Under the pieces are notes generated by a model, which was not told where the DNA came from, searched no databases, and saw only the letters and a list, made by a program, of their open reading frames with translations. DNA of 54,562 nt from Flavobacteriales bacterium (lineage in GTDB: Bacteria > Bacteroidota > Bacteroidia > Flavobacteriales_D > JAHECK01): assembly GCA_024641785.1 (NCBI GenBank), contig JAHECK010000005.1, positions 1 to 54,562 of the forward strand. Reading direction: 5' to 3'. Of this stretch, positions 1 to 54,562 are shown piece after piece; position 1 is the first letter of the stretch, and each line of letters begins with the position of its first letter. The position numbers were made by a program, and so were the translations under genes.

Positions 1-1984
1 CGTGAACTAGTCCTGACTCTTTAATTCCAATGTTTACGAAAGCCCCGAAGTTTGTGATGTTATTTATAGTCCCGTTTAGTATCATCCCTTCTCTTAAATC
101 CTCAATACTCGAAATAGAGTTCCCTTCCATTTCAGATAGTGCTTCCCGGGGATCTCTTGTTGGTTTTTGAAGTTCTTTCATGATCAAATCAAGGGTAAAA
201 GGACTATACTTTTCTTTCAATTTATTTAGACTCTCTTGGCTTATCGACGACTTATGATCTAAAATATCTGCAATTGATGTTGCATTTTCTTTAGCTAATT
301 CCATGGCGATTTTATAGCTCTCAGGATGTATTATCGTATTATCCAAAGGATTTTTCCCATTTTCAATTCGTAAAAACCCGGCTGATTGTTCAAATGTTTT
401 CGCCCCCATTTTTGGCACTTTCATCAATTGCTTACGTTCTTTAAAGTCGCCGATCTCCTCTCGGTATTCAACAATATTTTTTGCCAGTGTTGGTCCTAGA
501 CCGGAAACATATGCCAGGATCGGATATGAGGCTGTATTAAGCTCGACACCTACATGATTTACACTGTATTCAACTACTTCATCCAATTTTTGTTTGAGCA
601 ATGGTTGATTAACATCGTGCTGGTACTGCCCTACTCCAATTGACTTCGCATCGATCTTAACCAATTCAGCTAAAGGATCCATCAATCTTCGTCCAATAGA
701 AATAGCTCCTCTAACGGTCAAATCCAGATCCGGAAATTCTTCTCTTGCAATTTCAGAGGCAGAATAGATACTGGCACCGGCTTCATTAACGGAAAAAATT
801 TGTACAGATCCATCCTTAAATAACTTCCTGCAAAGCAATTCCGTTTCTATTCCGGCAGTTCCATTGCCAATGGCGAGTGCATCGATTGAGTAGCGAGACA
901 CAAGGTCTGATAATAATTCTTCGGCCTCACGTTTTCGGTTTTGAGGAGGGTGTGGGTAAATGGTCTCATTTTTAACAAAAGCACCATTTTTATTTAAAAC
1001 TACCACTTTACAACCTGATCTAAAACCAGGATCAATAGCAAGTACATTTTTGGCGCCCAGAGGAGGTTGTAACAACAATTGCTTTAGATTCTCCGAAAAT
1101 ACAAGTATGGATTCTTTATCTGCTTTCTCCTTTAATTCCTTTTTTATTTCGGATTCAAAATTTGGCTGCAATATTCGTTTGTAAGCCTCCGAGATCGCTT
1201 TTTGTACAAATGAATTATCAGCATAGGAACGATCGATCATGTACGAAATATTTTGGATCGCTTTCTCCTCATCAACATCAATACTAAAATTAATAACCCC
1301 TTCTTTCTCGGCTCTAAACAAGGCTAAAATTCGATGCGAAGCCATCTTCTGTACCTTTTCATTATATTCGAAATAGTCTGAATACTTCTCCCCTTCAACT
1401 TGTTTTCCTTTTTTCACTTTAGCATTTGCTGTGGCAAAACGCTGAAATTGATCACGAAGGCGCTCTCTCACTCTAATGATCTCAGATATCCATTCAGCCA
1501 GAATATTTATCGCCCCATCCAGCGCTTCTTTATCACTCGTAATTTCACCTTTGATATAATTAACTGCATTTTTAAGTATGATCTCATCCCTTTCTTCCCT
1601 TTGAATTAAAATAGCTAAAGGTTTTAGCCCTTGTTCAATCGCTTTTTGACCTTTACTTTTGCGTTTAGGCTTATAAGGCAAATAAATATCTTCAAGATCT
1701 GTTATTGAAGTTATTCGGTCTATTTCTTTGCGTAATTCATCACTTAATTTTCCCTGAGATTCGATGCTTTGTATTACCGTTGCTTTTCTCTTCTCAAAAT
1801 CGATCCAATACTGATTCCTGTCTTTAATATTAATTAACTGAACTTCATCTAAATTTCCGGTAAACTCTTTTCGATAACGTGCGATAAATGGGATGGTAGC
1901 TCCTTCATCTATTAATGAAATCACCTTAAGTATTGCATTAGATGAAATATTTAACTCACTGCTAATCTGTAATATATGATTCAT
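1..1984 (-). CDS. tex: Transcription accessory protein Tex (S1 RNA-binding), 3' end truncated by window edge
   Basis: Manual minus-strand translation from ATG at 1984: MNHILQISSELNISSNAILKVISLIDEGATIPFIARYRKEFTGNLDEVQL..., then LAIDPGFRTGCKVVVLNKNG..., IGNGTAGIETE, S1-like GTINNITNFGAFVNIGIKESGLVH at the edge. Not in the ORF track because no stop lies in the window. Confidence 0.95.
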   Translation of the reverse strand, partial: MNHILQISSELNISSNAILKVISLIDEGATIPFIARYRKEFTGNLDEVQLINIKDRNQYWIDFEKRKATVIQSIESQGKLSDELRKEIDRITSITDLEDIYLPYKPKRKSKGQKAIEQGLKPLAILIQREERDEIILKNAVNYIKGEITSDKEALDGAINILAEWISEIIRVRERLRDQFQRFATANAKVKKGKQVEGEKYSDYFEYNEKVQKMASHRILALFRAEKEGVINFSIDVDEEKAIQNISYMIDRSYADNSFVQKAISEAYKRILQPNFESEIKKELKEKADKESILVFSENLKQLLLQPPLGAKNVLAIDPGFRSGCKVVVLNKNGAFVKNETIYPHPPQNRKREAEELLSDLVSRYSIDALAIGNGTAGIETELLCRKLFKDGSVQIFSVNEAGASIYSASEIAREEFPDLDLTVRGAISIGRRLMDPLAELVKIDAKSIGVGQYQHDVNQPLLKQKLDEVVEYSVNHVGVELNTASYPILAYVSGLGPTLAKNIVEYREEIGDFKERKQLMKVPKMGAKTFEQSAGFLRIENGKNPLDNTIIHPESYKIAMELAKENATSIADILDHKSSISQESLNKLKEKYSPFTLDLIMKELQKPTRDPREALSEMEGNSISSIEDLREGMILNGTINNITNFGAFVNIGIKESGLVH

Positions 1985-2171
1985 TAGTATTTATAATTAT
2001 TTGTATTTTTAAAAACCTTTTACAAGTTCAGTGTCAATCTATTAATTATTTAACATCTAAATTACATTATCAAATTCATCTCCATTGGAAATTGAATATT
2101 ATTATCACTTTTAATGGAAATAAATCTTGCGTAATTAGTACTTTTGAAATTATCATCATAGTCTAGAATAA

Positions 2172-2831
2172 ATGAGCACTTCTAACAATAATCCATCATC
2201 TTCAAATTCTGAAATCGATCTAAAAGAACATTGGGATAAAGCTTACAGTAGAAATCCCATAGAAAAATTAGGTTGGTATGAAACCGATCTATCTCCTTCA
2301 TTAAATCTAATATCTTCCATAGGATTAGCTAAAAATGCTCGAATTATAAATATAGGTGCAGGAAGCACTACTCTTATCGATGAGTTATTGAATATGGGAT
2401 TTACTAATTTAATTGCAACCGATATCAGTGCTGTTGCTTTAAAGGATCTAGAAAACAGGACAGGGAGTAGTGATTATTTAGAGTGCATTACAGATGATAT
2501 TACCCAATCTGATAGAATCATAAATATTGAAAATGTAGACCTTTGGATCGATCGCGCTGTACTTCACTTTTTTGTAGGAGAGCATGATAAAAATGAGTAT
2601 TTCAAATTACTAAAGTCCAAGATCAGAAAAAATGCTTATGTAATTCTGGCAGAGTTTAGTTTAAACGGTGCTGAACATTGTTCAGGATTACCCGTTTGTA
2701 GATATAGTGAGAATTTGCTTCAGGAAAGACTAGGTTCGGAATTCAAATTACTTAAGTCCTTTGAATATAATTACACTATGCCATCAGGAGATAATCGGCC
2801 TTACATCTATACTCTATTTCAAAAAGTATAG
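2172..2831 (+). CDS. Class I SAM-dependent methyltransferase
   Basis: WDKAYSRNPIEKLGWYE...IINIGAGSTTLIDELLNMGFTNLIATDIS; Rossmann SAM-binding motif I. Confidence 0.85.
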   Translation: MSTSNNNPSSSNSEIDLKEHWDKAYSRNPIEKLGWYETDLSPSLNLISSIGLAKNARIINIGAGSTTLIDELLNMGFTNLIATDISAVALKDLENRTGSSDYLECITDDITQSDRIINIENVDLWIDRAVLHFFVGEHDKNEYFKLLKSKIRKNAYVILAEFSLNGAEHCSGLPVCRYSENLLQERLGSEFKLLKSFEYNYTMPSGDNRPYIYTLFQKV

Positions 2832-2832
2832 A

Positions 2833-4359
2833 TCAGGACTCTACTTTATTAAATTCCTGAGTAAGGGTTCTTCTCAGCTTCCTTTTAAAATCTTCTTTAA
2901 GCCATTTTAAATAACTATCGGAGCTTTTGCAAATACAATATGAATATTGCTTTACCTGATATTCTATAGCGTCTTCCAATTCTTCAGATATAATGCGTGC
3001 ATCGAAGATATCTTCTGTATTTATAAAGACAAGCTCTGCATAGAATTGAATCGATTGATTAATCGCATCTATTGGTCGAAGTCCATTTTCAAGGTTTACT
3101 TTATAGGCTTTTTTGATATCAAATTCAAAAACGGATGAATTTGGAAATTTTGCACGAAGACTTTCGGGCATTTTATATTTAAATCGGCGTTCTAATTCCA
3201 GATCACTTAATAGACTTTGATAATATTTATATGGAGAAATAAATATATCCTGCCAATCAATGTCAGAATCCCATAAGCCGAACCTCAAGGCATTATTACC
3301 TAAATCAATAACTGTAAATTCCTTCTTATCAGGTAAGATCCTGGAACCTCTACCTATCATTTGATGGTATAAGGTCAATGATTTAGTGGCTCGATTTAAA
3401 ATAATTGTTTCTATTGTGGGTTCATCAAAGCCGGTTGTAAGGATTCCTACCGATGTTAAAATTGCATTAGGTGTTTCTTTAAACCAAGTAAGAATATCGA
3501 TCCTATCTTGCTCATTTAAGGTACTATCAAGATGCATAATATTATAACCAGCAACCTTAAACATATTATAAACTCCTTTTGAGGAATTAATACCACTATT
3601 AAAAATAAGCGTTTTCTTACCTAATGATTGTTCTTCATAAGCATGAAGCAACTTTTCCTGCATATGAAAATCTGAATACAATTTATCTGAAGAACTTACA
3701 GTGTAATCCCCATTGATTCCAATTTTTAAGGTTTTAAGATCCACATCAAATCCATAAGTAGTCGCTTTTGCCAGAAAGCCTTTATCAACAAGTGAAGAAA
3801 TTGAATTACCAACGATCAATTCATCATAATTTGAATTCATTGGCAGCTTAATACTCGAGCTCAAAGGAGTAGCGGTTACCCCAAGAATAGAACTTTTATC
3901 CAGGAAAGTAAAAAGCTTAGTAAATGAATTATAGTGTGCTTCATCAATAATAACCAATCCAACATCAGGAATTTCGATCATCTCATCTTTAAGCCGATTA
4001 TTGAGTGTTTCAACCATGGCTACAAAACACATATACTCGTCCTGATCAGGTAATGACTTTACTTTAGAACTAATTACTTTGTTTTTAACAGAAAATTCAT
4101 CAAGTATGGCAGACGTTTGTTTACATAACTCAATCCGATGAGTAAGAATCAACACTTTTTTACCCGTTTCCTCAATAAATCGCTTTGCAATTTCAGAAAA
4201 GATAATGGTTTTACCTCCACCGGTTGGAAGTTGGAAAAGTAAGTTATGGCTTTGAGGGATATTCTTTAAGCGTATGAAAATTTCATTAATAGCCTTATGC
4301 TGATAATCGTAAAATTCCTTTCCTGCACTATTAATTTCTTTTTCAATTCCTTCACCCAT
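2833..4359 (-). CDS. DEAD/DEAH-box superfamily 2 helicase
   Basis: Walker A PTGGGKT, DEAH (VIIDEAHYN), SVGILTTGFDEPTIE, HQMIGRGSRILPDKKEFTVIDLGNN. Confidence 0.9.
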   Translation of the reverse strand: MGEGIEKEINSAGKEFYDYQHKAINEIFIRLKNIPQSHNLLFQLPTGGGKTIIFSEIAKRFIEETGKKVLILTHRIELCKQTSAILDEFSVKNKVISSKVKSLPDQDEYMCFVAMVETLNNRLKDEMIEIPDVGLVIIDEAHYNSFTKLFTFLDKSSILGVTATPLSSSIKLPMNSNYDELIVGNSISSLVDKGFLAKATTYGFDVDLKTLKIGINGDYTVSSSDKLYSDFHMQEKLLHAYEEQSLGKKTLIFNSGINSSKGVYNMFKVAGYNIMHLDSTLNEQDRIDILTWFKETPNAILTSVGILTTGFDEPTIETIILNRATKSLTLYHQMIGRGSRILPDKKEFTVIDLGNNALRFGLWDSDIDWQDIFISPYKYYQSLLSDLELERRFKYKMPESLRAKFPNSSVFEFDIKKAYKVNLENGLRPIDAINQSIQFYAELVFINTEDIFDARIISEELEDAIEYQVKQYSYCICKSSDSYLKWLKEDFKRKLRRTLTQEFNKVES

Positions 4360-4471
4360 AAAACCCGAATTTTGAGATTTGCAAAAATACTCACTTTATT
4401 TCCAGTATCAGGTCTATTCTCAATATTATTTAGATAATGAATCATATTTTATTCTTTTTGAAAACGGATAA

Positions 4472-4513
4472 AAAAAAGGGCCGTTCATTTCATTTAAATA
4501 ATCGGCCCTTAAG
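4472..4513 (-). terminator. Rho-independent terminator of the HYR-repeat T9SS gene
   Basis: Minus strand: AAGGGCCG-ATTATTTAAATGAAATGAA-CGGCCCTT followed by T-run. Confidence 0.8.
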
Positions 4514-4531
4514 GAATACAATTTATGCTAA

Positions 4532-7500
4532 TTAATTCTTAATTATTCTTTCACTTATAGTTCCAATATTATTCGTCCATTTAACAATATAAATACCACT
4601 ATTTAAATTACTTAAATCAACTACCTGAACATCTGGATCACTAACGATATAGGAAATCAAGCGCATACCTGAAATATCAAAAATTTCAATAATATCACCT
4701 TTTTCGATTCCTATATTGGTCGATATACTTACTTTCCCTAAGGTAGGTGAAGGATATACAGACATAGCGATTGAATAAGTCTCAAAAAGACTGATCGGGT
4801 TGATTTCAGAATTATCAGCACTAATTACCTGTACACAAGTACTTAAGTTTCCACAGGCATCAATAGCAGTCCAAGTCCTATAAATTGTAAAGCAATTAGT
4901 GTTCTCTTCATCGCAGATTAAATATCTATTATCAATATTTCCATCTACAAAATTCTCGTTTATACTACTTACTACGTGATTTAAATCGTTTGCCGAATAA
5001 TTACTACCACATACACCAATAAATCTATTAGCTTCTTCATAGATCTCTCCGACTGTCCAACCGGCAAACATTCCATCAGCAACAATTAGATTAGCTAAAG
5101 AACCAGTTGCTTCAGAAAAATCTTCATCATAATTATCAAAACCAATACTTAAGCCTAAAGCAACGATCTGTCCGGCAAGTGTATTTCCATATCCTACAGG
5201 ATTAATCATACTAACAGGCAATGGTAGAGGAGTTCCACCCGATGGTAAGAAATTCTGAACTGCCAAGGAGCTCGTTAAATCTAAAGTACGATCACATCCT
5301 ATGCTAAGTCCATTTGGAAATGCCAGATCAAAATGGTTATCCCGGTAAGTACCCGGATTTCCACCATGAGCTACACTACCCCATCCACCTTGTGTTTGAG
5401 TTCTATACTGACCACAATCATCAGACCCTCCAATTGTTTCACTTAATGTTATACTATCAGAATAAGTGATCTCAAAGGATGAACAATCATCTGTAGCAAA
5501 CGCAAATCCTGTAATTTCCGGATTTGGGTCCTCACTGCAACTAATTGTAATATCCTCTGGACATATTAATTCAGGAGCTGTAGTATCAATTATATTGATC
5601 ATCTGATAACATTGGGATGTATTTTGACATTCATCCATTGCGGTCCAAATCCTGTAAAAGTATTTTGGGCAATCACCCTGAATAGGAGTTTCTATATAAC
5701 TTAAGGTAACATCGCTATTACATTGATCAGAGACTTCCGGTATACCCGTAATATCCGTACTATAATCTCCTGATCCACAATCAATATTTATTGTTGGTGG
5801 ACAAACGATCACAGGAGCAGTATTATCAATAATGTTGATAATTTGTTCACAAGAACTCGTATTTCCACAATAATCACTTGCAGTCCATGTACGAATAAAC
5901 GACTGAGGACAAGACCCTTCGATCTCTCCGTCGGTGTAGCTTATACTCACGGTACTGCAATTATCATAAGCAGCAGCCATTCCTGTTACAGATGGTAACA
6001 TTGAAGAACCACAGCTAACCGATTTTGTAGGAGGACAATAAATAGTCGGACCAGATTCATCAATTACAGTTATTACTTGCTGACAGGAGCTGAAATTTCC
6101 ACATGCATCCATAGCTGTCCAAGTTCGGGTAAAGCTATAAGGGCAATCCCCCGAATAAACTCCATCAGAATAAAGCAGTTGATAATTTGAACAATCATCG
6201 GTAACAGTTGGAGTACCAGTAAAAGGGGGAGTTATATCACCAAAGGCACAATTAACAGTAATATCATCAACACAGCTTATGACCGGTGCAAGGTTATCAA
6301 TAAAACTTATTATCTGAACACAACTTGAAACATTTCCACATGTATCTGTGGCAGTCCAAATACGATGGATTTTAGGAGGACAATCATTCGTTAGATTTCC
6401 ATCTAAATGATTGATTGTTACATTATCTCCGCTGCAATTATCAAATGCAGTTGCGCTGCCGGATTCTGAAGGATCAGGAACCGGATCACCACAATTTAAC
6501 ACCACATCATCTGGACATGTTATTACTGGTCCTTGAGTATCATTTACATAAATAGATCGTGTTATCGAAGATGAATTTCCACATGAATCAATAGCGGTCC
6601 ATGTCCTAAAAACGGCCTTTTGACATCCTTGTCCATAAATTACTTCATTAAAAAGCACAGTTACAGAGTCATCTTGACATACATCAAATGCAACAACCAA
6701 AGGAGGTTCAGGAATTTCACCACATTGTTGATTCATATTTCCAGGAATTCCTATTAAAACTGGTCCCACATTATCTTCAATGCTAATAATTTGTTCATCA
6801 GAAACTGAATTTCCACAAGCATCTGTTGCAGTCCATACGCGAGTAAAAGAAGCAAAACAATTATCACCTTCGAGATCCCCATCAATGTAGGATATCGTCA
6901 CATAGGAACAAGCATCACTAGCCGATGCCATACCTGTAATGGATGGTAATGTCTCACTTCCACAATTTAAAGTAATGTCATTGGGCAATACTAGTGTAGG
7001 CGCCGTTGTATCGGTAATATATACAGTTTGATTACAGCTGGCACTATTTCCACAATTATCTACGGCAGTCCATACTCTCACAAAGGAGTCACAGGATTCA
7101 CCGATCATATTTACATAAGAAATATCAACATCAGTATCACAATTATCAATAGCTGTAGCCCAATTTAATGGGATCATTTCAATTGCAGAACATTCTGCAT
7201 TTTCGGAAGAAGGACAAGATATAAGCGGCGGCATATTGTCAATTACAATATAATTGTATACACAGTTGAGCGTTGTAGTACCATCATATACCGTATAGGT
7301 TCTAGTCAGATAAAGAGGATTTGATGTACAACCTGATCCACTTGTTTGATCTAGTACATTGATCGTTACCGGGCCACAATTATTTTGATAGCTTATAATT
7401 GATGTATCAGCTGCCGGTATCTCTTCAATACATGAAAATACAAATTGCGTATTTGGCGGACATGTAATGGAGAAGTCACAACAAATTGGCGCACTACCAC

Positions 7501-8476
7501 TGATATCATTGATCACACACTCATCATTATTGATCGCTTCAGAACAATTATCAATAGATGGGATAAGGGCATATACAGATGCAGAATAATTATTTGCAAT
7601 TGGATAGCTTAGTATAAAAGTGTAGGATGTTAATGCATTAATATCGCTAGGATCTCCAAGACAAATATATTGTCCGCTTCCGGAACTCGCATTTATATCT
7701 TCTACAATGTAAGTGGCATTATAACCACTCACTGTAATTTCAACACTATAATTGTTTTCATCAAAACAAAATGCGTTAACATCGTCAAGATTTAAGGCAC
7801 ATAAAATTGGAGATTCCGTATCATCCGGACAATCTAAGAAGCCATTATCGCTAATACCATCATCAAAATTTTCATTAATTGAAGTTAGGACTTCATTTAG
7901 TTCTATTGCAAAGTATTCGCTAGGACATCCTCCGATAAATTGGTTTGCTTCTTCAATCAATTCATAAACAGTAAAACCAATAAAAGGACCAGAATTTATA
8001 AGCAGATCTCCAAGGTTAATATCTGAACCCGAAAAATCGGCATCATTTTCATCAAATCCGATACTTAAAGTTAAAGCAACTAATTGGCCTGCAAGAACAT
8101 TTGAATAGTTTGACGGATCAATTAGATTTTCAGTAAATGCAGAAGCTGTACTTCCAGAAGGTAAAAAACTTTGTACCGCTGAAGCACTGGTTAATGTGAG
8201 CGTATAATCGCAACCGATGCTCAATCCATTTGGAAAGGCAGAATCAAAATACATATCCCGATAAACTCCCGGATTATTCCCAGCAGCATTGCTTCCCCAT
8301 CCTCCCATTGTTTGAGTTCGAAAATTTCCACAATCGAGTTCTACATTAATTGAATATTTTTCTAAAATAATATTGCTTTGATCTTGAAAAGCAAGAGAAG
8401 CGAATGAAACGAATAATAAAGAAAACATCGTAAATCCACTAAGCAAATTCGAGTTTAAAAGTATACGTTTTTTCAT
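4532..8476 (-). CDS. Large secreted protein with about 8 HYR-like repeats, two copies of an N-terminal-type module and a T9SS type A sorting domain
   Basis: Signal peptide; repeats of the form DNTAPVIxCPxxxxxxCG...YRTWTAxDxCGNxSSCxQxIxIID; C-terminus VYPSPTLGKVSISTN...NLNSGIYIVKWTNNIGTISERIIKN. Confidence 0.9.
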   Translation of the reverse strand: MKKRILLNSNLLSGFTMFSLLFVSFASLAFQDQSNIILEKYSINVELDCGNFRTQTMGGWGSNAAGNNPGVYRDMYFDSAFPNGLSIGCDYTLTLTSASAVQSFLPSGSTASAFTENLIDPSNYSNVLAGQLVALTLSIGFDENDADFSGSDINLGDLLINSGPFIGFTVYELIEEANQFIGGCPSEYFAIELNEVLTSINENFDDGISDNGFLDCPDDTESPILCALNLDDVNAFCFDENNYSVEITVSGYNATYIVEDINASSGSGQYICLGDPSDINALTSYTFILSYPIANNYSASVYALIPSIDNCSEAINNDECVINDISGSAPICCDFSITCPPNTQFVFSCIEEIPAADTSIISYQNNCGPVTINVLDQTSGSGCTSNPLYLTRTYTVYDGTTTLNCVYNYIVIDNMPPLISCPSSENAECSAIEMIPLNWATAIDNCDTDVDISYVNMIGESCDSFVRVWTAVDNCGNSASCNQTVYITDTTAPTLVLPNDITLNCGSETLPSITGMASASDACSYVTISYIDGDLEGDNCFASFTRVWTATDACGNSVSDEQIISIEDNVGPVLIGIPGNMNQQCGEIPEPPLVVAFDVCQDDSVTVLFNEVIYGQGCQKAVFRTWTAIDSCGNSSSITRSIYVNDTQGPVITCPDDVVLNCGDPVPDPSESGSATAFDNCSGDNVTINHLDGNLTNDCPPKIHRIWTATDTCGNVSSCVQIISFIDNLAPVISCVDDITVNCAFGDITPPFTGTPTVTDDCSNYQLLYSDGVYSGDCPYSFTRTWTAMDACGNFSSCQQVITVIDESGPTIYCPPTKSVSCGSSMLPSVTGMAAAYDNCSTVSISYTDGEIEGSCPQSFIRTWTASDYCGNTSSCEQIINIIDNTAPVIVCPPTINIDCGSGDYSTDITGIPEVSDQCNSDVTLSYIETPIQGDCPKYFYRIWTAMDECQNTSQCYQMINIIDTTAPELICPEDITISCSEDPNPEITGFAFATDDCSSFEITYSDSITLSETIGGSDDCGQYRTQTQGGWGSVAHGGNPGTYRDNHFDLAFPNGLSIGCDRTLDLTSSLAVQNFLPSGGTPLPLPVSMINPVGYGNTLAGQIVALGLSIGFDNYDEDFSEATGSLANLIVADGMFAGWTVGEIYEEANRFIGVCGSNYSANDLNHVVSSINENFVDGNIDNRYLICDEENTNCFTIYRTWTAIDACGNLSTCVQVISADNSEINPISLFETYSIAMSVYPSPTLGKVSISTNIGIEKGDIIEIFDISGMRLISYIVSDPDVQVVDLSNLNSGIYIVKWTNNIGTISERIIKN

Positions 8477-8570
8477 AAGCTCATATTTATATACAGTTTA
8501 TACGGAATGGAATTATAAATTGTTCAGAATGAATTTTATTTGAGATGAAATATTTCAAATTAAAAATCAT

Positions 8571-8598
8571 AAAAAAAGCCCGCTTAATTAGGCGGGCT
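8571..8598 (-). terminator. Rho-independent terminator of the TlpA-like gene
   Basis: Minus strand AGCCCGC-CTAATTAA-GCGGGCT followed by T7. Confidence 0.8.
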
Positions 8599-8620
8599 CT
8601 TAATAAATTAATAAGTAGCT

Positions 8621-9973
8621 CTATAATAAGGCATTAAATTCCTCTCTTATTTTAGGATCACTTGGGCGACTCGCATCTGCAGAAATAATTTTACCTTCTT
8701 TATCTATTAAAATAAATCTTGGAATCCCTTCGATAGCATAAGCCTGAACGAAATCCGATTTCCAATCTTTATCTGCAAAAAGCTGAATTCCTTCCATTTC
8801 TTTTTCTGACATCATTGCGATCCATTTGTCGTAATCTTTTACTTCATCGATCGAAATACTAACAAAGGCGATGTCTTTACCTGTATATTCAGTAGTAAGT
8901 TCTTTTAAGAAAGGAATTTCACGTTTACATGGTCCACACCAGGTAGCCCACACATCTACATAAACTAACTTTCCCTTTAAATCTTTTAATGAAATAACTT
9001 TCCCATCTTTATTTGGATAAGAAAACTCAGGGGATTCATTTCCGGCTGTAAGATTCTCATATTTCTCAAACTTTTCTGTGATCATTATTTTAAAATCATC
9101 ATCGCTTGATGTTTCCATCATCAATGCATAAAAATGTTCTAATTCAGGATGTGCAGGTGAAAAGCTATAGCGAAAGCTGTTTAGAAGATCATTTTTAATC
9201 ATTCCGCTTTCAATCATCTGTATCCTAGTGAAAGTTGAATCTAAACCATCTAAATCGCTAATATCAGTTACATAGTGATTTGTAACTATCGTTTTATAGC
9301 TTGAAAAATTAGCGTAATCCTCTTCATTATCATAGTTAAAAGCATCAAATTCTGAATAGAAACCATCGCTTACAACAAAGGCTTCGTCTTTAGTAAGATA
9401 TAGATGATAGTCTTCATATGCTGATATATTCGCTAAATGATCATAATGGATTGCTTTTTTCTCCATTTCCACAAAATTATTATCGGGTATAGAAGATGAT
9501 GTTAATAAATCAAGTTCTTGAGAATAGATCAATTTATTCAGATCATTAAACTCATTTTCATTCAATGCAAAAAATTGGTCGAATGCAGGTGCGCTAATTT
9601 CGGATTGAAGATATTTTTTAGCGAGATAATTATTTTTCTCTGCCCCTTTACCAGTGTAACTTAGTGTTTCATCAAATTCAACAGTATTTACATCGACATG
9701 AATTTGATCACCCATATTTAAAAACATGGCACTCGACTCTCTTCCTTCTGCAAAGGAATAATATCCGGTCTGCGGAATCCATAATGTATCAGAAAAGGCA
9801 TTCTCATCATTAAGTAGTATTTCAATTTTATAATCATTCCCGCTGACTCGAACTTTATCACTTGTAGGATTTTCAACTGTTCCAGAGAAAAGTACATAGT
9901 TTATTTCTTCTTTTTTTGCGGTCTGACAAGAAATTATTGAGATAATTAAAAAGGTATACAATATGTTTTTCAT
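8621..9973 (-). CDS. TlpA/ResA-like thioredoxin-domain lipoprotein
   Basis: Lipobox-like ISC after hydrophobic N-terminus; VYVDVWATWCGPCKREIPFLKEL redox motif CGPC; GIPRFILIDKEGKI. Confidence 0.9.
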   Translation of the reverse strand: MKNILYTFLIISIISCQTAKKEEINYVLFSGTVENPTSDKVRVSGNDYKIEILLNDENAFSDTLWIPQTGYYSFAEGRESSAMFLNMGDQIHVDVNTVEFDETLSYTGKGAEKNNYLAKKYLQSEISAPAFDQFFALNENEFNDLNKLIYSQELDLLTSSSIPDNNFVEMEKKAIHYDHLANISAYEDYHLYLTKDEAFVVSDGFYSEFDAFNYDNEEDYANFSSYKTIVTNHYVTDISDLDGLDSTFTRIQMIESGMIKNDLLNSFRYSFSPAHPELEHFYALMMETSSDDDFKIMITEKFEKYENLTAGNESPEFSYPNKDGKVISLKDLKGKLVYVDVWATWCGPCKREIPFLKELTTEYTGKDIAFVSISIDEVKDYDKWIAMMSEKEMEGIQLFADKDWKSDFVQAYAIEGIPRFILIDKEGKIISADASRPSDPKIREEFNALL

Positions 9974-10144
9974 AATAATAATTATAATATAAAATTATTT
10001 TTAAAAGTTTTCAAAGCCCCGAATATAGTAAAGTTTAATAGTATAGAATATAGATTATCAATAGATTATGATGAATGGTAATGCTATTTTTTTTCGTGTT
10101 TATTCTCATTTGAATTATTAAATCTTGATCACTTTTAAATATTA

Positions 10145-10177
10145 TTTGTTTTTATCAGAAAAAATATATTACATTTG
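10145..10177 (+). promoter_or_regulatory. Bacteroidota-type promoter upstream of the MarR-like gene
   Basis: TTTG (10145-10148), 21-nt spacer, TACATTTG (10170-10177) matching TAnnTTTG; gene starts at 10205. Confidence 0.55.
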
Positions 10178-10204
10178 TTGCCACAATATTAGTAATAACA
10201 AAAT

Positions 10205-10657
10205 ATGAAGATTTCAAAAGCCATAAAACAAGAGAAATTCAAATCAAATCAGAATATGGCTATTATTAATATTCTATATACTAGTAATTGGCTAAAAGAT
10301 TATTATAAATCGGTTTTTGACCCTTTTGAACTGAAGTCGCAGCATTACAATGTTTTACGAATATTAAAAGGTCGATATCCTAATGCTACTTCTCCCGGTG
10401 AAATAAAAGAAGTGATGTTAGATAAGGCTCCTGACCTCACACGCTTGATCGATAAGTTAGTGTTGATGAAATTAGTGGATCGAAACTTGTGTAGTGAAAA
10501 CCGTCGTAAAGTTGACGTTTTAATAAACAAAAAAGGAATTGAGCTGTTAGACAAGATTGATGTTAAAATGAATGTCTTTGATGAAATGTATAAATTGAAA
10601 TTAAACAATAAAGAAGCAGAACAATTGAGTAATCTACTTGACAAACTGAGATCATAA
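10205..10657 (+). CDS. MarR-family transcriptional regulator
   Basis: About 150 aa winged-helix pattern: LKSQHYNVLRILKGRYPNATSPGEIKEVMLDKAPDLTRLIDKLVLMKLVDRNLCSENRRKVDVLINKKGIELLDKI. Confidence 0.85.
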   Translation: MKISKAIKQEKFKSNQNMAIINILYTSNWLKDYYKSVFDPFELKSQHYNVLRILKGRYPNATSPGEIKEVMLDKAPDLTRLIDKLVLMKLVDRNLCSENRRKVDVLINKKGIELLDKIDVKMNVFDEMYKLKLNNKEAEQLSNLLDKLRS

Positions 10658-10736
10658 AATTTTTTGAGATCATATTTGTTAAAACAATTATAGTTAAAAC
10701 ATAAGACAAAAAAACAAACAAAACAAACAAAACAAA

Positions 10737-11333
10737 ATGAAAAAAGTAACGACAATTTTAGTGATTGCATTATTCGCATTAAGCAATTTAAATGCAATTG
10801 AGCCAGTAAGTAACGGTAACCTTACCGTAAATGCAGAAAAAAGTAACATTAACTGGAAAGGTGAAAAAGTAACCGGAGAACACACAGGTACGATCAAGAT
10901 CAAGAGTGGTTCTTTAATGTTAAAAGAAGGTAAATTACAAGGTGGTGAATTCATTATCGATATGGCCAGTATTGAAAATACCGACTTAGATGGCGAGTAC
11001 AAAGGAAAATTAGAAGGTCACTTAAAATCGGATGATTTCTTCGGTACAGCGAAATTTCCGGAAGCAACTCTTAAAATAACAGGAGCTAAAGAAACAAGTA
11101 AAGCTGGTGTTTACACCGTAATGGCAGATCTTACAATTAAAGGGATCACAAACCCGATCACTTTTAATGCGACCTTATTAGATGATAAAGGAACAGTGGT
11201 TGCAAACGCAAATGTAGTTGTTGATCGTTCTAAATTTGATGTTAGATATGGTTCAGGAAGCTTTTTTGACAACTTAGGTGATAAAACTATTTATGATGAA
11301 TTTACATTAACTGTAAATCTTGTAACAAAGTAA
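10737..11333 (+). CDS. YceI-family periplasmic protein
   Basis: Signal peptide; AEKSNINWKGEKVTGEHTGTIKIKSGSL...HLKSDDFFGTAKFPEATLKITG...ADLTIKGITNPITFNA. Confidence 0.93.
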   Translation: MKKVTTILVIALFALSNLNAIEPVSNGNLTVNAEKSNINWKGEKVTGEHTGTIKIKSGSLMLKEGKLQGGEFIIDMASIENTDLDGEYKGKLEGHLKSDDFFGTAKFPEATLKITGAKETSKAGVYTVMADLTIKGITNPITFNATLLDDKGTVVANANVVVDRSKFDVRYGSGSFFDNLGDKTIYDEFTLTVNLVTK

Positions 11334-11363
11334 TAGCACCTTACAAACAAGGAGTCAATAGTT

Positions 11364-11394
11364 AAGGGTGCTATTAATTTAGCACCCTTTTTTT
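11364..11394 (+). terminator. Rho-independent terminator after the YceI gene
   Basis: AAGGGTGCTA-TTAATT-TAGCACCCTT followed by T-run. Confidence 0.8.
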
Positions 11395-11455
11395 CTGATT
11401 GTTAAAAGATCAAAAAAGAATTATTAGCATTTTAAAATTGATTAATTTTCGAGTC

Positions 11456-12580
11456 ATGTTAACAAGGAAAGCACAAGGTGGATTTATCTTTAAAAAGTAT
11501 GAGGCTCCTTTTCAAAGTCCTTTTGATAAGCTGTTCGATATCTTTAAGGAACTGATCACTTATACTTCTGGAGATGTTGATGAAGCCCTCGACTGGCTTA
11601 AGGAACTGGATAAAACCTATTCACTTACTGACGAAAATTATACTTTGGATGACTTTGTAGAAGATTTAAAAAAGAAAGGGTTTTTAAGAGAACAGCTTGA
11701 TGTTAATGGAGAAGGCGGATTAAAAATTACTCAAAAAACAGAACGTGCTATTCGCCAACAAGCACTCGATCATATTTTTGGAAAATTAAAACGCTTTGGA
11801 TCAGGAGATCACAAAACGAATTCAGTTGGAAAAGGCGACGAGCATACCGGTGAATTCAGAGAATATCATTATGGTGATTCTTTAGAGCAGATCTCGATGA
11901 CAGAGAGTTTGAAAAATGCTCAAATAAATCATGGTCTTGATGCCTTTAATTTAGATGAAAATGATCTTGTTGTAGAAGAAACTTCTTTTAAAGCGCAGAT
12001 GAGTACCGTTTTGATGATCGATATTAGCCATTCGATGATCCTTTACGGCGAAGACCGGATCACTCCGGCAAAAAAAGTGGCTATGGCAATGGCCGAATTG
12101 ATCAGCACTCGATATCCAAAAGATTCATTAGATATTATTGTTTTTGGAGATGATGCATGGAAGATCTCTATCCGAGACCTACCCTATTTACAAGTGGGGC
12201 CTTATCACACCAATACTGTAGCAGGTTTACATCTCGCTATGGATATTTTAAGAAGAAGACGAAATAGCAATAAGCAGATATTTATGATCACTGATGGAAA
12301 ACCATCTTGTATGATCGATAAAGACGGCTCGTTTTATAAAAACAGTTTTGGACTCGATCCAAATATCGTTGAGAAATGTTATAACACGGCCAGACAAGCA
12401 AGAAAGCTCCATATACCAATTACCACCTTTATGATTGCTCAGGATGAATATTTAATTCAATTTATTGAAGAATTTACCGAAGCAAACCAGGGAAAAGCAT
12501 TTTATACCGGCATTCAAAATTTAGGTGCCATGATCTTTGAAGATTATGAGCAAAATAGAAAAAAGCGTTTAAGAGGATGA
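11456..12580 (+). CDS. VWA-domain protein (CoxE/chelatase-D-like)
   Basis: VLMIDISHSMILYGEDRITPAKKVAMAMAELIS MIDAS-like motif. ORF track start 11399 is a TTG just past the terminator T-run; ATG at 11456 (MLTRKAQGGFIFKKYE) is preferred. Confidence 0.85.
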   Translation: MLTRKAQGGFIFKKYEAPFQSPFDKLFDIFKELITYTSGDVDEALDWLKELDKTYSLTDENYTLDDFVEDLKKKGFLREQLDVNGEGGLKITQKTERAIRQQALDHIFGKLKRFGSGDHKTNSVGKGDEHTGEFREYHYGDSLEQISMTESLKNAQINHGLDAFNLDENDLVVEETSFKAQMSTVLMIDISHSMILYGEDRITPAKKVAMAMAELISTRYPKDSLDIIVFGDDAWKISIRDLPYLQVGPYHTNTVAGLHLAMDILRRRRNSNKQIFMITDGKPSCMIDKDGSFYKNSFGLDPNIVEKCYNTARQARKLHIPITTFMIAQDEYLIQFIEEFTEANQGKAFYTGIQNLGAMIFEDYEQNRKKRLRG

Positions 12581-14061
12581 AAAAGGAAGAAAACACAATA
12601 ACAAATTTAGGAGAGCTTAAAAAATCATCCTATAAATCAAGATCCATAAAAAATGAGTTACGCGAAAACTTAATAAAAAAGATCGAAGCAGGCGAAGATT
12701 CTTTCGAAGGCATCTGGGGATATGAAACCACCGTAATTCCTGAACTTGAACGTGCGATCTTATCGCGTCATAGCATCAATTTATTAGGTCTGCGCGGCCA
12801 AGCGAAGACAAGAATCGCTCGATTGATGATCAATCTACTCGATGAGTGGATGCCTTTTGTTAGTGGTTCTGAAATTCATGATGATCCCTTCCACCCTATT
12901 TCCAGATATGCTATTGAATTGATTAAGGAAAAAGCTGATGAAACTCCTATTTCATGGGTGCACAGAAATGAAAGGTATTTTGAAAAATTAGCGACTCCGG
13001 ATGTTACGGTCGCCGATCTTATTGGAGACGTAGATCCCATTAAGGCAGCTAACTTGAAATTATCATATGCGGATGATCGTGTAATACACTATGGAATGAT
13101 CCCACGAGCGAACCGTAGTATTTTTGTTATCAATGAGCTTCCTGATCTTCAAGCAAGGATTCAAGTAGCGCTTTTCAATATTTTACAGGAAGGAGATATT
13201 CAGATCAGAGGTTTTAAACTAAGAATGCCATTGGATATGCAATTTGTTTTCACCGCTAATCCTGAAGATTATACCAATAGAGGTAGCATCGTAACCCCTC
13301 TTAAAGATCGTATCGGATCTCAAATATTGACCCATTACCCCTATGATATTTCCATTGCCCAAAGAATAACTGAACAAGAAGCACAAATCACATCGGCACA
13401 AAAAGAACGAATTCATGTTCCTGATCTCGCGAAAAAAATTCTTGAACAAATCAGTTTTGAAGCTCGTGAATCAGAATTTATTGACCATAAAAGTGGTGTT
13501 AGCGCACGGATGAGTATTAGCGGATTCGAGAATTTAATGAGTGCAGCCGAACTTAGAATGTTGCGAAAAGGAAGCAAAAAAACAAGTCTTCGTTTAAGCG
13601 ACTTTCTTGGAGTGATCCCCGCTATTACAGGAAAAGTTGAATTGGTTTATGAAGGCGAACAAGAAGGTGCTCACGCGGTAGCTGAAAAGTGGATCGGTGA
13701 TTCGATCAAAACGCTTTTTGAGAACTATTTTCCGAAGATCGAAAAATTGGAAAGACCAAATGTGAATAGTCCGTATAAAAAAATCACTGATTGGTTTTTT
13801 GAAGAAAGTGGATTTGAGATCTCAGATGATCTTTCTGAAGAAGAATATTCAAAACTTTTAAAATCGATTGCCCCTCTTAATGAATTACTAGATTATTATC
13901 AAAAAGATCTGCCAAAGCAAGATCGTAATTTTATGCTCGAATTTGTATTATGGGGACTGGTTGAATATAAAAAACTAAGCAAAGACCGATATGATACAGG
14001 TGTTCAATTTAAAGATGTGATCGGTGGTTATATTAGCGGATTTGGTAATGAGAACGCTTAA
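12577..14061 (+). CDS. AAA+ ATPase, magnesium-chelatase/MoxR-like, partner of the VWA protein
   Basis: LLGLRGQAKTRIARLMINLL (P-loop variant), IFVINELPDLQARIQVALFNILQEGDIQIRG, FVFTANPEDYTNRGSIVTPLKDRIGSQI; ATGA overlap with upstream VWA gene. Confidence 0.85.
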   Translation: MKKEENTITNLGELKKSSYKSRSIKNELRENLIKKIEAGEDSFEGIWGYETTVIPELERAILSRHSINLLGLRGQAKTRIARLMINLLDEWMPFVSGSEIHDDPFHPISRYAIELIKEKADETPISWVHRNERYFEKLATPDVTVADLIGDVDPIKAANLKLSYADDRVIHYGMIPRANRSIFVINELPDLQARIQVALFNILQEGDIQIRGFKLRMPLDMQFVFTANPEDYTNRGSIVTPLKDRIGSQILTHYPYDISIAQRITEQEAQITSAQKERIHVPDLAKKILEQISFEARESEFIDHKSGVSARMSISGFENLMSAAELRMLRKGSKKTSLRLSDFLGVIPAITGKVELVYEGEQEGAHAVAEKWIGDSIKTLFENYFPKIEKLERPNVNSPYKKITDWFFEESGFEISDDLSEEEYSKLLKSIAPLNELLDYYQKDLPKQDRNFMLEFVLWGLVEYKKLSKDRYDTGVQFKDVIGGYISGFGNENA

Positions 14062-14223
14062 ATAATTACTTTTCTTCTTTTTGATCTTTTCTGCAAAGGG
14101 TGAGGTAAATACTTTTATCGTACAGATTTAAAACCTGTATAAATTAGTGACAATTTTCCTTGTCGAACTCCATTTTGGGGCTTATATTTAGTAAATTCTA
14201 CCCTATTAAAGCCCTTTTCTAAA

Positions 14224-17200
14224 ATGAAAATCAAAAAAGTCCTTATTGCAAACCGCGGTGAGATTGCAATACGAATATTTCGTGCCTGCACCGAGCTGAA
14301 TATCAGCACTGTCGGTATTTATACTTTTGAAGATCGCTATTCTCTGCATCGATATAAATGTGACGAATCATATCAGATCGGAGAAGATAATGAACCTTTG
14401 AAACCCTATCTCAACATGCTAGAGATCATTAATCTGGCGAAATCAAAAAATGTAGATGCGATTCATCCAGGCTATGGTTTTTTATCTGAAAATGCGGATT
14501 TCGCAAGGCTTTGTGCTAAAAACGATATCATCTTTATTGGTCCTCGTCCTGATGTAATGGACTCCCTTGGAGATAAGATACAGGCGAAAAAAATTGCAAT
14601 AGAATGTGAGGTACCAATTATTAGGAGTAATAAAAAGCTTCTAATTGATCTGAAAACTGCCATCTCTGAAGCAAAAACTATTTCATATCCTGTAATGCTA
14701 AAAGCTGCTTTTGGCGGTGGTGGAAGAGGAATGCGAGTGATCTATAATGAGGAAGATCTAAAAGTGCATTTTGAAAATGCTAAAAGTGAAGCGCTCAATG
14801 CATTTGGAGATGACACCATGTTTCTTGAAAAATATGTAGCTAATCCAAAACATATAGAAATTCAAATTGTTGCTGATAATCATGGTACAATAAGACATTT
14901 ATATGAGCGTGATTGCTCCGTACAACGACGTTATCAAAAAGTAGTTGAAATTGCTCCTTCCTATAATCTGGACCAGGAGATCAAAGATAAATTATATGAA
15001 TATGCCCTCCGAATTGCTGAAAAAGTTAATTATAATAACGTAGGAACAGTCGAATTTTTAGTTGATGACGACGGGAGTATTTATTTTATCGAGGTAAATC
15101 CACGAATACAAGTAGAACATACTGTAACCGAAATGGTAACAGGAATCGACCTTGTTAAAACACAAATATTTGTAGCAGGAGGGTATAAACTCTCTGATAA
15201 GCAAATTAAAATATTCGAGCAAAAGGATATCCACACCACCGGTTTTGCATTACAATGTCGGGTAACTACAGAAGATCCTAAAAATGATTTTCAACCTGAT
15301 TATGGAACCATCACCACTTATAGAAGTGCAGCCGGAATGGGTATTCGTCTCGATGTAGGAAGTGTGTATCAAGGTTCTGCCGTTTCTCCTTTCTTTGATT
15401 CGATGTTGGTAAAAATATCCGCTCAGGGAAGAACTCTTGAAGGAGCGACCCGAAAAATGACTAGGGCTTTAAAAGAATTCAGAATAAGAGGGGTAAAAAC
15501 CAGTATTCGTTTTTTACAAAACATTGTTGCGCATCCCACTTTTTACGAAGGAAGAGCGACTGTAAATTTTATTAAAAACACCCCTGCCCTATTTAATATT
15601 AAAGAATCGCTCGACAGGGCTACAAAGATCACCAGTTATTTAGGTGATGTTATTGTGAACGGAAATCCGGATGTTAAATTTATTGACCATTCAAAAGTAT
15701 TTCATCAGCCTAAAATTCCGATTTATAGTCATTTCTCTGAATTTCCGAAAGGAAGCAGAGATCGTTTAAATGAACTTGGTGCTGTAGCTTTTACGCAGGA
15801 AATTCTAAGGGATAAAAAAATTCATTACACTGATACTACGTTCAGGGATGCGCATCAGTCCTTATTAGCAACACGGATGAGGAGTGTCGATATGTTAAAG
15901 ATTGCAGAATCTTATGCGAAAAATCATCCTCAGATATTCAGCATGGAAATGTGGGGAGGAGCTACTTTCGATGTTTGTCTGCGTTTTCTCCACGAAAATC
16001 CATGGAAACGGCTACGCGATCTTAGAGCGGCAATGCCAAATGTACTTTTTCAAATGTTACTGAGAGGTTCCAACGCCGTGGGTTATACAGCCTACCCTGA
16101 TAATTTAATTGAGAAATTCATTGTGAAATCTTGGGAAAATGGAATGGATATCTTTAGAATCTTCGATTCCTTAAACTGGATAAAAGCAATGGCTCCAAGT
16201 ATTGAGTATGTTCGAAAGCAAACGGATGCCATTGCCGAGGGTGCTTTATCTTATACCGGAGATATCTTAGACGCTTCAAAAAGCAAATACAATATAAAAT
16301 ATTATACTCAGCTTGCTAAGGATCTTGAAAATGCCGGAGCCCATATCATTGCAATAAAAGACATGGCAGGTTTATTGAAACCCTATGCTGCAAGTGAGTT
16401 AATTCTCGCTTTGAAGGACACTGTAAAACTACCTATTCATCTTCATACCCACGATACTTCGTCTATCCAGAGTGCAACTTATTTAAAAGCGATCGAAGCA
16501 GGAGTGGATATTATTGATGTTGCCTTAGGCGGTTTATCAGGCTTGACCTCTCAACCTAATTTTAACTCAATGGTCGAGATGATGCGATTTCATGAAAGAG
16601 AAAATCCAATGAATATTGATTCACTTAATGAATATTCAAGCTATTTTGAAAATGTAAGAGAATATTATTATCCCTTCGAAAGTGGATTAAAAGCCGGAAC
16701 AGCGGAGGTGTATAAACACGAGATCCCGGGCGGACAATATTCAAATCTTCGTCCACAAGTAAACGCACTTGGATTAGGCGAGCGCTTTGAAGAAGTTAAA
16801 AAAATGTATACTGAGGTGAATAAACTCTTTGGTGATATCATTAAAGTTACACCTAGTTCGAAAGTGGTTGGTGATATGGCAATTTTTATGGTAACGAATA
16901 ATTTAAATCCAGAAGATCTTCTTGAACGAGGTGAAGAATTATCCTTTCCGGAATCCATAATCAGTTTCTTTAGAGGAGATATAGGTCAACCCTATCAAGG
17001 ATTTCCAAAAGCTCTTCAAAAAATAATATTGAAAGATAAAAAAGCCTATACTGATCGACCTAATAAGCATTTAAAAGCCATTGATTTTGAAGTTGAATTT
17101 GAAGCGTTTTTAGCTAAATATCAAAAGGGATTTTCACGTGATCTGGAAATGGAAGACTTTTTATCCTATAAACTTTATCCGAAGGTTTTTGAAGATGCAT

Positions 17201-17682
17201 ATAGTACATTTAAAAAGTATGATAATGTTTCGGTTATACCTACCATAAATTTCTTTTATGGCATGAAGATCCATGAAGAAACGATGATAGAAATAGCTCC
17301 CGGCAAAACGATCATTGTAAAACTACTTTCTATCGGAAACGCTACAAAGGATGGAAACCGAACGGTTTTTTTCAAAGTAAACGGACAAACCCGGTTTATT
17401 GAGGTTCAAGATCATTCTCTTAATATTATTTCTCAAGAGAATGAAAAAATAGATGAAAATATTCCTGGTCAAATTGGAGCTCCATTGCAAGGAATGTTAT
17501 CTAAAATTTTAGTGAAAAAAGGAGAAGAAATTAAAAAGAACCATCCGTTATTTATTATTGAGGCTATGAAAATGGAAACAACTGTTTCTTCAACACACGA
17601 GGGTAAAATCAAATCTATTAACCTAAAAGCGGGAACAATGGTGAAGCAGGATGACCTAGTACTTACAGCTGAATATTTATAA
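14224..17682 (+). CDS. pyc: Pyruvate carboxylase
   Basis: Biotin carboxylase start KKVLIANRGEIAIRIFRAC; carboxyltransferase DTTFRDAHQSLLATRMR; C-terminal biotinyl motif IIEAMKMETTV; 1152 aa. Confidence 0.97.
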   Translation: MKIKKVLIANRGEIAIRIFRACTELNISTVGIYTFEDRYSLHRYKCDESYQIGEDNEPLKPYLNMLEIINLAKSKNVDAIHPGYGFLSENADFARLCAKNDIIFIGPRPDVMDSLGDKIQAKKIAIECEVPIIRSNKKLLIDLKTAISEAKTISYPVMLKAAFGGGGRGMRVIYNEEDLKVHFENAKSEALNAFGDDTMFLEKYVANPKHIEIQIVADNHGTIRHLYERDCSVQRRYQKVVEIAPSYNLDQEIKDKLYEYALRIAEKVNYNNVGTVEFLVDDDGSIYFIEVNPRIQVEHTVTEMVTGIDLVKTQIFVAGGYKLSDKQIKIFEQKDIHTTGFALQCRVTTEDPKNDFQPDYGTITTYRSAAGMGIRLDVGSVYQGSAVSPFFDSMLVKISAQGRTLEGATRKMTRALKEFRIRGVKTSIRFLQNIVAHPTFYEGRATVNFIKNTPALFNIKESLDRATKITSYLGDVIVNGNPDVKFIDHSKVFHQPKIPIYSHFSEFPKGSRDRLNELGAVAFTQEILRDKKIHYTDTTFRDAHQSLLATRMRSVDMLKIAESYAKNHPQIFSMEMWGGATFDVCLRFLHENPWKRLRDLRAAMPNVLFQMLLRGSNAVGYTAYPDNLIEKFIVKSWENGMDIFRIFDSLNWIKAMAPSIEYVRKQTDAIAEGALSYTGDILDASKSKYNIKYYTQLAKDLENAGAHIIAIKDMAGLLKPYAASELILALKDTVKLPIHLHTHDTSSIQSATYLKAIEAGVDIIDVALGGLSGLTSQPNFNSMVEMMRFHERENPMNIDSLNEYSSYFENVREYYYPFESGLKAGTAEVYKHEIPGGQYSNLRPQVNALGLGERFEEVKKMYTEVNKLFGDIIKVTPSSKVVGDMAIFMVTNNLNPEDLLERGEELSFPESIISFFRGDIGQPYQGFPKALQKIILKDKKAYTDRPNKHLKAIDFEVEFEAFLAKYQKGFSRDLEMEDFLSYKLYPKVFEDAYSTFKKYDNVSVIPTINFFYGMKIHEETMIEIAPGKTIIVKLLSIGNATKDGNRTVFFKVNGQTRFIEVQDHSLNIISQENEKIDENIPGQIGAPLQGMLSKILVKKGEEIKKNHPLFIIEAMKMETTVSSTHEGKIKSINLKAGTMVKQDDLVLTAEYL

Positions 17683-17850
17683 AATATAAGGGGCAGATAA
17701 CTCTTGACTTTATTACATTTGATTTACTTGGGAAATCAATCATCATTGTTTTGAACGTTGAGCATAGCTTGTTGTGTCATAGTGGGAACGAAAAAACTAA
17801 AGGCATTACTATAGATAAAACCCTCTATTAGGATTAAGTGTTATAATTTA

Positions 17851-17883
17851 AAAAAGGGAAGATTATTAAAACCTTCCCCCTTA
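17851..17883 (-). terminator. Rho-independent terminator of the choice-of-anchor B gene
   Basis: Minus strand GGGGGAAGG-TTTTAATAAT-CTTCCC followed by T-run. Confidence 0.65.
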
Positions 17884-17902
17884 AAATTATGGTTATAAAT
17901 AC

Positions 17903-20290
17903 TTAGTTTTTAATGATTTTCAGTGTTTTTTCACTTGAACTTTCATTAGTAAGCTTTATTATATAAAATCCTTTTTCAAGGTTTTCTCCTATTCTTACTA
18001 TTCCTTCGGAAGCATTTAAATTATATACTTCCACTTTTTGTCCGATAGAATTATATACTTCCAAGTTCGAATTTATATCTTCTTCATTCACTTTGTAATT
18101 AATATAAAAGAAATCACTACTCGGATTTGGATAAGCGATTAGATTAATAGGGTTTGAAGGAAATTCATTGACTCCTGTTATTCCGGCGTCCCAAACTTTA
18201 AAGTAATCTACTCCAGCTTCCGAAGCAGAAGTGAAATTCGTGTTTGAATTCGCTTTAAATCGAACATTCATAGTAGATGTAGGTTCAATAATGGAAGCGA
18301 TATCAATCTCAGAAAACATCCATAGAATCTCTTCAAATACATCATAGCTAAATGAAGTGATCGTTTCCGTACTTATTCCATTTGATATTTTAATTTGGAA
18401 TTCATTTGTCCCCGGAAGTTGCGTATTCAAATTCAAATTAAAGAACCAGGTATAGAAGCTCAAATATGGACTTTCATATCCTGTAAGGTCAAAGCTAGGT
18501 GATATCAATTCAGCATTTCCTCCAACAAGCACCCCTCCATTTACATCGCTAATATTTCCGGTCACATAACAATAATTACCGGCATCTTCTGGAACATCTA
18601 AATTGGGTGTAATGTAAATCGGAACACCTGGAGGTTGAATTCCAATAGGAACTCCCCTTTCCCAATCACCGGTAAAGCCGGTATTATTTGAGGTCCATCC
18701 AAGATCAAGTGCAAAAATATCTTCATAACCTTCGATCAATTCTATTGCTATGCTATTATTACTCTCCGCTAAACTCTCATTTTCACTTACAAAGGTATTG
18801 TATCCCCATTTTCCTGAAAACACTTCATAGTCTCCTTCATAAAATTCATCTATCATAAAACTTCCATCCATATTGCTTTCCATCTCAAATTCAAATGTAC
18901 CGTTTCGAATTAGCACTTTTGCATTTGGAATCGGGTCTCCGCTTAAGGCATCAACTACTGAACCTGAAAATCCAAAACTTGCTAATGGAATAAGCTCAAC
19001 ATTTAAATAGCTTGTTGAATCATTTTGTAAGGCAATGCTCAATGTTTCAGATTGAAATCCCGGTTTAGAAACGGTTACATCATAAGTACCTGAAGTTGCA
19101 AAACCGGTAGCATAATCCCCGAATAGGTCAGAATGATCCAATACATTTGTGGTGACAATTTCGATGGAAGCATCTGCAATCGGGTTCCCATTATCTGCTC
19201 GGGTAATATTCCCTTCTAACCAACAAGCTCTGACATAATTAGGCTCCAGAACATACATTCCATTTCCAATATCAGAGACTAAAACCAATCCTGAAGGTAA
19301 GAAAGGATATGCTCCCCATGCACCGCTAAAACCGGTGCTTTCAGGAATGAAGGTGTCGAAATTCCCGACTTCTACTAAATTTGAAGGATTAGAACCATCT
19401 ACTAGAATACACCCATCCGTATAGTAAGAAATGATCAACCAATCGTCCCAAACATGCACATTGTGGGGAATCACTCCATCTCCTAAAGTTTCATAGGGAA
19501 CAAATTGATCTAATTCTTGAATATCACTTGGGTTTGTAACGTCATAAGCACCTACAGTAGCATTTGCTAATTCATCTGTTGTAAATAAAATCGTTCCATC
19601 ATCAGATAGCCATGAATTATGGGTAAAATTAAATTCAGTCGACTGACTTCCCAGAAATAAGGTGTTTTCTTTATCTTCTACATCATAAATCGAAAAATGA
19701 CCGGCATAGATCTCAGAAGAATACATTTTATTATCTCTTACATAAACATCATGCGCATAAATTGCAGGTCCATGTCCGGCATATTCAGGTGATCCAGGTG
19801 TTGTGGCAACATCTACATAAACGATCCCTCCACTATTTAAATTTGATCCTGCAAGGTAGGCATAACCAAATTCATCAATGTATATGTTGTGAATACTACT
19901 TAGCGTTCCTAATCCGGTAATTGTCGGCGTCCAATCACTTGATGAAGCACTTAATGGAAGATCGCTCAGATCAATAACCATAACTCCATTGGATGTCTCA
20001 TTGGTAACGTAAGCATATTCTCCCCATGTTTTAATATCTCGCCAAATGGAATTAACTCCATCCATAAAAAATAATTCTACCGGATTTGTAGGATCACTCA
20101 GATCCACAATTGAAACACCATTATAAACGCCAACAAGTGCATATTCTGCACTGTCAGAGGCTACATAACCCCATATATCGCTAAGATCTTCATCGTAGGA
20201 TATACTTCCTTGGAAAGTCATGTTCAACTGAGAAAATGTTGAGATACTTAATAATAATGAAAGAAAAATAGTCGTAGTAATAATTCTCAT
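17903..20290 (-). CDS. Choice-of-anchor B-like secreted protein (LVIVD-type repeats, carboxypeptidase-regulatory-like domains, T9SS type A sorting domain)
   Basis: SDIWGYVASDSAEYALVGVYNGVSIVDLSDPTNPVELFF...; GSVVDALSGDPIPNAKVLIRNG; C-terminus AYPNPSSDFFYINY...LEKGFYIIKLTNESSSEKTLKIIKN. Confidence 0.85.
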   Translation of the reverse strand: MRIITTTIFLSLLLSISTFSQLNMTFQGSISYDEDLSDIWGYVASDSAEYALVGVYNGVSIVDLSDPTNPVELFFMDGVNSIWRDIKTWGEYAYVTNETSNGVMVIDLSDLPLSASSSDWTPTITGLGTLSSIHNIYIDEFGYAYLAGSNLNSGGIVYVDVATTPGSPEYAGHGPAIYAHDVYVRDNKMYSSEIYAGHFSIYDVEDKENTLFLGSQSTEFNFTHNSWLSDDGTILFTTDELANATVGAYDVTNPSDIQELDQFVPYETLGDGVIPHNVHVWDDWLIISYYTDGCILVDGSNPSNLVEVGNFDTFIPESTGFSGAWGAYPFLPSGLVLVSDIGNGMYVLEPNYVRACWLEGNITRADNGNPIADASIEIVTTNVLDHSDLFGDYATGFATSGTYDVTVSKPGFQSETLSIALQNDSTSYLNVELIPLASFGFSGSVVDALSGDPIPNAKVLIRNGTFEFEMESNMDGSFMIDEFYEGDYEVFSGKWGYNTFVSENESLAESNNSIAIELIEGYEDIFALDLGWTSNNTGFTGDWERGVPIGIQPPGVPIYITPNLDVPEDAGNYCYVTGNISDVNGGVLVGGNAELISPSFDLTGYESPYLSFYTWFFNLNLNTQLPGTNEFQIKISNGISTETITSFSYDVFEEILWMFSEIDIASIIEPTSTMNVRFKANSNTNFTSASEAGVDYFKVWDAGITGVNEFPSNPINLIAYPNPSSDFFYINYKVNEEDINSNLEVYNSIGQKVEVYNLNASEGIVRIGENLEKGFYIIKLTNESSSEKTLKIIKN

Positions 20291-20437
20291 AGTAATAGGT
20301 TTTATGTTTATTTCATGCTAAAAATATTCAATTCAATTACTTTAGTATAATTGATATGGATGAACGGTCTATATTCAATTTTGAATTGATCAAATATGAT
20401 CATAAACTGTTATTTAAAGAGCTATCAAAAAACGATT

Positions 20438-20977
20438 ATGAAAAGAGAGGAAGCAGTTGAACTATTGAAATCAATGACAAAGGGCGAAAGTTTATTAAGA
20501 CATGCAAGAAGTGTAGAATTAGTGATGGAAGCATATGCGATCCATTTTGATGAAGACCCTGAGGAATGGGCAAATTGTGGTTTATTACATGATGCGGATT
20601 ATGAAGCCTTCCCTGAGGAACATCCACATCGAATAGTAAAGATCTTGAATGATCTTGGAGAAAAAAAGATCGCTTATGCAATATCTGCTCATTACACTAA
20701 ATGGAATGTTCCTTACTTAAATACTATTGATAAGGCTTTATTAGCATGTGATGAATTAACAGGATTTATCATCGCTTGTTGTCAGATTAGACCTGAAGGA
20801 ATAGTGAATTTAAGTCCAAAGAGTGTGAAAAAGAAGCTCTCTAATCCCAAATTTGCTGCAAAGGTGGATAGGGATGAAATCAGACAGGGAATATCCCTTT
20901 TAGGACTTACTGAAAATGAACATATTCAGTTTATAATTAATGTTTTAGAAAGAAATAAAGAGGAGCTATCTATCTAA
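20438..20977 (+). CDS. HD-domain protein
   Basis: LLRHARSVELVMEAYAIHF...WANCGLLHDADYEAFPEEHPHRIV; ATG at 20438 (MKREEAVELLKSM) preferred over the track start 20396. Confidence 0.8.
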   Translation: MKREEAVELLKSMTKGESLLRHARSVELVMEAYAIHFDEDPEEWANCGLLHDADYEAFPEEHPHRIVKILNDLGEKKIAYAISAHYTKWNVPYLNTIDKALLACDELTGFIIACCQIRPEGIVNLSPKSVKKKLSNPKFAAKVDRDEIRQGISLLGLTENEHIQFIINVLERNKEELSI

Positions 20978-21280
20978 ATCTGATTAGTGAGAATCAAATT
21001 GATATGCCGAAAAACCAATATAAATCATATTATAGAAGCTTTATTAAATATACATTAAAACAATATATTTAATATATAAGCAACTATATCAAGCTATTAC
21101 ACTTTTAAGAATAGCAAATCCAATTTTTTTAATCCAATTGATATTAATCATAGTTTCAGCTACTCTATATTGTAAATTTGAAGTGTAAATTCCTTTTGTA
21201 AATAGGAGAAAACATAAATAAAATACACCATGCATTCTAAAAGCATGGTTCATGACTAAGTGATACACATTTAACTATAA

Positions 21281-21308
21281 AAGGCAGCTTGACTCGCTGC
21301 CTTTTTAT
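21281..21308 (+). terminator. Rho-independent terminator, about 300 nt downstream of the HD gene
   Basis: AAGGCAGC-TTGACTC-GCTGCCTTTTT. Confidence 0.75.
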
Positions 21309-21410
21309 TTTCAATATCTCTCTCCTATTCACCAATTTAGTTCATATTTCCTGTTTTATAACAAATTAGATTCAAATTGCATTTCCATAAATCAACTATT
21401 TTGAAGAATA

Positions 21411-23309
21411 TTGCAAAAAATAAATCTTGTGAAAAACATTTTCCCTTTTCTTCTATTTATATTATTCTTTTTTGGAAGCGAATTAGCTGCTCAAAATGAA
21501 AATAACGTTTGGTATTTTGGTGATGGTGCCGGACTTGATTTTAATGCAGGTGTTAATCCAACTGTTCTTGAAGATGGTAGTTCTGAGTTTGACTCCTTTG
21601 AAGGATGTTCTTCTGTAAGTAATCTTGATGGAGAATTATTATTTTATTGTGATGGACTTAGAGTTTTTAGATCGGATCATCAAGTAATGACCAACGGATA
21701 TGGTTTAAATGGAAATAGTAGTACCATCCAATCAACAATCATAGTACCTTCGCCGGCTAACGATGGATTATATTATCTTTTTACATTAGATACTGACTAC
21801 CTTTTAGGTTCAGCTACTTATACCGGTTTAAGTTATTCCATCATCGATATGAATCAATGGTTTGGTTTTGGTGCAGTTACTGATGTAAAAAACATTCAAA
21901 TCTCTGATTTACCATTGAATGAAGGTTTAACAGCAGTAATGCATGCAAATGGACAAGATGTATGGATTCTTACACAACAAATGGAAACAGATATTTTTGA
22001 AGCTTATTTATTAACTTCTGATAGTCTTAGCACCACCCCTGTTCTTTCTGACGCGAGTGTGATAGACCCATTAGGATTTCAAAGTTGTTTAAAGGTTTCT
22101 CCAAATGGATATAAAGTCGCTTCTGTTTATTCAGGCGCTTATAAAGGTGAAGTGTTAGATTTTGACCCTTATACTGGAATACTAAGTAATTCAATCGACT
22201 TAGAAATGGACCAGGATAATGTTCAAAACTGGTCACCTTATGGATGTGAATTTTCTCCGAGCGGAGATCGCTTATATGTTTCTCATCTTGATTATGGTCC
22301 GGTTGTTCAATATGATTTAACAGCAGATGATATTCCTGCTTCGAGAGCCGATGTAGGAATAAATAATGGCGTAAGTGGAAACGCACCATATTCAACTCTT
22401 CAACTGGCTCCAAATGGTAAAATATATGTTGCTTGTTTTTATGATGATTTTATTTCAGTGATCAATTCACCTGATGAACTTGCTGCAGATTGTAATTTCG
22501 AGGATACAGTGATTACCTTTGCAAACAAAACTTGCACTTTTGGACTACCCCAATTTGTTCAGGCAAGTCATATTTTAGAAGGATTTACTTACAATGAAGC
22601 TTGCAGAGGCGATACGATATTCTTTACTCCCGAAAGTGTTTATGATTCTTTATACTGGGATTTTGGAGATATAAACTCCGGTGATGATAATTTCTCTACT
22701 GATACAAATACATTTCATATTTATGAAGAAGCCGGCATCTATACTGTTACTTTAGAATCTTATTTAGGAGAAAATACCTTAGTCTTTACTGAAGATATTA
22801 ATGTTCCTGGGCCGACTTTGGAACTTGGACTTGGTGATTCAACCTGTCTAGATTATGTTGAGATCGATGCTACCATTGATGGAGCCGTTTCTTACCTATG
22901 GTATGATGATAGTACAGGTCCTAAAAAATGGGTTCAACCCCCGGGAGTATATTGGGTAACTGTTGATGAAGGTCTGTGTACAAGTACCGATACTGTTGAA
23001 TATTGGTCGGGAGACTGTGCCTATATGTTATTTCCAAACATCATCACTCCAAACGGGGATGAGCGTAATGATACTTTTTTACCTATACAACACTGGTTTG
23101 TAGTAAACTTTGAAATCCAGATCTATGATCGCTGGGGAAAACAGGTTTATGCTTCAGATCAATTTTTAGAAGGTTGGGATGGGAAAGATCAGAATGGAAA
23201 AGATGTTGCTGATGGTGTTTATTTCTATATGATCAAGTATAGTGGGAAATTTGCACAAGTGAAAGAAATTAACTCAACTCTTCAAGTAACCAGAGTTAGA
23301 ACCAGGTAG
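21411..23309 (+). CDS. Secreted protein with PKD-like domain and gliding-motility-associated (T9SS type B) C-terminal domain
   Basis: FPNIITPNGDERNDTFLPIQHWFVVNFEIQIYDRWGKQVYASDQFLEGWDGKDQNGKDVADGVYFYMIKYSG. Start codon uncertain (TTG at 21411 or GTG downstream). Confidence 0.88.
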   Translation: MQKINLVKNIFPFLLFILFFFGSELAAQNENNVWYFGDGAGLDFNAGVNPTVLEDGSSEFDSFEGCSSVSNLDGELLFYCDGLRVFRSDHQVMTNGYGLNGNSSTIQSTIIVPSPANDGLYYLFTLDTDYLLGSATYTGLSYSIIDMNQWFGFGAVTDVKNIQISDLPLNEGLTAVMHANGQDVWILTQQMETDIFEAYLLTSDSLSTTPVLSDASVIDPLGFQSCLKVSPNGYKVASVYSGAYKGEVLDFDPYTGILSNSIDLEMDQDNVQNWSPYGCEFSPSGDRLYVSHLDYGPVVQYDLTADDIPASRADVGINNGVSGNAPYSTLQLAPNGKIYVACFYDDFISVINSPDELAADCNFEDTVITFANKTCTFGLPQFVQASHILEGFTYNEACRGDTIFFTPESVYDSLYWDFGDINSGDDNFSTDTNTFHIYEEAGIYTVTLESYLGENTLVFTEDINVPGPTLELGLGDSTCLDYVEIDATIDGAVSYLWYDDSTGPKKWVQPPGVYWVTVDEGLCTSTDTVEYWSGDCAYMLFPNIITPNGDERNDTFLPIQHWFVVNFEIQIYDRWGKQVYASDQFLEGWDGKDQNGKDVADGVYFYMIKYSGKFAQVKEINSTLQVTRVRTR

Positions 23310-23495
23310 TCAAACAGTTAGTTTTTTTAGGACGAGATATACTAAATGCTTGAATTTATGAATGTATAATTGCATAAATGAAATCGGGAAAGCATTTGAT
23401 TTAAAGGTATTTTCACTTCTATCTACCTTCATTCCGCATCAGTCTATATTTTTTTACTTTAAGCGCCGTGCTTCGAGCTTCCCGCTTATTAACTT

Positions 23496-24335
23496 TCAAT
23501 TAAGAATCTCTCTTGCCGGGACAGTTCTATATCGTTTCATTAGGTCTTGTGCCGGCGTTCCTTCAACTTGGTCATCAATCGAACTGAGGATATCATTTAT
23601 ATTTTTATCATTTAAACGACAACAAGTCTGATAGATCTTCATGATCTCACCTAAGGATCTTCCATCATTACTTTCTAATATTTCATTTAATTGAAAAAAG
23701 AAGTATGCTCCACCCCAATACATTTGTGGATAATGATGTGATTTCCTTAATTCCATCGCTACTATTGCGAATGGCTCTTCTTCTTGATAATAAGGTCGAG
23801 CTGAATTCAATTTTTGCTCATATTTATTATTGATATCTTCTTGAGTGCATTGTTTCATCTCCAATAGGATTTCATTTTGCATATAGGTTGCAAATCCTTC
23901 GGCAAACCATGAATTTGATTTACCAACAAATGGTATTGCAAGATGACTGATCTCATGAGGAGCGGTCCAGTCTTTTATAAAATCCTCCAAAGTAAATCGT
24001 GTATCAACATGGAAATGGACTTCTTGTATACTTGATCTATCTGTATTTGCCCATGGAACAGGCTCAGACGAATTACTAGATCTATGAAGATATAAATGAA
24101 GATCAAAAGGATATTTACCTAGTGTTCTTTCCGTTCCTTTAACAGTTTCAATCAACCATTTTTCTAATTTTTCTTTTTCACCAGGAGTAAATTCATCTTC
24201 ATAATGAAAAAGAATTTCAGGCGATGAAATCACTAATTCTGCAACTTCTTGCGCCGATTTTTCATTTATATTAGAATAAGTTATGGCTACGCTAATTACG
24301 GCAACGGATAATAATACAGGGAGCAAATATTTCAT
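23496..24335 (-). CDS. Membrane-anchored or secreted gluzincin-like metallopeptidase
   Basis: N-terminal hydrophobic helix; HEISHLAIPFVGKSNSWFAEGFATYMQNEI (HExxH plus downstream E). Confidence 0.7.
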   Translation of the reverse strand: MKYLLPVLLSVAVISVAITYSNINEKSAQEVAELVISSPEILFHYEDEFTPGEKEKLEKWLIETVKGTERTLGKYPFDLHLYLHRSSNSSEPVPWANTDRSSIQEVHFHVDTRFTLEDFIKDWTAPHEISHLAIPFVGKSNSWFAEGFATYMQNEILLEMKQCTQEDINNKYEQKLNSARPYYQEEEPFAIVAMELRKSHHYPQMYWGGAYFFFQLNEILESNDGRSLGEIMKIYQTCCRLNDKNINDILSSIDDQVEGTPAQDLMKRYRTVPAREILN

Positions 24336-24454
24336 TAATAATTCCTAAATAATTGTTTGCATAAAAGTAAACTGTTTTAAAAGGATTAATAGAATTCCCC
24401 ATAAAAACTGCATAATTGAATAATCATTGGTCTTGATTCTATGAATATCTAAAT

Positions 24455-24486
24455 GAAAAAAGGCCTGTTCATCACAAGCCTTTTTA
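24455..24486. terminator. Possible rho-independent hairpin, usable on either strand
   Basis: AAAAAAGGC-CTGTTCATCACAA-GCCTTTTT; overlaps the small ORF 24345..24557. Confidence 0.5.
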
Positions 24487-24715
24487 CGGGAAGTAAGTTT
24501 AAGCTTTTCAGCTTTAATTACTTCATTATAACGCAGATATACCTTAACAGTTGCCAATATAATATAACGGTGATCCTAATTTACAGAAAGGACACCATAA
24601 ATAAAGGTGTTTCTAAAATCGTAACCATTTAGGATTCGACTTCGTTAAATACTCCATATAACACAAACAAAGAATTAATTATTCACTAATCTGGCGGGAA
24701 TCACGCAAATTTATT

Positions 24716-25108
24716 ATGGAAATGATTGTAATAGTTGCCACAGGAATATTCGTATTGATCGTTTTAACAAGCTTATTTCTTAAAAGAAAAAGTATTAAAG
24801 CGTTTTTTGATTCTATTGAAAGACGAAAAGAATGGGCTAGAAAAAGACATCTTTTTCTTAATAATATGAATGAAGGTGTCAATCCTTTTACAGGTTACCA
24901 ACTCATTTCCTATTCTATTAATGGAAAAAGAAATGAAAAAGCGATTATGTCTTTTAATATCCCATTAGAAGATTTGAATTGCAGAAATAAGTGGAGAACT
25001 TATCTAAATAATGACTTAAATAAATTTATTGAAACGTTGCGATCGCATGAGTTTAAAATGCTCGAAATAAGTGATTGCAATGGAAGTAAAAGAATTGTGA
25101 GATTGTAA
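24716..25108 (+). CDS. Hypothetical protein with N-terminal transmembrane helix
   Basis: MEMIVIVATGIFVLIVLTSLFLKRKS; isolated ORF followed by a strong terminator. Confidence 0.6.
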   Translation: MEMIVIVATGIFVLIVLTSLFLKRKSIKAFFDSIERRKEWARKRHLFLNNMNEGVNPFTGYQLISYSINGKRNEKAIMSFNIPLEDLNCRNKWRTYLNNDLNKFIETLRSHEFKMLEISDCNGSKRIVRL

Positions 25109-25136
25109 TACCTAAATGATTACTTGCTAATCAATT

Positions 25137-25171
25137 AAAAAAAGCAGCTCTAATGGAGCTGCTTTTTTTAT
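25137..25171. terminator. Bidirectional rho-independent terminator between convergent genes
   Basis: AAAAAAAGCAGCTC-TAAT-GGAGCTGCTTTTTTT, perfect stem, A-run and T-run on both flanks. Confidence 0.88.
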
Positions 25172-25174
25172 TTA

Positions 25175-26218
25175 CTAATCTTTCGATGAAAGTTGTTCTA
25201 CAAAATCAATTATAGTTTCTTCCAATGGTCGGTAATGTAGCTTTAGTTCATTCCTGCTTTTTGAATTATCAAATTTCAAATGCCATCCTACATTATTTTT
25301 TACCCAAGAAAAAGTAAAACCAATAAAAGGCACTGATAGATACATAAGAAATTTAGGAAGTTCTTTTTTAGCCACCGGAAATGTGTTCCCAAATTTATTC
25401 CCTATCATTTTTGCAATTTGAAGCATGCTTAATGAATCTGCAGAAATTATATGACGCCCACTAGCCTTTTCTAGGAAAGCTGCCTTATAATGTGCTTCTG
25501 CAAGATCTCTGACATCTATCACTCCAAATTCTAAAGCGGGAACTCCCATTTTAGTAGAGCCATCGATCATTTGTCTCATAAAATTGAAGCTTTCGCTTGT
25601 TTGATTGAGACTAATACCGGGTCCCATAACAAATGAGGGATTAATAACTACCATATCCCATCTACTTTGCTCCTTCTCTAACTCCCAAGCTCTTTTTTCT
25701 GCAAGTGTTTTAGAATAACTATAAGGTGAATTCTTTAGGGAACTAGTTGTATTCCAATTAGCCTCAGTAAATACTCCATTTGGAATAAGTTGAGCATCAC
25801 TCACATCTCCATAAATAGCAGCAACACTACTTGTTAAAACAACACGCTTCACGCTTGGCGTTTCATTTACAGTATTTAATATGTTTTCAGTTCCCTTTAA
25901 TGCCGGATCAATAAGTTCTTTCTGTGCATCTTTAATATTAAGATTGAAAGGGGAAGCAGTATGAAATACTAATTCACAGCCTTCCATTGCTTCTTTATAA
26001 GAATTTGCCTCGAGCAGATCTGATTTAAAATATTTAATACTTCCAGGACTATTTGATGCAATTGAATTGAGTCCGTTTAATTTATCAGTATTATTTGGAT
26101 CCCGAACTCCGGCATGAACGGTAAATCCTTCTTCCAGTAGTTTTTTAACTATCCAACCCGCTACATAGCCAGTAGCTCCGGAAATAAAAACAGGTTTTGA
26201 TCGATCTATGGTTTTCAT
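25175..26218 (-). CDS. NAD-dependent epimerase/dehydratase, dihydroflavonol-4-reductase-like SDR
   Basis: VFISGATGYVAGWIVKKLLEEGFTVHAGVRDPNN; YSYSKTLAEKRAWEL. Confidence 0.9.
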   Translation of the reverse strand: MKTIDRSKPVFISGATGYVAGWIVKKLLEEGFTVHAGVRDPNNTDKLNGLNSIASNSPGSIKYFKSDLLEANSYKEAMEGCELVFHTASPFNLNIKDAQKELIDPALKGTENILNTVNETPSVKRVVLTSSVAAIYGDVSDAQLIPNGVFTEANWNTTSSLKNSPYSYSKTLAEKRAWELEKEQSRWDMVVINPSFVMGPGISLNQTSESFNFMRQMIDGSTKMGVPALEFGVIDVRDLAEAHYKAAFLEKASGRHIISADSLSMLQIAKMIGNKFGNTFPVAKKELPKFLMYLSVPFIGFTFSWVKNNVGWHLKFDNSKSRNELKLHYRPLEETIIDFVEQLSSKD

Positions 26219-26268
26219 TTTATTAATCGTTTTGGCCTATAAAGTTAGCTATAAAACGCTTTAATAAT

Positions 26269-28584
26269 TTAAAAGGTCCATCTTAAGCCCACTTGTATAT
26301 TGATCCCGATATCATCTGCAAAGTAACGCCATCTATTTAAGTAATCCCGATAGCTTGTATTCAAAATGTTATCAATTCTTAAGTTAAATCCAAGATTCGA
26401 TTTGTTATAGAAACGAGTGATATCTCCACTAAATCCTAATAGAAAGTAGGAATCAGGAGGGCTCATGTAATCCTGTTCCGGGTTCACTCTGATCTGTTTA
26501 AAGGTATATTCAGACTTTATTCCAATTTGCGCATTTCCCCATTTATTATTCTCTCTAAAATGATAATTGAAATTCAATTTTAACCGATCCGGAGGCATAT
26601 TGATCAAATAATCATTTTCGATTAGATCCTGACCTCTTACAATCGCATATTTAAATTCAATATCAAATTTATCTGAAATGAGATAATCGATTGAGAAATC
26701 ATTTCCGTAAATCAGCGCATTTGTCTGATTATAAACATATACAGGATAGGCTCCTCTAATAGTAAGTCGATATTCATTGTTTGATTCTAATAATATATAA
26801 TTATCTACTTTTTGAATATAAGCAACGAATTGAAAATGAAGGTTTTTAATTCTATCTCCATCGATAGAAAACAAAGCTTTAACTGAAGTTTCAGATTCCA
26901 AATCTGGGTTTCCTTCTTCAATTGCTGCAACACCCTGGTGCAGACCATTACTATATAACTCATTAATATCCGGGGATCTTTGAGCCATATTCGCATTAAA
27001 CTTCGCAGTCCAACCAGGACTCCAAACATATTTTAAACTTCCAGAGAATGCGAAATTTGAATAGTCATTATTATAGCGAACAATTTCCCGGGGAACCGTT
27101 CTAGAAATTGTTGCTACATTAAATATTCGATAATTATATCTTATTCCAATATCAAAGCCCCAACGATCCTTATCTTTTTCTAAAATGGAGTAAAGCGAAT
27201 TGCTCCAGGAATAATAATCGGGGATTAAAGGAAAAACGCCTGTTTCGGGATCATTGGTATTGTCAAGTGAATTATATTGATAACCGTTAGTTAAAGTAAA
27301 TCCAGTATGAAAATGATGAACATAGGAAGCATCGATAGAATTTGTGATCAGATTTAAACTTAATGCCGGAATATCGGATCGATCTCCTCTTCTAACATCA
27401 TATTCTAATCTATTATCAACTTGCCAGGCATATTTAAAACTGAAAAAAGAATAAGGCTTTGTAAAATATTTAGCTTCATACTTGGCTAAATAATGCTGAA
27501 CATTTTGGCGAGGAGGATTGATCTGATAGGAAAATTGATCTTCAGTGAAAAATGGCTCTTCCCTTCCAATCGCTTCATCCAAATCACTGATATTTCCAAT
27601 ATGAGAACCTCTAAGAATCCCAATATTAGTATTGAAAACGCTAAAATATAATTCATTAAACCATTTTTTCTTTATGGTCTTATTTAACTGACCTGAAAAA
27701 TTCAATTCTGTTTTTCCAGTATTTGTAAGGTAATAATCAGGAGCGTAATTATCTCCTATTTTCTTTAAACTTGAAGTTAATCTCCATGCGGCCCATTTAC
27801 TTGTTTTTTCTAAGGAAGCATTAAGTGTAAGACCTAAACCATTACTCTGAAAAATACTGTTTATTTCACCATGTAAATTAGAATCTGTAGCAATATCAGC
27901 TGATTTAATGATAATTATATTCCCTAATGAATTTCCATCATATGCCAATACTCCGGCTCCTTTGATCACACTGATTTTTTGAGCACCGAAAGCATCTATT
28001 TCAGGTCCATGATCATTCCCCCATTGTTGACCAGATTGAGTAATACCTCTATTTACCGTAGTCACTCTATTTCCATACATTCCATGAATAATTGGCTTTG
28101 AAGCTCCTGTTCCCGTTTTCAATACATCCACTCCTTCGATACTCTCCAGCATATCTCCTAAGTTTTTATTACTCTGGATCGAAACGCTTTTTTGTTCGAT
28201 ACTTCCACCAATATAGCGCTGATCATGAGCATGATAATCTTCAACCACATCCACTCCTTTAAGCCATTCAGCTTTAGGATCAAGCTTTATAGTGACATTA
28301 GTATCCGCATTAATAATAAATTCTAATGTATCTGAATTATAGGCAATGTGTGATAAAATAATGGTTTGTTTTCCACGGCAACGATCATGGAAATGGAAAG
28401 TTCCATCCGGTTCGGTCATAATGCCTTGTCCCGAACCTATTATTAATATTGCAGCGAAAGGAATCGGTTCAAAGCTTTGTGAATCAACTAATTTACCTTC
28501 CAATAAGAAATTACATTTTTGCCCAAATGACAAAAAAGAAAGTCCAATAAAAAAAATCGAAAAATATAATTTATGTTTTTTCAC
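26269..28584 (-). CDS. TonB-dependent receptor with carboxypeptidase-like N-terminal domain (ZnuD-like plug)
   Basis: Signal peptide; LEGKLVDSQSFEPIPFAAILI; plug GDMLESIEGVDVLKTGTGASKPIIHGMYGNRVTTVNRGITQSGQQWGNDHGPEIDAFG; C-terminal barrel strand ending in F. Confidence 0.92.
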   Translation of the reverse strand: MKKHKLYFSIFFIGLSFLSFGQKCNFLLEGKLVDSQSFEPIPFAAILIIGSGQGIMTEPDGTFHFHDRCRGKQTIILSHIAYNSDTLEFIINADTNVTIKLDPKAEWLKGVDVVEDYHAHDQRYIGGSIEQKSVSIQSNKNLGDMLESIEGVDVLKTGTGASKPIIHGMYGNRVTTVNRGITQSGQQWGNDHGPEIDAFGAQKISVIKGAGVLAYDGNSLGNIIIIKSADIATDSNLHGEINSIFQSNGLGLTLNASLEKTSKWAAWRLTSSLKKIGDNYAPDYYLTNTGKTELNFSGQLNKTIKKKWFNELYFSVFNTNIGILRGSHIGNISDLDEAIGREEPFFTEDQFSYQINPPRQNVQHYLAKYEAKYFTKPYSFFSFKYAWQVDNRLEYDVRRGDRSDIPALSLNLITNSIDASYVHHFHTGFTLTNGYQYNSLDNTNDPETGVFPLIPDYYSWSNSLYSILEKDKDRWGFDIGIRYNYRIFNVATISRTVPREIVRYNNDYSNFAFSGSLKYVWSPGWTAKFNANMAQRSPDINELYSNGLHQGVAAIEEGNPDLESETSVKALFSIDGDRIKNLHFQFVAYIQKVDNYILLESNNEYRLTIRGAYPVYVYNQTNALIYGNDFSIDYLISDKFDIEFKYAIVRGQDLIENDYLINMPPDRLKLNFNYHFRENNKWGNAQIGIKSEYTFKQIRVNPEQDYMSPPDSYFLLGFSGDITRFYNKSNLGFNLRIDNILNTSYRDYLNRWRYFADDIGINIQVGLRWTF

Positions 28585-29220
28585 CTATTGGATACTTATT
28601 TGAAAACTCACTTGAATATCCGTTTCTCCACCGGCATTTTCGATATCACCATCGGAAACTCCCGGAGCTGATTTATCAGGCTCGTGACGAAGAATTATTG
28701 TTAACTGTCCTGAAGAAACTGACGCACTGGAAAAAACAGTATGCAAGCCAACAGGATAGCCATTTGAATCAAAATCACTATAGGTAACTATTGCGTCCAG
28801 ATTGTTTTCTAAAAGATAAAAAAACTGGTGCTCATCTGCCTCCTCTTCTATTTCAGCTCCAATATCCAACACAGGTGAAACGGTTTCATTAAACAATTGT
28901 AATAAACCAATATAGGATGCATTCGCTGTAAGAACTCCTGATGTGATAATTGGAGGATCTCCACCATCCCCATCAAGATCATGAAAGCTTAAAATAACTG
29001 TGTCATTATTCAATGTGTCAATAAGCGTATAAATCATTGTGCTTATTAATTCCTCTTCATTTGGAATAATGGGATCCGGTTTTTCTTTAGTGCAGGATAT
29101 TGAAAAGAGAAATATGAAACTTGAAAACAGGCTAAGTATTGGAATAAAACTTGGAAGTCTAAATAAAGGAATTTTCAAAATAAACTGATATTTTACCCTA
29201 CAAAGATATAGAATCAACAA
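28585..29220 (-). CDS. Lipoprotein of unknown function, partner of the TonB receptor
   Basis: FLFSISC lipobox-like; stop directly abuts the TonB receptor start; EHQFFYLLEN and HEPDKSAPGVSDGDIENAGGETDIQVSF. True start probably downstream of 29220. Confidence 0.7.
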   Translation of the reverse strand: MLILYLCRVKYQFILKIPLFRLPSFIPILSLFSSFIFLFSISCTKEKPDPIIPNEEELISTMIYTLIDTLNNDTVILSFHDLDGDGGDPPIITSGVLTANASYIGLLQLFNETVSPVLDIGAEIEEEADEHQFFYLLENNLDAIVTYSDFDSNGYPVGLHTVFSSASVSSGQLTIILRHEPDKSAPGVSDGDIENAGGETDIQVSFQISIQ

Positions 29221-29288
29221 TTATAAGTTTTCGACTTGAAAGGTCTTTCAAGATTTTTTTTTCTACTATTAAAAATATCAATAAAATA

Positions 29289-30620
29289 CTACATCAACTT
29301 AAGTTTTTTAAAAAGTGAAATAAGCTTGCTTTGCTGCTCAAGTAAGCAGTTTTTTTCTCTAGTTTTTATCCTAAAATAAAAATGGAGAAGTCGAAAAAAA
29401 CGATTTATGATCTTCCAGTAGAATAGCGTGATAAACCCTAAAAACGGTAAACTTATAATAAAAAACAAGGTCCATATTAATTCGTTGCTGATAAATTCTC
29501 TGAATAAAATAACATCAATCATATAAAAAACAGGAAAAACGATCATACCTGCCAGCATTAATATAGATGCGCGGTATTCAATTTCAGGTTTTATTAAACG
29601 AAATAACCAATCAGGAATTTTATAAGGGAGATAATTTGTAATTATACCAATTAAATAAAAAGGAAATAGAAAAAAAAGCTCAATAATATAGAGGAATATG
29701 ATCCATGCTTTATTCTTATTCAGGAAACGTGCCCTTAAAAATCCCGGAGACAATTTCAAACTACTTAAATCGAAAAAATAGCGCCGAAGTGCATTCGCAT
29801 TTTCTTCAAAAAATTCAGGATCTTCTTCCTGAATGGCTAACACTTTTTCTGCAAGTCTTTTTCTTAAGTCAAATGAACGAAGCGGATCGGCATATCTACT
29901 TAATGAGGGATCAATATATTCAGCATAAAATTTCTGAGCTAATAAAACCGTTTCTTCTTGTTCTTTGTTCTCGGTTATCGTGATCTGACCTTCCATTTCG
30001 TAACGTATTCGATCCGTTAATTTTTGGACTGCTAACTCCTGATCTTCTTCCCATAGCACTTTATAATCAGAAACTTTAAAAGGTGGATTGATTACTACAG
30101 ACGCCATACTTCTAAATTGGATTGGATCTGAATAATTTATCGCTACCGTATTAATTTGAAGATTTCCTTCGAAATTCCTTTCAGACTCATACCCCAAAGC
30201 GATCCAGGCGGTTCCTTTTTTAATGTCCCGAAGTTTTAATTCATGAACACTTGTCCCTTCAGGAAAAATGAGCAAAGCTCCTTCCTTGTCAAAAAACTCA
30301 TAACACTTTTGAAAACTTTTTGAATTATCTTGTTTTTCTCCGGGTTTTACATCTTTTTTTCGATAGACCGGAATGACCCAAAAATAATTGAAAATGGATT
30401 TTATCAGCTTATTTATAAAGATGGATGCATTAGCTAAAAAACCAACTTTCCTTTTAATTTGACTCGCAACAAGTAATGGATCAATCAAGGTATTTGGATG
30501 ATTGACCGCAATGATCAATGGTCCACTTGAAGGAATATTATTTTCACCTGAAATTACTTTTCTTCTAAACAAAATCAGAAAAGACCACTTAACAACTCTT
30601 TTTAAGAAGAGATAGATCAT
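29289..30620 (-). CDS. 1-acyl-sn-glycerol-3-phosphate acyltransferase (PlsC-like)
   Basis: VNHPNTLIDPLL (HxxxxD-like NHPNTLID), FPEGTSVHE, C-terminal membrane helices. Confidence 0.88.
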   Translation of the reverse strand: MIYLFLKRVVKWSFLILFRRKVISGENNIPSSGPLIIAVNHPNTLIDPLLVASQIKRKVGFLANASIFINKLIKSIFNYFWVIPVYRKKDVKPGEKQDNSKSFQKCYEFFDKEGALLIFPEGTSVHELKLRDIKKGTAWIALGYESERNFEGNLQINTVAINYSDPIQFRSMASVVINPPFKVSDYKVLWEEDQELAVQKLTDRIRYEMEGQITITENKEQEETVLLAQKFYAEYIDPSLSRYADPLRSFDLRKRLAEKVLAIQEEDPEFFEENANALRRYFFDLSSLKLSPGFLRARFLNKNKAWIIFLYIIELFFLFPFYLIGIITNYLPYKIPDWLFRLIKPEIEYRASILMLAGMIVFPVFYMIDVILFREFISNELIWTLFFIISLPFLGFITLFYWKIINRFFRLLHFYFRIKTREKNCLLEQQSKLISLFKKLKLM

Positions 30621-31912
30621 GCAGTGTGTAGTTCTTTTTTTAATCCAGCATACTGAATAATAATATAACCAATAATAAAGAAAGTAGCCATAAATACCAT
30701 TGAATTCCTCATACTTCCAGTGGCTTGCTCAATTAATCCGTACGAAAAAGTACCGATTACAATAGCCAGCTTTTCAGTAATATCATAAAAACTAAAGTAA
30801 GAGGCGGTATCCTTTGTTTCAATTGGAATCAATTTTGAATAGGTTGATCTGGAAATAGATTGAATTCCACCCATGACAAATCCTAACATTGCAGCTAATG
30901 AATAAAACGACATTTTATCTTTTAAGAAATAACCGGAAATACATATAATGATCCAAATGATCAAAGAAATACTTATAGCAAATCCATTTCCTTTCCACTT
31001 TGATATAAATGCAAATAAATAAGCTCCGGCTACTGCTAGAATTTGAAGTATAAGAACAACCAGGATCATTTCATCTGCTCCCATTCCAATTTCTGCTTCA
31101 GCAAATAATGGTGCAAGTAGCATCACCGTTTGAACTCCCATACTGTAGAAGAAGAAACTAAATAAATAACGCTTCATTACCTGTCGACTATTCAAAGCAA
31201 CAAATACCTTTTTTAATTCTCTTAATCCATTTCCAAATACCTTTTTTGTGATCGTTTTTCCGGTAGGCTGGTCTTTAAGAAAATAAAAGGCAATTTGGGA
31301 AAATCCAAGCCACCACACCCCAACTAAAATAAACCCGAATTTAGTTGCATCGCCCTTTCCTGAAAATCCAAACATTTCGGGTTCTAATAATAAGATCAAA
31401 TTCAAAATAAGTAGGATGACGCTACCAATATACCCCATTGCAAAGCCTTTTGCTGAAATCCTATCCATCCGATCAGGAGTTGCTATTTCAGGTAGAAATC
31501 CATTGTAGAATACTAAAGATCCTGCATAACCAATACTTGCTAAAATGGCACAAATAATTCCGAATTCAACATTAGCACCATTAAAGAAAAACAAACTCAT
31601 ACAAGCTAATGATCCCAAATAAGTAAAGAATTTCATGAAACGCTTCTTTATTCCGGCATAATCCGCAACTCCTGATAGTATTGGAGAAAGGATGACGATC
31701 ATTAGAAATGAAAAAGAAATGGCATAAGTATAGAGTACTGTGTTCTTAATGCTTATACCAAAGAATGAAATTAAATCTCCACCAAATGCTTCTTTTGTTG
31801 CAGCGCTGTAATAAATGGGGAAAATTGCGGTGGTTACTATTAGGTTATAAACAGAATTAGACCAATCATAAGAAGTCCAGGCATTAATGATCCTTTTGTC
31901 GTTTTTTTCCAT
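30617..31912 (-). CDS. MFS transporter, UMF1/Atg22-like
   Basis: NAWTSYDWSNSVYNLIVTTAIFPIYYSA; multiple TM helices; GGIQSISRSTYSKLIP; 4-nt overlap with downstream gene. Confidence 0.9.
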   Translation of the reverse strand: MEKNDKRIINAWTSYDWSNSVYNLIVTTAIFPIYYSAATKEAFGGDLISFFGISIKNTVLYTYAISFSFLMIVILSPILSGVADYAGIKKRFMKFFTYLGSLACMSLFFFNGANVEFGIICAILASIGYAGSLVFYNGFLPEIATPDRMDRISAKGFAMGYIGSVILLILNLILLLEPEMFGFSGKGDATKFGFILVGVWWLGFSQIAFYFLKDQPTGKTITKKVFGNGLRELKKVFVALNSRQVMKRYLFSFFFYSMGVQTVMLLAPLFAEAEIGMGADEMILVVLILQILAVAGAYLFAFISKWKGNGFAISISLIIWIIICISGYFLKDKMSFYSLAAMLGFVMGGIQSISRSTYSKLIPIETKDTASYFSFYDITEKLAIVIGTFSYGLIEQATGSMRNSMVFMATFFIIGYIIIQYAGLKKELHTA

Positions 31913-31975
31913 TGAGATTGTTTATTTGCCTAATATATTCAAATAAGATTAATTCGTATTTAGAAAACAAATAAC

Positions 31976-33430
31976 TTAGTTCTGAAGACTTCTGCCAAAT
32001 TCATTAACCAGCATTAATAAATTGTCTAAATCCTTTTCAGAACTTCTGATATTGACCAAACAGGCTCTTAACAAATACATTTCTTCCACATAGGCATTAG
32101 AAACAAAAGCTTTTCCTGACTTGAATATTTTTTGAAGTATCTCTTTATTCAATTCATTGATCGTTTCAAGATTTTCGGCTTCAGTGCCAATATATTTTTC
32201 AGGGATGTATCTAAAAGTGGTAATGCTTAAATGATTACTATAGGCTTCTATATAAGGGTACTCCCCTATTTTTTTATAAAGCAATCTCGAGAGATTGATG
32301 TCTTTATCGATCAGTTCTATAAAGCCGTTCTTTCCCAGTAATTTAAATCCCATCCATACTTTTAAAGCTCTGAAGCCTCGAGAATTTTGCATTCCATATT
32401 CATGGTAATCAATTTCTTGAGCTTGGGCACTAAACTCATAGTATGCAGGATGATGACTAAAGGTAGATCGAAGATGATTAGGGTCTTTAACAAGCGTACA
32501 TCCTACTTCTAATGCACTATAAAGCCACTTATGAGGATCAACAGCAATTGAATCCGCTAAATTAAGGTTCATTAATTCTTTTGGTGATAAACTTGAAGCT
32601 GCTGCCGGAGCTCCATAGGCTCCATCGATATGAAACCAGAGATCATGTTCGTTACAAATTCTGCTGATCTCCTTTAGTGGATCGACTGCTCCAAAACTAA
32701 CAGAACCTGCTGTTCCAACAACTAAAAAAGGCTTAAAGCCATTTTGAATATCTTTTTTTATGGTCTCATTTAATTCTGCACAATTCATCTCCCTATTTTC
32801 ATTGGTAGAAATCCATCTTACCGCATCTGTACCAATTCCAAAAAGGTCACTTGCCTTTTGAATCCATGTATGGGTCTCGATTGAGGTATAACATACTAAT
32901 TGCTTATCTAAAGCTTTTAATCCTTTTTTCTGGATCTCACTTCCCCCTTTGATTGTTTTAGCTGTTAAAAAGCCCAGAAAATTGGCCATGTTTCCACCAC
33001 TGACCAGAATTCCTCCACATTTTGGATCATAATTTAAAAACTCTGCGATCCATTGTATGGTCTGTCGTTCAATCTCAGAAGCCATAGGAGCTAAACGATA
33101 TCCTCCAATATTCTGATTTATAGTTGAAGCGATTAGATCTGCAATGGCCCCAATTGGTAAGGCGGATGAAGTGATATAGCCCATAAATCCGGGGTGCCCA
33201 TTATATAAAGAATGTTGTATTAATTTTTCAGTGATCTCTTTAACCAGTATACTTGCTTCTTCTCCATTTTCAGGCAGACTTAATTTTCCTAAAATTTTTT
33301 GAAGTTGTTCAGGCGTTTCTGCTTTCGTAAGAGCAATACTATCAATTGATTTTAAAAAGACAGATAGTTGATCTATAACTTCATGTCCTATTTTTTTATA
33401 TTGATCTGAATTAAGAAAAGTATTTTTCAT
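31976..33430 (-). CDS. PLP-dependent (aromatic-L-amino-acid-like) decarboxylase
   Basis: LVSGGNMANFLGFL, WFHIDGAYGAPAAAS, SIAVDPHKWLYSALEVGC (PLP-Lys). Confidence 0.92.
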   Translation of the reverse strand: MKNTFLNSDQYKKIGHEVIDQLSVFLKSIDSIALTKAETPEQLQKILGKLSLPENGEEASILVKEITEKLIQHSLYNGHPGFMGYITSSALPIGAIADLIASTINQNIGGYRLAPMASEIERQTIQWIAEFLNYDPKCGGILVSGGNMANFLGFLTAKTIKGGSEIQKKGLKALDKQLVCYTSIETHTWIQKASDLFGIGTDAVRWISTNENREMNCAELNETIKKDIQNGFKPFLVVGTAGSVSFGAVDPLKEISRICNEHDLWFHIDGAYGAPAAASSLSPKELMNLNLADSIAVDPHKWLYSALEVGCTLVKDPNHLRSTFSHHPAYYEFSAQAQEIDYHEYGMQNSRGFRALKVWMGFKLLGKNGFIELIDKDINLSRLLYKKIGEYPYIEAYSNHLSITTFRYIPEKYIGTEAENLETINELNKEILQKIFKSGKAFVSNAYVEEMYLLRACLVNIRSSEKDLDNLLMLVNEFGRSLQN

Positions 33431-33507
33431 TGATAGTGTGCTTTTAAAATGATTTTAAAAATACACTAAGAAAAAGACAAATAAAAGGGCTGAAAATAGA
33501 TTGAAAA

Positions 33508-33840
33508 TTACTCTGTTTTAAGCATAGTAAGTAACATTTTAAAAGATTCTCCAGCGCGTAATGCATGTGGAATATCAGCAGGCATAATGATACTTTCTCC
33601 TTTATTTACTTGATTTAAAACACCATCAATTATAATTTCTGCCTTACCATCAAGAATTTGGACCAATGCGTCGAACGGAGCGGTATGTTCACTCAATTCT
33701 TCTCCCATATCAAATGCAAAAAGACTAATATTCCCTCCCTTTGCGCTAATTATTTTTTTAGATACGATGGATTTATTTGAATAATCTATACTTGTATTAA
33801 ATGAAAATGCTTTTGCAAATTCAATTGCATTTTGTCCCAT
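33508..33840 (-). CDS. Cupin-domain protein
   Basis: LFAFDMGEELSEHTAPFDALVQILDGKAEIIIDG...GESIIMPADIPHALRAGESFKMLL. Confidence 0.88.
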   Translation of the reverse strand: MGQNAIEFAKAFSFNTSIDYSNKSIVSKKIISAKGGNISLFAFDMGEELSEHTAPFDALVQILDGKAEIIIDGVLNQVNKGESIIMPADIPHALRAGESFKMLLTMLKTE

Positions 33841-33863
33841 AATTATATGTTTTTATAATAAGA

Positions 33864-33893
33864 CAAAATTATCTGAATTAAAATGAATTCAAA
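33864..33893 (-). promoter_or_regulatory. Bacteroidota-type promoter for the cupin gene
   Basis: Minus strand TTTG (33893-33890), 18-nt spacer, TAATTTTG (33871-33864); gene start 33840. Confidence 0.6.
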
Positions 33894-33920
33894 ATGATAT
33901 AAATCATCAAAAAAAGAAAA

Positions 33921-34349
33921 CTATTGATCTGATATTTGGAGTTCTTTCAACCACTTAATGGCAGCAGCATCATCGGTAAAAAAAGAGGTTGGCACCGGAG
34001 GATTATTCATAATAATGATGAAATTCGCAATAAGTTGCTGGGCATAAGAGGTGATCACAAATGCGTCAGCCAATTTATAAATACTTCCCTCTACAGAAGA
34101 AGATAATTTTCTGGCTTTATCATCTAAAAGAGTCCCTTTCCCTACCCTGATAAGATTTAAAAATTTTTTTCCCTTTCCAATTAAACCGGCTGCATCACGT
34201 AATTCTTCAAAATCACTTTTTTCAAAATATGAATTTTCATCAATATCAATTTGAAGAATACCATCATCCCTTAGGAATACAGTAAAACATCTTCCTTCTA
34301 TTTTTTCTGGTTGATGGATGGACATAACAATAGGTTTATTAGTTAGCAT
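33921..34349 (-). CDS. STAS/SpoIIAA-like fold protein (tentative), cytoplasmic
   Basis: IDENSYFEKSDFEELRDAAGLIGKGKKFLNLIRVGKGTLLDDKARKLSSS...TSYAQQLIANFIIIMNNPPVPTSFFTDDAAAIKWL. Confidence 0.6.
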   Translation of the reverse strand: MLTNKPIVMSIHQPEKIEGRCFTVFLRDDGILQIDIDENSYFEKSDFEELRDAAGLIGKGKKFLNLIRVGKGTLLDDKARKLSSSVEGSIYKLADAFVITSYAQQLIANFIIIMNNPPVPTSFFTDDAAAIKWLKELQISDQ

Positions 34350-34586
34350 GGTAAATCCATCAAGAATCTACTTTGGCAAATGTACAAAATGTAGCAATAA
34401 AATCTTTTTATAAATCTGTTACATTTATTTTTTTTACTACCATTTAACATTCACATAAGCCGTCTATAAAGTCCTTCTTTTTATCGTAATTTAAAACCCT
34501 TTTCTTTATTAATTATTATAAAAAACTACTAAAAAAGTTGCTTATAAATTCTAATTCAACAATGAATCAAAACAAAAATTAATTTC

Positions 34587-35960
34587 ATGAAAAAACTAAA
34601 AATTCTTTTTTCTTTATTGATTTTACTACCCGCCTCTATGATGGCGCAACAAAATCTACCGGATAATTTTTATCTGGAAAAGCTCAGTAATGGACTTGAA
34701 GTATTAACAATAGAAGATAATACGGTTCCGTTAGCAACAATTGAGATTACCGTCAAAAACGGCGCTTATACAGAATCGCCTGAATATGATGGATTATCTC
34801 ACTTATATGAACACATGTTCTTTAAGTCGAATAAAGACTATGCTTCACAAGAAGAATTTCTTGCTAGAATGAATGAACTTGGGATTAGTTTTAATGGAAC
34901 TACTTCTGATGAGCGTGTCAACTATTTTATCACTTTAAGTAATTTGAAATTACAAGAAGGATTGGAGTTTATGAATTCTGCAATTCGATATCCTGCCTTT
35001 TTGGAGGATGAAATGAAAAATGAGAATCCAGTGGTGGATGGGGAATTTCAACGTGCTGAGTCAAATCCGGTATTCTTTCTATTTCAGGATGTGAACAAAC
35101 AAATGTGGGGAGATAATTATAGTCGTAAAAATACAATTGGAGATCATGATATTATTTTAACGGCCACTACAGAGAAAATGAGAACGGTTCAAAATAAATA
35201 CTATTATCCAAATAATTCAATCATAACCGTTGCAGGAGATGTGGATCATAATGAAGTTCTTAAAAGAGTTCAAGAAGTGTTTGGTGACTGGGAAGCATCC
35301 GATTTTGATCCATTTAAAAAATACCCAATTCCAGAATTTGCTCCTTTAAAAGAAAATGTATATGTGATTACTGAAAGTGAAAATGCACAAACACCCATAG
35401 CAATGATCTCTTATCATGGTCCTGATACCAGAAATGATATTAAAGCGACTTATGCTGCAGATGTTTTTTCTTTTATCACCTCACAACGATCTTCAAAATT
35501 ACAGCAAGATCTAGTGGATAGTGGTTTAGCATATCAAGTAGGTATTAGTTATCAAACTTTAAAATATGTTGGTCCAATTACTATTTTCTTAGTTCCAAAC
35601 CCAGGCAAAGTGAAAGAAGCCTTTCAAAAATTAGATGAAGAAATAAACCAATGGGCTTCAGATGATTATTTTACGGATGAGCAATTAGAAACAGCAAAAT
35701 CAATGCTGGCCATTCAAGATACTTATGGAAAGGAACAAACTTCAGATTATGTTCATACTGTAACCTATTGGTGGGCTTCTGCCAGTATCGATTATTACAC
35801 AAATTATGTAGATAATCTAAATAAAGTTACAAGGGAAGACATAAAGAAATACGTTAAAAAATACATCCTGAATAAAAATCATGTAACCGGTCTTTTATTA
35901 AGCCCTGCAATGGTTGAGCAAATGGAAATTGAAACTTTACAAAGCTATTTAGGAAAATAA
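34587..35960 (+). CDS. M16-family metallopeptidase, catalytically competent
   Basis: Signal peptide; GLSHLYEHMFFKS (HxxEH). Confidence 0.93.
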   Translation: MKKLKILFSLLILLPASMMAQQNLPDNFYLEKLSNGLEVLTIEDNTVPLATIEITVKNGAYTESPEYDGLSHLYEHMFFKSNKDYASQEEFLARMNELGISFNGTTSDERVNYFITLSNLKLQEGLEFMNSAIRYPAFLEDEMKNENPVVDGEFQRAESNPVFFLFQDVNKQMWGDNYSRKNTIGDHDIILTATTEKMRTVQNKYYYPNNSIITVAGDVDHNEVLKRVQEVFGDWEASDFDPFKKYPIPEFAPLKENVYVITESENAQTPIAMISYHGPDTRNDIKATYAADVFSFITSQRSSKLQQDLVDSGLAYQVGISYQTLKYVGPITIFLVPNPGKVKEAFQKLDEEINQWASDDYFTDEQLETAKSMLAIQDTYGKEQTSDYVHTVTYWWASASIDYYTNYVDNLNKVTREDIKKYVKKYILNKNHVTGLLLSPAMVEQMEIETLQSYLGK

Positions 35961-35968
35961 TCAGTGTT

Positions 35969-37309
35969 ATGAAAAAAAGAAATTATATCTACATAAGTAT
36001 TGCGTTACTCATGGTCTTATTTATTGGCAAGACTAACGCACAAGGAACGATGGAATTCGAAGTAAACGGACTTAAAGTTATTTACAAGCAGGTTCCAAAA
36101 GAGATTGTTAGTGTCCGTTTATTTATTAATGGAGGAACTGCAAATTACAGTGTTGAACAAGAAGGAATCGAAAATTTCGCTTTTAATCTTGCCATAAATG
36201 GAGGAACAAAAAATATTGACCGCTTTGAATTTGCAAGTCAATTAGAAAAAATGGGAACCACGATTGCTGCAGGAACGAATTATGATTATGGTTTTATTAA
36301 TATGGTCTGCATTAAACAAAATTGGAACCTATCATGGGATCTATTTTCAGACGCTATTATAAATCCGGCTTTTAGCGGAGATGAATTTATAAACCTTAAA
36401 GAACAATTAATAGCTGCTGCAAAACAAGCAGAATCCGATCCCGACGAAAGTCTGAGAAGAGCTGCAATGGAAAATGTATTTGCAGGTAAAAATTACGCTA
36501 AGATCCCTAATGGAACAGAAACAAGTTTGAGTACATTAACTCTTGAAGACCTAAAAACCTACTACACTAATACAGTCGGAAAAGAAAGAAGCTTTTTAGT
36601 AGTTGTTGGTGATCTGGAAATAAATGATCTTAAAGAAAAGATAAAAAGTTCATTAGCTCAATTGCCCGAAGGAACGCTTCCAAAAATAGAAGAACGAACA
36701 ATGATAACGGAAGTTAAAAATTCTATACAGGAAAGAGATATTGCTACAAACTACATCAGAGGTTATATGAGTGCGCCTAAAATGGATGAAGAAGATGGCG
36801 TTGCTATGCTACTTGCTATGTCGATCTTAAGAAGTCGTTATTTCATTGAATTGAGAACAAAAAGAAGTCTTTCTTATGCGCCTAGTGCAGGATATGCCAA
36901 CAGCCTTATCAATAGTCCTTACAATTACATTTACATTTCTACAACCAACCCTAAAGAATCAATTAAAGTAATGGTTGATGAATTAAAAAAATTGAAAAAG
37001 GAAGGTTTTTCAGAAGAAGAATTGATCAATACTCAGCAAAAATTTTTAACGTCCTATTATATGGGACAGGAAACACTTGCTTCTCAATCCAATAGTCTTG
37101 GTGTTGCTGAACTACAAGGTGGCTGGGAAATGGCTGAAGAATTTACTTCTAAAGTAAATAGCATCACACTGGAAGATATCAATAGAGTAATCAATAAATA
37201 TTCAGATGTAATTGACTGGACCTATTTAGGAAAGGCTGAAGATATTAATGAAGAAGATTTTCTTCAACCAGTTGAAATGACAAAAAACATAAAAGTAGAT
37301 TCTAAATAA
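35969..37309 (+). CDS. M16-family peptidase-like protein lacking HxxEH
   Basis: Signal peptide; EQEGIENFAFNLAINGGTKN at the expected motif position; C-terminal M16 fold RSRYFIELRTKRSLSYAPSAGY. Confidence 0.9.
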   Translation: MKKRNYIYISIALLMVLFIGKTNAQGTMEFEVNGLKVIYKQVPKEIVSVRLFINGGTANYSVEQEGIENFAFNLAINGGTKNIDRFEFASQLEKMGTTIAAGTNYDYGFINMVCIKQNWNLSWDLFSDAIINPAFSGDEFINLKEQLIAAAKQAESDPDESLRRAAMENVFAGKNYAKIPNGTETSLSTLTLEDLKTYYTNTVGKERSFLVVVGDLEINDLKEKIKSSLAQLPEGTLPKIEERTMITEVKNSIQERDIATNYIRGYMSAPKMDEEDGVAMLLAMSILRSRYFIELRTKRSLSYAPSAGYANSLINSPYNYIYISTTNPKESIKVMVDELKKLKKEGFSEEELINTQQKFLTSYYMGQETLASQSNSLGVAELQGGWEMAEEFTSKVNSITLEDINRVINKYSDVIDWTYLGKAEDINEEDFLQPVEMTKNIKVDSK

Positions 37310-37329
37310 CATCACATTTAATATTGATA

Positions 37330-37360
37330 AGCCCATGGAGTTTTCTTCATGGGCTTTTTT
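37330..37360 (+). terminator. Rho-independent terminator after the M16 pair
   Basis: AGCCCATGGAG-TTTTC-TTCATGGGCTTTTTT. Confidence 0.8.
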
Positions 37361-37409
37361 ATTTCTTTTAACCTATAAGCAATGAAATATTATCTAATAG
37401 ATAATACAA

Positions 37410-37775
37410 TTATATCGTCTTTTCCTTCTTTTTGCTGGTCAATAAAAACCAATACAAAACATATAACTGGCCAATAATGAAGAATGGAAGCCCTAATTTC
37501 CAATCACTAAAATAACTGATCGCTACCCCACAAATAGTCATGATAAGTCCACCCAATCCTTCATGTCGCCATGACAAAACATAGGCAATACTCGAAATAA
37601 AAACAATCTCAAAAAAGAGGTAGTCTTTAAGGTTAAATCCTTTAATTAATTCACCCTGGAGTGCTTTATCAATAATTTCACTTGTAGCAATAAATAGGAA
37701 AAAGAAAGCTACTATAAATCCAAGGACTCTTGATACAATAAGCAATACCTTCATTTTATATGATTTTGAATTCAA
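37410..37775 (-). CDS. Small multi-pass membrane protein of unknown function
   Basis: Hydrophobic segments VLGFIVAFFFLFIATSEI, YLFFEIVFISSIAYVLSW, GLIMTICGVAISYF. Confidence 0.7.
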   Translation of the reverse strand: MNSKSYKMKVLLIVSRVLGFIVAFFFLFIATSEIIDKALQGELIKGFNLKDYLFFEIVFISSIAYVLSWRHEGLGGLIMTICGVAISYFSDWKLGLPFFIIGQLYVLYWFLLTSKKKEKTI

Positions 37776-37855
37776 AGTACTAAAGATAAGTGATTAATTG
37801 CAAGCTCTGATCCGAGCTTAAATTAGTTACTCACTCGAAATAAACATGTTAATGA

Positions 37856-37963
37856 TCAAGCGATATAATTAGGGCAACGTTTGCAAAGCTTTCCTTTCTT
37901 ATAGCTTTTACAACATTTTTTCTTTGTTTTTTTAGCAAAGGAAATGCTATTACAAGAGGCCAT
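37856..37963 (-). CDS. Small Cys/Lys-rich protein, 35 aa (not in the ORF track)
   Basis: Manual translation: MASCNSISFAKKTKKKCCKSYKKGKLCKRCPNYIA*; SD-like AGGTGA close to ATG; TTG-N20-TAGGTTTG promoter at 38082-38052 on the same strand. Confidence 0.6.
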   Translation of the reverse strand: MASCNSISFAKKTKKKCCKSYKKGKLCKRCPNYIA

Positions 37964-38051
37964 GTCACCTATTGAAGGGAAGGGAATCAATTCGGATTTG
38001 TAATTCTCTTTGTTTACGATCACTTTATTTAGAATTATTCTAAATGAATGA

Positions 38052-38082
38052 CAAACCTAATCTTCAAATGCTGTATAAGCAA
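38052..38082 (-). promoter_or_regulatory. Bacteroidota-type promoter for the 35-aa ORF
   Basis: Minus strand TTG (38082-38080), 20-nt spacer, TAGGTTTG (38059-38052). Confidence 0.5.
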
Positions 38083-38117
38083 TACCCTTTTTAAGGTATT
38101 CTATTAAAAATTATATT

Positions 38118-40019
38118 TTATTTCTTATTTACTGATTTAATTATGGCATCAACAACTTCCGGGTTTAATAGTGTAGAAGTATCTCCCAGATTACTTGTAT
38201 CGTTTTCTGCAATTTTGCGCAATATCCTTCGCATTATTTTTCCTGATCGTGTTTTCGGAAGATCCGGAACAAATTGAATAATATCAGGTTTTGCCAACGG
38301 ACCGATCATATTGCTTACCATTTCTCGAATTTCCAGATTCAAACTTGCTTCTGACCGATTTGTCATATCGCATATAACATAAGCATAGATCCCTTGTCCT
38401 TTTATATCATGAGCGAACCCTACCACTGCAGATTCTACCACTAAAGGATGTTCATTTATCGCATTTTCCACTTCTGCCGTTCCTAATCGATGTCCGGAAA
38501 CATTGATCACATCATCAACCCTACCCAGAATCCTATAATATCCATCTTCATCCCTTTTTACGCCATCTCCGCTAAAGTAATAACCAGGGAATTGAGAAAA
38601 ATATGTTTCAAAACATCGTTTATGATCCCCATAGATAGTACGGATCATCGAAGGCCAGGGAAATTGAATACACAAATTTCCTTCCACGCTGTTTCCTATC
38701 AATTCTACTCCATCATTATCTAGAATTACGGGTAAAATACCGGGCATTGGTAAGGTTGCATAAGCCGGTTTAGTTGGGGTAACTCCTGCAATTGGAGAAA
38801 GCATTATTCCTCCTGTTTCAGTCTGCCACCAGGTATCAACAATAGGACAACGCCCTTTTCCGATATGATCATGATACCAATGCCATGCTTCTTCATTTAT
38901 GGGTTCCCCAACACTACCTAACACCTTTAAACTTGCCAATGAATGTTTTAAAACAGGTTCAATACCATGTGTTTGCAAGGCTCTTATCGCTGTAGGTGCG
39001 GTATAAAATTGATTCACTTTATACTTATCTACAATTTCCCAAAAACGACCCGCATCCGGATATGTTGGAATACCCTCAAACATTAAAGTAGTAGCTCCTG
39101 CTAGTAAAGGACCATAAATTATATAGGAATGACCTGTAATCCAGCCAATATCGGCGGTACACCAATACACATCTCCTTGAGAATATTGAAATACGTTTTC
39201 AAAAGTATATTTGGTATACACCATATACCCTCCTGTAGTATGTACTACTCCTTTTGGTTTCCCCGTTGAACCTGAAGTATAAAGAATAAACAACAAATCT
39301 TCAGAATCCATTGTTTCAGCTATGTTTACATCGCTTACTTCAGAAATCTCCTCATGCCACCAAAGATCTTGATGCGCTTTCATTGTAACTTCAGTTTTTG
39401 TTCTTTTAACCACAATAACCTTATTTACAGAACTACACTGTTTTAGCGCCTCATCTACAACATCTTTAACAGGAATGACCTTTGCTCCTCTATAATTCCC
39501 ATCAGAAGTCAAAACCATTTTAGCATCACAATCATTGATCCGCTCAGCTAATGACTGTGCTGAAAAACCGGCAAAAACGATAGAATGGACTGCTCCTATT
39601 CTAGCACAAGCTAACATCGCAATTGCAGCCTCAGGAATCATAGGCATATAAAGAATAACACGATCACCCTTTTTAATTCCATGCTTTAATAAGACGTTTG
39701 AGAATTTACATACTTCTATAAATAATTCTCGATAGCTTAAAGTAACCCCTTTTTCATTTGGATCATTTGCTTCCCAAATAATTGCCGGTTTATCTCCAAA
39801 GATGAAAAGGTTTTTCTCAAATATATTTTCTGTGATATTTAATTTCCCATCAATAAACCATTTGATAGAAAGCTTTTTAAAATCATGTTCAACTACTTTC
39901 GTCCATTTTTCCCGCCAATGAGAATTCTCAGCGATTCTGGACCAAAAACGATGGGGATTTACAATGCTTTTTTGATAATCATGGAAGTACCCACTTAGCG
40001 TTTCTATTTTTGAACTCAT
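38118..40019 (-). CDS. acs: Acetyl-CoA synthetase (AMP-forming)
   Basis: ILYTSGSTGKPKGVVHTTGGYMVY; YFSGDGVKRDEDGYYRILGRVDDVINVSGHRLGTAEVE; KTRSGKIMRRILRKIA. Confidence 0.96.
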   Translation of the reverse strand: MSSKIETLSGYFHDYQKSIVNPHRFWSRIAENSHWREKWTKVVEHDFKKLSIKWFIDGKLNITENIFEKNLFIFGDKPAIIWEANDPNEKGVTLSYRELFIEVCKFSNVLLKHGIKKGDRVILYMPMIPEAAIAMLACARIGAVHSIVFAGFSAQSLAERINDCDAKMVLTSDGNYRGAKVIPVKDVVDEALKQCSSVNKVIVVKRTKTEVTMKAHQDLWWHEEISEVSDVNIAETMDSEDLLFILYTSGSTGKPKGVVHTTGGYMVYTKYTFENVFQYSQGDVYWCTADIGWITGHSYIIYGPLLAGATTLMFEGIPTYPDAGRFWEIVDKYKVNQFYTAPTAIRALQTHGIEPVLKHSLASLKVLGSVGEPINEEAWHWYHDHIGKGRCPIVDTWWQTETGGIMLSPIAGVTPTKPAYATLPMPGILPVILDNDGVELIGNSVEGNLCIQFPWPSMIRTIYGDHKRCFETYFSQFPGYYFSGDGVKRDEDGYYRILGRVDDVINVSGHRLGTAEVENAINEHPLVVESAVVGFAHDIKGQGIYAYVICDMTNRSEASLNLEIREMVSNMIGPLAKPDIIQFVPDLPKTRSGKIMRRILRKIAENDTSNLGDTSTLLNPEVVDAIIKSVNKK

Positions 40020-40086
40020 GAATTAATGCTTTAATTAATTATTTATTTATAGTAAGCAATAGCTTCTTTATATTAACCAATTGAAA

Positions 40087-40650
40087 TTAGATCAGGTCGG
40101 TGATCTTTGAATTGAGTGGTCCTGTGATGGAAAGGAAATAATCTATTAATTCTCCATTTTCATCCACCAAATATTTTTGAAAATTCCATTTTACTTTTGA
40201 ATTTTTAACTCCATTTTTAACCTTTTCTGTTAGCCACGCATAGAGTGGATGCTGATGATCTCCTTTTACATCCACTTTTTCAGTTAAGAAAAAAGTAACT
40301 CCATAATTAACCTGACAAAAAGTATTTATTTCATCGGCGCTTCCCGGTTCCTGCTTACCAAATTGGTTACATGGAATTCCAATCACTACCAGTTTGTCTT
40401 TGTAATTTTCATAAAGGGTCTGCAGATCTTCATATTGAGGGGTAAATCCACATTCAGAAGCGACATTGACGAATAATATTTTTTTTCCTTTAAAATCATT
40501 TAAGTTTATTGCTTCCCCTGACAAGGAATTGATCTCAATATCATAAAGAGATTCAAGAGATTGACTATCTGTTTTTTTATTCTCCATAAATGATAATACT
40601 ACTAGACAAAGCACAGTAATTAGAACGGCTAAAGCGATCGATCTTTTCAT
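40087..40650 (-). CDS. Glutathione peroxidase family protein (Cys type)
   Basis: ILFVNVASECGFTPQYEDLQTLYENYKDKLVVIGIPCNQFGKQEPGSADEI; VKWNFQKYLVDENG. Confidence 0.95.
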   Translation of the reverse strand: MKRSIALAVLITVLCLVVLSFMENKKTDSQSLESLYDIEINSLSGEAINLNDFKGKKILFVNVASECGFTPQYEDLQTLYENYKDKLVVIGIPCNQFGKQEPGSADEINTFCQVNYGVTFFLTEKVDVKGDHQHPLYAWLTEKVKNGVKNSKVKWNFQKYLVDENGELIDYFLSITGPLNSKITDLI

Positions 40651-40709
40651 AAAATCTAAATATGGAGTAATATAAGAACTTAAAAAGAAAGTGAAAAGTT
40701 TGCTTGAAT

Positions 40710-41963
40710 TCAGTTAAATCTTTCAGGATCTAATCGATCTGTATTTATTTTCGATCTTCCATTAAGTAATATTTCGCTTAGTACTTTTCCACTTATTGGA
40801 GCAAAACTTAATCCCATCATCGCATGTCCTGTATTAAAACTAAGGTTTGAAATGCTTTTACTTCTTCCTATATATGGCAAACCATCCGGAGATACCGGTC
40901 TAAGGCCGGCCCAGGGAATTAATCCATTAAATAAATTCTTATCAAATTTTTTAAAATACTTATCTACGCTGTTTTTTATCCCTTCTACCCTATTCTTATT
41001 GACACTTAGGTCTAACCCGGCAAATTCCATGGTTCCCGAAATACGAAGATCATTTAACATCGGTGTCATTGCCACTTTTGCTTCACATAATATCGATGGT
41101 GTTTTGAGTTGTAAAGGAACAGAAGGGATATGGAGATGGTAGCCTTTTCCTGCCTGAATAGGAAGATTGATTTGAAGCGTCTTTACCATTTCCTGACTCC
41201 AGCTTCCAGAACAAAGAATATATTCATCTGCTTCAAATTCTTCTTGAAGAGACTTGATGGATTTTATCCTGCCATTTTCTTTCACAATCGAATCGATCCT
41301 TTTATCATAATGGAACTGAACTCCCTTTTTTACAAGTAAATCAGTTATTTCTTCCATAAACCGTTGAGGAACAATATGGGCATCACTTTTATACCAAACT
41401 CCACCCAAAACATCTGCTTCCAGTTGATTTTCATGATCTCGAAGCTGAACAGCATTCAAGACTTCTATTTCTAATCCAAATTCCCTTGCTTTTTCAGCCA
41501 GATGCTCCTCTTCATCCTGATATGCATTTGTTTTGTATAACATCATTAAACCACCACGTTCGTAGTGATAATTTAGTGCTTCCTTATCTGAAATAGACTT
41601 AAATAGATCACGACTTTCAACATTCATCTCTAACAATAAGGGACCGGCTTCCTGAACATTCCTTGTATTCGAAGATTGAATAAAATGCCATAACCATGAT
41701 ATCAAATCAGCATTTAAGCGAGGTTTAATATATAAAGGACTTTGTGGGTCTAATAACCATTTAATTCCTTTTCGTATTACTCCAGGAGCCGCTAAAGGGG
41801 TTAAATGACTAGGAACGATCATCCCGGCATTGCCATAAGAGCAGCCATCCGAATCTCCTTTTTTTGAAGCACTAACTACGCTAACTTCAACTCCTTCCTT
41901 TTGAAGGAAATATGCAGTGCAAAGTCCGACTGCACCGCTTCCAATAACAATTGCTTTTTTCAT
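40710..41963 (-). CDS. FAD-dependent D-amino-acid / D-hydroxyproline oxidase or dehydrogenase (DadA-like)
   Basis: MKKAIVIGSGAVGLCTAYFLQKEGVEVSVV FAD motif; PWAGLRPVSPDGLPYIGRS. ATG at 41963 (1 nt after the upstream stop) preferred over track start 42008. Confidence 0.88.
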   Translation of the reverse strand: MKKAIVIGSGAVGLCTAYFLQKEGVEVSVVSASKKGDSDGCSYGNAGMIVPSHLTPLAAPGVIRKGIKWLLDPQSPLYIKPRLNADLISWLWHFIQSSNTRNVQEAGPLLLEMNVESRDLFKSISDKEALNYHYERGGLMMLYKTNAYQDEEEHLAEKAREFGLEIEVLNAVQLRDHENQLEADVLGGVWYKSDAHIVPQRFMEEITDLLVKKGVQFHYDKRIDSIVKENGRIKSIKSLQEEFEADEYILCSGSWSQEMVKTLQINLPIQAGKGYHLHIPSVPLQLKTPSILCEAKVAMTPMLNDLRISGTMEFAGLDLSVNKNRVEGIKNSVDKYFKKFDKNLFNGLIPWAGLRPVSPDGLPYIGRSKSISNLSFNTGHAMMGLSFAPISGKVLSEILLNGRSKINTDRLDPERFN

Positions 41964-41964
41964 A

Positions 41965-42966
41965 TTATAAAACCGAAAAGCCCTCCTTAAAGGGATCATC
42001 ATCATCAATTATAATTGTATTATATCCCATTATTCTAGCCCAGCCTTCAATACTCGGTAAAATGGCTTTAAATGTCCCTACCTTTGCTAAGCCTTCAATT
42101 CTTCCGATAAACTTCGAACCGATAATGCTTTCATGAATAAAATCCTCACCAACTTTCAATTTTCCCTTTGCATGCCATTGTGCCATTCGGGCAGAGGTCC
42201 CTGTTCCACAAGGTGAACGATCGATCGCCTTATCACCATAAAAAACAGCATTACGTGCAGTGGAATTAGGATCAATTGTTTTACCCGTCCACATTACATG
42301 ACTTAGTCCACCAATTAAAGGATTTTCAGGATGTTCAAAGTGGTATTTTTTATTCATTTCTTTACGAATCGCTCTGCTCCAGGGAATAATTTGAGCAGTC
42401 GTATAGTTTTCTAATCCTTTAAAATTTTTCTGTGGATCAACAATAGCATAGTAATTACCGCCATAAGCCACATCGACGATCAATGTTCCAAGATCCGGAC
42501 AATCTACTTCCAGATTTTCTACGGCAAGATAACTTGCTACGTTGCTTAGTTTAACGGAATTTACTCTTGATCCTTCGGTACTATATTCGACTTGAACTAG
42601 ACCGGCAGGAGTTTCTAATCTTAATTTTCCCGGTATTTTTGGAGTGATGATCCCTTCCTCTATGGCAATGGTTACGGTACCAATGGTTCCATGGCCACAC
42701 ATCGGTAAACATCCACTTGTTTCGATATATAAAACCGCAATATCATTTTCAGGGTTGTCAGGTGGATAAAGAATACTGCCCGACATCATATCATGTCCTC
42801 TGGGTTCGAACATCAATCCTTTCCTGATCCAGTCGAATTCTTCTAGAAAATGCTGTCTCTTCTCAAAAATATTCTTTCCAAGGAGCACTGGACCTCCTTC
42901 TTTAACAAGGCGAACAGGATTTCCGCAGGTATGAGCATCAATACATGAAAAGGTATATTTTGACAT
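41965..42966 (-). CDS. 4-hydroxyproline 2-epimerase (proline racemase family, both catalytic Cys present)
   Basis: CIDAHTCGNPVRLV; LPMCGHGTIGTVTIAIEEG; DRSPCGTGTSARMAQWHAKGKL. Confidence 0.9.
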   Translation of the reverse strand: MSKYTFSCIDAHTCGNPVRLVKEGGPVLLGKNIFEKRQHFLEEFDWIRKGLMFEPRGHDMMSGSILYPPDNPENDIAVLYIETSGCLPMCGHGTIGTVTIAIEEGIITPKIPGKLRLETPAGLVQVEYSTEGSRVNSVKLSNVASYLAVENLEVDCPDLGTLIVDVAYGGNYYAIVDPQKNFKGLENYTTAQIIPWSRAIRKEMNKKYHFEHPENPLIGGLSHVMWTGKTIDPNSTARNAVFYGDKAIDRSPCGTGTSARMAQWHAKGKLKVGEDFIHESIIGSKFIGRIEGLAKVGTFKAILPSIEGWARIMGYNTIIIDDDDPFKEGFSVL

Positions 42967-42968
42967 GC

Positions 42969-44534
42969 TTAGATCTCCTTTTTACTTAATATTCCATCAA
43001 CAAGTCTAAAAATATCAAGTGGATTCGCATCTTTTAAACTATCAGGCAATAGTTGTTGGGGAGCATTTTGAAAGCAGATCGGTCTCACAAACCGCTTAAT
43101 AGCATTCGCTCCTACGCTTGTAAATCGAGCGTCTGTTGTGGCGGGAAAGGGTCCTCCATGGTGCATCGAATAACAGACCTCTACTCCTGTTGGGGTTGAA
43201 TTATAAATTAAACGCCCTACTTTATTCTGAAGCAGCGGAAACAATTCACTGTATTCTTCAAAATCGCTGGTATCAGCCATCACTGTTCCGGTTAATTGAC
43301 CTTCCAGCGTATTGACCACATCCATTATTTCTTCTTTATCATTACATTCTACTAGTAATGAATAAGGTCCGAATACTTCTTTATGAAGATTAGGGTTTTT
43401 AATAAAATCCGCTCCTGATACAAAAGCCAGAGTTGGGATAAGCTTGTCTTTAGAAGAAAAGGTATTCACACCAATTTGTTTAAGCATTTCTGATCTTAAC
43501 TTTTGAAAATTGGTTTCTATACCACGGTTAAGCATAGTATGCATTGGTAAAGCACTTAATTTATCTGAAAGAACAGTTTTAAACTTTTCAAGACCTTCTG
43601 ATTTAAGAGCGATCAATAAACCGGGATTGGTACAAAATTGTCCCACGCCCATCGTAATAGATCCTGCATACATTGTAGCAAGTTGATCCCCTTCATTTTC
43701 CAATTTTGAAGGCAAAAAGATAACGGGATTTATACTTCCCATCTCTGCAAAAACAGGTATAGGTTCCTTTCTTTTTTGTGCAATATCATAGAGCGTTTTT
43801 CCACCATTAAAAGATCCGGTAAAGGCGACGCCTTTAATTTCAGAATGCATAACTAATTGACTTCCTGTTTCATAGCCACTCCCATTTAAAGAAGAAAATA
43901 CACCATCAGGCATTGCTGTTTTTTTCGCAGCTCTAACAATTGCGGACGAAACTAAAGCGTTCACTCCTAAATGGGATTCATGCGCTTTAATAATCACCGG
44001 GCATCCTGCAGCAAATGCAGATGCAGTATCACCCCCTGCAGTTGAAAATGCAAGCGGAAAATTACTGGCTGTAAATATTGCAATAGGCCCAATTGCGGTA
44101 AGAACTTGTCTGATATCCGGTTTTGGAAGGGGTGACCGATCCGGTTTAGGAGTATCTATACTTGCTTCCACCCAATTCCCGTCTCGTAAAACTTTTGCAA
44201 ATAAGCGCAGCTGTCCGGTAGTTCTTCCCCGTTCTCCAATAAACCTTGCTTCAGGTAAACCCGATTCTAAAACTGCCTGCTCTATCAATCTATCTCCTAT
44301 AGCTTCAATTTCAATGGCGATCTGCTCGAGGAAATCGCCTCTTTTGTTCATTGCTAAGTTGGAAAATACTGGAAAAGCGCTTTTTGCTTTGCTTACTGCT
44401 CTATTAAGTTCATTTTCTGTTGCAGTAAAAAAGTAAGTAGGAAGTGCTTCATGCGTTTTTGCATTAAAACTTGTTATCTTAATATCACTTTCAGAGGATT
44501 TAGAAAAGCCAATAAAATTTTCACTTTGGATCAT
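42969..44534 (-). CDS. Aldehyde dehydrogenase, alpha-ketoglutarate semialdehyde dehydrogenase-like
   Basis: FTASNFPLAFSTAGGDTASAFAAGCPVIIKAHESH; PVFAEMGSINPVIFLP; VGQFCTNPGLLIAL. Confidence 0.88.
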   Translation of the reverse strand: MIQSENFIGFSKSSESDIKITSFNAKTHEALPTYFFTATENELNRAVSKAKSAFPVFSNLAMNKRGDFLEQIAIEIEAIGDRLIEQAVLESGLPEARFIGERGRTTGQLRLFAKVLRDGNWVEASIDTPKPDRSPLPKPDIRQVLTAIGPIAIFTASNFPLAFSTAGGDTASAFAAGCPVIIKAHESHLGVNALVSSAIVRAAKKTAMPDGVFSSLNGSGYETGSQLVMHSEIKGVAFTGSFNGGKTLYDIAQKRKEPIPVFAEMGSINPVIFLPSKLENEGDQLATMYAGSITMGVGQFCTNPGLLIALKSEGLEKFKTVLSDKLSALPMHTMLNRGIETNFQKLRSEMLKQIGVNTFSSKDKLIPTLAFVSGADFIKNPNLHKEVFGPYSLLVECNDKEEIMDVVNTLEGQLTGTVMADTSDFEEYSELFPLLQNKVGRLIYNSTPTGVEVCYSMHHGGPFPATTDARFTSVGANAIKRFVRPICFQNAPQQLLPDSLKDANPLDIFRLVDGILSKKEI

Positions 44535-44544
44535 TTGATTTAGA

Positions 44545-45456
44545 TTATAATGATAAGTAATTAGGCAAAATCGGTCGTGTAGCGAGGCTACGATCTATAA
44601 TACTCAATACATGTTTACGTTCTTCACCTATTAAAGGAAGTCTTGGCGCACGAACATTTTCAGTTCCTAATCCACAAGCCAGTTCTGCAAGTTTTATATT
44701 CTGAACTAAGCGTGCATTGATGTCTAATTCGAGCAAAGGCAGAAACCATCTGTAAATTTCTAAAGCCTCCTGATGTCTTCCTGATTTTTCCAGTCGATAG
44801 ATCGCAACCGTTTCTTTAGGGAAGGCACATACTAAACCAGCTACCCAACCATGGGCTCCCATCGATAAACTTTCTAAAGCAAGTGTATCAACACCTCCAA
44901 GTATTTTAAATCGCTCTCCAAATCGATTAAACATTCGGGTAACATTTGAAAGATCACGAGTTGATTCTTTAACAGATTGAATTGTATCGCATTCAGCAAG
45001 TTCTTCGAACATATCCAGACTAACCAAAGTTTTATAATCGACCGGATTATTATAGACCATAATTGGAAGTGAAGTAGCATTTGCAACCGCCTTGAAATAC
45101 ACCACCGTTTCCCGGTCGCTTGCAGCATAGCGCATTGGAGGAAGCATCATTAATCCATTTGCTCCGAGATCAGCTGCCTTTTTAGCAGCTATGATCGCTC
45201 CTTTTGTACTTTGTTCAGCCACGTTCATTATTACAGGGATCTTCCCTTTAACGGCTTCTAATGCCTTTGTCAATAAAAGATCCTTTTCAGCTACTTCTAA
45301 AGTGCTTGCTTCGCCAAGCGTTCCTCCAAGAATGATTCCGTTAACTCCAGCTTCTTGTTGTGCATGAATATTTTTAATAAAAGCCGGAATGTTAAGGCTA
45401 TCATCATCATTAAACTTTGTTGTCACAGCGGGAAATACTCCATTCCAATTTATCAT
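44545..45456 (-). CDS. DapA-family lyase/deaminase, likely 1-pyrroline-4-hydroxy-2-carboxylate deaminase
   Basis: GVFPAVTTKFNDDDSLNIPAF; GGTLGEASTL; VYNNPVDYKT; SVKESTRDLSNV (Schiff-base Lys). Specificity inferred from operon context. Confidence 0.85.
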   Translation of the reverse strand: MINWNGVFPAVTTKFNDDDSLNIPAFIKNIHAQQEAGVNGIILGGTLGEASTLEVAEKDLLLTKALEAVKGKIPVIMNVAEQSTKGAIIAAKKAADLGANGLMMLPPMRYAASDRETVVYFKAVANATSLPIMVYNNPVDYKTLVSLDMFEELAECDTIQSVKESTRDLSNVTRMFNRFGERFKILGGVDTLALESLSMGAHGWVAGLVCAFPKETVAIYRLEKSGRHQEALEIYRWFLPLLELDINARLVQNIKLAELACGLGTENVRAPRLPLIGEERKHVLSIIDRSLATRPILPNYLSL

Positions 45457-45640
45457 ATTAAAAAGATTTTCTATTCATCTAATTATTAAAAATAATAGAA
45501 GTTTCACATATAATTTGAAGTAAATGTACATATATTGAGATAGAATAGTACCTCTTTTAAATGATAAACCTTTAATGTGATTTTAAATTAATGACTTATG
45601 AATTTGATCTATTAAAATGGAAAATAATTAACTTGTCCTC

Positions 45641-46177
45641 ATGTCTAAAGGAGATAAAAAGAGCCTTGTTAAATTAGAGAGTATCGTTGAAAAAATTAGT
45701 TCAACACTCCTTTGGGACTATAGAATAACCGTATTAAAAGAAGATGTTGAAGATTTGATCGGGAAGGATCGCAGAATGATCTGTTCTATTAATAATCAAA
45801 AAGAATTTAATTGTGGTCTTATTCCAAATGGGAAGGGAAATTTCTATATAAACTTAAATAAAGAATTAAGAAAAGAATTGGATCTTGATGTTGGTGATAA
45901 AATACTTATCACACTTAAAAAAGATGAAAGCGAATATGGAATGCCTATCCCTCCATCATTCGAAGAACTGCTTTTCCAAGATCCTGAAGGTGCTCTTTTA
46001 TTTAATGCTTTAACGCCCGGAAAAAGGAGAAGTTTACTCTATGTAATTGCTAAACCTAAAAGCGAACAAAAGCAATTGGAAAAAGGACTTATTGTCCTTG
46101 ATTATCTAAAAGATGTTGGTGGTAAATTAGATTTTAAGGAATTGATTTTAGCATTTAAAAACAATCGTTTTAGATAA
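45641..46177 (+). CDS. DUF1905/YdeI (OmpD-associated)-like protein
   Basis: FNCGLIPNGKGNFYINLNKELRKELDLDVGDKILITLKKDESEYG; C-terminal ALLFNALTPGKRRSLLYVIAKPKSEQKQLEK. Confidence 0.8.
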   Translation: MSKGDKKSLVKLESIVEKISSTLLWDYRITVLKEDVEDLIGKDRRMICSINNQKEFNCGLIPNGKGNFYINLNKELRKELDLDVGDKILITLKKDESEYGMPIPPSFEELLFQDPEGALLFNALTPGKRRSLLYVIAKPKSEQKQLEKGLIVLDYLKDVGGKLDFKELILAFKNNRFR

Positions 46178-46341
46178 GTTTGTTTTTATAAAAATAAGAT
46201 GCATCCTAAAAGAGTTTATACATTAAATTTTGAATATAAATAAGTTGAATGATTTATTTTGAATTATTAAATCCATGCTAATATTTAAACCTTTCATTTT
46301 TTGTTAATTTGTAGGCAGCATTATTTTACTTATCACCGATT

Positions 46342-48027
46342 TTGAGAAAATTCTATATCCACATATCAATATTATTAATACTATTTTCTTGTTCAGAATC
46401 TGCTGTTGATGAAAAAAAATACAGTGATGATGATTTTAGGCAAATTATCATCGAGAGTATTCAACTTGGAAATGAATTAAACTTTGAAGCCGCTTTTAAT
46501 AAACTGAATTTCTGCATAAAGGAAGCTAAAGAACAAAGTAATGTAGAATATGAAATTATTGCGACAATCAATTTTGGCTTGCTATATCATAAATTTAATG
46601 ATAGAGAACAAGCCCTATCTTATTATTTAACAGTTCTTGATCTCATAAATAAAAATGGGAAAGAAGAATTTTTAAATGCTGTTTATAATAATATAGGTAT
46701 TATTTATTCCGAGAATAAAAATTTCGAAGAGGCAGATAGTTATTTTAGAAAAGCGCTTTGGATAAGTCAAAAACAAAACAAAGAAGAAAGGGTTGCAATT
46801 AATTTGATAAACATTTCTAATATCAAAAAAGGACTGAATGAACTTGATTCTGCACTATTTTATAATTATAAGGCTCTTGAAATATTGGAATTCAATAATA
46901 TTGAAAATTTCCAATCAATCGCTTACAATAATATCGGTGAGATCCAGCTTATAAATGGGGAAATTAAAGCTTCCAATTCAAATTTCAGAAATGCAATTTC
47001 ACTGGAATTAAAAAATGGAGATCAATCTAATTTTGGTTTTTTGGAACTTAATTACGGGAAAAGTTTCATTCAATTAACCAATTATGATTCAGCAAAAATA
47101 CATTTAGAAAAGGCTTTATTTTATCTAAAAAAGATGAATAATGCCGAAGCTTTGTCAGAATGTTATTATTGGTTATCTAAAAATGAACTTCATGCTAAAC
47201 ACTCCAATTTAGCCTTTGTATATTTTGATAAAAGCCTTGCTTGGAAAGACACTTTATTGTTTCAATCGAAAGACAAATGGATTTCAGAAACTAAAATTAA
47301 ATATGAATTAGGAAAAATAGCAAAGGAGAATGAATACCTTGAGGAAAAATCACTGTTACAAAGAAGGATAATTTATTTTATTATCATTCTATCAATCTTA
47401 TTTATCATTTTTTTGGTATCAATTTGGAGAACAAGAAACAAAAACTTAAAACAAAAAAACATCATATTAACTAAGGAAAAAGAACTAGCTAAAGTTCTGA
47501 TAGAGAAAAATGAAGTCCAAAAATTGAAACTTCAAGAGGAGATGGAAAATCAGCAAAAATTAAACAAGATAAAACAAGATAATATCGAACTTGAATTAGA
47601 GCATAAGAATAAAGAAGTAGTTTCGAAAGCGATTCATTTAATGAATAAAAACGAGATCCTTTCTTTCCTATATAATTTGGTAAAACAAATAAAGATTGAT
47701 GATGAGGATCCAAACAGGAAGGCCTTGGAGGAAATGAGTCTTAGCATAAAGAATAATTTAAACCAGGATAAAGACTGGGAAGACTTCAAATTGCATTTCG
47801 AAAAAGTCCATCAAAGTTTTATTAAAAATCTCAATACAATACATCCTGAACTCTCCCCTACCGATTTGCGCTTATGCGCGTATCTATTGATTGACTTGAA
47901 CCCAAAAGAGATTGCTAATATCTCAAACATTTCACCGGAATCCGTTAGAAAAAGGAAGCAAAGACTACGTGAAAAAATGGGGATTGAGTCGACAGATAGT
48001 TTAGAAGATTATCTCAAATCATTGTAA
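46342..48027 (+). CDS. TPR-repeat, transmembrane, coiled-coil regulator with C-terminal LuxR-like HTH
   Basis: Lipobox-like LILFSCSES; TPR NAVYNNIGIIYSENKNFEEADSYFRKALWISQKQ; TM IIYFIIILSILFIIFLVSIW; HTH LSPTDLRLCAYLLIDLNPKEIANISNISPESVRKRKQRLREKMGI. TTG start. Confidence 0.85.
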   Translation: MRKFYIHISILLILFSCSESAVDEKKYSDDDFRQIIIESIQLGNELNFEAAFNKLNFCIKEAKEQSNVEYEIIATINFGLLYHKFNDREQALSYYLTVLDLINKNGKEEFLNAVYNNIGIIYSENKNFEEADSYFRKALWISQKQNKEERVAINLINISNIKKGLNELDSALFYNYKALEILEFNNIENFQSIAYNNIGEIQLINGEIKASNSNFRNAISLELKNGDQSNFGFLELNYGKSFIQLTNYDSAKIHLEKALFYLKKMNNAEALSECYYWLSKNELHAKHSNLAFVYFDKSLAWKDTLLFQSKDKWISETKIKYELGKIAKENEYLEEKSLLQRRIIYFIIILSILFIIFLVSIWRTRNKNLKQKNIILTKEKELAKVLIEKNEVQKLKLQEEMENQQKLNKIKQDNIELELEHKNKEVVSKAIHLMNKNEILSFLYNLVKQIKIDDEDPNRKALEEMSLSIKNNLNQDKDWEDFKLHFEKVHQSFIKNLNTIHPELSPTDLRLCAYLLIDLNPKEIANISNISPESVRKRKQRLREKMGIESTDSLEDYLKSL

Positions 48028-48032
48028 AAGCA

Positions 48033-48069
48033 GTCACACTTTGTCACGCTTTTGGTCACGCTATGTCAC
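48033..48069 (+). promoter_or_regulatory. Four phased GTCAC direct repeats (candidate operator)
   Basis: GTCAC at 48033, 48043, 48055 and 48065 (spacing 10, 12, 10 nt), upstream of the -7-like TACTTTTG at 48102-48109. Confidence 0.55.
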
Positions 48070-48101
48070 AGCATATTTTCTTTTATCTTTAGGTATAAAT
48101 T

Positions 48102-48109
48102 TACTTTTG
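48102..48109 (+). promoter_or_regulatory. -7-like element of the downstream T9SS gene
   Basis: TACTTTTG matches TAnnTTTG; no good -33 element; ATG at 48127. Confidence 0.45.
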
Positions 48110-48126
48110 TCGCAAAATTTATACTT

Positions 48127-51081
48127 ATGAAAAATATATTTACAGTAACATTATTTTTAGTAATTACTACGCTAAGTTTCGCTCAGACGCTTACTTTAAC
48201 TGTTCCTTCGGGATTAACAGAACCTTATGAAGTTACACCCGGAACAGAAGTAACCGTTCAGTGGGATTATTTTAGTTCAGAACCTAGTTCAATGTTTAGT
48301 TATGGCTCTGAACCTGTATTGGGTGATTGGGGATTCTTCCCTAATCCTGACTGGAATGCTTATAGCACTTATATCGACAATGGTGATGGAACCTATGATT
48401 TCACATTTACAGTAAATGAAGAAGTGTGGTTATTTGGAGGATTTCAAACTTTTTTCGATTATACTTACTCTAATACCATTCATATTAATATCGCATCTGA
48501 TGTAGTCCTAGAATTTGAAGATGGTATTATATGCCCTAGTGGTAGTGAAACAGAAACATTGACTATTCTTGGATCTTACACGAGCATTGTGTGGTATCAG
48601 AACGGAGTATTAATTGATGGAGAGAACGCTTCAAGTTATCTTGCAACAAGTGCCGGAAGTTATTATGCAATTGCAGATGGTATTCAATCAAATACATTGA
48701 TAATTCAAGATTTGAGCATTGATTTCACCGGGATGTTAAATGTTGATGCTACAGAAATCACATTTACTGCTAGTGCAGGAATGGATGCTTATCAATGGTT
48801 CTCAGGAACAGACGAAGGTAATATGACCGCTATTCCAGGAGCAACTAACCAAGAATATACTGCTACGATTACAAGCATATTAACCTACTATCATGTAGTG
48901 GGAACGCTGGGAACTTGTGATGTTACATCTAATAACAATTCTATTGATGAGGGAATGTTTACTCCTCCATTAATAATAATGAATGCTGATTCTAATGAAT
49001 TCAATCAAGTATGTGAAGGAAGCCTTATTACCCTTAGCATTGACGCAAATACAGAGAATTTTACCTGGTATAAAGATGGTTATGAGGCTTACTATACAAC
49101 TACTTCAATTGATATTACTAGCATTTGGTCGACCGGAGAATTTTATGTGATTAGCAATCCATCCCAATGGCCTGAGATCACTTTACAATCAAATACAGTT
49201 AATGCAAGCTATTTTGACATAATTGAACCTGCTTTATTTGGTGCAAGTAATAACTCAATTCATTGTAGTGGAGAAGAAATAACTATTGATATTGTTGATG
49301 AAGGTTATACTTATGCCTGGTATGCACATACAGATTATAATTACGTAGAAGCTGATTTGATTGATGTTCCGTCAAATTCCTACACTTTTACTTTTAGTGA
49401 AGGAATAAGAATTACTGTAGTTGCAATGTTTCAAGGTTGTGAATCTTCAAGTACAGTAAATTTAAATAGCTATGCCCAGCAATCTATTTATGTTGGAATC
49501 ACAAATTATGATCAACAATTCCTTTGCACAGATAGCATTGCAAATATTGGACTTAATGCCTACAATGCAGTAAATTATACAGACTTTACATGGTATGAAA
49601 TGGACGGCTCTAACTGGGTTGAAATCACAGGAGAAGTTTCGAATTACTATGGAGCAAATGAACCTGGATTCTACAAATTACAAGCAACTTCAATTAATTG
49701 CCCGACTGCTATTGTTGAATCAAACGAATATCAAGTTAAAGATTATCTGGAACGACCATTAAATCTTTACGCTGATCAAACAGAGATCTGTTTAGGAGAC
49801 ACAGCTAATCTGAATATTTGGTCGTCTTCATGGACTTCTATTCAGTGGTTAAAAGGAGATATTCAAATTGGCAATAATGGATATGAAATGATTTATATTC
49901 CTCTTTCTGGTGCAGGTACCCAAAGCTCAACAAATGTTACCGAATTTAATCATTATGTGATTAAAGCAAGACATAATTCATGCCCTAATGGATTAAAAAT
50001 AACTTCAAATCCTGTTGTGATAAAACCCTCTGTTAATCCAAATGTAATTGTTGACCTAGATGTGAATAATTATCAAATTGCACTTTGGGATTCATCCATA
50101 TTCTACCTAGACTGTACTGGAAATTCAATGACACTTTCTATTGAAGATGTTTATGATTCATACCAGTGGTATTCAGTTCTATATGCAGGAATTGATGATT
50201 ATGAATTGGGTGAACCTATAGCAGGTGCAACATCAGACTCTGTAACCGTTATTGTAGATGTTCAATGGGTGACTGCAGAAGTGGAGTTAAATGGTTGTAT
50301 TGGATATACAGACCCTATTCTTCTTGATGGCTGGGCTTTTCTAGATCCTGTTGTTGCTTCTTATAATAATAATCAGATCTGTGAAGGGGATTCTGCTTTG
50401 GTTAATTTAGGATTTCCAGGTACATGGATCGAGTATTATTGGACATTAGATAACGTAATCATTGAAGATTCAAATAATGATAGTTTATGGGTAACTGAAC
50501 CCGGAGAGTATGTCATTTTCGCTTATCCAGAAGCATGCCCTACTGCATTGTTTACAAGTGGTATTGGCCCAACATTAGAAATTTTTAATGCCTTGATTTT
50601 TGAAGAAGTAGATGAGTTTGGAAATCCATTTTTTTATGCATATCCATGGCAAGGAGTCTTCGAATATCAATGGTATATTGATGGTGAACCTATTGAAAAT
50701 ACCTCTGAGATACCTGCCGTTTTATGGAAAGAAGGTTTACCAGGTGGAGAAATTACTGTTGAGATCATCAATACAGATGGATGCACTAGCCTCTCTGAAG
50801 GTTTTATGTGGGATCCTTCAGTTGGAATTTATGAGAATGATCTAGTTGATCTTACTATCTATCCAAACCCTAGTAATGGTATTGTAAATATTGATGGGTT
50901 AAATTCTCAGTATGCTACTAATATTAAAGTATATAATACTCAAGGAAAAGTAGTTCGAGTTATAGATGTATTCGAAGAAAAAATTAAAGTCGACATTAGC
51001 GATTTAAACAATGGAGTTTACCTTTTCAGAATTCAAGATTCAAAGGGAAATACGAATACTTATACTGTAAATAAGCTATAA
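48127..51081 (+). CDS. Secreted protein with Ig-like repeats and T9SS type A sorting domain
   Basis: MKNIFTVTLFLVITTLSFAQ signal peptide; repeats such as CPSGSETETLTILGSYTSIVWYQNGVLIDGENASSYLATSAGSYYAIADG; C-terminus IYPNPSNGIVNIDG...DLNNGVYLFRIQDSKGNTNTYTVNKL. ATG 48127 preferred over track start 48052. Confidence 0.87.
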   Translation: MKNIFTVTLFLVITTLSFAQTLTLTVPSGLTEPYEVTPGTEVTVQWDYFSSEPSSMFSYGSEPVLGDWGFFPNPDWNAYSTYIDNGDGTYDFTFTVNEEVWLFGGFQTFFDYTYSNTIHINIASDVVLEFEDGIICPSGSETETLTILGSYTSIVWYQNGVLIDGENASSYLATSAGSYYAIADGIQSNTLIIQDLSIDFTGMLNVDATEITFTASAGMDAYQWFSGTDEGNMTAIPGATNQEYTATITSILTYYHVVGTLGTCDVTSNNNSIDEGMFTPPLIIMNADSNEFNQVCEGSLITLSIDANTENFTWYKDGYEAYYTTTSIDITSIWSTGEFYVISNPSQWPEITLQSNTVNASYFDIIEPALFGASNNSIHCSGEEITIDIVDEGYTYAWYAHTDYNYVEADLIDVPSNSYTFTFSEGIRITVVAMFQGCESSSTVNLNSYAQQSIYVGITNYDQQFLCTDSIANIGLNAYNAVNYTDFTWYEMDGSNWVEITGEVSNYYGANEPGFYKLQATSINCPTAIVESNEYQVKDYLERPLNLYADQTEICLGDTANLNIWSSSWTSIQWLKGDIQIGNNGYEMIYIPLSGAGTQSSTNVTEFNHYVIKARHNSCPNGLKITSNPVVIKPSVNPNVIVDLDVNNYQIALWDSSIFYLDCTGNSMTLSIEDVYDSYQWYSVLYAGIDDYELGEPIAGATSDSVTVIVDVQWVTAEVELNGCIGYTDPILLDGWAFLDPVVASYNNNQICEGDSALVNLGFPGTWIEYYWTLDNVIIEDSNNDSLWVTEPGEYVIFAYPEACPTALFTSGIGPTLEIFNALIFEEVDEFGNPFFYAYPWQGVFEYQWYIDGEPIENTSEIPAVLWKEGLPGGEITVEIINTDGCTSLSEGFMWDPSVGIYENDLVDLTIYPNPSNGIVNIDGLNSQYATNIKVYNTQGKVVRVIDVFEEKIKVDISDLNNGVYLFRIQDSKGNTNTYTVNKL

Positions 51082-51100
51082 ATTAGCTGTTTATTTTTCA

Positions 51101-51136
51101 AAGAGAGGGGCTGGTGAAAACTGGCCCTTTTTTATT
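51101..51136 (+). terminator. Rho-independent terminator after the Ig-like T9SS gene
   Basis: AGAGGGGC-TGGTGAAAACTG-GCCCTTTTTT, stem with G-T wobbles, T-run. Confidence 0.6.
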
Positions 51137-51250
51137 TTATAGAGTGAAACCCAAACTTAGGCGAACTTAATTTAGCATTTAAAGACAAACATTTTAAATG
51201 ATAATCGATAAAAATCATAGCAATCAATTAGTATTGAAATGGATATGGGC

Positions 51251-51280
51251 TTTGTTCTATGCATGGGAATTATATATTTG
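51251..51280 (+). promoter_or_regulatory. Bacteroidota-type promoter for the IF-2-N-like gene
   Basis: TTTG (51251-51254), 18-nt spacer, TATATTTG (51273-51280); ATG at 51302. Confidence 0.65.
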
Positions 51281-51301
51281 TAATCGAAAAGTTTTAATTA
51301 T

Positions 51302-52114
51302 ATGCGTTTAGGTCAATTATCGAGAAAAATTAATGTCAAACCCACTGATATTATTGATTATTTAGACAAGGATCTGAAAGTAAAAATGAATAGTCATCTT
51401 AATTCGAAAGTAGAAGATCAATATGTTGATTTTATTATTTCTCATTTTTCAGTGAATAAAAAGGAAGAAGCAGTTAAATCAAAAGATAAAGAACCTCATA
51501 TTACTGAAAAGGAAGCTTCTGAAAAGAAGGAAAAAGAAGTTTCTGAAAAGAAAGAAAAAGTCAAAAAAACCAAAACGCCAGCGGAAATACCATTAGAAAA
51601 AATTGAGGAAGATAAAATTGAGACTATAAAAGCGAGCGCACAAAAATTAGATGGATTAAAAGTAATTGGCAAAATTGAGCTTCCTCCTCCACCTCCACCG
51701 GAAATGATCGAGATCGATGGAGTGATGTATGATAAGCAAGAAGTAAAGAAGCAACGAAAAGAAGAAAAAGAGCAAAGAAGAGCCCAACTTCAAAAGAGAA
51801 AAATTGAAAGTCCAAATAATCCTGAAGTAAAAAACCGCATTCATCCTCCTTTAGCTAAAAGACATTTAAGCTTCGAAGAAAAAAAAGAAGTGGATGATAA
51901 GGCCTATTTAAAGAGAAAACGGGTTGAAGAAAAATATCAAAAAGAAAAGCAGCGAAAACACTACGAAAAAATTCACTTATTAAAACCTGCTGCTAAGGGC
52001 GAAAAGAAAAAAACAAGCAAAAAAGTCAAGATCCAAGAACCTGAGATCATCATAGAAAGTAAGCCAAAACCTAAATCATTACTAGGGAAATTTTGGCGGT
52101 GGTTAAACACCTAA
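51302..52114 (+). CDS. Lys/Glu-rich protein with N-terminal IF-2-N-like domain and Pro patch
   Basis: MRLGQLSRKINVKPTDIIDYLDKDLKVKMNSHLNSKVEDQYVDFIISHF; then charged coil; LPPPPPPEMIEIDGVMYDKQE. Confidence 0.75.
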   Translation: MRLGQLSRKINVKPTDIIDYLDKDLKVKMNSHLNSKVEDQYVDFIISHFSVNKKEEAVKSKDKEPHITEKEASEKKEKEVSEKKEKVKKTKTPAEIPLEKIEEDKIETIKASAQKLDGLKVIGKIELPPPPPPEMIEIDGVMYDKQEVKKQRKEEKEQRRAQLQKRKIESPNNPEVKNRIHPPLAKRHLSFEEKKEVDDKAYLKRKRVEEKYQKEKQRKHYEKIHLLKPAAKGEKKKTSKKVKIQEPEIIIESKPKPKSLLGKFWRWLNT

Positions 52115-52146
52115 AAGGTAAATTCAAAGAATTTAAATTAAAGATT

Positions 52147-53160
52147 ATGCACTTAAATAGAATTTTCGGACTATTCGTAGTTTTATTATTTGCGATCAAT
52201 AGTTCCGCACAAAACGATTCTTTAATATTAAAAAACAACAATGTAATTATTGGCGAAATAAAGTCAATGAACCGAAGTGTAGTTATCATTGAAACGGATT
52301 ATAGCGACTCGGATTTTAAGGTTGAATGGGGAGGAATAAAGGAGATTTATACCGAACAGGTATTTATAATAAATGTAGTTGGTGGTGAATTATTTACGGG
52401 ACGGATTAAAACTACTGCTCCTGAAATAGTCAGTATAATCGGAAGTAGTGAAAATAATAAAATCCATATGGATTCAATTGTTTATTTGGATAAGTATGGG
52501 AATGACTTTTTAAGTAATTTTTATGCTTCTTTCGGACTTGGGATGAATTTGACAAAAGCGAATGATTTCACTCAATTTAGTTTAAATCTAAGCGCTGGAT
52601 ATCTCGCAAAAAAATGGTCATTAGACATGTACTTTAATAGTTTAAATTCTACACAAGACGAGATCGACGATATTAAACGAAGTGATGCAGGTTTGGAATA
52701 CCGATTTTTATTACCCAAAAATTGGTATTTAGCTATTGCAGCAGATTTCCTTTCTAATACAGAGCAGGCAATAGCACTTAGGTCCAATACTAGACTTGGA
52801 GTTGGGTATTTTCCAATTAAAAATAACAAGCTTTATTGGGGAATTGGCGCAGGTGCTAATACCAACTTAGAAAAATTCTCAAATGACAGTCCGAATCGGC
52901 AAAGTTTAGAAGCATATATCGGAAGTGAGATTAATCTATTTAATATCAATGATTTTAGTTTATTGTCTAATATTTATGTCTTTCCAAGTCTCACGGAGGC
53001 TGGTCGACTTCGTATTGATTATATGTTAAATACTAAATACGATCTTCCTCTTGACTTTTATATCGGATTAAATTTTTCACTTAATTATGATAACCGCCCA
53101 GGAGAAATAGGAAAGGAAACGGATTATATATTTGGAGCCTCTTTTGGATGGAGTTGGTAA
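52147..53160 (+). CDS. DUF481-like outer-membrane beta-barrel protein
   Basis: Signal peptide MHLNRIFGLFVVLLFAINSSAQN; DSLILKNNNVIIGEIKSMNRSVVIIETDYSDSDFKVEWGGIKEI; C-terminal GASFGWSW. ATG 52147 preferred. Confidence 0.78.
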   Translation: MHLNRIFGLFVVLLFAINSSAQNDSLILKNNNVIIGEIKSMNRSVVIIETDYSDSDFKVEWGGIKEIYTEQVFIINVVGGELFTGRIKTTAPEIVSIIGSSENNKIHMDSIVYLDKYGNDFLSNFYASFGLGMNLTKANDFTQFSLNLSAGYLAKKWSLDMYFNSLNSTQDEIDDIKRSDAGLEYRFLLPKNWYLAIAADFLSNTEQAIALRSNTRLGVGYFPIKNNKLYWGIGAGANTNLEKFSNDSPNRQSLEAYIGSEINLFNINDFSLLSNIYVFPSLTEAGRLRIDYMLNTKYDLPLDFYIGLNFSLNYDNRPGEIGKETDYIFGASFGWSW

Positions 53161-53207
53161 TCGAATAGCTAAAAACCTTTATCTACTCATTTTCGTATGA
53201 TGAATGT

Positions 53208-53939
53208 ATGAAATTCATTCAGCGAATATATAAATTGGTACTACTTATAAGTATTATCATTATTGCAGGTTGCACAAAAGATAGCTGCATTCACGGGAGT
53301 GGCCCTATTGTTTCACAGGAATTAACTCTTAACCATTTTGATGGTTTCAATTTGCGAGGAAGCTTTAATATCACTTACAAAAAGGGAAGTGAACAAAAGG
53401 TAATAGCAGTGGGTCAGCAAAACATCATTGACCAACTATCTTACACATTTGATAATGGAATATGGATCGTTGAATTCGTTGATGGTTGTTACAGCGATTA
53501 TCAGTTAACGATTCAAATCACATCTCCTAGTATAGATGAGATCAGGAATAACTCTGCAGGAAATATTCAACTTTTAAATCGAATAGATTCATTAACTACG
53601 CTAAGTATATTTAATAATGGTACTGGTTATATCAGTTCTTATGACTCGGTTATTGTCGATAATATTTTAAATATCGGACTTACAAGTAGTGGCCATATCG
53701 ATTTAATTGGAGTTGCGAAAAATCAAAATATTAATCTTTCAGGGTCAGGTAATTATTATGCTTTTGGATTATTATCAGAAGACTGTACTATTTCATTGCC
53801 CGGTTCAGGTAGTTGTGAGATCAATGCAAGCAATACTTTAGAAGCATTTATTAGTGGAAGCGGAAATATTTACTACACCGGAACACCTACAATAATTTCT
53901 TCTATAACAGGCTCCGGAAATTTGATCAATTCGAATTAA
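53208..53939 (+). CDS. Head-GIN domain (DUF2807-type) lipoprotein
   Basis: Lipobox-like IIAGC; FDGFNLRGSFNITYKKGSEQKVIAVGQQNIIDQLSYTFDNGIW; repetitive INLSGSGNYYAFG...LPGSGSCEINAS...ISGSGNIYYTG. Confidence 0.88.
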   Translation: MKFIQRIYKLVLLISIIIIAGCTKDSCIHGSGPIVSQELTLNHFDGFNLRGSFNITYKKGSEQKVIAVGQQNIIDQLSYTFDNGIWIVEFVDGCYSDYQLTIQITSPSIDEIRNNSAGNIQLLNRIDSLTTLSIFNNGTGYISSYDSVIVDNILNIGLTSSGHIDLIGVAKNQNINLSGSGNYYAFGLLSEDCTISLPGSGSCEINASNTLEAFISGSGNIYYTGTPTIISSITGSGNLINSN

Positions 53940-53946
53940 TCAGAAC

Positions 53947-54562
53947 TTATTCGTTAACTGTATTATCAACCAGGATCCTTTGAGTAGGATAAGCGAATTG
54001 AATCGAATCATGCTTTTCAAATTGATTTAAAATAGCCTCCCAGATAAGATTTTCGGTAGATCTTCTTTTTTTAGGATCCACGAGGAACCTCATATATAAA
54101 CAAACGCCGGAATCCTTTATGGTCGTATATACGATCGGTGTGAGCACATTGTAATAGATCATGAATTTTTTTGATACTTCAATTAGACTGGATTTCGCAC
54201 TTTCCGTCAAATGGGCACTGTGTTCTTCTACTATTTCAGATAAAATTGATTTTGCTAATTTCCAGTCACTTTCAAATGTGATCGTAATATTCATTTCATT
54301 CCAAATATGACTAAATCCTTGAGAATAATTTGCCTGTGTAGTTGTAAAGACAATTCCATTTGGGATATGAATGATTCTTCCGGTACTTTGATCCGCCTCT
54401 ACCCAATTTCCAATTTCATTGATCGTAAATTGAAATAATCGAATATCGATCACATCCCCTTTGTTTTCACCAATCTGTACACGGTCGCCAATTTAAATGG
54501 TTGTCGTGCAAGTATAAACAACCATGCAGCTAAATTTACAATAGGATCTTTCAAAGCAATAG
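53947..54562 (-). pseudogene. MscS-family mechanosensitive channel, frameshifted near 54493 and truncated at window edge
   Basis: Edge frame: IALKDPIVNLAAWLFILARQPFK, then the frame breaks; the -1 frame resumes GDRVQIGENKGDVIDIRLFQFTINEIGNW... The ORF track start (MIDIR, 54453) is an artefact of the frame break. Confidence 0.75.

Follow-up and report, generated by a model that had tools for sequence, protein, structure and literature searches.

Our comparative analysis indicates that four GTCAC boxes between the genes for a membrane-spanning TPR protein and a secreted T9SS surface protein, in a 54,562-nt stretch of a Flavobacteriales genome (the window), very probably form the tandem operator of the adjacent regulator, which would activate a promoter without a -33 box (Table 1). 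The comparison among relatives revealed the array and its geometry, a fixed distance to the promoter, a link to the type of regulator and the nature of the target. An earlier note on this DNA had proposed tandem binding by the adjacent TPR/TM/HTH protein, or else by some other activator, and thereby control of the T9SS gene, and this reading is strongly supported by the comparative sequence data. Since the array tracks the type of recognition helix and keeps a fixed distance to the -7 element, we favour the neighbouring regulator over an unrelated activator.

Table 1. Features of the window, with box types and downstream genes at the survey loci
Feature	Position or loci	Strand	Remarks
Putative regulator	46342..48027	+	TPR domain, one TM, coiled coil, C-terminal LuxR/NarL-type HTH
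Putative operator box 1, GTCAC	48033..48037	+	~-81 relative to predicted TSS
Putative operator box 2, GTCAC	48043..48047	+	10 bp past box 1
Putative operator box 3, GTCAC	48055..48059	+	12 bp past box 2, 22 bp past box 1
Putative operator box 4, GTCAC	48065..48069	+	10 bp past box 3; ~-49 relative to predicted TSS; geometry conserved
-7 promoter element TACTTTTG	48102-48109	+	6/6 match to TAnnTTTG; 37 bp past box 4 start
Putative target, secreted Ig-like protein, 984 aa	48127..51081	+	T9SS sorting domain, Pfam and NCBIfam Por_Secre_tail
GTCCAC/GTCCCC boxes	L112, L114, L121
GTAACC/GTATACC boxes	L221, L222
GTTGCC boxes	L210, L237
GTAG boxes	L243
T9SS-tailed proteins behind modules	window, L070, L081, L109, L212, L222, L243
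Lipoprotein-like proteins behind modules	L112, L114, L121
TonB-dependent receptors behind modules	L234, L237, L210, L254		L234, L237 by Pfam; L210, L254 by N-terminal sequence
Others behind modules	L231, L252, L256, L053, L221		L252, L256 small proteins; L053, L221 of unclear type

The positions of the four boxes, their 10-12-10 spacing and the start of the array 6 nt past the regulator stop were given exactly in the earlier note. The boxes are not evenly phased as a set of four, however, but form two 10-bp pairs with a distance of 22 bp, or two helical turns, between the first boxes of each. Within the window, GTCACN4-8GTCAC has three matches, all of them inside the array, compared with 0.05 expected. 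A genome-wide search for GTCAC pairs detected three further isolated pairs and no second array in the 3.3-Mb genome (G000, a draft with 6% estimated contamination). No convincing array-like sites precede other genes of this genome, and the regulon therefore looks local.

The promoter matches its earlier description: a TAnnTTTG element lies upstream of the T9SS gene at the expected place, and no -33 element is visible. TACTTTTG agrees with the Bacteroidota sigma-A -7 consensus at 6/6 positions (consensus from PMC9723704). As the TAnnTTTG box of Flavobacterium psychrophilum is located at -12 to -5 (PMC9723704), the TSS of the T9SS gene is predicted at ~48114, relative to which the boxes span -81 to -45. 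Among the array loci, the last box keeps a constant distance to the promoter (37 and 38), whereas the interval between the regulator stop and the array varies (5, 138 and 190 nt), which assigns the array to the promoter of the target. Across the array loci, a TTG-ended -7 element is found 37-39 bp beyond the last box. The T9SS frame is also open 5' of its ATG, back to a TTG within the array (48052-48126); such an open frame 5' of the true start could lead automatic annotation to a wrong start codon and so conceal the promoter, and the same applies to L081.

Conservation in close relatives, on which the earlier note had staked its reading, was observed both in a congener (G001) and in another family (G004), where the array occupies the same place. 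The regulator of G001 is 57% identical to that of the window and is followed by the array GTCACAACTTGTCCTGCATGATGTCACGGAATGTCACG, in which the 10-12-10 spacing is kept and one box has decayed. The contig stops inside this array, which cuts off the start of the target and its promoter, and the target is absent from the G001 contigs. In G004, with 33% identity for the regulator and 39% for the target, the array GTCACGTTTTGTCACGCTAATTTTCAGGCGAAGTCACGGTTTGTCACG has a 10-22-10 spacing and lies upstream of the orthologous T9SS gene. When 399 genomes of the order were searched blindly for the four boxes, only two matches came up, the window and the orthologous G004 site, both located between orthologous regulators and targets, and the reversed control pattern gave zero matches in these genomes. 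When three mismatches were allowed in 15 genomes, only the loci of the window, G001 and G004 were matched.

The target carries a C-terminal type A sorting domain (PF18962, E 9.2e-14; TIGR04183, E 9.1e-10). Searches of the order (limited to two scored candidates per genome for this long query), the class and GTDB contigs yielded clear orthologues only in the window genome and in G004, where the orthologue again comes after the same regulator and array; the target is thus rare. A second contig of the window assembly (L078; G000:C140, 5668 bp) holds a syntenic 3' part of a target that is ~60% identical, followed by a similar gene order (DUF1905, IF2_N-like and further genes). It probably represents a contaminating congener, given the estimated contamination of 6%, or a duplicated region. 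In L078 the DUF1905 gene comes after the target, but in the window it precedes the regulator.

The regulator has Pfam matches to TPR and, below threshold, to GerE (19.4 bits against a cutoff of 23.5), and GerE matches were found in 8/8 of its relatives (best E 3.1e-6). Hydropathy indicates one strong TM segment at about residues 343-361, with the TPR domain on the other side from the HTH. For the C-terminus, AlphaFold2 predicted a long coiled coil and a four-helix HTH with a mean pLDDT of 88 (best of five models, from a two-sequence alignment), and Foldseek aligned it with the HTH domains of DosR, RcsB and EvgA at a probability of 0.99, with the whole coiled-coil model as query and every E-value above 0.1. 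A GerE-type four-helix HTH at the C-terminus, as in LuxR/NarL-type proteins, is thereby found in the regulator and its relatives; the recognition helix in the window reads SVRKRKQRLREKM. The N-terminus (46342-46420) resembles a lipoprotein signal with a lipobox-like segment, and comparable N-termini are seen in the regulators of the window, L069 and L070 (ILLILFSC, LLLFITAAC and GILILLAGC). Together with the central TM, such a signal would be compatible with a doubly anchored periplasmic sensor.

To extend the comparison, 40 loci within the order and 80 class loci chosen by homology alone were combined with the first loci into a sample of 126 homologous regulator genes. An RKR[K/R] recognition helix is present in five of these, and all five have a GTCAC array just downstream, while no 10-bp GTCAC pair follows any of the other 121 regulators; three of the five cases are orthologues. 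The five include one paralogue and one prospectively found case. The paralogous TPR-HTH regulator of G004 (26% identical) has GTCACACAAAGTCTACAGCATATGTCACAAAATGTCGCA (10-13-10) 9 nt behind it and, beyond this array, a second T9SS gene, distinct from the window target. The prospective case, the distant L212 from the later set (helix ACRKRKERIEKRL), has the array GTCACAATTTGTTTTCAACCATGTCACAATTTGTCAC with a 10-12-10 spacing before a T9SS gene, and TACATTTG 38 bp past the last box.

Other TPR regulators are followed by the same geometry with different boxes, mostly 11 bp apart within a pair (Table 1). Among the first 43 regulator loci (536,508 bases), seven complete GTC arrays were detected, all on the strand of the regulator and starting 5-190 nt past its stop; the next best triplet gave three arrays. 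A relaxed module (four GT at distances of 10/11, 11-13 or 21-23, and 10/11, plus [TAC]TTG 41-43 past the last GT) follows 19 of the 126 regulator genes, whereas 14 of 4,423 control windows contain it (p 3.8e-22 by Fisher test, with relatedness ignored), and dinucleotide shuffles gave a mean of 0.32 and a maximum of 3 per set. As this module was defined after the first examples, an offset scan and the later set served as guards against circularity: when TTG offsets of 25-74 were scanned, 41-42 stood out sharply (21 of 44 arrays), with no such peak in controls, and the homology-selected class set alone has the module in 11 of 83 cases. In a geometry scan, 11-21 ranked top. The module was found after none of the 28 large regulators (>760 aa) with the same HTH, and about four fifths of the ~91 TPR-sized homologues (500-760 aa) have none immediately downstream, which suggests that their targets lie elsewhere or that the grammar is looser. 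Upstream of the regulators there are no arrays, with scores at background. The genes behind modules mostly encode envelope proteins, i.e. T9SS proteins, lipoproteins and TonB receptors, as expected for a regulator with a periplasmic sensor.

The survey also yielded sites of other kinds. A strict blind search for four GTCC boxes in 359 genomes returned minisatellite repeats only and was uninformative, the real GTCC-type arrays being degenerate. On the strand opposite to the regulator of L202, ~2 kb past it, lies a GTCCA-type array (11-22-11, TTTG at +41); it is not adjacent to the regulator found and possibly belongs to another regulator or to a different target. Conserved, Pho-box-like 11-11-11 TAA arrays (e.g. 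TAACATTTTGTTAATGTAACGGTAATAAAATGATAATGG) come after SLRVSRYRLRKK-type regulators at L217, L218, L224, L234 and L254, 8-80 nt past the stop, and in L234 and L254 a GT module is located further downstream of the TAA array, before a TonB receptor-like gene.

We infer from these patterns DNA binding by the regulator, its oligomeric state, activation rather than repression, the TSS and a periplasmic signal. The regulator would be a membrane-spanning one-component protein in which a periplasmic TPR sensor is connected through one TM helix to a cytoplasmic coiled coil and a LuxR/NarL-type HTH. Coiled-coil dimers, probably two, could set four HTHs on the two direct-repeat pairs, with one dimer per pair and the dimers side by side. 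LuxR/NarL domains often bind inverted sites, and direct repeats would therefore need a particular dimer arrangement. The last box would lie ~49-50 bp upstream of the TSS, just above the place that a -33 element would occupy, which suggests that the bound protein recruits polymerase. By contact from just above -35, it would probably bring sigma-A RNA polymerase to the TAnnTTTG element, which has no -33 partner, and thereby switch on the T9SS surface protein.

The same repeats could be read in other ways. The Pho box consists of TGTCA repeated every 11 bp, the tandem direct repeats of OmpR/PhoB-type regulators, and the GTCAC box and its layout resemble it; a response regulator of the OmpR/PhoB type, or another activator unrelated to the neighbouring gene, might therefore bind the array. 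The 11-11-11 TAA arrays, of a different kind, that adjoin such regulators at some survey loci likewise imply that other tandem-site activators may act nearby. However, the spacing here is 10/12 or 10/22 instead of the uniform 11 bp of a Pho box, and the target is a T9SS protein, unlike the phosphate genes near which Pho boxes are expected. Moreover, the array is unique in its genome, occurs in the 399 genomes only beside this regulator and target, and has a box sequence and within-pair spacing that track the recognition helix of the adjacent regulator, which makes an unrelated activator very unlikely.

We also consider it unlikely that the regulator binds the array and represses the target or itself, or that the array serves autoregulation. 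Sequence is blind to the difference between activation and repression, and the array starts right behind the regulator stop, but the boxes keep a fixed distance to the core promoter and are located upstream of it, not over the -7 element or the start, the promoter has no -33 box, and the regulators have no array upstream of them. Terminators do occur directly behind stop codons, where this region is located; still, an origin of the repeats by chance or as an RNA feature (terminator or leader structure) is practically negligible in view of the few pairs expected in the window and the conservation across families. The repeats are direct and not inverted, and a terminator, riboswitch or leader was rejected in view of the ordinary RNA fold of the array region (z -0.96) and the lack of an Rfam match.

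Beyond the neighbouring regulator as activator of the window promoter, the survey sequences point, with fair likelihood, to a class-wide code: TPR-TM-LuxR-type regulators of Bacteroidia would bind four (T)GTnnC(C) boxes, arranged as two helically phased pairs at a fixed distance of 37-39 bp to the -7 element of the envelope gene next to them, with the recognition helix setting the box letters and the spacing within pairs (RKR[K/R]: GTCAC, 10 bp; others: 11 bp). If this is true, operators and targets could be predicted from the protein sequence, and regulator-target pairs, start sites and box specificities from sequence, all of which would then be easy to test. TPR-TM-HTH proteins are common in Bacteroidia: a profile of their cytoplasmic part, which also picks up larger sensors sharing the C-terminus, matches in 180 of 395 sampled genomes. 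The grammar, if it holds, would apply to many systems in which T9SS cargo, lipoproteins and TonB receptors are controlled, and the constant position of the boxes points to a common mode of activating Bacteroidota promoters without a -33 box.

The nearest named protein model is the BT3442 family (NCBIfam NF053779). Residues 69-558 of the regulator align to positions 99-559 of 563, and all eight array-linked regulators match the model; with 53.5 bits against an equivalog cutoff of 940 bits, the regulator is a relative of this family and not a member. For BT_3442 itself, TPR motifs are stated and nothing more (PMC2954219), and in the open-access literature searched we found no description of the four-box grammar or of an operator for the TPR type. 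NarL/FixJ/LuxR-type regulators (GerE, PF00196) share the HTH fold and its C-terminal placement, whereas the regulator described here has no receiver domain, a membrane-anchored TPR sensor and a four-box direct-repeat operator. AraC-type HTCS of Bacteroides are likewise membrane sensor-regulators with direct-repeat sites, 21 bp apart on average (PMC3878776), but consist of histidine kinase, receiver and AraC domains, of which our regulator has none. The nearest known kind are the SusR-like regulators of Bacteroides (SusR/BT3705 and paralogues), for which two direct-repeat sites at distances of 67 or 77 bp have been predicted on one face of the DNA (PMC3878776). Neither the window nor G004 has two direct-repeat sites at these distances; in contrast to the SusR layout, there are four short boxes in two close pairs, with 10/11 bp within pairs, 12 or ~22 bp between them and a fixed distance to the -7 element. 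In both kinds the predicted sites are direct repeats, and the predicted architecture of the window regulator, with one TM, a C-terminal HTH and the TPR domain on the other side, would resemble that of these Bacteroidota membrane proteins, in which a periplasmic sensor and a C-terminal HTH serve the control of adjacent surface-protein genes, a role which the regulator of the window would fulfil for its T9SS protein.
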